Positions 1-64,000 of a DNA stretch of 64,000 bases are shown here, piece by piece. Where the stretch lies: positions 496,001-560,000 of the forward strand of contig MU385725.1 in NCBI GenBank assembly GCA_022497155.1, in the 5' to 3' direction. The notes beneath the pieces are model-generated. The model was given only the letters and a program-made list of their open reading frames with translations. It was not told where the DNA came from and did no database searches. Source of the stretch: Whalleya microplaca. Its lineage: Eukaryota > Ascomycota > Sordariomycetes > Xylariales > Xylariaceae. Each line of letters starts with the position of its first letter. The stretch's first letter is position 1. The position numbers were made by a program, and so were the translations under genes.

Positions 1-441
1 ATCAAGATTGGGTTATTATTACGGAAAGTTCACTACGTGTGTTTGAATGTAGGTATTTATTGTTCGATAACCTGTCCTGTTGTTGGTTGGTAGTTGGCGT
101 GTTCAATGCCAAGGGAAAGGAGGCACAGCAACAAGCGCTTCTCGGGTCTCCCTTGCGTGTAAAGCTATTATTAAGTCACCCTTTTACATGGTCTTTCATA
201 TATGTCTAATCTGTGAGCACACATAGTGATATTCTGATTGCTTTCATGAGCCCCCTCCTTGTGGCGAACTCATGCAAGATTTGGTCTCTTTGTTTGAACC
301 GTAGGCAATGATGTGAGGCTGAATTGCGGTTGTGACGCACTCAAAAGGGACGGCGCATCTGAGTAATAGATGCGTATCACGGTAAAATAATAAGGGGAGG
401 AGGAGAAGATCAGCAACAGCTCTAACAGCTCTGATCTGAGA
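1..441. other. intergenic, no gene seen
   Basis: No credible coding frame, RNA gene or repeat is visible before the inverted-repeat element that begins at 442. The sequence is AT-rich with stops in all frames. Confidence 0.5.
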
Positions 442-1057
442 AAGACATTTGTTATTTCAATAGTACCCCACTTTCAATAGTATACAAGTTACCTGCAGAA
501 AAGCTTACCGCCTGCCTAATAAGGTAATCAGAGACAATTGAAAACTAATTGCCAATGGCCTCCGATGGCCTTCTTTTGTTATATAAGCCTTTAGCAGTGG
601 GATAGTTACCATTATACTGTATTTTACAAGAATCAGTCAATTTACTAGCTACCTGTTTAGTTACCTGTAGCCCCTGGTCTCTCTGCTGCTGCCGCTGCTG
701 CTTCTGACTAGCAGCTATCATACCCCATTGAAGGCCTGACAGCTGGCATCGTGCGTTAATCCCTTTAGCGTTAAGGCTTTACGGCCTCTACCTCTGCCAC
801 GCTAAAGTCCTGCAACCTGGCCTTAACCTCTGACTCCTTATGGAATGCCTTCTTGTAAAGTACCGCGGCCTGATTATTGAAGGCGCTGCTAAAAGTGTAT
901 GGTTGGAGGTATATGGTTGAAGGTGTATTAGTTGAAGGTGTAGGTGAGTTAGTAGGAGGGGTGTGGCAGAATACCCGATTGGGCAAGCGGTGAATTGTTT
1001 TCGCAGGTATTTGGTATACTATTGAAAGTGGGGTACTATTGAAATAACAAATGTCTT
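442..1057. mobile_element. non-autonomous TIR element (MITE-like), 616 bp
   Basis: The first 44 bases (442-485, starting AAGACATTTG) recur exactly as the reverse complement at 1014-1057. Each terminal repeat contains an imperfect internal duplication of TTTCAATAGTA. The interior has no transposase-like frame. I see no clear target-site duplication (left flank ends GATCTGAGA, right flank starts AAACCCTCT), so the class is uncertain. The TIR length and internal-repeat design resemble the Mutator-like element at 25856-26314, but the sequences differ. Confidence 0.7.
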
Positions 1058-1366
1058 AAAACCCTCTTCAGCTGCTTATCTTCTAAGTCATATGTGAGGG
1101 GCCTAGCGGGGTAAGCCACAGGGAGCTTACAGCACCCCACAGGGCCTGTGCCGTGATACCCTTTGCGTGAATTAACTCGGTAGATAGTTAATAACATGTT
1201 ACTTAACCCCTACCTAACCCTTCCCCTGTGGACATAGCCAGTATGTATGTATGTACTTAAGGCGGAATCACCCAACTAAACCCACAACGCGACATCATTC
1301 GCATCATAGACCTTTAGTGCGCTGGGGAGACTTCATTAAAAGTCGATTGCCATGGGAAATGAGACA

Positions 1367-1943
1367 TCAGGCAGGAGAATCAGGGGAGTCGACTGCATTG
1401 TTGCCATCTAGTGATTTGCTCAAAGATTCCGAGGCATAGTGACTTAATAAACGCATATCATTGGGCTCAATTCGTCCTATCTTATGGACCTTCAGATTAT
1501 ACTCGATGGTGTAGTGCTTGGAGAAGTCAGCTGTCGACGTAGGATCATATTGATCTGTCGTTCTTTCCATAATTAATTGTAACGGTTGCCTTGCTGAAGT
1601 ACTGTCATATTGAGACGTCTTGCCATGCTCCCTTTTGACGAGTGGTACATGATAGAGCATATCGCGATTGTCTGTATTGCGGCCTGAAAATTTGGTAACC
1701 CCACGTCCTCTCTATGTGTGCACCGATACGGCAATGCAATGGCTTTTGTATGTCTGAATTACAAGAAACCAGCGTACCTTGGTGAATGCTGGCTCATACC
1801 ATTCGCGGGTCGTGCCGTTGCTAGTTGTACCGGCAGAATGAGGAGGAGCGGGCTCAATCCACAGGATTTTGATAACCTTTCCCTTTTTGAAGAACTTGCG
1901 GCACTTCTTCGGGTCTACACTTCGGAAACCTGGTTGTAATTAG
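1367..1943 (-). pseudogene. DUF6590-domain protein, broken copy
   Basis: Reading the minus strand, one frame gives a near-complete fungal DUF6590-type domain. It runs from a first half (KVIKILWIEP, then VRWFLVIQTYKSHC) through HT-stop-RGRGVTK to a C-terminal half containing SKHYTIEYNLKVHKIGRIE, which is the usual VxHNVKVHxIGR ending of the family. The only interruption is a TAG at 1712-1714, where the family normally has a Tyr/Gly-rich HTYGGRG motif; the two halves remain in the same frame. The domain begins abruptly after an in-frame TAA near 1944, so any upstream exon is missing or unplaced. DUF6590 proteins have no established biochemical function. The neighbours are NLR fragments and transposon relics, consistent with a decayed accessory locus. 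Confidence 0.72.
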
Positions 1944-2025
1944 TGGCATTTTCAGTATACAGAACATACTGACGTACTGGTACCGAGAATGGACCTTCCG
2001 GACGCCGGCAAACTATTGCTATTCC

Positions 2026-2290
2026 TCACATATCCCTTATGCTTTCGACAGCCTGAAGGTTTTCACCGCTTGCCGTAGATGTCTTGCGCTTCTCTCTAAT
2101 GGCCTCTAGTAATTCTTCGATAGTCAACGGCCTTTTTGTAAAAGTGACCCACGAGAGAGCCCGGAGAGCAAGCCTTATCTGTTCTTCTCCCTTGTGTTTG
2201 ATGTGGCTCATCGCATTGCCATGTGCAATATCATACGCGTTTGGACCAGTTAGGAGTCTAGCTGGCGGAAGCCCTTGACCTGCATTTTTT
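2026..2290 (-). pseudogene. NACHT/ankyrin-type NLR fragment
   Basis: A short minus-strand frame contains IRLALRALSWVTFTKRPL followed by TIEELLEAI, the pattern that closes the NACHT ATPase module of fungal STAND/NLR proteins (A-L-R-W-L-x-F-x-x-R-P-L-T-x-E-E-L). No Walker A, N-terminal effector domain or ankyrin repeats are recoverable on either side. The frame runs open upstream to about 2290 with sequence that no longer looks like the family. It is a relic, not a gene. Confidence 0.6.
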
Positions 2291-2452
2291 CGCTTATAAT
2301 GATTGATTTAAGAAGCAACTGACAAAGGAGAAAACTAATGAATGAGTACTAAATTCGCACACAATAGTGCTGAATTAATTGCGACTTTAGGACATGTTCC
2401 CATGGCTATCTTACAAGCAGCATCTTTTATATAAGCAACTGGTCTTTCGGTT

Positions 2453-3130
2453 TTGGGATATTTGAATTTGCTCAAGTGTATTTCCAAGGGTTTGATTCGA
2501 TTATTCAATGAGCATGTTGTTCATGACTTTGATATTTCTAAAACAAGTTCCATTGGCGAGGCTTTCTCGCTCACCTTACAATGCATTAAGAATCAGGACG
2601 ATTTTGCTTTCCGCCTCCTAAGTTTCATGTCCCGTCTACACAATTTTAGGATCCCGAAGTTCCTTCTTCCACCAGCATCAACCAAGTCCGATCTTATGAG
2701 TTCCTTGGGAGTACTGAGGATATTCTACCTCGTCGATGTCGATCATGGGAGCGAACTTCATATCTACGATTTTTCCTCCTTGACACAGGTACCAGTACGC
2801 AGCCACCTTGAGTCCATTGATAAATATGAAGAGTATTTGGGTATGGCCCTTAAAAGAATTAGGAAACTGTTCCCAGAGGACTATGAAAAGGAGGAAGAAC
2901 TCAAGACTGGATCCGAGTGTTTAATGCATGCCCAAGAAATTTTGCAACAATACGAGCGCCATCAGCAAGAAGATCATATGGGTCTACTTGGGCTCTTAGC
3001 TCCAAGAATGACTTCACTTGTATTGCAGCAGGGACTATGGGCTAGTGCACATGTGTATGCCGAAAAAACAGCTAATTTTATAAAACTAACAAAAAGTCAT
3101 GTGTGGCCATGGCGGCAAACCGGTTTGTGA
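2453..3130 (+). pseudogene. NB-ARC/TPR-type NLR fragment (winged-helix region)
   Basis: This 225-codon frame (its first codon is TTG, not ATG) reads as the segment between the NB-ARC ATPase and the TPR repeats of fungal kinesin-light-chain-like NLRs. It contains LLSFMSRLHNFRIPKFLLPP, a degraded helical region with RSHLESIDKYEEYLGMAL, then LKTGSECLMHAQEILQQY, matching the order of the usual LLSLMSxxxxxxIPxxLL and CxxLLPHAxxVL blocks. The P-loop part is absent upstream and the TPR array is absent downstream, where the frame ends after an FIKLTKSH segment. It is a truncated relic. Full-length relatives act as fungal allorecognition or immune sensors. Confidence 0.62.
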
Positions 3131-3403
3131 GGGAACATTTCTCTTCTATAAGTTTGACAGGCAGAGAGGTAGATGGGCCTCTCACCCCCTTTAGACGAAA
3201 ACAAATTCATAACCGTCATCACCATCCTCAACAACAACCACAACTGATAAAAAATCCTAATAGATACCATAAGCTCAAAACCGGCCAACTATTCGCAGGT
3301 AGTCCGCTTGATCGTAATGATCAATCTGTCCACGTGTTCCATCTAAACTGACTAAGTATATATCTCCCTCATAATTCACTATACAAGCATCAAGGGTGTT
3401 ACC

Positions 3404-3691
3404 TGTAACGAAGCCGTTACCACAGGTCTTAATTTGATATAACAAAAGGCGTAAAATAGTAAATACTTAGATTGATTGCTTGCTAGCTAGCTAAAAGAGA
3501 GTCTTTCTAAGGGTCGGCGATCTGGAGTCTTATATACTCCTAAATAGCCTCCCATTACATGAATGGATCCCCAAGCCACTGAAAGGCTTAGCGATCAAAA
3601 GATTGCCAAAAAGAAATAGAAGTCTTGGTGATCCAAAGGATCACGTAACGCCGCTGGTTGCAGGGATATCCAGAAATGAGTGGTTGTAACA
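3404..3691 (+). mobile_element. solo LTR, family 1, copy A (288 bp)
   Basis: Starts TGTAACGAAGCCGTTACC and ends GGTTGTAACA, so it has the TG...CA ends of an LTR. It is flanked by a perfect 5-bp direct repeat TTACC (3399-3403 and 3692-3696). It aligns along its length with copies at 13937-14210 and, inverted, 33330-33570. No internal retrotransposon coding sequence is attached. Confidence 0.88.
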
Positions 3692-3696
3692 TTACC

Positions 3697-4300
3697 GCGC
3701 CGTAAGACAGATAGAGAGCGTGGAGTCGTTAGGGAAGATGAAATCCTAAGATATGACGAGACAATTGACAAGGACGACGGAGTAGATAGATGACAATTGG
3801 GTTGCGTCATCCATGACTCCATTAGAGATAGATCTATCGTCTAATATCCTCGGAGGTAGTTCCGGGGTCTGGAACTGGATCTTCCCCCCTCAGAGCGTTT
3901 GTTTTGAAATAGTTGCTGGCCGCGCATAGCTTGCTCAGCACGGTTGGAGTAAAAGATGCCATTGTCTCAGTTGAAAGGGCCACTTCTGGTTGATGAGATG
4001 GGCTGGGCGTTGCGAACGATGTCTGCTTAGCGGTAGCAGTTGCGTGCTTGGGGCTCTTTTGAAAGACTGTGCCCTGGTGAATGTAACAAAGGCTGTAATC
4101 CAAGGCTTGGAATATATCAATTTGGCTAATAATCCCGTAGGGTCTCTGAGGGTGCTTATGGTTCTGAGTTTCAATCGAAGTCTGAGGGTCGGCGACAGGC
4201 CTTATATAGACCTGCTGCTGCGGTACGTATTCCTGGTACGCATCTTGTCTATTGCCGACGTAGCCACCGTCTGGTGATCATATCTTTTGTTATCCAGTCA
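3697..4300. other. intergenic, weak ORFs only
   Basis: Two overlapping minus-strand frames (about 3834-4174) are open but have low-complexity Ser/Thr/Pro content and no recognisable domain. I do not call a gene here. Confidence 0.4.
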
Positions 4301-4420
4301 TACATTCCAACAGTATCGAATAGTATCCAACAGCACCCAATAACATCGAACAGCACCAGATAACATCGAACAGCACCCGATAACATCCAACAGCACCCGA
4401 TAACATCCAACAGCACCCAA
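4301..4420. repeat. minisatellite, six 20-bp units
   Basis: Six head-to-tail units of consensus TAACATCSAACAGCACCCRA occupy 4301-4420; the outer two are more diverged. The array keeps several frames open on the minus strand, giving artefactual repetitive peptides. Confidence 0.9.
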
Positions 4421-6802
4421 TATATGTACTCGTGCGGCGTTCTCGCGTCTCGTATAGCTTCCAACAGGTTTTGGCTCCCATCGCCGTGTGACAGTTAGAT
4501 AGATCTGTAATTCTAATAGGAATGCCATAAGAGAGACTACCTTCTAAGCTATGTCGCGGGTCTTGAGACGTCATTGTGTTGTTTTTCACACACTAGCTTT
4601 GGTGAGGGACTATCTGACCTGGCGATATCAACGATGAAACAGAAGCCTTAGGAAGTGGGTTCTGAGCAAGTGTCGTAAAACGCATGTGTATATGTTAAGC
4701 AAGTCATATGGCCAACTAGGTAGTGTAAAGCCACACACCTATGTACCTGTATGATGTAACTTGCTCGTGGCAATTGTTGGATTCAAAGTTTTGCTGTTGG
4801 AGTAGGCGGCTCGTTGGTTATTTATACATATTACAGTAATTGACATGCATTCTCACTAACATGTAAGCAGTCATCAACGTACCTGATCTGACGGCATGAT
4901 TAGTGTCAGGAACGCCCCTGACAGGTTAGGACGGATATTCCGTCCATCCGTCCATCCATAGATAGCTCTCAGCCAGGACGATCAGTCCTGGAGAGACCAT
5001 CAATAATACAACTCTGAAAGTCACCACATGGTCTGCCATTACAATTAGGATCACGGTGAATTGAAACGGTTAAAACCACAGTGGTTGATGCTTAAACCAA
5101 TTACCTAGCGCCACAATACTCCATACTTTTTTTGAGTTAATAAATAGAGTCATCTTTTCCATTAAAAATATGTTCCCTTAATTATTACAGTTGTTACTTA
5201 TTACTTAAATCACCGTGGTTTTAACTAATTTTCCGTAACCACGTCACTAATTTGATGTGTTCTATTATTACCCAACAGGCTAGCACACACGTACGGGCCG
5301 CGGCGTAGGCCTTTATAAAGGGCTTCCGCCGCGTCGCCGACGCGTGAGGGATTTTTCTCCTTACTTTTTTCCCACCTCCCAAGAGGGGGTCGTTTTTCTG
5401 GTCGGAGGTTTTTTATTCCTTTTCCTAGATTCAAGTCGCCGATAGCCGGCTACGATAGCGTACCTCCAGGTCTTAGATAGAGGCTTATGTCCCCCTAATA
5501 TATACGTTTAAACCAAACCTTCTTGCGATACCTGTTGAAGTGAATAGATGACTAAAGCTTTTGTGGGTTTGTGGATTTACCCCACAGCCCAGAAGGTTGG
5601 AAGTGTGATTCGGGGATACCGAATTACTCCACAAGGCAGCTCTAACTACAGTTTACCTACTTACATGTACCTAGTGGCTAAACACGCTTGAAGATCTCAA
5701 GCAAGGCAACATGGTTTAGCTTATCATTATAATGGAATCAGCCATCATCTTTTACAAGAAATTATCCAAAGGGCTACTTATTATTACGGGAGCCATAATT
5801 AGCAAGATTATGTGTATTTATTAGGTGCATTGCCAATGAAGAAGTTAGCCACATAACTTTAGTCCGTGCGATGCTCAACATATAGATGAGCCAACAAAGC
5901 GAATAACCATATAGCGCTGTCAGGAATCGAACCTAACTTGCTTTATTAGTCACTGTAGCTCATATGTACTATAGGGGTGGTCTGTGCCCCCCACACATAA
6001 CTAGATTAATTAGAGTAGCTAGCTCAGGAGACTCTCCACCTCTAATACAACGTTTTTGCCTTATTCTTTGCCTCACTCCCATTCCAGTCCAACAGTACAT
6101 GTGTTGAATAAAGTGCGGCATTGGTTAGTACTAGCCACGGCTTCATGAAAGGTACATACTGCTTATAAGGCTCAGAGCCTCGGTGGAAATGAAACCTTAC
6201 TCCCCACAATAACAAGATCGAAAATATCAAATGTATATTTCTATCACTGAGTATACCCATATACCATATATAAAGCCACATAGTTCCAAAAACTTTAAAC
6301 CTGTCATGGGATGAGTTGGAGGCATTAGGATCTGGTGAGAGATTAGGGTTGTGAGAGATATGTTGGGGTTAGGGCGTGTGGCTTGTGTGCCTTACAAAAG
6401 ATTCCCTGGGAGGTTTTTAGACCACTTCGACATGTATGCCTCCTCCACACACACACACACACACAGTATACCACGAGGAGTCCCGGGTATCACTTTCATT
6501 ATATTAATAATGCTAGGTAATCTTCATTCCAGCCTAATAATGCATAGTAGAGCTAAAATGACAACGGTATGCATACATGATCTAGCAATACAAAACAGGC
6601 GTATATATATATATATATATGTATGCCCTATAGACGGCACGCTAACGATGCCGATATGCGATGCGATGCGATGATGCTAAGTGATGATGCTAAACCTAAT
6701 GATGAACACCAAAAACGCCCCAACCCGCTCATTCATGTAGGTTACGTAGTTCCAAAAAGTAAGCAGGCACCTGAGTGTATGTAGTTGCAAGGTTATTACA
6801 CG
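4421..6802. other. 2.4 kb without a recognisable gene
   Basis: Holds the possible inverted-repeat element at 5063-5236, a GC-rich patch around 5290-5480 with no convincing protein, a (CA)n run near 6450 and a (TA)n run near 6602-6620. A minus-strand T-arm-like motif lies near 5923-5945, but no complete tRNA can be folded around it. Confidence 0.5.
5063..5236. mobile_element. possible short TIR element (MITE)
   Basis: GAAACGGTTAAAACCAC at 5063 is mirrored by GTGGTTTTAAC at about 5216-5226, followed outward by TAATTTTCCG, giving imperfect inverted ends of about 20 bp. The left end shares its GAAACGGTTA start with the Mutator-like element at 25856. No target duplication was found. Confidence 0.35.
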
Positions 6803-7954
6803 TTATTGTTGCTGGGAAACGTCAGCGGCGCGCGCGCCGAGGTCGTCGTGCATGAAGTTGCGCACGAGGATATTGAAGCGGGTGTCGCGCTCGCGCACGA
6901 TCTCGGGCGTCAGCTTGCTGAGGTGGCGGTCCCAGGCCAACTGGGACCAGGCGTGGTAGGCGAGCTGGTCCTCGTAGAGACTCCCCCCGTTGCGGTCGAT
7001 CTCGGCGGCCCAGCGGCGGGCGTCGTCGGTGCCGAGGCGGCGGTGCATGAACTCGACGTGGTCCCAGGTCCAGGTGGGCCAGAAGAAGGCGGAGGGCGGC
7101 AGGGCGCAGACCTCGTCCGGGTGCGCGACCTGCAGCTCCTTGGGCAGCACGACGCTGTGGTAGTTCCACTCCTTCGACAGGTCCGCGCCGTCGTACCGCG
7201 CCAGCCACCGCTCGACGAACGTGCTGTTCTTGCGCGCCACCATGATCGCGTTGCACAGTCCGCCGCGGTTGCCGCCCTCGTGCCCCAGCACCATGTCCCG
7301 CGGCGACTTGAGGATATTCGTGAAGGGCCGGAACCCGAACGCGTCCATGTCCAGGTAGATGCCGCCCTGCTCCTGCAGCAGCTTCAGGCGGAGGATGTCG
7401 GAGACGTGCGCGGCTTGCCAGGTCGCGTCCGGCGAGCTCTTCAGGGCGGCCATCTCCTCGGGGGAGTGGTGCACCAGCTCAATGTCTTCCTTCAACCGGC
7501 GTATCCAGGGGTTTGTCAAGGGATTGGCATTTGGGTCGGGCGAGGGCGGGTCGGCCAGGTAGGTGTAGTGTATGGATATCTTGTCGGCCTTCATGCCGAC
7601 AATGGCGCTCCGCACGGCGAGGTAGCAGAGGAAGTCGAAGGTGCCGGCGCTCGGCTTGTTATAGGGGTTGCTGAGGCCGTAGATGAAGTGGACATGGTTG
7701 GGGATGGGCTCGGGGTCGACAGGGCTATCGGTGCTCAATCGACGTGTGCGGCCGTAGAGGCAGTCGAGCTCGCCCTCGGTCGGTATGAAGTCTTGCTGGA
7801 CCTTCCATTGGTATGCGAATGGCAAGGTCTGGCGGATGTGGTCGAAGAATTGCAGGACGGCGTGGAAGTTGAAGAAGCAGAATATCACGAGCACGAGAAA
7901 AATGGGAACGGGATAGAGTCGACGTCGACGTAGAAATGCCATATCACGGATCAT
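6803..7954 (-). CDS. GT32 family glycosyltransferase (DXD, type II membrane)
   Basis: Predicted to transfer a sugar from a nucleotide donor to a glycan in the Golgi lumen; fungal GT32 members include Och1-like alpha-1,6-mannosyltransferases and inositolphosphoceramide mannosyltransferases. The 383-residue, single-exon protein has a short basic cytosolic tail, one N-terminal membrane anchor (about residues 14-34, FLVLVIFCFFNF core) and a GT32 catalytic core with SDILRLKLLQEQGGIYLDMD. The DMD at about 202-204 is the metal/nucleotide-sugar motif. I chose the ATG at 7954 (MIRDMAF); the upstream extension would need a TTG start, and a second ATG at 7942 is also possible. The acceptor is unknown. 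It faces the GT15 gene at 9151 across 1.2 kb, so both may act on cell-wall or secretory glycans. The long open frame on the opposite strand is a GC-driven shadow. Confidence 0.9.
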   Translation of the reverse strand: MIRDMAFLRRRRLYPVPIFLVLVIFCFFNFHAVLQFFDHIRQTLPFAYQWKVQQDFIPTEGELDCLYGRTRRLSTDSPVDPEPIPNHVHFIYGLSNPYNKPSAGTFDFLCYLAVRSAIVGMKADKISIHYTYLADPPSPDPNANPLTNPWIRRLKEDIELVHHSPEEMAALKSSPDATWQAAHVSDILRLKLLQEQGGIYLDMDAFGFRPFTNILKSPRDMVLGHEGGNRGGLCNAIMVARKNSTFVERWLARYDGADLSKEWNYHSVVLPKELQVAHPDEVCALPPSAFFWPTWTWDHVEFMHRRLGTDDARRWAAEIDRNGGSLYEDQLAYHAWSQLAWDRHLSKLTPEIVRERDTRFNILVRNFMHDDLGARAADVSQQQ

Positions 7955-9150
7955 CGTGGGCAAGCCAAAAAGGTTGTAGGAGTCTTCGAGGTTGCGGTGG
8001 AAGGAAGAGCGGTGGTGGTCGACTTGTGGCTGCTCTATCTACTACGTACAGAATACGTAGTGATAAAATGGAAGCGATGACCAAGGGAAGACGACCAGGG
8101 TCATCAATTCACACAGTGTTCTTGTGCTTGTGTACTTGTATAAGTACATGCACAAGTCTGGGCCTTTGTTGGGTTGAAGTTGAATTACAACGTAAATCGT
8201 AGGTTAAGATTGTATATATAAATATGTCATTCGGGGTTGTGTCGATTTACAACAAGACACAACAAACGGACGTGTACATGTATCCATGAGAACGTAGAGG
8301 TAGGTATTTTGGTCGAAGGTTCGGTGTTGAGAGAGAGAGAAATAGGACTGCCTGGGATGGATCGCGGCATTACGGCATCGCGGCAGGGTGGCTTAGGGCG
8401 TACAGATGGGGAATCCCGTTGGTGTGCATGTACCCCATTCGCCTGTCCCTTCTTCTGTTAGTACCTAGACTTATATAATCTGTATGGGTAACCAGGTTAG
8501 CTGCTCCCGGAATACCACCGACAAGCTGCATCTCCTTGGAAGAGAATGAATTTGTTTTAAGGTACGGATTACGTCCAGAGAAAAAACCTTTGAGATTTTA
8601 AGTTAGCCAAGCAGCATTGTCACTTCGTCTCATCCTAAGGTTATGATTATGTAGGTGTAGCACATGTAATCCGGACTGCATGTACTTTATGGCATGTACT
8701 TTATGGCATGTACTGCATGAGCCACACACCGCCACAATCAATCTTTTATCAATTCTCTCGGCTCGGGATGCATTGATTGAATCTGCAGCGCAGGCAGCAG
8801 TGACGACTATGATTCGTCTACCCATGCTGCCATGCTCCCCCCAGCCTTTTAGCGTGTAGTTCTAGCACCGTTACAGCTACCGTTAACGCGGAAAGGGATG
8901 GATGGACCCCTGACCACGCATCAGACCCCTAAACTGACTACCACCTTAGCTGCTTAGGTCGCCATTAGCACTGTATTACCTGCAACGTTAGCTGATGTCA
9001 GTGGCCGCCGTTTCACTCTTCAACACCAACATCACATGCAACACCATGAACTCGTCAATGTCGCTTGCATTGCTGTACACCGGTTAAATATCTACCGGTT
9101 GCTAAGGACACAGGCGCCTAGCTAGCTGCTGTAGCTAACGTGTGCCCACG
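7955..9150. other. intergenic between divergent GT32 and GT15 genes
   Basis: No gene seen. It holds the 5' regions of both glycosyltransferases and a short direct repeat (GGCATGTACTTTAT) near 8690-8707. The small ORFs show no domain. Confidence 0.5.
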
Positions 9151-10524
9151 ATGAACATGGTGCTGCCCCCCGTGCTGCGCGGCCTGCGCCGCCGAGGTGT
9201 CCACCGCTCGCCCATCCTCTGGGTCATCGTGCTGGCGTGTCTGGTCGAGGTGACCTTCCACGTCTCGCGGTACCGGGTGCCGGTGCCGGCGCGCGAGCTC
9301 GACGCGCCCTTCTACTCGTCCTGCCAGGACCCCGCGGCCGCGGCCGACGCGCCGCGCGAGAACGCCGCCATCGTCATGCTGGCGCGCAACAGCGAGGTCG
9401 AGCAGGCGGCGCGCTCCGTTCGTAGTCTAGAGCAGCGCTTCAACCGCTGGTTCCACTACCCGATCGTCTTCCTCAACGACGAGCCCTGGAGCGACGAGTT
9501 CGTCACCACCCTCAACGCCACCGCCAGCGGCCCCACCAGCTTCGAGATCGTGCCCAAGGAGGCCTGGACCTTCCCCGCGTGGCTGGACGAGGACGCCGCG
9601 CGCGCGAGCATCAAGAGCCAGGGCGACGCCGGCATCCTGTACGCCGGCAAGGAGACCTACCACCACATGTGCCGCTTCTTCTCGGGCGCCTTCTACACGA
9701 TCGAGGCGCTGCGCAAGTACCGGTGGTACTGGCGGCTGGAGCCGGACGTGGAGTTCTCGTGCGCGCTGACGTACGACCCGTTCGCGGAGATGGCGCGCCA
9801 CCAGAAGGTGTACGGCTTCACGATCTCGCTGTGGGAGGAGAAGCGCACGTGTCCGAGCCTCTTCCGCCAGGTCGCCGACTGGAAGGAGGAACAGAACATC
9901 CCCAGCACGCCCCTCTGGAAGGCCTCCGTCGACGCCTCCTGGGCCCCCTGGCCCCTCCGCGGCCTGCTCGCCTGGTTCTCGCACCGCGACCGCCACGGCG
10001 ACGGCTGGAACCTGTGCCATTACTGGAGCAACTTCGAGATCGCGGACCTGGACTTCTTCCGCGGCGCGCAGTACCAGGACCTGTACCAGAAGCTGGAGCG
10101 CTCGGGCGGGTTCTACTTCGAACGGGTGTGTACTCTCCCCTCTCCATCTGTCCCTCCCTCCCTCTAATTCACCCATTTTCGCTAACGGGATCCCCAGTGG
10201 GGCGACGCGGCCGTGCACTCGCTGGCCGTCAACATGCTCGCGCAGCCGCACCAGGTGCACCACTTCGCCGACATCGGCTACCGCCACGACTGGTACTACC
10301 AGTGCCCCGCGAACGCGCCCGGCGCCGCGCAGCTGCCCGAGTCCGCCGCGCTGCACGAGGCGCAGCCCGCCTGGGCGCCCGAGGTCCCCGGCGGCGTCGG
10401 CTGCCGCTGCGACTGCGACGGCCGCACCAACCGCAACCACGCCGCCTACTGCCTGCACAAGATGAAGGCGCCGAATACCGCCAGTCGGCCCTGGTCTGCG
10501 TGGTTGCTGGCGTTTATCTTTTGA
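9151..10524 (+). CDS. GT15 alpha-1,2-mannosyltransferase (KTR/MNT1 family)
   Basis: Golgi mannosyltransferase of the Kre2/Mnt1/Ktr type, which adds alpha-1,2-mannose from GDP-mannose to O- and N-linked glycans. Two exons, 9151-10125 and 10198-10524, give 433 residues. The 72-nt intron has GTGTGT, a GCTAACG branch site and CCCCAG, and the junction restores FYFERWGDAAVHSLA, the family's conserved block. Features: a type II anchor at about 21-37, AAIVMLARNSE at the start of the catalytic domain, YRWYWRLEPDVEFSC near residue 195 (the GT15 signature with the catalytic-site Glu), and a Cys-rich tail GCRCDCDG. The ATG at 9151 is used because the frame's earlier start is GTG. The C-terminus is hydrophobic. 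Very high third-position GC matches the neighbouring GT32 gene. Confidence 0.93.
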
Positions 10525-11543
10525 GGGGGCCCTGGGTGAGCTTTACATGAGTGTCTACGGATATAATAGAATAGGGGTGACTTATATCGCCTCGCGGCTC
10601 GCTTCGGTGATGCCCGAATAAGGAGTTGCTACCTGCGACTTGATAGCTAGGCTATTTAGCTACAACCATAAGCTACCGCTTAACCAGGCGGATATCAAAC
10701 GGGGTCCAAGCCCGTTGCTATAAGACAGCCGGCCGTTTATAAGCCATGGCTTGCACTACATTGCTGGAGTCCCTCATGACTTACCGGAACCGTCCACATT
10801 GGTATTGGGATGGAACATAACATGGCGAGCTCGAAAAGGGGGGTATTGGGCCGTGTCTGGAGGACATTATACTGTACAGAGACAGTATACTTACTAGGGT
10901 ATCATCTTGAATATAGCGATATACCTATGCTATTCTATCTCATGGGATGATGGTACTGTACCGCTGATAGATTAATGGTCACGACACTTGATCATGTCAC
11001 GGAAGTACAACTGAAGAGTTACGATGCGTGATATGTTTTTCTCATTTGATCTCCACCACTGGTTCCTCGTACTAATCCCACAAAGTATCTCACTGAAGAA
11101 GCCACCAACGGGACATTGTGACTTTATACTTCAACTAGACCGACAGCTTTCTCCCTTAACTTCATTTCTTGATGCGCTGGAGGTGTGTAGGAGCGACGCT
11201 AGACACTCGATACTGGAAAGCTGGATTCTAGAGCATCTGAAACCAGATCTCTCTTGCGCAAGCCAGAATTATCCCCGGCCGATTCCTTGTGATCCCTTGT
11301 GTGTTGTAGCAATTCCATCCAGCCGACCAGAATCTTGTCTGTTCACTTCTTTTCGTTATATTCCCACGTTCTCAGTAACACCTAAGAGCACACGGTGGTT
11401 TGAGAGAGCCCGACGCCACTCCCCCGTATGCTGCGAAGGGGGTCGCTCGTCTCTGCCCCGGGCCTTCGACCTCACACTAAGTGGCTGGCGTCCTCGTAGT
11501 CACCAAAGCTCGTCCATAATCCGCCTACACAATCGAGCGTCAT
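10525..11543. other. intergenic, 1.0 kb
   Basis: A 188-codon plus-strand frame at 11024-11590 overlaps the end of the next gene and lacks any domain or codon character. I regard it as chance. Nothing else is seen. Confidence 0.5.
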
Positions 11544-12009
11544 TCACGATATATCGGCATCAATCGCCATCTCCGCATCCGCATCCTTAGCACCCTTCTT
11601 CTCCTCGGGAGCATCTAGCACACAACACATCGTTAGCCAGCTCTCCACCAAACCAACAAATCCCCTCTCCCCCCTCCCCCCTCCCCCTCTCCCTTCACCT
11701 CAGACATACAAGGAATCACATACCCTTCATCTCAACCTCCCCCTGAGCCCCAGCCCCCTGCGCCTTGCCCCGACTCAGCGCATACCCCATCTTGCGCTCC
11801 AGCTTGCGCAACTTCTTGGCGCTGCGCGCGGCGTTGGGCCCGCTGGTGGGCAGCAGCCCCGGGCGCGCGCCGCGCGTCGTGTCCGCGGCCGCGATCTTGT
11901 GGACGCCGGCGGCGGAGGCCTTGCGGCGCTGCTGGCGCAGCTTGGCTGCGCGCGCCGCCAGGCGGTTGCGCGAGGTCTTGTTGGGGTTCTTGACGGAGGC
12001 CGAGGGCAT
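11544..12009 (-). CDS. small basic protein, possibly Alb1-like ribosome biogenesis factor
   Basis: Two exons on the minus strand, 12009-11724 and 11614-11544, encode 118 residues. The intron (11615-11723) has GTATGT, a GCTAACG branch site and GTGCTAG; splicing changes the apparent end to EVEMKDAPEEKKGAKDAD and ends in an acidic tail. The N-terminus is very basic (KNPNKTSRNRLAARAAKLRQ), followed by GARPGLLPTSGP and SAKKLRKLERKMGYAL. The SxKKxRKxERxxxYA block recalls the C-terminal part of yeast Alb1, a nuclear 60S export partner, but overall similarity is from memory and weak. What is secure is a conserved-looking, nuclear-type, lysine/arginine-rich protein. Start ATG at 12009; an earlier frame start adds a non-conserved stretch. 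Confidence 0.75.
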
Positions 12010-12472
12010 TGTGGTGGTGGCGGTGGTGAAGGACGGTGGTAGGTATCTCAGTCTGGCCAAAAGGTCGTTTGGGATGCTTGCTCGGTTTGGTAGGTGGTAA
12101 GTCGTGGGAAGAGGAAGAGGAGGGGGGGACGGTGGTCAATTGGGTTTGTTCGATCTGGATGTCTGCTGAAATTTCAGCGGGGTTGGGTAGAGGGTGCGGA
12201 ATTCCTTCCGTGCTTCTGGGACTTACCTAAGCAAAGCATGGACTTCTATGCAAGAGTCGAAGTGAAATTCAGTAAAGAGGATTATGCATCAATAATGGCA
12301 TATCAGAATGCGGTAGAGTCCATCAATTTATAAAGACACTGCCTACTTGTAGAGATCCCTCTCCAAAAGGTTCAATATCAAATCATATTCGTTACCATGT
12401 ATTGATACTTGACGTTACTGCTTTATCTGTCGTCACCTCTAATCGCTAATTGAAAATTCGAGTTCGAGCCTG

Positions 12473-12936
12473 CAGCGCTTCCATCAAGTCAATTCAAGTC
12501 AAGTAAACCACCTTACTTGACTTGTATTAAGTCAAATCAACTAATTGTAATTTCGGATTGACTTGAGGCTCTTTGCAACTTGACTTAATAAGTAATACAC
12601 TAAATTACGAATTTTATTCCTGAACCCCTAAATTACATATTTAAACAGGTATGTTTATCCGGAGGTTTATCCGAAAGAAAGGAAAAATTATCTCCAAAAG
12701 ATAACTTAACACAGCAAAATTGTTACACAAAAGTCACGGACGTGATAGTGGTTAACCCTTAACAAGGATAATCAGCACAGGGTGTAAGGTGGCTGATAAT
12801 ATTAAATATTGAAACAAGGCCAGAAAACCTCACAATATATGGCTTATACTATGGCTTAGATAACTGGAAAAATAATTGACTAGTATCAAGTAAATCAAGT
12901 CAAAAATAAGCTTCTAGTTGATTTGATCAATCATCG

Positions 12937-12981
<45 letters not shown>

Positions 12982-13037
12982 TATATCAAGTCAATTCAAG
13001 TCAAGTCAAGTAATTAGTTGATTTGATGGAAGCGCTG
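12473..13037. mobile_element. hAT-like MITE with CAAGTCAA subterminal repeats
   Basis: The ends are inverted: CAGCGCTTCCATCAA at 12473 and its reverse complement, with one difference just inside, ending at 13037. Both sides carry arrays of TCAAGTCAA-type repeats reading inward. CAG-type ends with subterminal repeats are typical of hAT non-autonomous elements, but the 8-bp flanks (CGAGCCTG and GTCCGACG) do not match. No transposase frame. Two smaller relatives lie at 50672-50890 and 51075-51425. Confidence 0.65.
12937..12977 (+). repeat. poly(A) tract, 41 bp
   Basis: An uninterrupted run of 41 adenines inside the right half of the MITE at 12473-13037. It could be a slippage-expanded homopolymer or the tail of a nested retroposed insert. 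Confidence 0.9.
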
Positions 13038-13475
13038 GTCCGACGTTGTGGAATATGCCTGGTGACCCTTAACTGATGTGCCTAGATAGCCATATAGTAT
13101 ATTACCTACGAATCATATACGTAATCAAGTTGTACAGATACTACCTACTTACAGAGATACTTACCCAACCGTTCATTTGATTTGACGCCACTGCTTTATT
13201 TACCGTATCGCCTCCAGTCGTTGATTGGAGTATGAGGTCAGGATATTCAGAAGGAAATCTGACTGCCTGAGGCTGTGTCTAGCTACTAAGCAGACAGGCA
13301 GATCCGAGGAGACGAACAAATCCGCCTAATGCTTCACTGCACAGCCTGCTTAGACCTGCCATGGCCTCGGGGTATCCCAGAGTGTGATATAATGCCTTAG
13401 TTCCCCTCCTCTCTACCCTCCTCCTTCCTGGCTTATTACTATGGCAGAATGATTAGACTGTCTTGAAACTAAGCG

Positions 13476-16400
13476 ATGCCGGATGGTTTGAGTCTAGGCA
13501 AGCTACAGGCCGCGCTCGCCTCTGCAACCAACGAGGTCACAGTGGCTGCTGCAAACATCAATTTCGACTTCGCCTTGGTCAAATGTGAGGCACCACCGGA
13601 ATACAAACCTCTTGGCCAAAGTCTGACTCCTTACCGAAGAACCGAAGCCGAGTCTGGCTCTCAACACGTCACAGCGAGGAGACTGGGTGCACTATTTGAG
13701 GGCTTAATCCCAGATACCCCCCATTTACTAAGAACCTTTGGTAAAAGAGCCACCGAGATCTCCAGAGATACTGTAGTGCAGCCCCCACCCAATCCTATAG
13801 AGAAATGGATATTCTCTGACTATACTGGTATTGACTCGACATCTCTATGGGCTGCAGCAACCTCGAGTAAGGCAGCCTTGCCGATGTACCTCCTTGCATG
13901 CATGCTTGCTCGGGCTTGGAGTGACGAAGATGCCACTGTAACGAAGCCGTTACCACAGGTCTTGATTTGAAATAACAAAAGGCGTGAAAGGTAAAATACT
14001 TAGATTGATCGCTGGCTAGCAAGGAGAGACTATCTAAGGGACGGCGAAATACCGTCTTTTATATCTGAATAGCTTCCTAGTAAATGGAACTTGGTTGCCA
14101 AGCCACTAAAGGCCTTGGCAACCATCTGGTTGCCAAGCCATTATCCCTTGGCAACCATAAATCACGTGGTAGCTGGTTGCGGGGATATTCAGGAATGGGT
14201 GGTTGTAACAGCCACGTCTCTGTGGGTAGAGATTGTGGCCGAGAGAAGAAATGATATCGCAACCCGTATGCAGAATGGCGAGGCACTGCCTTATGCCTCA
14301 GCATCAGCGGCCGTGCAACAGAAGATTACCAGGGATCAACTTGCGAAGTGGGATGCAAGTGCTCGCGCATGGTTAAAAACCGCGGACATGACTAAGCTAA
14401 AGCAGAGGAAGCAATTCTTATTGATCGCCAACATTATAAGCCTTTCTATCAATGACGAAACCCGCCCCTATGAAAGCACTATCCCGGTTTTGAGTGAAGC
14501 TCTCAGCGCAATGCAGAATCTCATTGCTGGGGAACCCTTGGCTGTGAAGAATGGGTCAGTATTATTGGGGATTTCCGCTTGGCATATTTACCCAAATATG
14601 ATTGTCTTCAATGGGAAAGACGGAGGCAAATCAGTCGACATGAATGACCCTCTTGTCCATCCAGGAGGCGTTATCTCATTAGGATTGTCTGACTCTGGAC
14701 TACGAACTTCGCGTGGAGTATACTGGTCCCTCTCTCTAGCCAATCACATTTTTTACGGACGACCTGTTCACAAAACATCCGAGTTGAATCAAGATGAAAG
14801 CAGGTTGACCTTTACGGAACTACAAATGGTTATCATTGGCGCTATCTTGGGTAAATGGAAGATTCCGTCATCACAGACCTCTACCGTCCTTGATTTTCTA
14901 CTGCAAGTCATCTCCTCTATACACTACAAGAGAACATCAGACTTTGGTAGTTGGATGGAAATGTTCATTACCCCTATTACGCATTACTTCCAAGATGAAC
15001 TTGCTGCGGCGCCCCTTATATCTCTAGGGAGGCGACGAGAAGGATTTATTCCTTTAAGCCAGTATGATATGGACGTCAAACCATTCTTTGGACTTACTGA
15101 CTTGTCTGTCCTTCTCGGCCTTCTGAGCTCCCCAGAAAGCAAAGTCGAATTATTGCGAAGACTTGCAGATAGAGTTGAAAACCTTGGGCGTTTTGAGGCA
15201 TATATTGCATTCCGTGTTGATGAAAAATGGTACCTTGCTACAGCACTTCCAGTCAAGACTAAAGACAGAAAACCTATATTCGAAACTCCCGATGAAAGAA
15301 CGGCGACAAATAGAAAACGAAGACGCCAGAGCAGCCATTGCTGGTGGATAGATAGCCAGAGTGTGCAGCTGAAAACGTCACCATCAGAACAAGTTTTCCC
15401 GGCAAGTTGCCTACATTTCGACAAATGGATGGCAATGCTTTACTTCAAAGAGCCTGACAGGGGCCTGCACTTTCTTTTTGGTGATTATGATAATGCAGCC
15501 GTTTTTATACTTGACGAGCAGACCGACACGAGTCAACAACCCCAACCACCCTCCACGATACATGAAGATGTCATTTGGTGCATTCAACGTGACTTACTAC
15601 CTCCCAAAGCCATCAGGTATACCATAGAAAACTCCCCGGGTAATCTTCTACGTATTCTTGATTCTATTTCTTTCGGATCCCATATCTACAGAGATGTCAG
15701 CATGAATGGAGCTACGATATCTCCTGGGATCCTGACAGCCCCGTATCAGCAATTTTATTACCTTGATTCCTCCCCACGCACTTTACATGATGATAGGAGA
15801 CAACTTTGCAAACTCAGTAGAACCGACTTACAAATGATGGCCCTAGAATACATCGCATATTTCGACACGGGGATTCATTTATTGAAACAAGTCCATGGCA
15901 GTCGACGAATTTTGGGAATCTCGGTGGGGAATTCGATCTATATTCCTTCAAGAGTATGTTCATTCCGAAGAGCCTTGGACTATGAGCTTAACGTGACTAG
16001 TTACTCAATGACCCTTACTCTACCTGTCATCCATCTGGAATTAGTAGACTGCTTGGAAATTTGGGAAGACCTGGGCTGACACTAATGACGACCCCTGAGC
16101 GGCCTGAAGCCCGTGATATTAATCTCAACTCTTGGAGACTAGCGAGTAACGAGTTCAACGGTTCCCAGTTAGACTGTTTTAGCAGTACCTCTCTACATCT
16201 CTCGTTCACTGAATGGGTAGCGCCACTCTACCAGAGCAGCGCCGTTGGGCAGCATGGGTTTGAAGCTGTACATGCGGAAGCAGTGGTTTCAATCAGGGAT
16301 TCTGGCAGCTGGGTAGCTGACATTAGTATTATTGAAGCTCTCGACCATAAAGATGTCTACAGGCTACCGGAGGTTGGTGAACCATGTTCTCACCCACAGC

Positions 16401-16633
16401 CATCGAAACCACCAGATGGAGCCACATCTCTGGAAACTTGGGATCAAATTCTCGATTGCCCAGGGGGCGTTGTGGTCACGAGGTCGTCTAAGAACTGGGT
16501 AGCGCGAGTCGCAATTGTTGCCGTCTTAGCACAACATTGTAGACTGAAGCCGAAACGCATACACATATGCCCGGACCATGTCTGTTGGGAATGTCTCAAC
16601 CCTCCTGAAGCGAATGCGATTTATGTGTATTGA
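13476..16633 (+). pseudogene. conserved fungal protein of unknown function, split by a solo LTR
   Basis: The first part (13476-13936) opens with ATG and includes TARRLGALFEGLIPDTPHLL and SLWAAATSSKAALPMYLLAC. The second part resumes at 14216 with SLWVEIVAERRNDIAT. The two are joined exactly if the 274-bp LTR and one 5-bp target copy are ignored, and the inserted 279 bp is a multiple of three, but the LTR brings an in-frame TGA at 13968. The pattern fits a widespread ascomycete family annotated only as hypothetical (LGALFE..., A-x-S-x-W-V-E-I-V-x-E-R-x-x-x-I). A second break lies between about 15955 and 16045: the frame shifts to ISRLLGNLGRPGLTLM and continues through TSLHLSFTE, AVVSIRDSGSWVADI and VCWECLNPP to 16633. 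I could not place a phase-correct intron there, so a frameshift is likely. Function unknown. Confidence 0.85.
13937..14210 (+). mobile_element. solo LTR, family 1, copy B (274 bp)
   Basis: Same TGTAACGAAG...GGTTGTAACA ends as copies A and C. A perfect 5-bp duplication GCCAC flanks it (13932-13936 and 14211-14215). It contains two tandem copies of a hairpin unit GGTTGCCAAG...CTTGGCAACC, where copy C has one, which accounts for most of the length difference. It lies inside the coding sequence of the conserved gene at 13476-16633. Confidence 0.92.
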
Positions 16634-16983
16634 TGCGCATCACAAATTTCAAGAAACGGTAAAATGGCATATAGCAGCTAGGAGAGTCGGGGTTTCTCTC
16701 ATTCTTATGGCAATCATGCAAGGTTTAATATTCACTCTTTACAGCTTCATTAGCATATGGTTTACGTCTCCAATTTATCTATTTATTGCAACGGTATATT
16801 AGTAATACACGTACCATTTCTGTGGTGGTTTCGTTTATACATCAACTTGATTTCCATTAAGCGATCACCGTACTTCAATCATACCGCGTATACTTAATCT
16901 TATTGGTTTTATTCGTCACGCACATCGTATCTGTGGGCATGACTCCCAAGCAGTCCACGAACACCGCGACCTCGTACCACTAA

Positions 16984-17349
16984 GTGCATTTACGTGGTGC
17001 GGCGGTCGCGGATCTCGGGTTGGGGATAGCGCTAGCCACGGACATCATCGACGGCGCGCAGAAGACGCAGTGGGGCTCCCCGCACGTGCTCATGCACTGT
17101 ATGACCGGCATGTCGCGATCGCCGGCCATGATTATGGCGTACCTCGTGCACGGGGAGGACATGAGCATACGGCAGGCGCTGGGGCTGCTGGCGCGCACGA
17201 GGCCGAATGTGAGGCCGAATGGAGGGTTCTTGAGGTACTGGAGGGAGATGGAGAGAAGGGTGAGGGGTGAGGAGAACTTGAGTGTTGAGGTGTTGCCGCT
17301 GACGATAGGAGATAAGCTGGCGCTGCTGGGAATTGATGAGGTCAGTTGA
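16984..17349 (+). pseudogene. dual-specificity phosphatase, 5'-truncated
   Basis: The frame contains VLMHCMTGMSRSPAMIMAYL, a full HCxxGxxRS phosphate-binding loop with its following helix, and then ALGLLARTRPNVRPNGGFL, the usual end of a DUSP domain. The N-terminal half of the domain (substrate pocket and general-acid Asp loop) is missing. An in-frame TAA sits at 16981 just before the frame, which has only a GTG at its start. Either an upstream exon joins at the AAG near 16984 and I cannot find it, or the gene is truncated. The GC-rich composition contrasts with the AT-rich sequence before it, which suggests a sharp breakpoint. Confidence 0.7.
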
Positions 17350-17715
17350 GGTGGGATGAGTCTTTCTGTTTGGGATATTGACTTTGGTCTCATATGAAAC
17401 GGATCTTAGAAGAAACTCTGTTGAGGGCAGTGGCTCTATTTCGTTAGGTTATGGTAGCGCTTTTCGTCCTACGTAGGCTCGTAGTGGCCTCCTTTTATTA
17501 TCTACCTGCGCCTGGATGATATAAGTGGAATCTAGAAGTAGAACTACGGAATCCTGGACATGTTTTATGAAGTTCAAGTTTGCTTGAGTTTCAGATTACT
17601 CACTTTTAGTAAGTCGGAAAAGGGGAGGGTGGATGTCTCGTAGTGATGATAGGTAAGAGGCATCATGATAGTACTTTCTTAATATTTTACTTTTATTTAA
17701 TAACTCAATGGTGCT
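17350..17715. other. intergenic, nothing seen
   Basis: 366 bp between the phosphatase fragment and the 3' end of the ferric reductase gene. No frame or repeat of note. Confidence 0.5.
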
Positions 17716-19695
17716 CTACCACTCGAGTCTGTCATCGCAGGTCAAACTGACATCATATCGCTCATTTCCCTGCCAGATCTTTGGGCCTGAGTTGCAAGAG
17801 GCAACTATACTTCTCAAGTCACTAATCATGCCGCCAGGTCCGCTGGCATACACAGTTGTGGGCCCTCTCACGGTGCCGTCAACAAACTCTTTCACCATCG
17901 TATGAAGGTTCGGATGCCTATCAAACCCCTCGCCGCCGATTTTCTGGACGTCGATAGACGAGTTGGTCTGAGTGCCCTTGAGCGATGAAGAAGACGATGA
18001 GCAACAGCCTGAGGCCTTCACTGTTGTGTGGTCCTTCTCCGATGCATCATCTTTGAGTGATGTAGTCCTACTACTCGCCTCTCTTGTGACGTAGATATGT
18101 ATATCGATATGGTGCGACTTTGCTGCCCTGTGTATTGTGTTGAGCTCCTGCTCTACCCAATGCGTATCCTCCTTCCTCCTAATTGCCCAGACTAGCTGGA
18201 TCTTTCTATCCTTTACTACCGGCTGCTCTATTATTCCAAGTAGCACCGGCAAGACGTATGTGATTCCAGTTCCACCAGCCACGCACAGAACATTAACATC
18301 AGGCGTCAAGGTCTCTGTTATTGTGTCACCGTAGCATCCTGATAGTATTACAGGCGTTGTGGCACTCGATGCCTCTGTAAGTTTCTTCAGGGCTAACTTC
18401 GCAACTTTCTTAGTCTCTCCTTGTTTAGCTCTAAAGATGTACGAATGAGAGACGACACCATTCTGAACACTCGGCAGATTCAATGGCGTGAAAGGATGCG
18501 ATTGCCATATACTACACTCTGTGAAACAGAGATAGAAATGCTGTCCTACTTTCCATGCATCGTGTGGCTGGGTAAAGTCCAGTCTCACGACGTCGCCATG
18601 TTCGATGTCGGTGAAATGCCTCAGTGAAGCATGTGCTGCCTTGAACCCCATGGAACCATCAGGTAGATATTGGTAGTGAATTAGTGCTGATCTTATAAGC
18701 CTAACTCCACGATCTAGGAACCAGATGGCCAATCCCGGGATCAAAAAGCAATTCAACTGCTTCCAATGGCCCCAACAGGCTCCAATATACACCATGGCTA
18801 ACACGTAGTGCGACTTGCGGAAGAACTCGTAACCAGTGAGCCTAATACCCCATGGGGTGCTCAAGGCAAAGAGAAGGAGGAGCAAAATCATTGCGACAAC
18901 ACCCCATATCATGTACAGTTGTTTAATCCATTCAACCGCGGTGGTTGGCTGTGGTTGGTATAGTCTGACCTCGACGATGGTCCAAGTAATAGTGTGTAGT
19001 GACCCCTGAATTACTATAATATAGCCTAGCCATCGGTGCAGGAAGTTAAAATTTTGGTATGGAACACCTGTAAGCAAGGAGAGTATTGATTCTCTGCTTG
19101 CTAGCAAGACGGATAGTGGAGTGAGCGCGTAAGCTAGTATGCCGACCCGGTCTGACCATGGTCCCATACTGGTTCTCACATTGTAGAGATTCGGACTGTT
19201 CTTTACGGGGGTTACCCAGGTCTGGTAGGTAATACCGGCAAAGCTCCAGATCAACAAATAGCCTGACAAGACAGCTAGAATAAGTACTTGAAGTCGTGTT
19301 GTTCGGCCAAAGATAGATCGGACTGAGTCCGGTAGTAAGTAATAACGAATATGTGCTGCAGCCGTCCTCCTCAGCCGTGATCGACGGGAAGTTATCGCGG
19401 ATGATTTTTCGCTATCGATGAGACCATGAACAACCTCATCGGCGTGGGGCGATGGCCAAAGACGCCTTCCAATAGCCCATAAGAAGAGTATTCCGCCAAT
19501 GGTCGCCCAAAGGATGCCGGAGTAAAGCATCCCCAAATCATGAGATCCGTAAACTTGGTCCAGATAAGCGCATGATCCAGCATCGTTCGTACACGGAATC
19601 GATCTGTCGACGTAACCCCAGTGTGGCTCCAGGCTATCCGCCTCGCTCATATTCTGGATATGGCGAGCGATCAAGTGGTTCTCCAGGGTCGCCAT
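17716..19695 (-). CDS. ferric/cupric reductase (FRE family, NOX-like)
   Basis: Plasma-membrane metalloreductase that moves electrons from NADPH through FAD and two hemes to extracellular Fe3+ or Cu2+. A single exon encodes 659 residues. The N-terminal external part has HWGYVDRSIPCTNDAGSCAYL; multiple membrane spans follow, with two His pairs spaced 14 apart for the bis-heme (FLHRW...SLHTI at about 220/234 and SHYVL...WGHW at about 296/310). The FAD motif HPFTPLNLP is near 400 and the NADPH-binding AGGTGITYVLP near 473. A Ser-rich insertion (CCSSSSSS) with acidic and basic patches precedes the last strand. The ATG at 19695 is chosen; the longer frame starts at GTG and lacks family similarity. 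It is divergent from the CTR gene at 20640, fitting joint copper uptake. Confidence 0.93.
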   Translation of the reverse strand: MATLENHLIARHIQNMSEADSLEPHWGYVDRSIPCTNDAGSCAYLDQVYGSHDLGMLYSGILWATIGGILFLWAIGRRLWPSPHADEVVHGLIDSEKSSAITSRRSRLRRTAAAHIRYYLLPDSVRSIFGRTTRLQVLILAVLSGYLLIWSFAGITYQTWVTPVKNSPNLYNVRTSMGPWSDRVGILAYALTPLSVLLASRESILSLLTGVPYQNFNFLHRWLGYIIVIQGSLHTITWTIVEVRLYQPQPTTAVEWIKQLYMIWGVVAMILLLLLFALSTPWGIRLTGYEFFRKSHYVLAMVYIGACWGHWKQLNCFLIPGLAIWFLDRGVRLIRSALIHYQYLPDGSMGFKAAHASLRHFTDIEHGDVVRLDFTQPHDAWKVGQHFYLCFTECSIWQSHPFTPLNLPSVQNGVVSHSYIFRAKQGETKKVAKLALKKLTEASSATTPVILSGCYGDTITETLTPDVNVLCVAGGTGITYVLPVLLGIIEQPVVKDRKIQLVWAIRRKEDTHWVEQELNTIHRAAKSHHIDIHIYVTREASSRTTSLKDDASEKDHTTVKASGCCSSSSSSLKGTQTNSSIDVQKIGGEGFDRHPNLHTMVKEFVDGTVRGPTTVYASGPGGMISDLRSIVASCNSGPKIWQGNERYDVSLTCDDRLEW

Positions 19696-20639
19696 CTCGT
19701 CCAGCTGGTCCTGCCGGCAAACAACCAAGCCAGGACGATGTTGATCTTGCGTGACCGGAAGACAGCGAGACCCGAGGGGAAGGAAAGTTTTAAGGTTTAA
19801 AGCGTGATGTCCGTCATGTTGATCATTCGCCGTTGCAGGAGCCACTCTCTATACATATGTAGAAAGAGTGCGACGCGATCTGGGGCGCCGTTCGACGTCG
19901 CACCCGTCGGCTAGCAAGATGGCACACGCGGGTTCTCCATTGTAACAACCTGCTACCTCCGTCATGCTCAGGCATATCGTCAGAAACTTGCTCAAACAAT
20001 ACCACCGCAGAAGTTCTTAACGAGGCGTGCCAAGCCTTGGAACAGACGCTGCGGGATGCCTTAAACTACTAGAGGAAAGCTTGAGAATAATTGAGCACGT
20101 TTTCCAGGGGTCTCGTATAGATCCACTATAGCTTGGCGAGCAAGCATCTATTCACAATACCACCAATCATAGTTGAACCAACACTACCTTCTAAGGCGTC
20201 GGGCCGTTGCTAATGGACAAAGTTCGTCGGGCACGCTCCACTTCGGCCAGTTCGTTCAATCTCTGTCCTGCCAACTTAAACCTGAGGGTTCGCCACTTGC
20301 CGAGGGACCAGATCCATGGGAGATACACGTAAAGGCCGCCAACAGGTTTGTCCTTGTATATGTGCGGCTGCGTGGTCCTTCCAATAGTTCGACGTCGACG
20401 TCAACTTTCCTAAAAGGCTGAATCTTGCTCTTATATGCTCGACTTGGGCTGGGTCCTCTGACTGTATTGAAAATATTGTTTTATCTGATCATTCGTATGT
20501 CGCAAACATAAGAAACCGACATTATCCTGTTCACTGTTGTCAAGCGGCGTAGACTAGTTCTGTTGCGGGCTTTCTCATGATCCTCCGAATAACGAGCAAC
20601 GATTGACTAATTTTACCGGCCGCGTAAATTGAACCCAAG
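19696..20639. promoter_or_regulatory. shared upstream region of reductase and copper transporter
   Basis: About 0.94 kb separates the two divergent start codons. It carries TTGCTCA (about 19990) and TTGCTC (about 20415), close to but not exact matches for the yeast Mac1 copper-response core TTTGCTC. Co-regulation is inferred from the arrangement and function. The motifs alone are weak evidence. Confidence 0.4.
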
Positions 20640-21298
20640 ATGGATCACGGCAATATGGATATGGGGAGCAATGCGACCTGCACACATTCGGTTTGTCTGG
20701 CCAATCATTTTTAACTAAGGCAGAACAGACAATACTGACAAGCACGGCAGATGGTCTGGAACTGGAACACCATTGGTGCATGTAAGGAGTCTCGTATCTG
20801 ATGGAAGTAGCTATTGGCGTTGACAACTCTATAGGCTTCTTTGCCGAATCATGGCGTATTGGAAATGATGGGATGATGGCGGCTTCTTGCATTGGCGTCT
20901 TACTCCTTGTTGTCTGCCTCGAGCTTCTCCGCCGCCTCGGAAAGGAGTATGATAATTTCATATTGCGGCAATTCCAGCAGCATGTCGCAGCACAAATCCA
21001 CGGATCAAGGATCAACGACACCGATACATCGAGTCTTGGAGCACAAGCTGTCACCTTCCGAGCAACACCCTTGCAACAGCTAATCCGCTCTATCATACAT
21101 GCCGTATCATTCGGCCTTGCATATATTATTATGCTGATAGCTATGTCTTTTAATGGGTACATTATTATCTCGATTATAATTGGCGCTGGAATTGGAAAGT
21201 TTCTGTGCGACTGGATGATTCAGAAAGTGTCTATTGGGGGAAGTCAACAAGCGAAAGGTTCCAGCGAGTTGGATGAGCCGTCTGTATGCTGTGGTTGA
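20640..21298 (+). CDS. CTR-type high-affinity copper transporter
   Basis: Trimeric Cu(I) importer of plasma or vacuolar membrane. Three exons, 20640-20690, 20751-20781 and 20835-21298, give 181 residues. Intron 1 has GTTTGT...TTAACTAAG...CAG and intron 2 has GTAAGG...CTATAG; both keep the family sequence intact (MDHGNMDMGSNATCTHS then MVWNWNTIGACFFAESW). Hallmarks: an N-terminal Met/His copper-capturing segment, three membrane spans, the MxxxM filter (IIMLIAMSFNGY), the GxxxG packing motif (GAGIGKFLCDW) and a Cys-Cys near the C-terminus (VCCG). The second exon is only 31 nt. It is transcribed away from the metalloreductase at 17716-19695, which would supply Cu(I). Confidence 0.93.
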
Positions 21299-22486
21299 TG
21301 CAGCTCATTTATATGATATCACTTGCATGTTTAGTAGAAATCTTGGGTTACAGTTAGAATAGTCACGTATAGATTGTTAGCGTTTGCATGAATTAACATG
21401 CCATTGAGCCTATTGGTTTGATCTATGTGGAACGTACCAGATCTTGCTAGATATTCGAAGAGAGCTTTTCAGGAGGCCGCACTTGTATTGCCTTAAGAGC
21501 TCCGTAAAATAGATAGCACGCGACAAGTTGTCCTATCGACATAGTGCCCTATCGCTAGCTTTATCCACTTTCCTACTTGTGATGTCTCTAGTATCGAGAG
21601 TCTACGGAGACACATAGAGTGTAGTGTAACCCTCGGAAGTATATAAGTGTAACAAAGTCACCCAACCGATCACCTATCAACCTAAAGACACTTTCTAAGA
21701 CTATCTCCTTTGGAACTATTACGAGTTCTTTGCTACAGCTACATACTCTAAGTCAGTCTTGTTTAAAGCTCAGGTACATCTTAAAGTACTAGGCCTATTT
21801 CTTACGAAAAGTGCTCACAATTATGGACAAAAATATTGTTTCATAAATATAAGATGTAAGAGGCAGGCTGATCTTTCCGTATATACACATTGTAATTCCA
21901 GCTATACCGGCACGAGTCCTTGGGTTACATGCGTAGATTCCCTAAACATAACACCTAGCTCAAGCTCAATGTAGAATGGATATAGTAATGCACATATAGA
22001 AGGCTGGTTTTGCATATCGGGTACCGGCTTTACAGATAACCAGTAAACGCTTCATCTTCCATTCCAGAATTAGACTTCCAGAGATTATATTGGCCGGATT
22101 ACTATATTGAGGTCTATTTTTAGGCCTCCTGGAGATGCTAAGATAGCGGTATCTCCGTCGTGGTCATTAGGTCTGGCTAATAACCTCAACCTGGATTCTG
22201 GAACAGACCAGTAGAGGGGAAACCTTGCAGCTCGAAAATGGAAATTAAACTTGGAGAATGGAGAAAACTTGCTCCATCACAAGACCAAGCCAACAAGATG
22301 TTATGATTAAATATTTCTGGTTTATGGACGTTATCGGACACGAATAATATATACAACACTATGATGCAAGAGGAAGGGTCACCTTTTAAAAGCGAAAGGC
22401 AACCTTCATACACCCATGTCCAAAACTCTATGCCAGTATTACGCATCAGACCCTCGAATACATCATCATAGTGAAGCATCAACAGA
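21299..22486. other. intergenic, 1.2 kb
   Basis: No coding gene recognised. The stretch 21590-21780 is compositionally LTR-like, but I could not find a second copy or a target duplication. Confidence 0.4.
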
Positions 22487-22876
22487 ATGTACGGTAAATT
22501 TTCACTACTAGTTACAATAGTCCTCTCGGTGGCAGCAGCCACTCAAATTCGTCAAGCGACCAATACAACGAGATTACCATCACCATCAGATATAACGGGT
22601 ATCATGACTATCTACACTCCTCGAGTTACCGCTCCTTCTTTTGAGGAGCCGAAGAAAGAGCTCTCGATATGCTGCTGTTGCGTGGCTGCATTTGACACCC
22701 AGCCAGAACCGGACCATTACATGGTTGAGTGTCCTAGAGAAGGAGTACGAGATGTTTGTGGCGAAGAGCCTGTGGGAGAGTCGAGTTATCACTTGGGGGG
22801 ACTTGAAAACCATCCCGAGGAAGTCGCCAGCGTTTGCTCTAGAGCTAGATGTGGTGCAGTCGAGTTCGTGGACTGA
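22487..22876 (+). CDS. putative small secreted cysteine-rich protein
   Basis: A 129-residue frame from ATG begins with a signal-peptide-like segment (MYGKFSLLVTIVLSVAAA, likely cut after the Ala run). The mature part has eight cysteines, four of them consecutive (ICCCCVAAF), and an acidic C-terminal region. No domain is recognised. Secreted Cys-rich proteins of this size are common in fungi and some are effectors or antimicrobial proteins, but nothing here proves expression, and the flanks are gene-poor. An unspliced intron cannot be excluded. Confidence 0.4.
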   Translation: MYGKFSLLVTIVLSVAAATQIRQATNTTRLPSPSDITGIMTIYTPRVTAPSFEEPKKELSICCCCVAAFDTQPEPDHYMVECPREGVRDVCGEEPVGESSYHLGGLENHPEEVASVCSRARCGAVEFVD

Positions 22877-24143
22877 TTAAAGTTTTCAGACTCGATGTGG
22901 TTGGTGTTTAGAAAGACGAGGTTTAAACGCGTGCAAGATATGCTAGATAAGCATAGGTAACGGAGCCACTGGTTATAGACCCCTTTTCTCAGGGATCTTG
23001 ATAAGAACCGCGGGATGATCACTTAGAAGAATCTAACATTTCATTCAAGTTAACAAGCTACTTGCGATCACTATAACACCTAAATGGCGATTAAACACAA
23101 TATTGACGATACTCTTCTTAGACTATTACCTGATATATAGACCTTGCATTGGATAAAGAAACACCTTACCTACATACAAACTATCCCCATGCAATACTTG
23201 CTCTATTTCGACTATTCTTGAATATCCCATCTTCTTCGCCTTTCGCGCTTACATGCTATAATTGAGACCGAAAGAAGAAATTACCTCCAATACTAACACT
23301 GCCCAATTGATATTCCGAGGCGCAACGTCTTTGTTGACTATCATAAGGATGAATTAACATCCAGCACAAACAAAAGAACCATCTACTGTATAGCTAGCGA
23401 TGCCAATGTTGAAATAGACACAGGTCTGAGTGTCGTGGTAGTTATTATTAGGACAGTACCATCACTAGAGTTCTCAAGGGGAGAGCCCCCAAATATATAG
23501 AGCCACAGCTTGTGGGGCGTCCCAGCCACCTGGATTACCCGCTAGACTGTACATATTATCCTTGTAATCCGATAGCCAAAGCACCTGACAGGCGCCGAAT
23601 ACTCCAAGTTAAGTTTTAATCGATGATATTATCAGAAAAGATTTCAGATTATACTGTTGATGCATTCAGTAAACAGTAATAAGGTATGTGGAATTCAGAT
23701 TGACTGGCGACTGTAAGTCTCATGTGGGTAAGGAGGGGCTCTGGCATGTGTTAGTTAGTTCCTAATCGTGTATAAGTGATACTGAATCGAAAGGAGGGAT
23801 CTTGATCTTTGGAACGGGACTTTGCGAAAGAAAATCCACTGCGGACATCTAGATCGTTACATTCTGATTTAGGTGGTCTTTTGAGCGAACTAATGTATTA
23901 TATTCATTGGCGCTGAATGGCTAATCCTGCTGATCTCATTAGACCCTCAACGCACTTATGTACTGTGCCTCTTATGATGGGAAGCACGTGCACGCAATCC
24001 CTGAGATTCGCCGCCCTAGATAAGTCTCACTTTCCTTTGTCTTCCATCTTCCATCTTTTCGCTAGTGATCTCACTGCATGTCACTTGCCCTTCCCTCTGC
24101 TGTGGTATTACTAGCGAACATCCATTATCCAAATTCGGGCAAC
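22877..24143. other. intergenic with one repeat copy
   Basis: Apart from the dispersed repeat at 23431-23548 I see no gene. Small ORFs have no domain. Confidence 0.45.
23431..23548 (+). repeat. dispersed repeat family 2, copy I (LTR-like fragment)
   Basis: Begins TGTCGTGGTAGTTATTATTAGG and includes GCCACAGCTTGTGGGGCGT followed by CAGCCACCTGGATTACC. The same order of blocks recurs in the same orientation at about 54925-55045 and 60803-60905 with substantial divergence. A TG start and TATATAGAGCC core suggest an old LTR. Ends and target duplications are not clear. Confidence 0.6.
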
Positions 24144-25020
24144 ATGAAGCACGAACCATCCCAATGGTTGCAGACAAATGTCAAGGACATTGATCCTGCA
24201 TCGCGTCAATTATTAGAGACATACTCTGGGATATCATCAGAAGAAGTTGTACCGCATGTGTTAAGTATTGTAGGTGGCCTGACAACTTGTTTCCATGCAG
24301 AGGTGCTTACAACTATGATGCGGCTATTAGAGGAATAAAGCCTTCGCCCTCTACCCCTGGCCTTGCATCGGACAGATGCGGTTTCTACGACTAAGCCTCG
24401 CCTCATATCCTGCGTATACCGGTATCCTAGAACGTCTTCGAAGTGATCCGAGCTCCATGTTTCTCGATCTTGGCTGCTGCTTTGGCCAGGATATCCGCAA
24501 GCTCTTTATTGACGGCATCAAACCCGACCAGCTAGTCGGGCTAGACCTCGTGCCGGAGTTTAACACGCTGAGCTACGAATTATTTCGCGACACACCAAGG
24601 TTGCATTACGAGTTCCATGCGCTAGACATTCTCGACGACAGCGCGGACTGGAGTATACTAGAGAACCGCTTTGACGTACTCCACCTGACCAGCTTTCTTC
24701 ATATCTGGAACTGGGAAGGCCAGGTAAAGGCTGCTCTACGGATTGTTTCGTTCACAAAGCCTGGAAGCACGCTAGTTGGTAGCTCTTTAGGGAGCGGTGT
24801 AGGTGGAGAGTTCCCAAACCTTGAGGGCACTGGCACGAATTTTCGGCAGAGTGAAGAGACATTTCAAAAGTTCTGGCTCGAGGTAGGTGAGAAGACACAT
24901 ACGCGTTGGGATGTGAAGACAATATTTAAGGCTATGGAGTCTACTCAAATGAACATGAATCAGGATTGGGCAGAACCGACAATGGGTATCCTCATATTCG
25001 AGGTCACAAGAGCTGAATGA
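24144..25020 (+). CDS. class I SAM-dependent methyltransferase
   Basis: Two exons, 24144-24269 and 24331-25020, encode 271 residues. The 61-nt intron (GTAGGT...TTAG) joins PHVLSI to RNKAFALYPWPCIGQMRFL, restoring the family's VxxxRDKAWxxxPxPCIGxxRFL block. The SAM site is FLDLGCCFGQDIRKL (motif I), then LVGLDLVPEFNTLSYELF and FDVLHLTSFLHIWNWEGQ. Members of this fungal group, about 270-300 residues and often near secondary-metabolite genes, are mostly uncharacterised; the substrate is unknown. The only adjacent accessory gene is a decayed alpha/beta-hydrolase, so no cluster is evident. Confidence 0.88.
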
Positions 25021-25152
25021 AGAGACATACCTATATGGGGCCATAGTAGTTATTCCCTGGAAAATATTTATTGGCTACGTTCCATGCATATTAATCGAAT
25101 GCGCTTCTTTTATATACTCGAATAATCAGCTCCTCTGTCCTCTAGGTAAGAC

Positions 25153-25729
25153 ATGAAGTCCATCTTATGCACTCTTATCGTGGAGCCTACGGCCCTGGGT
25201 CCTTGGAAGGTATGACTGATAAGGAGAGAAAGAGGCGAAGGTCCTCGAAGGCGGTGTCGTTTCCAGTATCTGTAACACCGCTTTCGTAGCTCCCGAAGGT
25301 ACTGCTCCTCTAGATGCCATGGGATTAGATCAAGAAAATCGTCCGGAGTGAATCGATCACGATGTGAGTAAGTGGTGAATAGACTGGACGAAGTTTTCTA
25401 AAATTGCTCAGGATTTCACAGGCCTTGTGGTATTCAAAAGCCAGTACGCTAAAGCGATTCTATATCGTGACCTGCCAGACGAGCAGGGCGAAAGATTGGC
25501 AAACATGCTTCCTAAACAGCCTTATGCTTGTTTCTCTACTCCAGCACATTGGGGTTCATTCCGCGATCCTAGCTTTGAAGGGACATCTGGGTACATTTTC
25601 ACAAGGACGTGCCGTATTGTTCCTATAGAGGCGAAATGCAGATATACTCAGAAAGCTTTCATCGAAACAACTCATGTCACACTTATAATTGATAGGCACG
25701 CAAGCAGTTCTAATAGAGATCTATATTAA
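25153..25729 (+). pseudogene. alpha/beta-hydrolase, decayed
   Basis: Pieces of a fungal alpha/beta-hydrolase appear in order. First comes a damaged nucleophile-elbow region (MHSYRGAYGPGSLEGMT where the family has HSYGGxxGSEAxxGL). After a frame change, GGVVSSICNTAFVAPEGTAP follows, then a TGA at the position of a usual Trp (RPE-stop-IDHD). An intron-like GTGAGT...GCTCAG leads into DFTGLVVFKSQYAKAILY, then LYRDLPDE and the C-terminal CFSTPAHWGSFRDPSFEG. The 5' third is missing. TGG to TGA is a G-to-A change, compatible with repeat-induced point mutation but not proof of it. It lies 130 bp after the methyltransferase gene. Confidence 0.72.
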
Positions 25730-25855
25730 AGTTATGAAATCTAAGGAGCAGGAAGACTAGTCGTATATATGGAAACTGGCTATACCCTAAGGGAGCTTTG
25801 GAATAACTGCTAATTCCTGTGGACCCCTATAACAGCCCCTATATCAACCCCTGAA

Positions 25856-26314
25856 CGAAACGGTTATTATCACTGTAGTTCTGGTTATTTTCACGGTAGC
25901 ATGATTCCCTAAGCCTGATATAGTTAGATAGACCAGGTACTTGTCCCGCGGTACATGTCATTAATAGATAGATGTATATTTTTTATTTCTACACGCAAGA
26001 TGCTATTAACCTCCCTGCTAACGCCGTTAATGGAGGCATTAGGTCATTTATGACTCGCTGCGTTATTTGTGTTGCCTGACGACGTTACAAGCATAGCTAA
26101 TTCGGCTATTATGATAGCTTCAACAGCATGTGTATAGCTTCAATAGCAAGAGTTTTCTCGTGGGTGATTAAGATTTCAGATTGGTAGAAAAGCTACTTAG
26201 ATTTGTTGGGAGAAAGTACCTCAGGGAAGGTATCTAATCTGTTAGACCATGTTTAGTTTAGTGCATTATACTACCGTGAAAATAACCAGAACTACAGTGA
26301 TAATAACCGTTTCG
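25856..26314. mobile_element. Mutator-like MITE, 459 bp
   Basis: Terminal inverted repeats of 44 bp (25856-25899 and 26271-26314) are exact reverse complements, starting CGAAACGGTTATTATCACTG. A perfect 9-bp direct repeat ACCCCTGAA flanks the element (25847-25855 and 26315-26323). Long TIRs with 9-bp duplications are diagnostic of Mutator-like (MULE) elements. The interior has no transposase frame, so it must have moved with a transposase supplied elsewhere. Confidence 0.92.
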
Positions 26315-27487
26315 ACCCCTGAAGCATTCTCTGACAACTTACATGCTAAAGGACTCATCTCATTCTACCCATATTTAACGCCCGGATGAATTAGCTGCGC
26401 GGTCCTCAGTTTTGTAAAGGCCATTACAGACAAGGAGGCTACATACCTAGGTAGACACGTAGGCTGATACACAGAAGCATGGCTACTTAAGTATCTACGA
26501 TGCTTCTATGCTTAACTTAACATTGATTTAGGCAAAGATATTTTCAACCAAAAGGATTTGCATATCAAACTGTATTTACCCTTCAACTTGCTTACATCTT
26601 CGAAGTCTTAGTATTCCTGTGTGCCACGAAAGCAGTAGCCTAGCGATTTCAAGGTCCTGGTTTAGATCTTGACTGTTAAGTGAACTTCGATTGGAAACCT
26701 CATTATGATATTGCCCCACGGGTGAGGCAAGGCTTGGATCTTGCGAAGGAGGAGATGGTAGGAAACCTGGGGGTTTCCATAATCTGACTTCCTAGGAAAA
26801 CAAAGATGCTCTAGCGATGAAGGGAATAACAGAACGGGGATCGGAAATGAGTCGGCAAGGCGCCATGCCGCATGGTCGGCATTGTCTCAATATTTGCCAA
26901 ATCGTCGATCGCATTTTCATCCCTTTTCGAGTCAACCTTGACCTTCGCCGGCCTCCAGTCTTAAGCTCTCATCTTGCGCCATGGCCATTCAAATGTGGGT
27001 TTGCCTCAGATACACTGCTTGATTGGAGATGCCGGCATGCGTGTCTTGTAAACTCTCATAGATCACGAACATCCTCCGAGAAAATACCGTTTCCATTCGA
27101 GTTACCAGATCTAGTGGAAACTATTGATCATGTCGTAGGTGGAGGAGTGCAACCTAAATCGCAGATAACCTCCTTTTCAAAAACATCACCACTTATTTCC
27201 GCTGGGATGCGAATTGCCGAAAGGCTATTATTCATCATCTCCAGTCAATATAGAATTCCATTGACTTACAATACCATTTGCATTGCAGATATCAGCCCAT
27301 GTGATACACAGCTGTGATAAAGTCATGATGTCACCCCCGACATCGGTCGCTTCAGTAAGCATCAACAATGCATACTGTAGTAGAGAACTATAAAGTTGAG
27401 AGGGATCAATTTACACCTTAGAGGCGAGTTCAGAAGTTCATCAAGACATTTCAACTTCTTAGTACAAATAATTAAGTTGCCACAATC
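26315..27487. other. intergenic with one unsupported ORF
   Basis: A 166-codon plus-strand frame (26817-27317, ATG start) has no recognisable domain, signal peptide or repeat. It could be an orphan gene or chance. The rest carries the promoter of the FMN oxidase. Confidence 0.35.
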
Positions 27488-28949
27488 ATGAGTGACCCGA
27501 CCAATCCAAACATCGAGCAGCGCAGCACGCCGCAATGGGGCCTGATGCAAAGGGAGTGGTTCTGGGCTTCTAATGAGGACAAGCATCCGCCATTCAATAC
27601 ACGCGAGTGCATATATGCTCAGCTCACCTTTGTTCTCCACTAACGCGCACCACAGACCCGGATAAGCTGAGAACACTCGCGAAGGAACGCCTCAGCCAGG
27701 CAGGATGGTAAGCACCTCGATACCTGTAGACTGTCCACGCGACTCATTGGCCAATACTCACATGCCTATATAGGCACTATGCATCATGCAATGCAGGTCT
27801 CTCCTGGACCCATTACGCGAATAGACAGGCCTTCTACCGGCACCAGATCATCCCGCGCATGCTCGTCGACACCGACAAGCGGGACACGGCAACGATGATC
27901 TTCGGGCACAGGGTCTCCGCTCCGATCGGCTTCGCGCCCATCGGCATCAACCGGATCTACCACCCGACGGGAGAACTATCGCCGGCTAAGGTCGCCGGCG
28001 AGCTGAACTTGCTATACTGCCTGAGCTCGGCGGGCAGCTACAGCATCGAGGATGTCGCGAAGGCCAACGGCGCAGACAGCCCGCGCTTCTTCCAGCTGTA
28101 CTGGAGTCCCGACGACAGTGTCGCGCTATCGATGCTAGAGCGTGCCGCGAACAACGGGTACACGGCCTGTGTTCTCACAACAGATACTTGGCAGCTGGGA
28201 TGGCGGCATGACGACATCGCACATGGGAACTACGCCTTCTACCATGACCATGGTGCAGGGGACCTGGGATTGCAGGACCCAGCGTTCCTCGATCGTCTTA
28301 AGGAGGCGAAGCTCGATCCGAAGGAGCAGCCGCGCGAGGCGGGTGCAGACTGGATCGATAAGCATATCTGGCACGGGCGCTCTTTCTCGTGGGAGCGGCT
28401 GCCGTGGTTGATGGAGAATTGGAAAAGGCTTAGCGGCGGGAAGCCGTTCTGCATCAAGGGGATCCAGAGCGTCGCTGATGCCAAGAAGGCCGTCGAGTTG
28501 GGCGTCGATGGCATCGTAGTCTCGAACCATGCGGGCAGACAGGTGGACGGCGCGGTCGCGAGTTTGGATGCGTTGGAGAAGATTGCCGACGCGATTGGGG
28601 ACAAAATATACGTGAGTTCATATGACAGCCTAGTTTCGAAATTTGGGGGTCTAGACAGCTGCTGACATGGACATCACAGCTCATGTATGACTCGGGCGTT
28701 CGTGGCGGCGCTGACGTCTTTAAGGCTCTTGCACTTGGCGCTAAGTTCGTATTCGTAGGTCGGTTATGGGTGTATGCTTTAGGAGCAGCTGGCGAGGAAG
28801 GAGTAAGGCATGTGATGAAAGGCTTGCTTGCAGACTTTGATATTCTGATGAACGTTGCTGGGTACCCAGACTTGAAGGGCATCAATCGAGATGCTATTGA
28901 TTCGCTTCCGAAGGGAGCCTACTTCCCCTCTACGACAGAGATTGCTTGA
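27488..28949 (+). CDS. FMN-dependent 2-hydroxy-acid oxidase / lactate 2-monooxygenase-like
   Basis: Oxidises an L-2-hydroxy acid through FMN in a TIM barrel. Four exons, 27488-27602, 27656-27707, 27774-28611 and 28680-28949, give 424 residues. Introns 2 and 3 are GT-AG; intron 1 fits only as a GC-AG intron (GCGAGT...CACTAACG...CACAG), which joins PPFNT to HPDKLRTLAKERL. Markers: HYASCNAG (substrate Tyr region), FGHRVSAPIGFAPIG, FFQLYW, TTDTWQLGWR, FCIKGIQSVADAK (Lys on the FMN), VSNHAGRQVDG (catalytic His-Arg; the usual NHGGRQ has Ala here) and YDSGVRGGADVFKALALGAK. Ending and length match fungal lactate 2-monooxygenase-like enzymes. Actual substrate unknown. Confidence 0.9.
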
Positions 28950-29138
28950 ATATGAATAGTCACAAAATGGACCGAAATCGTTGCACAATTCTAGAATAGG
29001 CTTGGGGTAGATCAATGGAGGGATATAGCATATTTTGAGGTCAATCAAAGAATTGAATTTGAGTACCTTTCCAAAGAGCACAATTGAGGAGTAAACTATA
29101 CTACACTTTTTTCTTCCCTTCAAACAGCCATTTCCCCT

Positions 29139-29849
29139 TTAGCCCGTAACATTAAAGTAATTCGCAGCAATGGGCGTGCTCAGTCCAGCAGCGGTAATGA
29201 ACTCTAGGACACTAAAGCCCACCTTCTGTTGCTGCAGCATAGAATTCGCAGCAGTTGGTAACGCCCAGTCTTCCGGCTGTTCCCATAGCAGGTTTGTATA
29301 CCGATGGGGATGGGGAGGGTTCTCGGCCCCCGGCATCGGGTTAAACCAGGCGACAGGGCCAGTGGCAGTCGATGTGAGCGTGTTGACTCCGTCCGCGGAG
29401 GCCGATCCGCTGGCCTTGAAGTCCTGAATCACCGTGTGCAGGTAGGTGACAGCTTGGCCGGCACTTGGATTCTGGAAGTTTGTAGACCTGATTATAGTGT
29501 CAGTTTCAGGATCGCCGAGTATCAGATGTTTGAGGGAAGGGGCTTACGCGTCGAGATCTACAAGGAATGTCAGCACCTCGGTGTTTCGCATACCTACTAA
29601 ACTCCCATTTCACACAAAGAACTTACCAATCATCATCCAAAGGTATGTTCCAGCAGCTTCGCCGCTCAAGCCGATAGTTGGCTGTCTGGTGGTTTCCGCC
29701 TTTGTCAAGGCGAGGCCAGGTTCGGATACCGCCTTGGTGCCAAAGGTGATCTCAAGCTTCTGTTCCACAGCGGGCTCGAAGCCTGCCGGGGTTTGAGCCG
29801 ATGAGATACCAGTCAGCAGTAATGCCGAGAACACGTTAGAGCTCTTCAT
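29139..29849 (-). CDS. secreted PEBP-like protein with a 10-nt microexon
   Basis: Phosphatidylethanolamine-binding-protein fold, probably extracellular. Exons on the minus strand are 29849-29627, 29557-29548 (10 nt) and 29487-29139, giving 193 residues. Both introns have canonical ends (GTAAGT...TTGTAG and GTAAGC...AATCAG) and CTGAC branch sites. Only inclusion of ATCTCGACGC restores YLWMMIDLDASTNFQNP, the PEBP ligand-site signature (Y-x-x-x-M-x-D-x-D-A-S/P). A signal peptide is evident (MKSSNVFSALLLTGISSAQ). Other PEBP features: HTVIQDFKASG, ATGPVAWFNPMPGAENPPHPH and YTNLLWEQPEDW. The ligand is unknown; fungal secreted members are common and poorly studied. Confidence 0.88.
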
Positions 29850-30434
29850 TTTGATATTGATAAATACTTGTGCGATCGTCAAGTTATCGTAGACAGGAGC
29901 TCTGGATTTCCTGAGTCCTGACTTAAGTATTCATTCACATTAGACACAGCATAAAGCGATGATGACTCGACGATATTTACCAGGACTAGGCAATCTAGTC
30001 CAGGCCAATACCGACACATTTGTGTCTACCTGAATCTAGTGGCTAAAATGGAAGTTTCCTAATGCGGTTCGGTGATCCATGCTGTAGAGATCATTTTCCG
30101 TCTTGGCGAATTAGGGGTTGGATATAACCTGCGGGGATCTCGCAGGTTCATGGCAGTTGGGCCAATATCTACCCAGAGCTAATGTAAATTACCAGTCATG
30201 TCACTAATGAAGAAAGTGTCTTGTCGCAAATGCGCCATTGGGTATTAGTGATATGTTGTGTACGTAGACGTTTACTGGCATCGACGAGCGTCAAATTTGA
30301 GTCGCCTCATTATTCTTGAAAGGTAAGTCAAGATCCGTCAGATGCCATCCACCCTTCTATCAGACTAGAAGCTCTGATATGATACGCTCTGCTACCGTCT
30401 CCCCTCCCTTGATCCCGGCTGACAAGTCATAACC
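29850..30434. other. intergenic, nothing seen
   Basis: Promoter side of the PEBP gene and downstream of the next minus-strand ORF. No repeat or gene evident. Confidence 0.5.
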
Positions 30435-30875
30435 TCATGCCTTCTTACGTCCCTTGCCTCTTCCTTTTCGTTTTGCAGATGGCCTTTGCTTTGTTTTCGA
30501 CAAACTCTTCGGAGATGCAGGTGCAGGCTCGTGTGACTCTTGCGAAGAGGTTGTTTGGTTTTTCGCAACCGTGGCAGTCTCGCTGGCGGGGACTGTTCGA
30601 TACGTCGGCTCGGAAACGGCATGGCCCTCACCTACTACTTTGCTCTCGCATAGATCTTTGAGTGTGTCAAGCTTCGTTCCCATGGATTTCAGCTCTGATC
30701 GCAGGGCTTCGATGAGAAGATTTGTTTCTGGGATCAATACCCTCGCTATGAGGTAATACTCCCGTCTATCGAACTCGACCATTGCCGCGTGCGAGCTGAC
30801 TTCTGCCGCATGGGCGTAGAGCTCGGATCGGTACTTCTGGCCTGCCTTGATTGCTTCATCGGATATTGATGACAT
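30435..30875 (-). CDS. hypothetical protein with basic C-terminus
   Basis: A single 146-codon frame from ATG. The N-terminal half is predicted helical (AIKAGQKYRSELYAHAAEV, then LLIEALRSELKSMGTKLD, coiled-coil-like). The middle is Ser/Thr/Pro/Gln-rich. The end is strongly basic (KTKQRPSAKRKGRGKGRKK), a typical nuclear or nucleic-acid-contacting tail. No family recognised. Its codon use is gene-like and the opposite strand has competing frames, so this is a moderate call. Confidence 0.5.
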   Translation of the reverse strand: MSSISDEAIKAGQKYRSELYAHAAEVSSHAAMVEFDRREYYLIARVLIPETNLLIEALRSELKSMGTKLDTLKDLCESKVVGEGHAVSEPTYRTVPASETATVAKNQTTSSQESHEPAPASPKSLSKTKQRPSAKRKGRGKGRKKA

Positions 30876-31993
30876 TGCGAAAGGTTTTTAGGTCGTTAGA
30901 TTAGGTGAAGTGGCGTAGAAGAGGACGCTCGGTCTGGTAAAGTCAATAATCTTCAACCATTCACATAAGTGATTAGGAAACTTTGGCAGGCATTGTCATT
31001 CGGTGACTTGCCTCTCGAGTGAATTAGTGCATAGTTTGGATTCTAGATCTCACGTGGGCAAAACGTTGGAACAAACATGTAGCAACAATTTCTCATACAA
31101 ATCCAATTACTTCCATGAATTCTCTACAGCATAACAAATATTAATTGTTCAATGTGCTACGATCATCGAACCAAAGTATTATGTCGACTCTACGACGAGC
31201 CCAACTCGCACATACTATTACCTTGTAGATTAATGGCCAGATAAATCTTTTCGCGGTCTTTCGCCGTGTTGAAATACAGGGTTAATGAGGCTTAGATTGA
31301 CTTGAGCTTCAGCTATTCTAGAGTGGCAGATGGCCTGTTATATATGCAATGCTACTATTCGTGCCTTGCACTGTACCAATCCCTGACCCTCAATTCAACA
31401 CGCCGCACGAGATACTTCACCCACCCGCTAAGGTACCGCCTGCAGTACTGACTGTCATCTATAAGCCATAATCATGCGGCGAAGTGCGCCCAAGACGATG
31501 TGAAAAGCGTATAGATGTTTAGCCTGGAGCCGAAGTCATGCCCAAGCGAGAAAATCGCATGTACCCAGATACGGCTGTTTCTAGCTTAGCTTCTGAGGTC
31601 ACTTTTGTCTGGAGCTAGTCCACGATCGGAGCTCAACTTCCCAGGAAGACTATTGCGTATATTCTATGTGGTTTAGGCTCGTGATGTAGATGAGTTTTGT
31701 GTTTGTAGTCAAGGAAAAGTAGGGAGGCTGCGAAAGTGGTCCTGGGAAGACAGAAATTGATATATGCGACCCCTATCATGCAGAGGCAAAGAAGACAAGA
31801 TGGGATAAAAATCAGTGCCACGGGCGAATCTGGTAATTACAATCAACTTAATAGTCATAATTATCCAGAAATGCAGCGATACTTCACTCATAATTTGTCA
31901 ATTTATGATATATTCCGCTTATCCCTTTGGCCAGTCTGCGTTATTTCGTTAATGCGTCAAGCCCAGTTCCCATGACAGCCCCAGCATCCTACT
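30876..31993. other. intergenic, 1.1 kb
   Basis: No recognisable gene, RNA or repeat. ORFs of 60-80 codons look random. Confidence 0.5.
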
Positions 31994-32904
31994 TCAATTA
32001 GCATGCGCACGATGAGGGAGTACTATATATATCTGGCTTACCATGGCGGATTGTGGCACTTGCGTTGCTGTCGTACTCATCTTGACCCTATCAACATGAT
32101 TGCCACACCAAAATCGGCCAGTGGTGCGTTTTAAAATTTCGTCCACGACCAATGTAGCATACTCCCTCGCTTCCATCCTGGGCATTCCATCGTGTCCCTG
32201 AGCCCTGCTAGCAATGGTGTCTTCGATGCTCTTGTATAGTGACTGTTCCGGGAGCTTGAAATCGCCAAAGTACGTCTGGCCCCTCGTCTGGACCGCGCCT
32301 GTAATAACTTCAAGCACATCGACACCAAAGGGAGCAAATTCAAGTCGTAGGGTCTCTGCTACAATCTCTGTGGACCTCTTAGATGCCGAATATGTTCCTT
32401 TGAGATCCATGTCAGTTGTTGAAAGAATATCGATGGAGCACCAAAAATGGCAAAGGCTGACCTACCCATGTATGGGATGTTAAGGTATCCAGAGATTGAG
32501 GTAATATACACCATCATACCCTTAGCCTTAATGAGCAAAGGTGCAAAGGCTTTAGTAAGAGCAATAGGACCTATGAAGTTGATCTCAAACAAATTCCTGA
32601 CCGTATCGAGGTCCTCGTCTAGGATGGGCATGAAATGGTTGCGTCCTGCATTACTAATAAGATAATTCAAAGTACCACCTGTCTGCTTGGTGACTGCTTC
32701 GACAGCAGCTTTGATGTCGGCTGACTTGACTACATCAAGTGTAAGTAATGTTACGTTGGACAGGCCGTCAAGACTGGTCATTTTTGAGGGGTCACGAGCT
32801 GTAGCGAAAACGTGGAATCCGCGCTGTTGGAAGGTGAGGGCCAATGCGGAGCCAATACCGCCATCGCTGCAGCCTGTAATGAGGACGGTCTCTACTGGGG
32901 ACAT
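31994..32904 (-). CDS. short-chain dehydrogenase/reductase, AYR1-like
   Basis: NAD(P)H-dependent oxidoreductase of the classical SDR family, closest in feel to 1-acyldihydroxyacetone-phosphate reductase (Ayr1) and related fungal reductases. Two exons, 32904-32466 and 32397-31994, give 280 residues. The intron (GTAGGT...CAAAG) joins NIPYMG to TYSASKRS. Motifs: cofactor site LITGCSDGGIGSALA, LDVVKSADI, NAGRN, catalytic Ser in TSISGYL and YSASK (YxxxK). FATARDPSKM after the second beta strand suggests NADP(H) preference. The C-terminus is longer and less conserved than in Ayr1. There is no neighbour in an obvious shared pathway. Confidence 0.9.
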
Positions 32905-33329
32905 GATGAGAGCGCAAATACAGAGACAATAGAGGTTTAAATAAGGGATGTAAAAATGAAGAATAAAAATTGATCAATTGGAGATATCGGTACAATATAC
33001 AGATGTGCCCCTCGGAAGTAAGGGATATACTGCAACCCTTGTTAGCTGTCGGATACTTACCTAGCAGCCTTCTTATAACAGCTGTATATGCGGATTCTAA
33101 TGTGTTAACCTACATATAACAACTAAGTAGCTTTACCTAAACAGGCAACTGCTATCGGAGAATGAAATAATATATTTAAAGAAGTAGAATTTGTCTATTA
33201 TCATTGCAGGTTTTGCTATAATCTGGTAGCAATGTCTCTTATATCAATGTGGCTATATTTATAACTCGCCAGATCACAGCGTCATCCCGTGATAAATATC
33301 GAGAGCCCTCCGCTGGCGAGATTTCAAGA

Positions 33330-33570
33330 TGTTACAACCACCCATTCCTGAATATCCCCGCAACCAGCTACCACGTGATTTATGGTCGCCAAGAGGAGTA
33401 GCGGCTTGGCGGCCAAGTCCCATTTACTAGGAAGCTATTCAGATATAAAAGGCTGTATTTCGCCGTCCCTTAGATAGTCTCTCTTTGCTAGCCAGCGATC
33501 AATCTAAGTATTTTACCTTTCACGCCCTCTGTTATCTCAAATCAAGACCTGTGGTAACGGCTTCGTTACA
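33330..33570 (-). mobile_element. solo LTR, family 1, copy C (241 bp)
   Basis: Inverted relative to copies A and B: it starts TGTTACAACCACCC and ends CTTCGTTACA on the plus strand. A perfect 5-bp duplication CAAGA flanks it (33325-33329 and 33571-33575). It has one copy of the internal hairpin unit that is doubled in copy B. Confidence 0.9.
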
Positions 33571-33776
33571 CAAGACCGATACAGGCTTCTGGTGCTTGAT
33601 ACAGTGGTCGGCACAACCTCAGGCATAGAAGTCATCATGAGGTAGCAATCGTAGTTGCAATCTAATGACTCGCTGTAGGTGTTGTGCTATATGATGGAGA
33701 AGCGATGTTGTTGTTCGGCACCTATGGCTAGGCTCGAGGATTTCCATTACAGGCTTGCTTGAACAGGTTATTGCCC

Positions 33777-34171
33777 TCAGGTCCTCTCTACAGAAGGGCC
33801 CGAGTCAGGGTACGCGATCGGGATCCCCTCTCGCAGCGCCTGTTGGGTAGTACAGCCTTCACTAACATCTCCCATATTCGCCACGAATAGCTCCGGAAAG
33901 CCGGCGCCCGCAGGCGCCAGCGCTCGTCGGTCAACGGCGTTCGTTCGCTTCTTCTTCCCTGGGATGACCGTGATCGGTGCGCAGTTTTGGTAATATTCCG
34001 CTTCGTCGCCAAGACGGGGCTACCATGTCCAGCTGAAGGTGTAATCCCCTGGGGCAATGCCCTCTGGAATCTGGAACGTGTACTTTTCCGTGTTCGGGCC
34101 GTCGAGTTTCCCCTTTTGGTTCCTGGCTGGGCAACCACCTTCTACCGAGTGGATGAGCATCCACTTGGATC
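33777..34171 (-). pseudogene. AA11-like LPMO, C-terminal fragment with stop
   Basis: One minus-strand frame reads KWMLIHSVEGGCPARNQKG, then YTFQIPEGIAPGDYTFSWTW, a TAG at 34020-34022, then EYYQNCAPITV and a Gly/Cys-containing tail GCTTQQALREG ending at a TGA at 33777. The order (KWxxIHSxxGGCPA, TIPxxxxxGxYTxxWTW, YMNCAPxTV) is that of fungal copper-dependent AA11-type lytic polysaccharide monooxygenases. The N-terminal copper-binding His, signal peptide and first half are missing. A 3' splice-like TTTCAG sits at 34172-34177, so an upstream exon once existed. The nearby solo LTR (33330-33570) is outside the fragment. Confidence 0.7.
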
Positions 34172-35378
34172 CTGAAATTACATAAAATGAAAATGAAAGA
34201 GGGAACCTAAAACTAAGGTCAAAAGTCTATAGTCTAAAAGTATAAGTGATTTATGTAAGTGTTCTTAATTAAAGTTCATAGTTCTGAGCTGTATTTGCAT
34301 AACGATGTTCAGCTTTAAAGATCTCAACGTTAGATAAGATCTTTACTAAGCTGTCAAAGCCAGACGTACAAGGGAAACAAGGACTATAAGGTAATTATCC
34401 ACATGATTTTACCTTGTCTTCACGAAGAATGATGGCATATTCCACATGTGGCTAAGTATTTTGGGAGGAACAGAAAGTTAACAGATTCAATTAAACTTTG
34501 GTGTCTAGAAGATGTTACTATGCTTTATCTATATAGCACTGCTAGTAGGAATGGCTTTTCATTGTTGGGTGTACTATATCAGATTAATATTAATATAAGT
34601 ATGTGAATAGCGATGATGGTTGAAAAGGGGGCACTTGTCTTAACAATACGATAGGGTCTGATCTACTCTATGACCATATATGAGTAGCCTACATTAAAAC
34701 ACGCCCATCATGCTATAATATAGCTTTTACGAGGTATTCCTAATCTCAAGATTCCTCAAATTGTGTCTAGGTGCCTCAGGCACCACGGCCACCGGGCACC
34801 TTATTGCTTTGATCAGACTTTTACGGACTCATATTTGCTTCCCTCCTCTCATTAAAAGATTCAAAACTAGGAAGCTCATAGGCTGCAAATCATCTGTATC
34901 ACCTCGGAGGGCTTGGATCGCGGCACGTTGTTCAGCCGCTGGCAGCTATGTCCTTGGAACTATGTACCATTCGAGTTTAATATACCAGCTATTCACACAT
35001 TGAACCCCCTATCAACAAGCAGAAACTAGGTAGGAATTAGTCAAAATATCTACTAATAACAAGCCTAAGACTTTCCGAAGAGAAACTATAAAGGACTAGG
35101 CATGGATGAATGATGCAGCATACAAAAGAGAATATCAAGTAATACAAGGATGGGTCTTAACGTATGGAATTAGGGTATATATATATATAAAATGATCCCA
35201 CGATATGATAAACGAAGTTTACGAATAGGACCAATAACCGCCACCACCAACCAAAACCCGTAGTCAAAACGCCGATGACCTATGCAATAACACCACGGGG
35301 CCTTATGGCCCCTCTCTAATAATATGCCAGCTTTTATCGTGAATTTCTTAGCTCGTCGGCCGAGTACTGTCCAAGGAG
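34172..35378. other. intergenic, 1.2 kb, AT-rich
   Basis: No upstream exon of the LPMO fragment could be recognised. The rest shows no gene; a short (TA)n run lies near 35178-35190. Confidence 0.5.
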
Positions 35379-36999
35379 CTAGTGGGCAACGCCGTCGCTG
35401 TTCTTGCCCACCGTACTTGGGCTTTCGAAGCTGCTGTCATCGTCTCCGAGTTTCCTCCTCGGCTCGGCGTCCTCGTCGTCGCTCATCAGGCCCTCTAACT
35501 CGAATTCCTGGGCGTCGCTGACCGGTACGTTTCCGTTCAATCGCGGTCCTAGCCTGCCGTTTTCGAGCCCCTTATTGGGGAGCGCGGGGATGGCATTGCG
35601 GTCGTAGACGTTGATGAGGATGTTGACGAAGAGGAACACCAGGAAGGCGAGCGAGTACAGGATCAAGATGTAAGCAACGTGGTCCATGCCCGAACCGGCA
35701 ACTAGGAGCATCTGCTCCTCCGTGGCACCCATAAACAAGAATCCGGAAGCGTAGAGCAACTATAACGCGTTAGCGGATACGTGTATTTCAAGGGACCTAG
35801 ACTTGGGAAACCTACGAAGACAGGGACGTATTGGAAGCTATTTGATTGACGGCCGTCCTCGGAAATCCCAGTACGATCCCGAACCACAAAGGAAACTTCA
35901 ATGATACGGGTGACACCGGCAGCCATGAGTGTGTATCCGAACATCTTGTGTGTTTCAGCACTGATCATCAATTCTTGAGGATGGGCGCTCATGGCCCAGC
36001 CCGTGATCAGAAGGACGAATCCAGGGATAAAGTTGCGCTGAGGGCGGCCATCTCGGTCCTTGCTGAGCCAAACACCAGCCAAGCCGGCAGCCCACCAAAC
36101 GATGCCCATAGTCGTATGCTGCCAGTCGTTCTTGACCCACGCAGTGCCCCATCGGTGTTCGGTAAAGGTGTTGACACATCCCCAGGCGGCGATGACGGCA
36201 CTATCGAAGAATTCCTGAGACCGGCCGGTACGCTTGAGCCATAGCTGCCCAACAAGCAACAGGATAGTCAAGATAGTGCCGTAAGCAATGAAGGCACTGC
36301 CCATTATGAAGTGGGCCAGACATTGTCCAAGATGGTCGCCCTGGCAGAAACCGAGAGCGGTGATACCACCAAACAACATCTGAGTCCAAGAAAGCACGGG
36401 CAATGCTTTACCGATAATGCCGTGTCCCAACTTCACAAAACGTCTAATCTTTCCGTTTATACCCTTCTCGAGGTGCAACTTGAGGTAGATACCCATGAGG
36501 ATTTGGGCAAACAGTAGCAAAGACAGCGGCGTTGCGAACTTCGAGTGGACGTTCGAGTGCAAAAATTCGCGGCCGCTGTGCATGTGACCAAGAGCATGTC
36601 CGAGGATTGCTAGGGCGGTGCCGGCGACCTGGACGGGGACATGCCATCGGCTTTTTACGATCTAGAGTGCACAGTTGATCAGCATGCCGGCCTACCAGTG
36701 TAAGTCAACACACATACCCCGAGAACCATCCCTAGGGGGAAGATGACGCCCCAGGCGGCCATCTGGACGAAGATATGAACCCATAGTGTCGCGTCCTATA
36801 TGAACATCAGTTTCCGGGTCATCCGCAGCAGCAGAACTGGACCTTCCCGTCAGTGACGGGGCAGACGTACAAGAGGCTCAGCCGAGACGGCCTGGCCCTC
36901 CGGAATGTGCGAAGAATCGTGATCGTGAGCGGAAGCCATGGGTAACGCAGCAAGAGCCAGCAAGAAGGTGAAAGAGGACAGAAGAGGCATATCGGCCAT
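35379..36999 (-). CDS. YTP1-like polytopic membrane protein
   Basis: Four exons on the minus strand, 36999-36871, 36795-36718, 36661-35816 and 35759-35379, encode 477 residues; all junctions are phase 0 with GT-AG ends. The protein starts with a signal/anchor (LLSSFTFLLALAALPMASA) and a His/Asp patch (HDHDSSH). It continues with DATLWVHIFVQMAAWGVIF and HALGHMHSGREFLHSNVH (His-rich, typical of cytochrome b561/YTP1-type proteins), several membrane helices, GWAMSAHPQELMISAETHKMFG and a cytosolic acidic tail (LEGLMSDDEDAEPRRK). It resembles the fungal Ytp1 family, whose biochemical role is unproven. The conserved histidines would allow heme binding, an inference only. A second ATG at 36990 is a possible start. 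Confidence 0.87.
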
Positions 37000-38694
37000 C
37001 CTCGCTCGTCCACCAGATATCGGTTTCATCATGATTCGATTCGTACGATGCTGGCAGGCCAGGTCCCGGAACAGGTCTAGATTGGGGAAGACCCCTGAGG
37101 CGAAGCGTCGCAGGACAGCGGGGCGCCAACAGATTAGACGTTCCGAAATGACGAGATACGACAAATCAGAGATCGGGAATTATAAGTAGAGCATGTCAAT
37201 TGTCTGTTTCCTCTGTCCTCTGTCGAGGTGTTGGACTTGCAGACGTTATTACGGTGGGCGTCAAGGGCGTTGCTGTCTAGGATCTACAGAGGGGAGAAAG
37301 AAAAGACTGGGGAGGATTTGCAGCGATTGCTGACAGGTTTACAGATGGATATGATCGCGACACGATTCGGCGTTACGTACCTACACCCACCGGCTAGCGT
37401 AATCCGTCGGTAATCGGCATCTAGCTTTTTATGCAGGCACAAGTCTGCCGTGGATAATCCTCGGCCAAGTTGAAATTGTATCTTCGTGATTGGCCAGCAG
37501 ACACTCTAGGAATGCTTGTGCTATTATTGGCCTCTGAATACGAACTAGGGACCTACTAGTTGTTATGCTAGTTGTTATATCAGTTGTTATATCAGTTGTT
37601 GCTCAGCTAATAAAGTGAGTTGGCTTGATTCCTAACAGTGCCAAGTATCAGCATTCGCGTTGTTAGCCCCTTTCTACCAGTATCCAACGGCTTGTGCTCA
37701 TGTGGGAGTCGGTTTGACGATTCTAGCATGGGCCGATGCAACGCCTGATAAAGAGTAGTCAGGTGTGCGGCTTGCCGAATAAACTCAATGAAAGTTCTAA
37801 GGGAGTTTTGATAGGATAATAGGGATGATAGCTATGGCGCAGTTCTCCCACCTATTTGCGACTAGAGTCGAAATGGACATACATAGCACTCAAGCTTGTG
37901 AGGCATATCACATTCCAGCAAACAAGATAGTCACTAACCAGTGTCGTGGTTGGGAGCCCATAGCATACCTTTGCTGGCAGGACTTATTGAAGTATGAGCT
38001 TTCAATCGCACTTGATAGCCAGCATTGTTTAACTAATGCTAGGATCCGTCATTGATTCACGAGAAACAATCTAGATCGGGTATAAGGTTCTTCTATCAGA
38101 GGTATCTCGAAACTCGTCAGCCTTTGTCAGATGTGCTTTCTGCAGCGCAGTAGACCTCTTATTATATTCATGAGGCCTGGGACAAGATCTTCGTCGTCAA
38201 TTGTTTCTTTCACGGGAGTGCCCGCTACGAACAAGAGAAGAGACCCATAGCCAGTGGTGGAGAAAGACGATGCAATGTCTACAAATATAGATATTGGACA
38301 ATCTAGAAGCACTTCGTCCAGGTGAACTTCTTCATTGGTGACCGTGAAGTCATCAAGAGAGTCAAAAATTGCCGGATTGGGTACTGTGAAGTGATCAGAT
38401 TCAAGATGTCTTTGTAAACTAGGTCTGGTCAAGATCAGCTGAGCAGCTGCGGCTTTGTCTCAAGCCTGAAGGAAACACAGTCCTTTACTTATGTGACGCC
38501 CTTTGACAGCCTTGTCATTGCTTCCCCTATATGATCTAATAGGGAATATGGTGGTTGTATGGGTTTCTTTGCTATCCACAGAGGTCCAACAAGTCCGAAG
38601 CTTCAGTTCGGCATAGCAGCCAAGCCAACTACACCCCTTAGACTTACTAATAGCCGAACCCGAAGCTAAGGACCTCTTCAACTGTCAGATCATC
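37000..38694. other. intergenic, 1.7 kb
   Basis: Contains a short tandem repeat of TAGTTGTTAT/CAGTTGTTAT units at about 37557-37605. A 101-codon minus-strand ORF at 38127-38432 (ATG) has no recognisable domain; I leave it uncalled. Confidence 0.4.
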
Positions 38695-39570
38695 ATGATT
38701 TCCCTAATCTCCAGCCTCTCCCTCCTCGCCACCGTGGCCCTCGCCGCGACAAACTTCGAGGGAAACATCGCCTCCGGCCTCCAGGTAGGCAGCTTCCAGT
38801 ACCTAGGTTGCGCGGACGAGGTTCCAGGAAGATCGCTGTGAGTTGCATCCTCTCCAGTCCCTCAAGTAGCATCTGACTTAACATCCGAGTTACCTAGTGT
38901 GGGGCTCAGCTACTCGGACGACTGGATGACGATCGAGAACTGCCAGTCGTTCTGCCTGAAGAACAACTACCCGCTGTCGGGGGTGGAGTACGGGCGGGAG
39001 TGCTACTGCGGCAAGACGATCGCGGCGCCATCGGAGCTGGGCAAGCCGGGCTGCACGATGGCGTGCCACGGGAACGGCGCCCAGCTGTGCGGCGGCGTCG
39101 CGCGCGTGTCCATCTTCAACGCCACCGACTTCGTCGCGCCCGCCCCGCCCAGGGTCGCCGGCAACGGCTGGCAGTACCAGTCGTGCTACATGGAGCCCAT
39201 GGGCGTGCGCGCCCTGTCCACCCTCGTCCGCGCCGACGATAAGATGACCGTCGATATGTGCACTCAGGAATGCGCTGACGCTATGTACGCCTACGCCGGC
39301 CTCGAGTACGGCCGCGAGTGCTGGTGCGGCGCCCAGCCCGCCCCGGACTTGGAGGACGCGAGTGATCCCAGCTGCGCCATGCAGTGCGATATACCCTGTG
39401 GCGGTAACGGCAAGCAGATCTGCGGCGGGCGTGGTGCCATAACGATTTACAGGAATAACGGACCGGGGAAGAGAGATATCCTATCTCAAGCGCATATGCA
39501 TATCGACATGATGCGCGCAAGGAAGGGTAGGTTCTTCAAGGTCCGTAAGGAGAAGGCTGGAGAGCAATAA
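38695..39570 (+). CDS. secreted protein with two WSC domains
   Basis: Two exons, 38695-38837 and 38898-39570, encode 271 residues. The intron (GTGAGT...CCTAG) completes RSLVGLSYSDDWMTIENC. A signal peptide (LISSLSLLATVALAA) precedes two Cys-rich WSC domains, each about 90 residues. The first spans FQYLGCADE, VEYGRECYCG and GNGAQLCGG; the second spans WQYQSCYME, LEYGRECWCG and GNGKQICGG. WSC domains bind wall carbohydrate and occur in stress sensors and copper-radical oxidases. There is no transmembrane segment or catalytic domain, so this is probably a secreted or wall-bound lectin-like protein. The basic tail (RARKGRFFKVRKEKAG) is unusual. Confidence 0.9.
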
Positions 39571-41715
39571 CGATATTAGCGATCATACAGGTATTCTCTT
39601 GGGGGATTTATTTGGCTTGGTGATAGGTTTATCGTATGCTTCTTGGTGAATGTTGGACCTTGGATGTGGTATTCAGATTGGTTAGGCCTTTAGTCTTTGA
39701 CTATTTCCTTTATACGGTTCTATGGTACATTAGCGACAGGAATATCATTTTAGTATATATATTTTCAAGATGTCAATATAACCCATATTCACAGACGTAC
39801 TAGCCCCTATTGCACGGCAAAACAGTCTCATCCTTACCTACGAACCAAAACCAACATTCTTTTCGCCTAACTCTTCAGTGTGCTTGTGAGACGATACCAG
39901 TTATATATATATATACCAATTATAGACTTGCCTATCACTTCAAAACTATTTATGTGGCAAAAGCGATACCGCTATTACCGTTCAGATAATAGCGCCTTAT
40001 ATACTCTGTGACAATTTAGTAAACCCCGTCAATTGGTCATCGTATGCAAGGTGCCGTGGAATCCGCAAGCGTTGTTCTTCGTTTGCTTGTGCTACAGCAC
40101 AAGTTGTTCTTTGCCCCTCACAAAGTAATCAGCATTCAACTCATATGTCTTATTTGCTACAAAGGCTAATGAGGACTCTGGCTCTGGACCATTCACAGAA
40201 AGAATATCATAAAATATCAAAATATTGGAGATCTCAAGCTGATAGGAGAGTTCAGTAAAAAGAGCTGGATTGGACTCGAGTGGAATCCATTGTTTCCGTA
40301 ATGTATAGTATCACAGTTACAGTGCGTGCAATGATCATTTAGGTGCTGCCGTGATCACTCTAGTAAAATTGTGTAAAGTTCTAAGATCTAAAAGATCTTC
40401 TAGTTGCCTAGAAGATCTCTTTTAAGCCTATTATCGTGACATATAGTAAAGAGAGTACTGCTGTACGATCTATGTTTTCTGTCACCAAGTATGTATGTAT
40501 CGAGGATGGCCTTTGGAGGCTGATGTATAATAATCATATTGTCAATAGGCAATGTATGATAAAATCATTAGCTTAGGAAATGATCCCAAGTACTACAATT
40601 ATGATATGTCCAGCAATAAGACAATATATTAGCATATCTCCCCCAGAAGCCTCCAAACAATCCACATGAAAGCTGCACACAACGTATAAATATCCAAATA
40701 TATGCATATCATAAATCCTGAACAACGCACAAGAGCCTACTTATGCCAGGCGTTAGTGTAAGAAGGCACCTACATATAAGATATTAGTCCAAGTCATTTT
40801 CAGCGAAGTAGCTGAATGTCGAATACCGCAATCCACCGGTAATGCTAAGCTGGTTGCCGCGAGCTAACCGGTGGCCGACATGGTAACTTCGCTTTTTGGC
40901 TTTTGTGTTGTTCTCTACCCCGACGTTCGGCGTTCGATTCCATGAAAGTCAATGAGAGTACGATGAAGTAAAAGAATTTTTTCTCTTTTGTGTCTGAAGA
41001 CTATTAGAACTACCACTGAATGGAATTTATATCCTATGTATGAGACTTTTCGGGTTATACACAATTTCTGTGTCCCTAGTTGGGATTGAAACTTCATCCA
41101 CTGGCTAATTATGTCATCTTCAATAAGGTGAGGTCTAGTGTGTCTTGACGATTATGTCGTCGTTTGTACACAAAATTGATACAAACCCCTACCGACCTTT
41201 CTCTCTAGAAAGGCGATCATCAAAGCTCGCTTTATGTCCTAGATCTTTTGCTTAATATTTTATACGAACTGAGTTATAACCTGGATCAAGGATATAAGGA
41301 CATTTGCTATAATATTACATTGAACAATTTGCTGTATATGAAATCTCTTCGGACCTATACAAACACCAAGTCCGCTGCAGAACCTTGATCATTGTCACGG
41401 AGCTCGAAACACTTTGGCCATACATCAGAACAACATGCAATTCATGAGGCAAGTTCACAGTTCATGCACCAATCCAAAGGATGAACACTCCAAGCCAAGC
41501 AACGTAGCAATTCCAAGCAAAATCAATTCTACAACCGAAGGTATCGTCAAGTAACCTAATGCACGCTTTTCCCAAGGTATCATAACTCCACTCAACAATC
41601 AACCAGATAAATACACCAGCACAGCCCTCCTCACCACGATCCAACAACAACAACAACAGCAACCAGCAGAAGACGAAAGCCAGTCCGCGCAGCACAGCCT
41701 CTCGCCGCCACCTCA
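39571..41715. other. gene-poor stretch, 2.1 kb
   Basis: No gene recognised. At about 40803-40895 a short imperfect foldback has CAGCGAAGTAGC at its left arm and CTTCGCT at its right, with a matched ATGTCG/CGACAT and CACCGGT pair inside. It may be a tiny MITE, but ends and duplication are unclear. Confidence 0.4.
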
Positions 41716-42419
41716 TCATTTACTCTCGTTCCGCTTCATGTCCAAGCAGATGCACATAGCCGCAATAATGGCCATGTCGACGTTCGGCGCGACGGCGACC
41801 TCGTACGTCTGCTGGCCGCCCAGCATCTCGCGCAGGTTCCAGCGGTTGCGGTAGATGGTGGCGACGGCCTGGCCCGAGGCCTCGTCGACGATCGACGCGC
41901 TCGTGTCCGTCCAGTCGCCCTTCATCACCAGCGTCTCCTGCTTGCCGGAGGCCGGGGAGACGAACGTGCCTATGAATTTTGAGCCGCCCACTACACACCA
42001 CCAATACCATTAGTCAGCGACCGGCTTCTCTCTACACGTACGGACACAGGTATGTATGTATGTAGGTAGGTATCAGGGTGGTTGGTGGGCTTACGTTTAA
42101 ACCGACTCCGACACGCAAAAACCTCCCTCCCCTCGCCGTCCTCGGCGTAGAACGTCGCGTGCAGCTGCAGGTGCCTCTTGCGGACGCAGAACAGGAAGCG
42201 CCCCTGCGCGTCCGACACGTTCATGCGCTTGGACAGCGACAGCGCCTCGCCCGCCACGTGCAGCACGGGCTGCTTGCTGGCGTTCGCCAGACACACGTCG
42301 AAGCTGTTGCCGGATAGCGACATCACTTTCTCCTTCATGACCAGCGTCTCGCTCTGCTGCGCCATCAGCGGCGTGAAGAGGCCTAGGGGCCGGGGGAAGG
42401 GGGGGAGTGGCGATGGCAT
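41716..42419 (-). CDS. LURP-one-related (LOR, Tubby-like fold) protein
   Basis: Two exons on the minus strand, 42419-42095 and 41990-41716, give 199 residues. The intron (GTAAGC...TGTGTAG) joins CRSRFK to LGGSKFIGTFVSP. Features of the LOR fold: SETLVMKEKVMSLSGNSFDV, KRHLQLHATFYAEDGEGRE, ETLVMKGDWTDTSASIVDE, ATIYRNRWNLREMLGGQQTY and the C-terminal helix VAPNVDMAIIAAMCICLDM, the hydrophobic core helix of Tubby-like barrels. Such proteins are phospholipid-scramblase/Tubby relatives and plant members are defence-linked; fungal roles are unknown. A nearer ATG (LMAQQSETL) is an alternative start. Confidence 0.87.
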
Positions 42420-43690
42420 GGTGGGTGGGTGGGTGGGTAGGTAGGTAGGTGAGGGTCAGATGGGGTGTCTGGAGGCTGATCTGGTGATGGTTGAGGTTAG
42501 GTAGGTAGGTGAATGATGGCGTAGTTCACGGGAGTTGGAGTATGTCCTAGGTAATCAGATATAGATGGTGGTGTTTAGGAAAAATCCAGCATATAGGGTC
42601 CTTCGTGTATTTATGTGAGGTATGAGTATCTAAATAGGCAGGTAGCTAGTTTTACCGCCTCATGACCAGCTGCACGACGGGCAGCCTCAGCTAATATCAA
42701 ACCAACCCTACGCGCTGCGGTTATTTCAGTGGGCATGTATCTTATCGAACGGGCCAAATTGTAGTCGCTCCTGCCTGCTGCGGATTGCGACTATCGTGCT
42801 GAGCCACTCATCCTTCCAATGTGGCGACACTTGGCACCCGTACAATCCACACACGCAAGCGAGCAATGTTATGTCATCTGGCAGATAAGGGGTTGTCTAG
42901 GGTTTCTTCAGCTTGGTGCTTGGTCTCCGGAATATACCTATTGGATGTACTACCACGTTGAGGGCTGAGATGTTGTGGCTGTTGAATCGTTGCCTCTCAT
43001 TGAAGTGGCAGTGGAAGCATGCAATGATATGTCATGGTAGCTAGGAACGTTTTGAACATTGAACTCATGGAGCTAATACACGTACCTAGTGATACTAGAC
43101 AATAATAACCGACGTTACTCGTGCCATGATTACAAGGAATTATGTCTTTGGCCTATGCCACGACACTGCAACAGCATTATGCTTCAGACAGGAGTTTCCT
43201 CTTCGTTTGAAACGAGAAAGCTAGCGCATCATCATTGCTCACATTACACATTCACAGACAGACAACTAATTTAGGTCAGCTAAATCTAACGGGGACTAGC
43301 TAGCTCGTGGTAGATAACAGTATAGTAAGGTGGCCCCTCAGGATTGACCTTTATTGATATTCGTGAGCCAGGGGCTGGTCGACTTATGCCATGTTAGCGA
43401 TATCCTGCTGTTGTCTTACAGACTCTAGGTCATTTTCGGCTTTACATCGACTAGATCTTTCAACTTACGCGGTTAGGTGATCAGGAGAGTAAATGAGCCC
43501 GATGTGCTAATACGCGAGCAAGTCATCCCGGAAACTGCATGATCGCACATGGGCAGTCGACACACTTTATATCGAATTACTCAATGTTACGACTAAGCAA
43601 TGCAATAGAGTACGTATGGTCTGTTCATAGCTCATTCATCTCCGTCGCGGCATCTACAACGCCAGTCAGCATCTCGCGGCTCGCCTGCTC
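42420..43690. other. intergenic, 1.3 kb
   Basis: GGGT/GGTA microsatellites at about 42420-42455 and around 42500 lie just upstream of the LOR gene. No gene seen in the rest. Confidence 0.5.
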
Positions 43691-45621
43691 CTAGCATTTA
43701 CCAGTGGTGGTGGTAGTCGTACGATCTAACTTTGACTTTGACGTAGTCTTGTTGAACTCCTGCACCCACCCCTGCACGAACTCCGCGATCTGCTGCTGCG
43801 TCTGCGCCACGGCCGGCGGCGGGAGCTCCGGCGTCGTCTCGTTAGGAAAGAGGCCGTTTTCGTCCCAGTGGTGGACCGCGTTCTATAACCACCCCCCCCG
43901 TTAGTCACCCAGTCACTCAGCATCGTCGGGGAAAGGAAGAAACGAGGAAGAGGCAATGCTCACGTCGATGAGTAAGTACGGCTCGCTCGGCGTCGAAGTC
44001 CGCTCGGGCAGGCCCAGAGCATGCACGCCCGCGGCGCGCCACGGGTCCCACTCGCCGTCGACGAAGGCGAGGCGCGGGTAGCTGATGTTATACCCGCCGT
44101 ACTTGTTAATCGCGTCGACGTCGGCGGGCGCGGTCAGGTTGAAGGCGTCGCGGCAGGCGATGGCGGAGTAGTTCAGGTCGATGGTGCGGGAGATCAGGGG
44201 GAGCTGGTCCTCGGGCACGCCGCTGCCGGTTTGGAGGTAGCCCCATCTGCAGGATATCCCGTTAGTATGTAGTCTGGAGCAGCAGCAGGAAGAATGGGCT
44301 TAGTTGGGTTGGTTTGGTTGGGTCCTTACTGCGTGCAGACTTGGTATTGCCACAGTCGCCAGGTCTGTGAGATGTCGTCGTTGGAGTAGAAGGCCGTGTC
44401 GTGCGTGGTGAAGCACTCGTCCTGCGTCTTGGCACAGCTGGAAACCGAGGTCAGGTTGACGTAGCCGATGTAGTTCAGCATGCGGTTCGCGAGCGTGTCC
44501 AGCTCCTCCTCGTAGCCACCGGTGGTGATCAAGTCCTCGACCGAGGCTCTGCGCTCCTCCGTTCCGGGGTACAAGACCGAGTTGGACGAGACGTTGCCGC
44601 AGTAGAGGAAGAATGCGTTGCTGCTCTGCGCGGGATCCCAGTTCAGGCTTTGCAGCGCGTAGATACCGCTGTTGATGGCCGTGGCAAAGTCGTTGTCGTA
44701 TGTCACGTTGGGCAGACCAAACGCTTCCTTGAGTTGCGCCACGGAGTCCGAGCCCTTCTTGCCGATGAGGATATTATCGACCACGTTCGTCAGCTTCCTG
44801 GTAGTCTCAACACAATCGGGTGGTCCGTAAACCGCCGCCGCTTCGAAGTACTTCCAGTAGTCCCAGATGGCCTCGGGCACCCCCGACGACGAGATAGCTC
44901 CGAAATAGACGTCCGGGTATAATTTCCGAAGAAATGCCACGAAGGAGCCGGCGTACGAGCCGCCGTAGGCGAACCAGGGGGTCGATTCGGGGCTGAGGTC
45001 GACATCTTCCAAGCCTTCGAATTTCACGTTCTTTGCGAAGTATGCCGTATCTGCCAGAGCCTGGTCCGTTGTCAGGAAGCGCAGGTTCGCGGTGCTGAAG
45101 TCCTCGACGGGTATGCTGGAGCCGTAGTATCGATGCTCGAGGATGACACCCACGCCTCCCGTCGCCTTCGCAAGCTGATACACTATGCCCTTCTGCAGGA
45201 AAGGGAGACGGTCGGTACCGCTGGTCTCTCCGGACGCGAGCACAATGACTGGACCGCCCGGCTTGTAGAATTGCGCGTCGTACCAGTATCGCAGATTGAA
45301 CGAGCCGTTGGAGTGCGGTTCGTACAGAGAATCGTTGTGGAAATGGTCGATCGGGGTCGAGAGGTTGTACTCGGGGTAGAGGGCTTGAAGACCAGTCGCT
45401 CGCGTGCTGAGGCCATTGTGCGCGTCACTGCCTCGGATCTAGAGTTATGCTTTCGTTAGCCCCTCAGAAACAGGTGTGGTAATCGTGATGTCCATGGTTT
45501 AGTAGAGTAGGTCGTGTACCTGTTTCGCAAGCTCGCTGATGGGCAAGGGGTGCCTCTGAATCGCGCTAGCTACCGACACAGAACCTAGAAGAAGGCCTGC
45601 GATAGCACCGAACCGAACCAT
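43691..45621 (-). CDS. S28 family serine carboxypeptidase, secreted
   Basis: Prolyl-type serine carboxypeptidase, likely an extracellular or vacuolar peptide-degrading enzyme. Four exons on the minus strand, 45621-45520, 45438-44330, 44246-43964 and 43882-43691, give 561 residues with consistent phases and GT-AG introns. A signal peptide (FGAIAGLLLGSVSVASA) leads into YNLSTPIDHFHNDS and LEHRYYGSSIPVED. The nucleophile is in FAYGGSYAGSFVAFL (Ser at about 195), the Asp in FVDGEWDPWRAAG (about 471) and the His in NAVHHWDENGLF (about 503). Several N-glycosylation sites are visible. The C-terminus is Thr-rich (TTTTTTGKC) without a membrane anchor. All catalytic residues are intact, so it should be active. 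Confidence 0.94.
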
Positions 45622-48223
45622 GTTGACTGACGCCTCTGTTAAGGATACCACTGCGGATGTACTGAGGGGAACTAGGTACAGCTGCTCAAGCTGTCGAGGT
45701 CATCACGCGACGAGATGGTGGGTGGCGGGCGGGCGTATGCCGTATTTAAAGGAGATTACTCGCAGTTATTAAGCAGCACGCCATGTTCAACAGCCGCTTG
45801 GCATTGTGCGATGATCCCCATGTAACTATGTTATGTTGTCGCTTTGGGCAGGCGCAGGGTCGCAATAATTGATCGGTATGGCATCCGAGATGAATTGACG
45901 ATCCTTGGCGGCGGGCGATATGCGGTAGAGACAGGGGGGCGAATGGGATCCTATGGGAGGGGCTAGGTTCAAGATGGCAGGTCCAGTCTACTGTAACCTG
46001 TAGCCGTCTTCTAGCAGTCTGGCCGGCGACGACTTGTAGACTGGACTGCCCGATTGGGGCGACTATCCGGTGCTACGAAACTCTGATAACAGCCCTAACA
46101 ATTAGTATATGTATGTATAGATAATGTTCTGATCTCTTTGCAGTTCTCCGGCACAGTTTGTATTATTAAACGGTGCACTTACACAGTTACACTTATTATC
46201 ACTAAGAATGCCTAGACTTCCCCGCGCCAACCTCCAGTATTCAAGTCTTGGAAAGATCTAACACTAGAAGATCTATCTACTATAGTGAAGTTGCTACTAA
46301 GTATGTAGCTTCAATTCCTGACAAACGCTACGGATGCAACGGTATTGGTTGTACGACAATAGCCTAACACGCTGACACGACAAATTCAAAAATTAGAAAA
46401 TTCCACATCTTGAGTACAGTCTAGTATAACAACTCCATATATCTTGCTCAAATATCACGAAATAGTAAAGCAATGATCCGTACATCTACGGTAATAGTCT
46501 GAAACGAAACAATTGCCAAGATCCGGATACCGTCCCAAGCATCAATGCCGTGAGCAGCCGTCACAGTGGGTCCCCAAGTTTCGAGATCAACATGTGCTGC
46601 AGGTATTCCGTACAAGACACCCGTTTGGGTAATATCCTCATTGTACCTACATATTATTGTATTCTTATCATCTACGTCCTGTTTCACAACACAATTCATC
46701 AACCTATGAAAAGCCACTCAGCCGTCAACGCCAGCCTGGAGCTTCTTGTCCGCCGCGATGCTCTTACGGCATCGACGATTATAATGGAGCACGGCTGGCG
46801 ATCGGGCAAGACGGCTCGAGCCCGGGATTTCAGGGCCAATTGATCTGACGTAATAAAAGAGTCTGCTTCCAGGGCACGCGCTTCTACATGTACCATCAAT
46901 ATGTATGTATGTACGTATATGAGTAACTACACGTACAGTTTACATGCAAGAGTCCAATTGACTGGCGAGCCGCATAGCCGTAAGTGGATAGAAATTATCT
47001 CATTCCACAGGACGCTTGAACATGCAGTCAATCGTAAGTCGTGAGCCGTCATTGAGGTGTTATGCCCTGGTGCTAGGTTAGTGTCCCCATTGGAAATGCC
47101 TTGCTATGTATTATTTATTGGTGGCTGGTGCTATGTTATTCAAAGGGCATAATTGTATTCGCAATGCTAATTTAGCCACCTACATGCGTTGTCTCAGGGG
47201 CGGTAGAAATATGCTGCTTTCCGTCTAGTCGGTACGTCAGCGGTACTATTCCCAAGGACCGATATTACAATACATATGTAGAAAGTTGAATCTCTGCAGT
47301 TGAACTCTTTTTGGCAATGACTACTTCTCCGTAAGAAGAGGTATAAAGGTATAAGTACGACTTATATGACATAAATCCGTCAGCTCCCTACTGCGTAGTA
47401 TAGCCCGCTAGATCAACGCTGGCTGCGATATTTATAGGTTCGAAATAATATTACGAGGTCATCCGGGCTTCTACATACGTATGTAGGTCAGCGAATTATT
47501 GCCGAAGATTAGCTTTTCCGTGACGTCCCGCGCTCTAGCTGAGTAGCTAAGCCAGGAAATCCCTCCTCGATCTCAAAGAGAGACGTCAGTAGTCGACAGG
47601 TACTATCCCGAATAGGATTAAGCACGTAGGCGTTCTAGACCTTCTGAATAAACTCGCGCCAATATATCAGCCACGCATGCAATCGAATGAAGTCTCGTCG
47701 GACCACCAATTTCTCGAGACCCCGTAAACGCATTCCTCTTCAGGGGTATCAGAGAAATGAGAATAATGTCAAGGAATTGTGAAGCAAATCATGACTTGTA
47801 TGCAGTAAAGATTACGGCCAAAAAAGCAGAAATCGAGTTGGTTAATCTGATTTATTGTTTAAACTTCGTCATTCATATCCTGTCAGCCCTCCGGGAATCT
47901 TCTGGGTATCTAGAAGTGTCGAAATGCTATTTAGTCCCCGGGGCTAAGCCTATTGTGGTATGAACAAGGGGACTTGAATTAATAATCGGGTACTCGGGCT
48001 GAGAAAACCGGTAATTGCAGGGTGTGCAGGACTTTTCCCTGCCGTAAATCCCGGCAGATTGGGTGTGAAAGGTGGGTCTTTATGAGGTCACCGTTTTGAC
48101 TGTCAACACAGAATGGCAGGAGACTATAATAGTCGCCGCCGCCGAGCCGGTCTCTTTTTAGCAGACTGAATTTGAAGTCGCTTTCTGTTCTTTTTTTGGG
48201 ATGTGGCCGTGTGAGCATTTTTT
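45622..48223. other. gene-poor stretch, 2.6 kb
   Basis: Upstream of the carboxypeptidase. Short ORFs at 46448-46899 on both strands have no domain. I see no repeat shared with the rest of the window. Confidence 0.45.
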
Positions 48224-49810
48224 ATGTATGTAAGAATGACTGATGAGCGCCATGTTCACTTTCCGGAGATACAACGATCGGCCTCCGCCATACAGGAAGA
48301 GGCAGAGGCAGAGCAACGGCGCCAGCAACAACAACAGGAGGATGGCGGCAGACGACGCTCCAGCTCAGACCCGACGGGCAGCAGTCGCCAGCGGCCTAGG
48401 TTGGCTGTAGTACGGCCGAGGAGGAGTGCGTCTGGCTCTGGCATAGGCATGGCCACGGTGCCCGAGGATGCTCGACTAAACAGCACCGCTTTCTTCAATT
48501 CACCAAATGGTCGCAACGAGCTCGATCAAGGCCTCGCCGACATACTAGACGTGATAGGTACGTGTCTTACCGCGCGGGAAGATACTCAAAAGATGAACAG
48601 CTAATCTCTAACACGCTTCTTAGACCCCGAAGTATCAACATTGAACAATGTCACGAATATCCAGAACTCGCTGTTCATTCCCTCGCTGGGCCGATTTGTC
48701 AACCGACGACCGACCTACCGGCTTTCTAGACCACCCGAGAACCTCGATATCCCAAAGGAGACTGATGAAGAGCGCGAAACAGGTGGGGATTACAGTGAGC
48801 CGTTCGATTTTAACCACGCCGTACTACCCAATGGCGTGTCACTGGATGGGTGGACCGCCGAGGAGAAAGCCGAACTCAACGACCACGTACGGCACATGCT
48901 CCATTCGCGACGGTCTCAATTCAAGCGCAGCATGAAGGCCTTTGGACAGTACGTCAGACAACCACTCGGGTTTTTCGTGACGGTCTACGCGACCCTGATC
49001 ACGCTCTTCGGTCTGGCCTGGGTCCTGTTTCTCATCGGCTGGATCTACGTGGGCGACCGACAGCTCTACATCATCAACGTGATCGACTACGTGCTAGTCG
49101 CACTCTTCGCGGTAGTCGGCGACGGGCTGGCGCCCTTCCGCGCCGTCGACACGTACCACATGATCTACATCGCGCACTACCACCGACTGACCTGGAAGCT
49201 GCGGCGGAAGAAGCGCATGGCGAACCTGCGCGACAAGAACGACCTGCCGACGAACGCGGACCTCGAGGCCGCGCGCGATGAGGTGTCCGTGCTGACGGCG
49301 CGCCAGCAGGCCCGCCTCGTCCACCACCAGACCAAGTTCGCCAAGTCGCACACCTTCTACAAGCCGCACGAGACCCGCACCCACTACGCCTTCCCGCTCA
49401 ACCTGCTGATCGCCATCGTGACCCTGCTGGACCTGCACTCGTGCCTGCAGATCTCGCTCGGCGCGACGACGTGGGGCATCGACTACCACACGCGGCCGAT
49501 GGCGGTGACGGCGACGATCCTCAGCTGCTCGATCGCGGTGAACATCACCGCGGGGATATTGATTAGTGTGGGGGGCCGCCGCACGCGCAAGAAGGACGTC
49601 GTCGAGCGCATGTTCCGCCAGGACCTGACGCGCGAGGCGCTGGGCAAGATCCGCGCGCGCGGCAAGAAGGAGGGCGACCTGGAGAAGAAGCTCAAGGCCG
49701 AGCGCGCCATCGAGGAGGGCCGCAGGAGCGAGGCCAATGACGAGCAGGACGAGGACGAGGTCATCCAGGGCACCGCGCTGTTGAAGTCGAATCAGCATAA
49801 TAATGTGTAA
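48224..49810 (+). CDS. DUF2985 integral membrane protein
   Basis: Two exons, 48224-48557 and 48624-49810, encode 506 residues. The intron (GTACGT...TTCTTAG) joins LADILDVI to DPEVSTLNNVT. The N-terminal 130 residues are disordered, rich in Gln, Arg and Ser. The DUF2985 core starts with KAFGQYVRQPLGFFVTVYA, followed by membrane spans (ITLFGLAWVLFLIGW; VIDYVLVALFAVVGDGLA; LLIAIVTLLDLHSC; ILSCSIAVNITAGILISV) and the conserved PFRAVDTYHMIYIAHYHRL loop. The tail is a charged helix (RARGKKEGDLEKKLKAERA). Fungal DUF2985 proteins have unknown function. The second half is much more GC-rich than the first exon. A second ATG at 48236 is possible. Confidence 0.88.
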
Positions 49811-50671
49811 TATTGGTTAATTTTTCTGGTTTGGGTTGGGATTGGATAGACTTTTTAGATATATACCCCTTCTTTTATGATAATGACTATATCTAGACGA
49901 GTTCTACAGTTCCTCCTTTCTAGGGTTACGGGATTACTGAGTGCCAGTGATACTAATACAAGGTGATCTAGCATTCAACTTTCCTACTTCAACGACCACA
50001 ATTAGGAAACCTCATTGTCTTGCGCAAGTATATTCTTTCTCCGTTCAACCTGCCGATATGCTAACATTAGGTAAGTAATTGAGAGAAAGATGCCAAGAAT
50101 TCGGATTCTCCCCTCCCCCGCGCGGGGTGTCAGGAAACCCGTCTTGGCAGAGTCAACTCCCGACTCCGGTAGGATCAAGACTCCGGAAGGCCGCCGTACG
50201 CGCGCCGACTCCTCCAATGGGGGGAGAAAATATCGTATCGTATACTACAAACACTTCTTTGATGGGCTGATACGAGATCAGCAACACTGGTCAATTAGTT
50301 CCAGGAACATGTGGACCGATCTTCGATGCGACTCAGGCTCGAAGTCAATCTCGCCGCTCTAAGAAAGCTTATGTAGGAATGCATCTCGCTAAAAATAAGC
50401 ATGATTCAAATAATAGATACGCGAATAATGAGAGTTTGAGCCTAGATGTGTCAAGTGGAGATTGCAACTCCATGACATGTCCACATGGCTGCTAGGCTTG
50501 TCATGCCTGCGAAAGTTTAAAGACCGGTGATTCCGAAAGAGTGCTTGTTAGAGATATTCTCCAAATAGCGATAGCGATTGGTTGATTTTCGTTGCATTGT
50601 TTCTCATTCGAAAGATATAGCTTTAGATGTGAATGATAAGTTCTTATAGATGCGGCACCAGTACCTAGCTA
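49811..50671. other. intergenic, 0.86 kb
   Basis: 3' region of the DUF2985 gene followed by AT-rich sequence. Short ORFs near 50000-50360 have no domain. Confidence 0.45.
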
Positions 50672-50890
50672 CAGTGTTCTCATCAACTCAACTAATTAGT
50701 TGACTTAACTTGACTTGATTTGACTGAATACAAGTTTCTTTTTTCCTAATAATGCTTTCTTCATTATTATCTCCATGCACCGTTAAATAGGGACTTTTCA
50801 AATCAAGTAGTAAATACCGCCAAATCAATTGGATTGTTCATTTATTTGATTTGACTTGATTTGACTTGATTTGACTTGATGAGTACGCAG
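50672..50890. mobile_element. hAT-like MITE relative, about 219 bp
   Basis: Left end CAGTGTTCTCATCAACTCAA (50672) is mirrored by a right end whose reverse complement starts CTGCGTACTCATCAAGTCAA (50890). TTGACTTGATTTGACTTGAT repeats lie inside. It shares the CATCAAGTCAA core with the element at 12473-13037. No matching target duplication. Confidence 0.5.
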
Positions 50891-51074
50891 ACTGGCCCGC
50901 CATCAATCCCCCTCGATGATGAGCATGTTGTATGCCTCCCCTAAGGAGCAATCTGTAACCATCTAACATCCCTGTTCAAAAGCTGCTCTAACCACGCTGC
51001 CGTCTCCCTCACCCTCTCGATACGATACCTAGCATCGACGGGAAGCCCTTCTGAAAACTAAGGAGGGTAGCCGG

Positions 51075-51425
51075 CTGCCGTTCCCGTCAAGTCAAATCAC
51101 GTCAAGTAATTCACCTAAATTGACTGGAAGCAAGTCAACTCAACTAACTGAATGTTTCAATTCACTTGAAGCTGTTGATAAGTTGAATCCATTAGCCTAC
51201 GAACGAATATAATACTAATCAAAGTTTGACAAGGGTAACAGTATAGGGTATAAAAGAGCTGACAGTTGACCACCGAAAAACTTATGATATGCTGTATATA
51301 CATAACTTAGATAAAGGAAACTAAACTCTAAATCGTAAACCCCTATCAAGGGTATCGAGCCAATAATAAGCTTATGCATTGTCACAGCTCCAGGCTCTGG
51401 AGATGCTTGACTTGATGGGAACGCT
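51075..51425. mobile_element. hAT-like MITE relative, about 350 bp
   Basis: Left end CTGCCGTTCCCGTCAAGTCA and right end whose reverse complement starts CAGCGTTCCCATCAAGTCAA (51425). The interior carries TCAAGTCAA-type repeats. Together with the neighbour at 50672 it forms a small cluster of one family. Exact termini and duplication are not resolved. Confidence 0.5.
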
Positions 51426-51827
51426 GCGGCCGCGTTGGGAAAATGGTACTTCCACTTAAATACCCTTTATCTATCTTACAGAAATGTCCATTACAATATC
51501 AGAGATAGAAGATGAGTTGATTGTTGTAAGGTCTAAGTCTAAGTATATCTATAGCCCTTGGAGAATATACAACTATAGTACAGCATGTGAGTCGCCCAAC
51601 CTCCTATATTATAACATACAATCAGTATACATACGTTCAGCCGCTGACACCTTTAGTAAATGCTTGAAAGCCCATGAAGCTGTATATGAGACTTCCTGTC
51701 AGCTACCCGAGCCCTAAACACGATCACAAAACCGACCGCAGCCATAGGAGGAGAATGGAGGCCATTGTTAGCGAAGGCAAAGGCAAAGTCAAAGACATTC
51801 CTTCTCAGATATATAGCGCTCGAGCAA
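51426..51827. other. intergenic, no gene called
   Basis: A 77-codon ORF at 51484-51717 (ATG) shows no recognisable domain. Confidence 0.4.
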
Positions 51828-54504
51828 TCATTCTGACCTCACACCATTGCCGGCGAAAATTCCATTACCTATGTTCCGGAAGACCTTAGCCCCACCTTCG
51901 AGTCGATGGATGCGGTCCACCAGGAACGCTCTCTGGCGCTTGGTTTCTGAGGGCTCGCCAGCAATGGACTCAACCTTGCTGTCAGGCATATTTACGACGA
52001 TTAAAGGTGAAAATATGCTGTCTAGGCCACGGATAATATGTCGCTCGATTACTTGCGTAGTTACGTTGGCAATGAAAACTTTCTTTTGCACCTATTCAAT
52101 GATTAGTTAGCGGTGAAATTGGTCAAGATCGGGCTATTCTAACCTTGTAGATAGCCATCAAGCAGTCTAATGCCTCCTCACAACTGAACTTTTCCATGTC
52201 GGGTGTCGTGGTGAAGTTGCTGGCGGCAGCAACAATTCTGTCAATACTCATGTCCACCTCCTTCTTGGCTTTTTCGAGTCGTCTGCGTTTTCCTGATGTG
52301 GGTTGCTTGATGCTGATGCTACTTGTCAACTTCTTTTGCAGCCGGGCTTTCATTCTCTCCTGGTTCCGTTTCTGGAGATTCTCGGTATAGTAATGATTGT
52401 AATTCATTGGGAGGTCCCTGTTGTCCTGGAGGAGCTTCGCCAACTCGCTGGATGCTGCCAAACGTCGCTTATTCAGAGCTTCTGCAACCATAGAAGCCCT
52501 AGTAATCACACAGTGTCAGAGTGGCTGACATGAAAGCTGGACTCAGAGGGGTTTTACTCACCAAATTCGAGACTTGACATCCGATGACACCTTCTGATCC
52601 AACAAATTGAGGAGGAACTTCTTACAGACCCGGTAGGCTTGATCGATATGGTCATTGGCTAGTTTCTCCCAGGGCTCGGATTGTTCCCAGAACAGATCAG
52701 CAATGAGATGGGGATTGAAGTTGCCAATGAGCTCCGTTCCTCGCGATCTAAGGAGCATCTTCTGAACCCAAACTATGGAATCCGTCTTCGAAAGAACTTG
52801 CGGCTCTAGCGTAGCAGATGGCACTAGCGTAGCATATGGTTCATCCCCAGATGGCTCATCCTCAGATGGCTCATCCACAGATGACTCATCCTTAGATGGC
52901 TCATCCTCAGATGGCTTATCCGCAGATGGCTCATCCCCAGAGTCATAAGACATAATATGATACTTATGGCCTGTTAGCCTAATTTTGGCCGCAAACTCCT
53001 GGTTGATATACTGCACAGCGGCGCGAAGGCGAGCGATGGTACTTTTGGATTTCAGTGAAAACGGCTCGCCTGCGCCTGCCTTGAAGTATTCGTGTTCGTA
53101 ATTCCCCTGCAGACCTGCCTTGCAGATTTCATAGCAGTCCATATTGATCCGAGCTAGGTACTCACGACACTCGAAGGCCGTCGATCGCGGGTCACCCAGC
53201 AGAGTTAGCTCTTCCTTGGAGGTTCTCAGAGCGGTCTTAAGATCCTTCCTAAGACGTGGTAACTCGTTCTTTACATGCTCCAAAAGGAGGTGGCTGAGTC
53301 GTACGCGCAGCGCATCGATACCGATAATTTCCTTAGGCAAGGCCTTAAAGTTCGAATCATTGAAATATGTCATCTCAGAAGAATTGCGTTCTTCAAAAGA
53401 GAAACCGCGCTCTTCGAACTTGCGATTCTTGATGACATGCCAGCCGAGCTTGAAAAAGACGTCCTCGTTCCTGGCAAGCTCAAGGAACTTAGCCTCCGAA
53501 TCGGAACCTGCATCGAGCCTGTCGGGCTTCGTGATAACACCAAGAGTTCGTTCTCCATCAGGGTCAAACATTCGGACCCTTTCAAGGATAGGCTGATTAG
53601 CCGCGTCGTTTGCGGCTGAGACAACCGCAAGGCAGATGGTCCGGGGTTGCGATATGTAATGGTCGGTGATCTCGGTAACCATTGCGACATCGGCAGCAGA
53701 GACACCCTTGGTAGAGGCCTGGATCAGGCCTGGGATATCAACCAAGGTAAGTTGGGGTCTGCTAGGGCCAGTGATCTCAATGCTGAGAGTATCCTTCGCG
53801 AAAGTGCTCCCTGGCGTCTGGTCAGAATTTGAAACGCCCATGACCTTCATGGCTGTGTCCATGATGACAGGTAAATCCCCGAAGTCAGTAATAGACTCTG
53901 AAAAGCGTTTGACCTTTTCCTGCTCCTCTGGGGTCCTAGCATTGTCTGGTATCACCTTGATGGTTAGACTTTGGACTGCCTCTCTCCGCAGACTGATCTC
54001 GGTTGCAAATCGGGTGCAGAGGTTATCGCCACGTGGAAATGGGATTTCTGTCAATGCTTCGAGGACGGAGCTCTTTCCCGCTGACTGGCTGCCACAAACA
54101 ACTATTTGAGGTAGTGAGAGGACACTTTCTAGGCCGCATTTTCGAACTTGTGTGATGACATCTAAAATGCGCCGCTGTTCGTCTGTCTGCAGCTCTTCAA
54201 GTGTTAAGCCGACGTTTCCTCCCGTGATTGGAGAAGAAGGAGGGTCTGGGCGTTCCCTCTCAGGAGAATTTTCTTCTGTTGAATTTTGAGTTCTGATAGA
54301 GAAAAATCCTCGGTGTGATTTGAGGCCTAGTCGCGAATTCCCTATTTTCACCCTGATCTGAGTAGTAATGGAGATACCTACCCCGCGATACACTCTATTA
54401 GTAAATGAAAGGAGCATTTCTAACACTCCTTGATGAAATGAACGCAGGGTGGGAGTAGTATAGTAGTTGTTATTACGGATATCGCTACTAAAAATCTTGT
54501 CCAT
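51828..54504 (-). CDS. dynamin/Mx-like large GTPase
   Basis: Self-assembling GTPase of the fungal Mx/dynamin-like group. Three exons on the minus strand, 54504-52562, 52498-52144 and 52091-51828, give 853 residues with GTGAGT...TACTAG and GTTAGA...AATAG introns. The GTPase domain has G1 GSQSAGKSS (about 138), the switch region CTRFATEIS, G3 DIPGL (256) and G4 TKPDRL (325). The stalk follows, interrupted by a Ser/Asp/Glu/Pro tandem repeat near residues 520-555. The last exon ends in a GED-like helix (FLVDRIHRLEGGAKVFRN). No PH domain is seen. The first 90 residues are not family-like, so the start at 54504 is uncertain; an ATG at 54414 is possible. Animal Mx proteins are antiviral; fungal members have mostly unknown roles. 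Confidence 0.9.
52836..52940. repeat. 15-bp intragenic tandem repeat in dynamin gene
   Basis: About seven units of AGATGGCTCATCCNC (plus strand) encode repeated SxDEP pentapeptides on the minus strand. Being a multiple of three, copy-number change would not break the frame, so the linker length can vary between strains. Confidence 0.88.
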
Positions 54505-56972
54505 AAGAGATTTTGCCTCAGCTGATACCAGCTGGACATGTCAGCTGGCGAGCTTTTGGCTCCCATTCGCATCTTACGGACTGTGGGAGTGGTCCGTGCC
54601 CTCTGCTTATAAGGAATCTGTTACCTACCTAGTTAAGCTGCTAAGTCACACTCCACCATCATTAATAATACATTGGAACTTTTGGCCACCATGATCCTTG
54701 CCCTCAACTCACTCCCAATCCACAACTATAGGACCTACATATATATATCCCACGAATCTCGTTAACAGTTTTATTAACGCGTTTGTTAGTGACGTTACTT
54801 ATATAATTTTATCTGCCTATTAACACAAATTATAGATAAATAGTTATACTTTTTTTTTTATATTTGAAACGTTAGCTATGAGCTGGCAGATCCGATATCA
54901 TCTAGCAGGGACAGCCGGTTGCAGATATTGTTCATCTAATTCATTTCACTATAGACAAAACTTCTTATCACTAGAGTCTAAAGAGAGAGAACCTCCTATA
55001 TACAAGCCACAGCTTGTGGGGCGTTCTCAGCCACCTGAATTATCACAGCCACACATGCCTGTAACCCGTCACTCATTGGTAACATTTATTTAAAGCTACC
55101 TAGGTATTCCGGTTGCTGAAATGCCTGCTCGGCAGCGGTGGCCGCGGCGGCTACTAGGTCAGCTTTTAGTCACGGCCAATGACAGCCGAGCAACGTGCCA
55201 AATAGTGAATGAATTAATGCCTTTATAAATCTCGCCTGCAGGAAGCAGTTCGAGAAGGTTAGGAGGGAGGCGTTGCATTGTGCTGCCCCTGAAAAATCCA
55301 ATCTATATCCGAAAATCAATCGTTGCTAAAAGTGGATAGAAAAGAGAAAAACCCGCGCTTGAGTTCTATTGCAGATTCAAAGGAATTGGAGCTTCTTCAG
55401 TGTTACTGTTAGTTACTGTTTAAAAAGGGTCATAAAGCTATACAAGAATTAGAAATGGTACATTCATTCACTAAGAGAAATGTACTGCGGAGTAGGTATT
55501 TCCACTAATATGCAGATTAGAGTGAAAATAGCCGGAAATAGAGTGACCATAGGCAAACCGCCTAATAGGGACTTGAGTGTATAGTCTTTGAGGATGGAAG
55601 CATGGATGGCAAAGATTGAGCACATGACGATTCACTTCCGGTGTTGTTCTAGTGGCCTCTTTATGTTCAGCTTGGTTCTTAGACCCTTCGTAATCTAAGA
55701 AGGGGAGCTTCTAGAGACTTCGTTCGGACGACGATAATATTTGATGTTCTGCCCGGGTAGATGCGATGGAAAGCCTAGGCTGAACATGCGTACACCCGAA
55801 GCTGAGCCAAGCCTCGACTGCAAACGCCGTAGAAACTTTTCTTTTTTTTTTTCTTTTTCTTTTGCACGACATTAAACATCAAGAGGACGACTTTATATTC
55901 GCGAGACTACTAGAGTTGGGTTTCTTCGCACATTATACCCCTAATGGTGTGTAAAGGTAGAATGCGCGTGAAATATCTCACCGAATAACATCCCAATGCT
56001 GTCTTTGCGTACCAAGCCCCGAGTAGCATTTTTGTAGCATATCCGGTTTGGCTATCTCTTGGCCGTTAGTCAACCCAAGACTCCAGCCAGCAAACAAAAC
56101 AACAAATAGATAAATGAATGCAAAGTGGCTTTCCCAATGCCACTCTAAGGCTTGTCTTGCGATCTCCTGTTTTCTGCTAACGTGTTTCAACGGACGAATC
56201 ACATTCGAGATGTTAATTTTGCTGCCATGATAGTACCTGCGGCTTCTGGTGGATGCAACGGAAGCCTTGCGGTATCTTCTGCAAGCTTCCCGTTTACCCT
56301 GCTCAAACAGAAATCGGCCACTTAGTACCAGGGGCTATTTCTACGCCGTTTGTAGGTACCAGCCTGAGCAACCTCCGGGAATTCCTTCGTGGCGCAAAGC
56401 CGTGTCCGTCACGAACAAAGCAGTATTATAGCACAAGCCACTCGATCAAGAAGTGGCTGTTGGTGGACCTCATTGCCGAGCAAACACATGGTTGCGATAA
56501 TGTGAGGCATTTCAGAGTGTGGATGTTGTATTCCAAGTGTGATGTGAATCGATAAAGGTCACGTGAAGTCAAAGGATTATGAAAAACTCTGGAATGGCTA
56601 GGTACCTATGTAGCTACCAAGCCACATGTAGATGTGGCTGTGCTACTAAATGTATTATTAAACCATAAAAATGTTGTCATTAACAATTTCAGAAATGGTA
56701 TATGACCTACATTTTTAGGTTCTGAACAATAACATACAATCACCATACATATATATTATATTTCGCCATTTATAATCAAGAACAAAATGTTCAGAATTAC
56801 CTCGCTCTGGTGCAGGTAACTCTCAATGAATTATTGAGGCTGCTTTGTCCGTCTTCTCCCCACTAATGATCTTATTTTTGCTTCTCGCTCCAGTCTGAGC
56901 CCCTGTTAGCTCTGGCACTGAGCTTGAGCAGTGAGCCATTCTCTCGCAGGGCGCGATAGCAGTCGGCAAAAG
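54505..56972. other. gene-poor stretch upstream of the fused nuclease
   Basis: Carries a family 2 repeat at about 54925-55045. A minus-strand ORF at 55978-56202 with one hydrophobic segment and plus-strand ORFs at 56249-56555 have no recognisable domain. Confidence 0.4.
54925..55045 (+). repeat. dispersed repeat family 2, copy II
   Basis: Contains TTATCACTAGAGTCTAAAG, then AAGCCACAGCTTGTGGGGCG and CAGCCACCTGAATTA, in the same order and orientation as 23431-23548 and 60803-60905. Diverged; ends not clear. Confidence 0.55.
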
Positions 56973-59900
56973 ATGGGAGCTCAACACCGCTGGCTGCTGG
57001 CGAGCGACCTTCATTTCAGGCTTCACGACCTCGATCGCGTTATTCGCACGGCAGACTGGGTTGCCTCAATCCCACACCAATATAATATCTCCCGTGCCAT
57101 TATCTGCGGTGATCTTTTCACGGCACGCACTTCACAGCCGACGAATGTACTTTCAACATGCTACCGCTTCTTAGGCAAGCTAGCCAGCGCCGTACCACAT
57201 ATAGATATCATTTTGGGCAATCATGACTTAGCGTATCGTCATGACTACACCACTTCGGCTTTGGAAGCGCTGGCTATCACTCGGTTAGCCCCATTTGTTA
57301 CGCTCCACACGGAGATCGCATGCCACAAGTGGGATGGGAGGCGTGTACTTGTGATGCCGTTCCGGGAGGACCAAGGTGAAATTATCAGATCGATACGCGA
57401 CTTAGATCCAAAGATTGCGGCAGAGACGGTGGGATTTGGTCATCTGGCAATAAACCGGGCCATAACGCAGAAGTATGCCATCAACTCCGAGACGGGAAAG
57501 CCCGGGTTGCCTACAAGATACCCAGGCCTCACCAGTGCGGGTGAATTTGCACCGCTGGCAAGAACATTTACCGGGCACTTTCACAGTTATCAAACAATCT
57601 TCCAAGCTTCGAATAAAGAACCTCAAGATCCTCAAGGAAGCGTAACGTACATTGGGGCACCATTACAGCTTACCTGGGCAGATCTGTTCGATACTAGGAA
57701 GGGGGTCATCTTACTTGACCCGCAAACCCTAGAGGTTGAGCTTGTTGATAATCCACATGCCGTGGGCTACACGTCGGTCGAAGCACAAGACGTGCTAGCG
57801 GACCGGGTGGACGTCGAACAAGTTCAGGATAAGCATGTCATGGTCACGGGGAAGTTATCAATGTATAAATACATCTCTGCCAGGGATCGTCTTGTCCAAC
57901 TAGGAGCGCGTAGTGTGAGGGACTGGAAATATGTTGCATCGCAATGGCACTTCGGCCAAAGGGGTCTCGGCAAGACTGCGCTCCCTGCTGATATTCAAAA
58001 TCGACCAGATCAAGAAAAGGGGGAAGTCTCAGATGAGACAAGAAAGACCCGGGCTGACCTCGATGGGCCCCTAACTGCTGTTTCAAAAGAATTGACGACT
58101 GGTCAGATGGAGCGTGAGCCACTTGACCTGGCTGGACTTGTCCAGGAATATGTGTCCTCTTTAGACCTTGAATCTACTCTTGAGGATAGGCGCGATATTC
58201 TATCTCTCGTGGGAAAGAGACTCTTTAGTATCCGCGGCTGCATCGGCGACAAGGCCGGGTGCAACGTGAAATACAGAGATCTGCTCGACACGTCACCTCA
58301 ATCTTCTCTTTTTATCCCCGCAAACGATGCTCTACGGGCATCCACGGCGGAAACCATCTTTGCTGCGGACCCCATTTCGATCGAAATTACGAACTTTCTT
58401 GGTGTCCAGGGTACTCTGAGTCTAGATTTCAAGGTTCACTTCCAGCCCGGTATAAACTTGATAGTGGGACACAATGGGGCAGGGAAGAGTACACTTATTG
58501 AGGCAATCGTATGGTGTCAATTTGGACAGTGTATTCGAGAGGGACTTGGGGTAAACGACGTCGTTAATGATGTTTCTGGCAAAGACTGCAACGTCCGTCT
58601 AACATTTGCAAACGGATACACCATTTCGAGATACCGGAAGCACAACGAGTTTCGCAACCGTGTGATTGTGGAGAAAAACGGCGCAATACAGTCACAATTT
58701 GAAGGACATGATGCTAGAAGTACCCAGGCATCAATTAATGGTCTGCTAGGTGTAGACTTTGACACATTTATCAGAATGATCTTACTCGGGAACGAGAGTG
58801 CTCCAAGCTTCTTGAGTTCTACATCATTGCAGAAGAGGCAGTTAATCGAGTTAGTTTTAGGCCTAGAGGTCTTAGATGGATGCGCAGAGACTTGCAACTC
58901 GATGCTGGGTCAAGTGGAGGAGGAACTGGGAGGTATGCAGTCGCGACTTGAAGGAGTCACGCACACAGTGGAGCATCTAAACAGTCGAGTCAAGCAGTTA
59001 GACCAGACGTTGAGGCGCCTACGACATGAAGCAGAATCTCTTGCTAATGAGATGGAAGACAAGAAAAAGAAATACCCCGTGATTCTGAGCGAGAAAGAGT
59101 TTCACAGAAATAAGCTCCAAGAGGATCTCAAAGCTGAGCAGCTTTTGCCAGATTTGAAGCCCGAGCTTCTGGGCCTTCAAGGTAATATTTCTCATGTGCA
59201 AAATGAGGTGGACAGACTTGGCGTGTTGGCCAGGCTAGCTCAAGCCCGCTCATTTATAGACCGTGAGCGAGTCATCATTGAGCAAGAGATATTGGCTACC
59301 AAGGCACAGCTTCATCGTCTTGAGGAGGATCTCCAGCATCTTTTTGAAGAGAACAGCGCACTGGAAATCCCATCTTCAATTATCGAAGAAGACGAAGACA
59401 GCACAGAGAGTACTAGTCGGACGCAAGGCATCCTACTATACATCACACTTGCCTTTCGGAAAATTTGGACTATGATTCTTAACGTCGTTAGCCCGGAAGC
59501 AATAGCGAGAGCCAGAAGTCTGGAAGAGAGCGCCCTTAGGGCCATGGAAACTAAACGACGGTGGAATGAGCACATGAGGGCTGTCGTCACTCTCGCTAAT
59601 AGAGTTACTCACACACAAGGCAGAGTAGCGAGTCTGATAGACAGTCTAGCAAGCCTTCCCCGCAATGTTGCCCACCAGACTCGCATTAGCGAGAGTGATG
59701 TTCACCTTTCTTTACGGACATTAACAGTACAGGAAGCATTGAAAGTTCCTAGCCGGGTTACTGTAGCCCTCGATGAGCTAAGGACTCTGACTAACCGACA
59801 TGCTCATCTGCAACTTGAATATGAGAGGCGGGAGCAGAAACGGCTTCATAAACAACGAGATGTCGATGAACAAGATAAAGAAATCGAGATGGTAAGAAAG

Positions 59901-60701
59901 GAGTGGGAAGGTTCCTTGGGCCGGCATCGTCGTTTACTTGCTAGCAAAGAGCAGGAAATTACCATTTACAAAGGGCTCCTCAAATCGGAAGCCGAATCTC
60001 TCATCAAACTTAGTCACCAGATTGTCGATCTTGAAAAAGAAGTTGCAGGCATAAACTCTCATCGTGAAATATTTGCCTTCTGGCAGTCTGCTCTCACACG
60101 CCGTCAGGTAGCAGCACCGAGAGTTACGTTCCGCCGGCATGTCATCGGGCGTCATCTGGGGGAGCTGAACAAACTACTTGTACAGATCCTGATGGTCATG
60201 TACCGAGATGAACATTATGCGCGGAGCATGAGAACAAGCACTCTTAAGGCTCTATTTGAGGAAGATGGCGATGTCGACGACGACCATGACGACGATAAAG
60301 GAAATACTGCAGTGCTCGAACCTTCCCTGTCGATTGCCTCTACCCTTGGCTATTCTAAGAGAAGCGGCGGCGAGCGTAAACGCGTGGATCTTGCGCTCTT
60401 CTTCGCGCTATTCATGATGAGCGAGGCCAGAAGTGCGCACAGAGCTAGGTACATGCTCGTCGACGAGGTCTTCGACGGCCTGGATACGGTTGGTCAAGCT
60501 GCTGTTCTAAAGATATGCCACTGGATGACAGAGCACTTGGCATATGTATTCGTAATCACCCACAGCCAAAGCTTGATCACTCTTGCTGAGAATGAAAACG
60601 GTGGCGATGGTGGCGTTGGTACGAGTATCATCACCGCGAAAGCGGGTGATAAAGGCACCGAGTTCGAGGTCAATGGGGTTCGCATCAGTAGTTCCTCTTA
60701 A
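56973..60701 (+). CDS. fused SbcD/Mre11 nuclease - SbcC/Rad50 ATPase, single polypeptide
   Basis: An intronless gene of 1242 residues. Residues 1-330 are an Mre11/SbcD-type phosphoesterase with every metal motif: SDLHF (11), GDLF (46), LGNHDL (81), GFGHLAI (154) and TGHFHSY (200). A linker containing a helical pair (LAGLVQEYVSSLDLES, likely the ATPase-binding helices) leads to a Rad50/SbcC SMC ATPase: ITNFLGVQGTLSLDF, Walker A VGHNGAGKSTLIEAI (about 498), ILLGNESAPSFLSSTS, coiled coil about 630-795 and 845-1045, then signature KRSGGERKRVDLAL (1129), Walker B YMLVDEVFDGLD (1160) and VITHSQSL. No CxxC zinc hook exists; the apex has an acidic stretch and hydrophobic ILLYITLAFRKIWTMILNVV. MR complexes process DNA ends and hairpins; the activity here is inferred. 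Start is the ATG at 56973, as the longer frame opens with GTG. Confidence 0.93.
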   Translation: MGAQHRWLLASDLHFRLHDLDRVIRTADWVASIPHQYNISRAIICGDLFTARTSQPTNVLSTCYRFLGKLASAVPHIDIILGNHDLAYRHDYTTSALEALAITRLAPFVTLHTEIACHKWDGRRVLVMPFREDQGEIIRSIRDLDPKIAAETVGFGHLAINRAITQKYAINSETGKPGLPTRYPGLTSAGEFAPLARTFTGHFHSYQTIFQASNKEPQDPQGSVTYIGAPLQLTWADLFDTRKGVILLDPQTLEVELVDNPHAVGYTSVEAQDVLADRVDVEQVQDKHVMVTGKLSMYKYISARDRLVQLGARSVRDWKYVASQWHFGQRGLGKTALPADIQNRPDQEKGEVSDETRKTRADLDGPLTAVSKELTTGQMEREPLDLAGLVQEYVSSLDLESTLEDRRDILSLVGKRLFSIRGCIGDKAGCNVKYRDLLDTSPQSSLFIPANDALRASTAETIFAADPISIEITNFLGVQGTLSLDFKVHFQPGINLIVGHNGAGKSTLIEAIVWCQFGQCIREGLGVNDVVNDVSGKDCNVRLTFANGYTISRYRKHNEFRNRVIVEKNGAIQSQFEGHDARSTQASINGLLGVDFDTFIRMILLGNESAPSFLSSTSLQKRQLIELVLGLEVLDGCAETCNSMLGQVEEELGGMQSRLEGVTHTVEHLNSRVKQLDQTLRRLRHEAESLANEMEDKKKKYPVILSEKEFHRNKLQEDLKAEQLLPDLKPELLGLQGNISHVQNEVDRLGVLARLAQARSFIDRERVIIEQEILATKAQLHRLEEDLQHLFEENSALEIPSSIIEEDEDSTESTSRTQGILLYITLAFRKIWTMILNVVSPEAIARARSLEESALRAMETKRRWNEHMRAVVTLANRVTHTQGRVASLIDSLASLPRNVAHQTRISESDVHLSLRTLTVQEALKVPSRVTVALDELRTLTNRHAHLQLEYERREQKRLHKQRDVDEQDKEIEMVRKEWEGSLGRHRRLLASKEQEITIYKGLLKSEAESLIKLSHQIVDLEKEVAGINSHREIFAFWQSALTRRQVAAPRVTFRRHVIGRHLGELNKLLVQILMVMYRDEHYARSMRTSTLKALFEEDGDVDDDHDDDKGNTAVLEPSLSIASTLGYSKRSGGERKRVDLALFFALFMMSEARSAHRARYMLVDEVFDGLDTVGQAAVLKICHWMTEHLAYVFVITHSQSLITLAENENGGDGGVGTSIITAKAGDKGTEFEVNGVRISSSS

Positions 60702-62379
60702 GAGAGAATAGCTCGGAGCCCTCATATTTGGGTAACGTGATCCTTGTTGCAACTATAAATCAGTGATGGATTTTGTTGGACTTGACGCAGGTTACGAGTA
60801 TCATAGTAGTTGTTATTAGGGAAGCATCATCATTAGAGCTCTCGAGGGCAGAGCCCCCTACTATATAGAACCACAGATTGTGGGGTGTTCCAGCAACCTG
60901 ATTACCGGGCTTAGAAATGTAAGATCCTTAAATCCCCTCTTCGGAATGTTATTTATATTGCATTATAAACCCAAATCTTAAGAGACATCATACTGCCAAC
61001 CCATTCTATCAAGCCACTAGTGTACATAACTACAGGATTTAGCACCTCCTTGATAGGTAAGATGTGAAATATCGAGTATGTTCCTCTTCGTCATTGTCTG
61101 CGTATGTAAAGCGATGGTCAGAGGGGGGAAACCCCTCAAATCCCCTGAACACAAACCATTATACACCAAAACTTGCCAACACGGCAACTGACAGGCACAC
61201 ATTACATCTGGTTGCTTCATAAAACATACAGATCTATTGTTCCGTCATATTTCTAGGCGAGCAACCGAATTAGTAAACATCCAAAGTTAAGATGGGCTCA
61301 TGTTCAACGGTTTCTCGTCGGACACGGCTGATAGATATTCCCAGAAGGCTACAAAAGAGAACTGGTCAATCAGCCAGCCCAGCGTAGTAGAAGATATCTG
61401 TGGTCTTCATCACATGACTTCATAGGCTTGATATGACAATAATAATATTATGAATTGTTATGATTTACCCGTGCGGTTGTTCTCCGCATCATATAATCAC
61501 AACATTCAGCCCATTTCCGCATTTCGCCTCATCGGCCGCAATGACATAAATGTGGCAGTGCATTTGTACAAGCAGTGTATGTGATATTGTTGTTATTGCC
61601 CTTTAGGGCTTACCTAGTAGTTGAGATCACCATAATCTTTTATTGTGTTATGTACCCAACAGCTTGGATTCTGAGGCCCTCCTAAAAGTTTAACTCGGTT
61701 CTATCAGAGCCATAGGTACGATTCCAGTGGAGAAGCAACGCTTCCAGCCGATGAGTTGTCACTTTCACCCCCCTCCTAGTTCGTTCACTATTAATTACCC
61801 ACTTACGAACTTCGGATAGTTCTGCGTGGAAGCGGTCAAATAATATTGTTGCTGCGCCACCTGAACAAGCCCGCTCCGATAACAAGTCTAAAAATACAAA
61901 TGTCAGGATCTACAGCGGCCGCCGAATCGGATATAATCGGAGAGACATAATTATAGAACGAGATAGAGTTGTTACAATGCCTTGTTTAGCGCATTAGGTA
62001 TCAATTATCATTGTCCCTGTACTACGGATTTAGAACCAATCACCATATACTCGCGTTATAACATCAATTAGATGTCCAGGTGTTACTCATAACACCAGTC
62101 GACGCTTTCGCATATGTCGGTGTCCATGCTTGCGAACTTCCATGTGAACCAAATCCATGAAACAATGCTCACCTGACTCTTCATGAGTACTAAAATGGGC
62201 CATACCTAGGTCACTAGTAGAGGAACACAGACTTTATTAAGTCGGAATATTTATAGCAGGATTAAATGAAATATAGTAAATAAAGTGATGAAACATAACA
62301 ATGCAGTGATATGCCATAATGCAATTCCTCACCGGGCCCCCAAGATGTAGGTCTCAGGTTGAACCAATTACTATCATAC
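60702..62379. other. intergenic, 1.7 kb
   Basis: Holds family 2 repeat copy III. A minus-strand ORF at 61682-61885 (DRFHAELSEVRKWVINSERT) has gene-like composition but no family I can name and no linked exon. The rest is AT-rich. Confidence 0.4.
60803..60905 (+). repeat. dispersed repeat family 2, copy III
   Basis: TAGTAGTTGTTATTAGGGAAG, GAGGGCAGAGCCCCCTA and ACCACAGATTGTGGGGTGTT followed by CAACCTGATTACC match copies I and II block by block. It starts about 100 bp after the stop codon of the fused nuclease gene. Confidence 0.55.
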
Positions 62380-63402
62380 CTAAACCTTTGAGACAATCTT
62401 TCCAAACGGACTTCCCCGTTCATAAACTGCCATCATACCGTTCGCGCCCATCTGGAGAGTGCCTGGCCAATATGAGCCTTGCGCGGAAAGCTGCATTGTC
62501 TTGGTGGTCCAAGTGGCATCTCCATTGCGAAGCTCAGACGAGAAGATCATTTTGACAGATGCTTTATTCGGCCAATTTTTCTGGCCAACAGGTATGTCCT
62601 CGTCTGTCATGAAAACCACTGCAAGGTTTCCGTCGAGGCCAATAATCTGGGGTGATCCGGCGTTGCTTTGAGGTGGCACATAGATTTGCTTCCTTTGCCC
62701 CCAACTGCTGCCATCGTCGTACGACACCACTGTCCCGAGATAGAAGAACTCGTTATCCTGCTCTTTCACTTCAAACACCATGACTAGCGCATCCTGTCCA
62801 GTTGCAGCATCCTTGACTGATACAATGCCCTGCATGCCATCCCGAAATTCTTGGTTGTCGGCGTGAAGCTTCAGATTCACTGGTTGGGTCCAGCTCTGAC
62901 CTTCATTATCCGACAATGCGCGAAATGTCTCTTGATTGAATTCACCCAGCTCCTCTGAGAATGTGGCTTGTATTGCCCCATCCGTTCCTATGCGCAGAAA
63001 AGGTTCCCACAGTCCATTGTAGCCCCCCTTGGCCGGATCGGCGGCCTGCTCCGCCACCGATCCCGCAAATTCCCAATTACGACCACCGTCTGTACTACGG
63101 CAGACGCTGATACGGAAATAGGTTCTGATTTGATTTTCATCCCAGTCATGATTGCGGAAAGCGGCTAGAACGTCTCCAGACGGTAGCTGGAGTAGATATC
63201 CGTTGTCTATGTCCCCGGCGCCTTGGGTGACCACTCCGATTTGAGCGAATGTTGCGCCGTCGTCATCGCTTCGTGAAACTACCAGGCTTCGTTCTCCACT
63301 GTTGTTGACTGTGGCTATAGACAGAATGCCACCGTCGGAGAGATGGGCCACCCGAGGGTAGGTTCCTGCAGCGGCTACTCTGTTCTCGGTAGAACTTAAC
63401 AT
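62380..63402 (-). CDS. BNR/Asp-box sialidase-fold protein
   Basis: A single exon of 340 residues from ATG at 63402. Repeated Asp-box motifs mark a six-bladed beta-propeller: VSRSDDDGATF, CRSTDGGRNWEF, ALSDNEGQSW and VSYDDGSSWGQ. VLAAFRNHDWDENQIRTYFR and GYNGLWEPFLRIG sit where GH33/GH93-type enzymes have substrate-binding Arg and acidic residues. No signal peptide is visible at this start, and the upstream 60 nt holds no alternative in-frame ATG, so it is either cytosolic or lacks an unrecognised first exon. Family members are sialidases, exo-arabinanases or lectin-like; the substrate cannot be told. It converges with the fused nuclease gene. Confidence 0.85.
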   Translation of the reverse strand: MLSSTENRVAAAGTYPRVAHLSDGGILSIATVNNSGERSLVVSRSDDDGATFAQIGVVTQGAGDIDNGYLLQLPSGDVLAAFRNHDWDENQIRTYFRISVCRSTDGGRNWEFAGSVAEQAADPAKGGYNGLWEPFLRIGTDGAIQATFSEELGEFNQETFRALSDNEGQSWTQPVNLKLHADNQEFRDGMQGIVSVKDAATGQDALVMVFEVKEQDNEFFYLGTVVSYDDGSSWGQRKQIYVPPQSNAGSPQIIGLDGNLAVVFMTDEDIPVGQKNWPNKASVKMIFSSELRNGDATWTTKTMQLSAQGSYWPGTLQMGANGMMAVYERGSPFGKIVSKV

Positions 63403-64000
63403 AAAAGTCTCACCAATCTCCGGAAATCCTATTGATTCATCGCGTGGGATGGGAGAGTTGAGCTTATCTTCGGTCAGCTAGCTTCCTCTCAGCGAAGCAG
63501 GCGGTGAATTTACGTCTTTTTAAGGACGCCGGGATATACCTACGTTTCTAAAACCAAGTGGGCTGGCGGAAGTGATAGGTATTATAACCAGGAAATTGAT
63601 CAGAGAATTTAATAGCATTTTGACGAGTTAAAGGTATTCTGCCCCTTGGTGAGAATATGTTTGACTTAATACACTGAGCTGATTTCATATTCTGATATGA
63701 AACCAGCAGCCGTCTATAACTCTACCAAGGATATTGGTCATCTTATATACTTATATGATGGAATGTCATAACATAACTGCATGGTTTGCCATATATCCCT
63801 TGTCCAACAATACTACCCGAGAATTCGAACCCGGTACCAACTGTCGGAATACGGAAAGACTTCAGAGGATTCCACTTCAATGCCACGACTCGCCATGGCT
63901 GACGCTCAGAGCACTGCCGAGAAATCATGGCTTCCTAGTTTCGCTTCATGATATAACTCAAATATCAGAGCTGTGCTCATTGGTTCCGGAACCAAGTCAG
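63403..64000. other. window end, no gene called
   Basis: A minus-strand ORF at 63743-63928 contains VGTGFEFSGSIVGQG, reminiscent of a nucleotide-binding or oxidoreductase start, but it is too short to name and may be an exon of a gene running past the window. Confidence 0.3.

Follow-up and report, generated by a model that had tools for sequence, protein, structure and literature searches.

A single-chain Mre11–Rad50 fusion of probable phage type, lacking the zinc hook, in Whalleya microplaca and other fungi

Results

The window analyzed here is a 64,000-nt stretch of the Whalleya microplaca genome (GCA_022497155.1, contig MU385725.1, positions 496,001–560,000, forward strand). It carries a predicted single-exon gene in which an Mre11/SbcD-type nuclease is followed by a Rad50/SbcC-type ATPase, with the following features (window coordinates).

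56973..60701, + strand: Mre11/SbcD–Rad50/SbcC fusion gene, predicted single-exon, 1242 aa (from the open frame and motifs, and relatives)
56985..57926, + strand: Mre11/SbcD phosphoesterase and capping domain, residues 5–318; ligands D12, H14, D47, N83, H84, H157, H202 and H204
57927..58127, + strand: poorly conserved linker, approximately residues 319–385 (pLDDT mostly <50; mean majority-residue fraction 0.39)
58128..58244, + strand: conserved helices, residues 386–424 (predicted helices 386–396, 401–404 and 407–424)
58368..58892, + strand: Rad50/SbcC ATPase N-lobe, residues 466–640 (Walker A at 499–506)
58893..60092, + strand: antiparallel coiled coil without CxxC, approximately residues 641–1040 (predicted helices 632–722, 729–794, 841–893 and 919–1041)
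59421..59489, + strand: hydrophobic helix at the coiled-coil tip, approximately residues 817–839 (helix 817–836, pLDDT 36–56; hydrophobicity peak)
60093..60698, + strand: Rad50/SbcC ATPase C-lobe, residues 1041–1242 (signature, Walker B, D-loop and switch H1197)

The frame opens at the ATG at 56973 and runs uninterrupted and intronless for 1242 codons to a stop ending at 60701; an in-frame stop lies upstream at 56925, with no further ATG before the start. At the given composition, an open frame of this length has a chance probability of ~10^-28. The merging of two genes by assembly or annotation, or contamination with bacterial or phage DNA, could account for a phage-like intronless gene inside a eukaryote, but is barely credible here: the single unbroken frame needs no gene model, the contig is 788,817 bases long and carries neighboring genes with dynamin, Ytp1, ferric reductase and WSC Pfam domains, and relatives of the same length occur in many independently sequenced fungi, some on multi-megabase contigs. 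The initial sequence-only reading of the locus, as one polypeptide with SbcD before SbcC in a fungal chromosome, was thus borne out by the 1242-codon frame, the contig and its neighbors.

An 18-nt inverted repeat flanks the gene (56398–56415 and 61312–61329). No other copy was found in the genome at up to one mismatch, and a scan of 20 of the window's 63 frames of at least 120 aa detected no transposase-like domain. A mobile element was considered and set aside, as no target-site duplication was seen and the repeat is possibly due to chance.

The five phosphoesterase motifs and the SMC ATPase motif set, previously read from the letters, were all located in the one intact frame, nuclease first. 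The ATPase motifs are GHNGAGKS (Walker A, 499–506), SGGE at 1131 (signature), MLVDE with D1164/E1165 (Walker B), GLD at 1169 (D-loop) and H1197. Pfam returned Metallophos at residues 8–92 (E 2.9e-4, just over its cut-off), AAA_23 at 469–720, SMC_N at 486–1207 and SbcC_Walker_B at 1127–1182 (under its cut-off), and PHROGs returned SbcD at 7–294 (9e-23) and SbcC at 469–1201 (2.4e-61). The folds of both halves are supported by models: the nuclease and capping domains of 7dog_A aligned with residues 4–320 of the predicted structure, such that the capping domain appears to be kept, and Pfam, motifs and model together predict ABC ATPase halves linked by a long coiled coil, the structure used for the C-lobe ending at residue 1200. 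Residues 386–424 form predicted helices between linkers, without a separate structural match, and have a majority-residue fraction of 0.57 versus 0.39 and 0.41 in the flanking linkers. By position and conservation, they are a candidate for the helix-loop-helix with which Mre11 grips Rad50.

Ordinary Mre11 and Rad50 genes were found in the same genome, and the fusion gene is therefore additional to them, as had been expected. The fungus's own Rad50 (1306 aa, on C11) matches 7zr1_C over residues 1–1305 (E 0), that is, Chaetomium thermophilum Rad50 from end to end, and has CELC as its zinc hook; its Mre11 (on C5) matches C. thermophilum Mre11 (4yke_A) at the main exon (E 3e-198). Mre11_DNA_bind (PF04152) was detected at the Mre11 locus on C5 only and is absent from the window protein.

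The window protein had been presented as though it were a one-off, which the searches contradicted: relatives fill the best 120 of 228 matches in one search and the best 120 of 243 in another. More than 100 fungal relatives of 1109–1547 aa are among the matches listed, and those that are named there are nearly all Sordariomycetes (class and order confirmed for Chaetomium strumarium, Biscogniauxia marginata and Fusarium solani). Many filamentous fungi, including Trichoderma and Daldinia, appear to have a second, putative phage-type double-strand-break nuclease. The tested nuclease ligands and ATPase residues are unchanged in 119 or 120 of 120 proteins (window protein included; best 120 of 228), apart from Ser for Gly-1132 in 22, Thr for Ser-506 in 5 and Ser for Gly-201 in 1. 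A Fusarium solani copy shares 86% identity with a Chaetomium copy versus 65–74% with five other Fusarium copies, two further Fusarium copies being closer. This conflict between gene tree and taxonomy suggests horizontal movement of the fusion genes, probably between fungal orders.

The CxxC zinc hook is absent from all 135 fungal members and present in 42 of 42 comparators (38/38 plus 4/4 fused phage proteins), the search having covered the aligned coil in the fungal proteins and the whole protein minus 150 residues at each end in the comparators. No CxxC occurs anywhere in the window protein. At the usual place of the hook, the tip of the coiled coil, the fungal family has a hydrophobic segment. 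Its hydrophobicity (fungal median 1.23) is not extreme, as values of 1.2–1.4 are attained by the SbcC coils of E. coli, Azospirillum and Vibrio and by one phage coil. In 10 of the 135 members the coil contains a Cys/His cluster, potentially a metal-binding one, and a Cys occupies one column in 40 of them.

Fusions of this kind have been known since 2011, when Yoshida, Claverie and Ogata described 13 Mre11/Rad50 fusions in viruses, bacteria and eukaryotes, among them Mimivirus R555, Bacillus phage 0305phi8-36, plasmids of C. kluyveri and Deferribacter and, in eukaryotes, moss, slime moulds, a diatom and Micromonas (PMC3175470). No fungal carrier is named in the main text of that paper, where "fung" has no match, and no paper on the fungal family was found in the open-access literature searched. 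The initial statement that no fungal protein of this kind had been described is therefore not supported for the kind, although its fungal branch may be undescribed in the open-access literature. A Rhodotorula "Rad50/SbcC-type AAA" gene was discarded as a candidate; it is named rad50 or mre11, with no sign of a fusion in the text consulted (PMC12930229). As described in their main text, the 2011 fusions resemble the fungal family in joining an N-terminal Mre11 to a C-terminal Rad50 in one chain, in falling outside the canonical clades and, in cellular hosts other than Deferribacter, in having a normal Mre11–Rad50 pair alongside (PMC3175470). The Deferribacter fusion, the one member compared by sequence, differs in having CxxC, and the AU test leans to a separate fusion event.

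Among jumbo phages, fusions with the fungal domain order (1202–1318 aa) are found in PTm1, pT24, PAU and an uncultured 735-kb phage; unlike the fungal proteins, all four contain CxxC; they score low with the fungal profiles, and the three placed in the tree form their own clade (UFB 100). Further fusions were sought by several scans. Scanning viral_contigs with the window protein alone or with the Deferribacter fusion gave nothing useful, and with PTm1 only PTm1 itself; genome_contigs gave one weak match (Rossellomorea), and the plasmid matches listed (25 of 911) covered part of the N-lobe only. By tblastn, 2976 phage records matched, none with 80% query coverage at one place, and no ORF in 80 viral loci matched both halves at E 0.01, a screen that divergent fusions like PTm1 would escape. 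Apparent fusions suggested by tblastn matches across the two halves in Vibrio phage EniLVp02, Pseudoalteromonas phage XG4 and Listeria phage LM 4-11-1 were rejected, each phage having two separate frames.

For phylogenetic analysis, 12 of the 135 fungal proteins were combined with 26 phage sources (5 chosen by name or from a previous scan, and 21 selected by hand among the 80 loci so as to spread the sample). L034, L045 and L046 were omitted from the SbcD and joint trees, no SbcD was used for L042, L048, P0147 and P0149, and L016, L110 and L114–L116 stayed outside the trees, as did the giant-virus fusions; the fused phage L124 was dropped because its P-loop pattern was not found. AU-test constraint trees were built in fast mode. 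The fungal family was monophyletic (UFB 100), and canonical cellular Mre11–Rad50 split from the phage, fungal and other fusion sequences with UFB 86 (SbcD), 96 (SbcC) and 100 (both), or 94 with the jumbo-phage fusions added. The nearest phages varied, being T4-like for SbcD alone (UFB 73) and another group for SbcC alone (UFB 65); with both halves joined, the family fell with the group holding an SPO1-like phage (UFB 81 and 91). Phage gp46/gp47-type SbcCD pairs (phrog_77, phrog_100), such as that of the SPO1-like Exiguobacterium phage vB_EalM-132, were the nearest in both halves among those compared; they differ from the fungal proteins in being two genes with a shorter coil and a zinc hook. 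E. coli SbcCD, also two chains with a zinc hook, is distant in sequence. Canonical eukaryotic Mre11–Rad50–Nbs1 belongs to the same enzyme class but is encoded separately in the Whalleya genome and is not the closest relative.

Profiles were built from 17 fungal members and scored as best-domain bits in the main scan and as whole-sequence bits for the added bacteria, the archaeon and the jumbo-phage fusions. On this footing, the SbcC N-lobe profile matched 79 of the 80 viral_contigs loci, at 27–112 bits; E. coli scored 35, other bacteria 24–48, an archaeon 20.5, the Deferribacter fusion 16 and the native Rad50 of the fungus 14.5. A scenario in which the native MRE11 and RAD50 were duplicated and the duplicates then fused would have the merit of invoking the same organism and enzyme family, but is highly improbable, barring a long-branch artefact that misleads these tests: a sister relation to the own genes was rejected (AU p 0.007 and 0.0026), the own Rad50 N-lobe scored below E. 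coli and the phage loci, and PF04152 accompanies only the own Mre11. Grouping the family with all canonical Mre11–Rad50 was not rejected in the 43-taxon set (AU p 0.157) and was marginally rejected in the 46-taxon set (0.046). Trees against canonical and phage homologues, which the sequence-only reading had proposed, thus point to a phage-type (gp46/gp47-like) family and away from an own-gene copy (AU p 0.003–0.007), an affinity supported by models and trees alike.

As an alternative origin of the single chain, the fungi could have received a ready-made fusion, either from a giant virus or from another eukaryote with a fused gene, both being lineages covered by the 2011 paper. In BFVD, the top structural matches are to long viral proteins, among them giant-virus ones (Tupanvirus, 1379 aa; Yasminevirus, 1389; Harvfovirus, 1343; Catovirus, 1215; Tetraselmis virus, 1380), their fusion being assumed from length, and the AU test did not reject placing the family with the Deferribacter fusion (p 0.083 and 0.216). 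Against such an inheritance, the AU test speaks weakly against a clade with PTm1, PAU and pT24 (p 0.038; 0.012 with Deferribacter added), and the fungal N-lobe profile gives the jumbo-phage fusions only 0.5–24 bits, with unfused phage SbcC higher. We regard an already-fused origin as rather unlikely. A fusion independent of the sampled jumbo-phage fusions is favored, weakly, but not proven because the SH test rejects none of these groupings (0.198 with the jumbo-phage fusions, 0.056 with Deferribacter added, 0.111 with canonical Mre11–Rad50).

Discussion

We consider it probable that the gene encodes an active single-chain Mre11–Rad50 nuclease that derives from a phage-type source, was fused independently, lost its hook and moved between fungal orders. 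Fusion, intact catalytic residues and absence of CxxC are plain from the sequence; nuclease and ATPase activity, and selection on the fusion, are what we infer from it. Two copies would be expected to pair via their nuclease domains and, with ATP, via their ATPase heads; by analogy with E. coli SbcCD, ATP hydrolysis would then give DNA ends or hairpins access to the nuclease. The Mre11–Rad50 contact, normally interchain, would be made within the chain via the conserved helices 386–424. With the zinc hook lost, the hydrophobic tip probably pairs the arms instead, or may dock them to something else. The source would be a phage-type SbcCD pair, fused independently of the sampled jumbo-phage fusions, and the gene would have been kept in Sordariomycetes alongside normal Mre11 and Rad50 and probably passed between orders.

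The most likely role, offered as a guess, is to process DNA ends that are unusual or foreign, namely hairpins and replicating or invading DNA. Mitochondria are known to use DNA enzymes of phage type, and the fusion might accordingly work in organelle DNA maintenance and not on nuclear or invading DNA. This is improbable: with the nuclease fold starting at residue 6 and an in-frame stop 48 bases before the ATG, there is no space for a targeting peptide, barring an unseen upstream exon, and Met-1 is at least 90% conserved in a 66-row alignment. Returning to a role on foreign DNA, a more speculative and somewhat doubtful extension is that of a domesticated phage nuclease in defense or conflict: a phage SbcCD pair would have entered an ancestral sordariomycete (or done so repeatedly), become fused and exchanged the near-universal hook for a hydrophobic tip, and would now spread between orders as an accessory gene against foreign or selfish DNA.

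The zinc hook is regarded as central to Rad50: its disruption is described as lethal under ionizing radiation (PMC9569753), and an engineered MukB hinge is described as able to replace the hook in fission yeast (PMC6969161). A natural hook-less family offers a ready test of what the Rad50 coil tip must do, and the single chain provides an Mre11–Rad50 enzyme of fixed stoichiometry, useful for structural work.

A single fungal gene encodes both Mre11 and Rad50 halves

The gene at window positions 56973–60701 (+) is a single open frame of 1242 codons without intron or stop, with a chance probability of ~10^-28; the reality of the frame is separately backed by its homologues. The encoded window protein was divided as follows.

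Residues 1–318: Mre11/SbcD nuclease and capping domain
Residues ~386–424: conserved helical stretch, with variable linkers on both sides
Residues 466–640 and 1041–1242: the two lobes of the Rad50/SbcC ATPase
Residues ~641–1040: long coiled coil between the ATPase lobes

The window protein has the metal ligands as well as the key ATPase residues; those tested were kept in 119 or 120 of the best 120 family members listed, apart from substitutions of Ser for G1132 (22 members), Thr for S506 (5) and Ser for G201 (1). The sequence-only reading of one intact frame carrying both nuclease metal motifs and ATPase motifs was borne out.

When 5.8 billion proteins were searched at E ≤ 1e-3, the window protein found 228 relatives and a 17-sequence profile 243; the top 120 from either search were listed. 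Named relatives among those listed were Biscogniauxia (77%), Annulohypoxylon, Daldinia, Monosporascus and Xylaria (Xylariales); Trichoderma, Fusarium and Clonostachys (Hypocreales); Chaetomium and Podospora (Sordariales); Cytospora and Discula (Diaporthales); and also Apiospora and Gaeumannomyces. Their source labels include "P-loop containing nucleoside triphosphate hydrolase protein", "Rad50/SbcC-type AAA domain-containing protein" and "nuclease SbcCD subunit C". Another search used a 600-residue piece and a length window that shuts out long fusions. Its 14 matches comprised 8 shorter proteins 60–87% identical to family members over the best stretch (E ≤ 1e-37) and, after a gap, phage-sized SbcC as well as proteins of bacterial type (E 7e-12 to 5e-5). 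One Cladobotryum relative (P0069, 1547 aa) has an extra cytochrome P450 domain, probably a gene-model join.

Within the W. microplaca genome (48.1 Mb, 114 contigs), the sole match to the fusion was the fusion itself. The fungus's own Rad50, on contig C11, is intact (single exon, 1306 aa, CELC motif) and aligns with Chaetomium thermophilum Rad50 (7zr1_C) across residues 1–1305, and the main exon of its own Mre11, on contig C5, matches C. thermophilum Mre11 (4yke_A, E 3e-198). As had been supposed from the sequence, the fusion is thus extra to the ordinary pair.

The fungal family lacks the zinc hook

Rad50 arms are usually joined at a CxxC motif sharing one zinc ion. CxxC was found in the coil of none of the 135 fungal family proteins; it was found in 38 of 38 comparators (26 phage, 8 bacterial, 1 phage-like plasmid, 1 archaeal, the own Rad50 and the Deferribacter fusion) and in all 4 fused phage proteins. 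Thirty-two fungal proteins have no coil cysteine at all, 6 have some form of C-x(1–5)-C, 10 have a looser Cys/His cluster, and one coil alignment column holds Cys in 40.

At the hook position the fungal family instead carries a hydrophobic segment. In 125 of the 135 proteins the hydrophobicity maximum over 18 residues was greater in the tip region than in either coil arm, with a median Kyte–Doolittle value of 1.23 for the tip versus 0.62; the membrane-like value of 1.6 was exceeded at only 16 of the 135 tips. Caution is due in reading this: the 135 proteins are related, the SbcC coils of E. coli, Azospirillum and Vibrio and the phage coil L029 attain 1.2–1.4 somewhere along their length, and the tip of the window protein was modeled with low confidence (pLDDT 36–56). 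A hydrophobic pairing element would be a plausible natural substitute for the hook. A thin literature search found no known hook-less Rad50.

Probable affinity with phage-type proteins

The window protein matched the PHROGs phage SbcC model at 2.4e-61, as against 1e-19 for the best NCBIfam cellular Rad50/SbcC model. With fungal-family profiles, the N-lobe scored 27–112 bits in 79 of 80 uncultivated viral loci (the 79 with an N-lobe match), 62 in T4, 24–48 in bacteria, 20.5 in the archaeon, 16 in the Deferribacter fusion and 14.5 in the own Rad50; bacterial scores overlap the lowest phage ones, and the top scores are exclusively phage. The fungal SbcD profile followed a like trend with overlapping ranges (9–57 bits in viral loci with a match, 8–22 in bacteria and the archaeon). 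At E 0.01, no ORF of the 80 viral loci matched both halves, a test blind to fusions as divergent as that of the jumbo phage PTm1.

Trees, proposed as a check in the sequence-only reading, were built from both halves without giant-virus fusions, which were among the best viral matches in a structure search. The fungi formed one clade (UFB 100) placed with phage pairs, and canonical cellular Mre11–Rad50 was set apart (UFB 100; 94 once jumbo-phage fusions were added). Grouping the fungi with all canonical pairs was marginally rejected in one data set (AU 0.046) and not in the other (0.157). Fusion of the fungus's own Mre11 and Rad50 genes was rejected (AU 0.007 and 0.0026; SH 0.023 and 0.036). 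Uniting the fungal and jumbo-phage fusions in one clade was rejected by AU (0.038) but not by SH (0.198), as was a clade also including the Deferribacter fusion (AU 0.012, SH 0.056). Grouping of the fungi with Deferribacter alone (AU 0.083 and 0.216) or with T4-like phages (AU 0.34 and 0.49) was not rejected, and SbcD alone and SbcC alone each favored a different group of phages, at weak support values of 73 and 65. Because of these profile scores, trees and AU/SH outcomes, the fungal family is likely to be of phage-type affinity, and its independent fusion is favored, though not proven.

A 2011 paper (PMC3175470) already describes a class of Mre11/Rad50 fusions and argues for viral origin and repeated fusion, so the fusion is not of an undescribed kind. 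The fungal family is a branch of this known kind, from which it departs structurally in its loss of the hook.

Among the phage records, L015 encodes a RecA-like protein (449–2545, 698 aa) that appears by eye to hold an intein. L115 (OR846945.1), labeled Listeria phage LM 4-11-1, carries frames that look like SbcD (373 aa) and SbcC (1044 aa) of bacterial type and may be host DNA.

Apparent movement between fungi

The midpoint-rooted tree of the family, with 40 named tips displayed out of 135, has Fusarium-labeled proteins in at least 3 separate places. Identity of the F. solani protein is 89.7% with F. globosum, 87.0% with F. zealandicum and 85.7% with Chaetomium strumarium, of the order Sordariales, and falls to 64.8–73.8% against five other Fusarium-labeled copies (culmorum, coffeatum, irregulare, equiseti and lateritium). 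The node uniting the F. solani/F. globosum pair with two Sordariales had a support of 0.876, and Apiospora sat with Diaporthales (0.965), not with the other Xylariales-type genera. These conflicts fit horizontal transfer, or else ancient paralogy followed by losses; inter-order transfer of the F. solani/C. strumarium copy is possible, as is contamination of individual assemblies. P0140, labeled Lasiodiplodia mahajangana (by name Dothideomycetes), shares 81% identity with a Nemania protein, reflecting either transfer or a mislabeled genome. The loss of the hook and this apparent mobility are the features that merit attention.

The surroundings of the gene contain the following features.

52561–54537 (-): neighboring dynamin-family GTPase gene (Dynamin_N, 9e-32)
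56398–56415 and 61312–61329: 18-nt inverted repeat, 83% complementary, flanking the gene
60774–60906: dispersed repeat of ~130 bases, directly 3′ of the gene

Allowing up to 1 mismatch, the genome contained no further copy of the inverted repeat, and no target-site duplication was seen around it. The dispersed repeat, which recurs at 75–85% identity at 40 or more other genome sites, is probably SINE or MITE-like.
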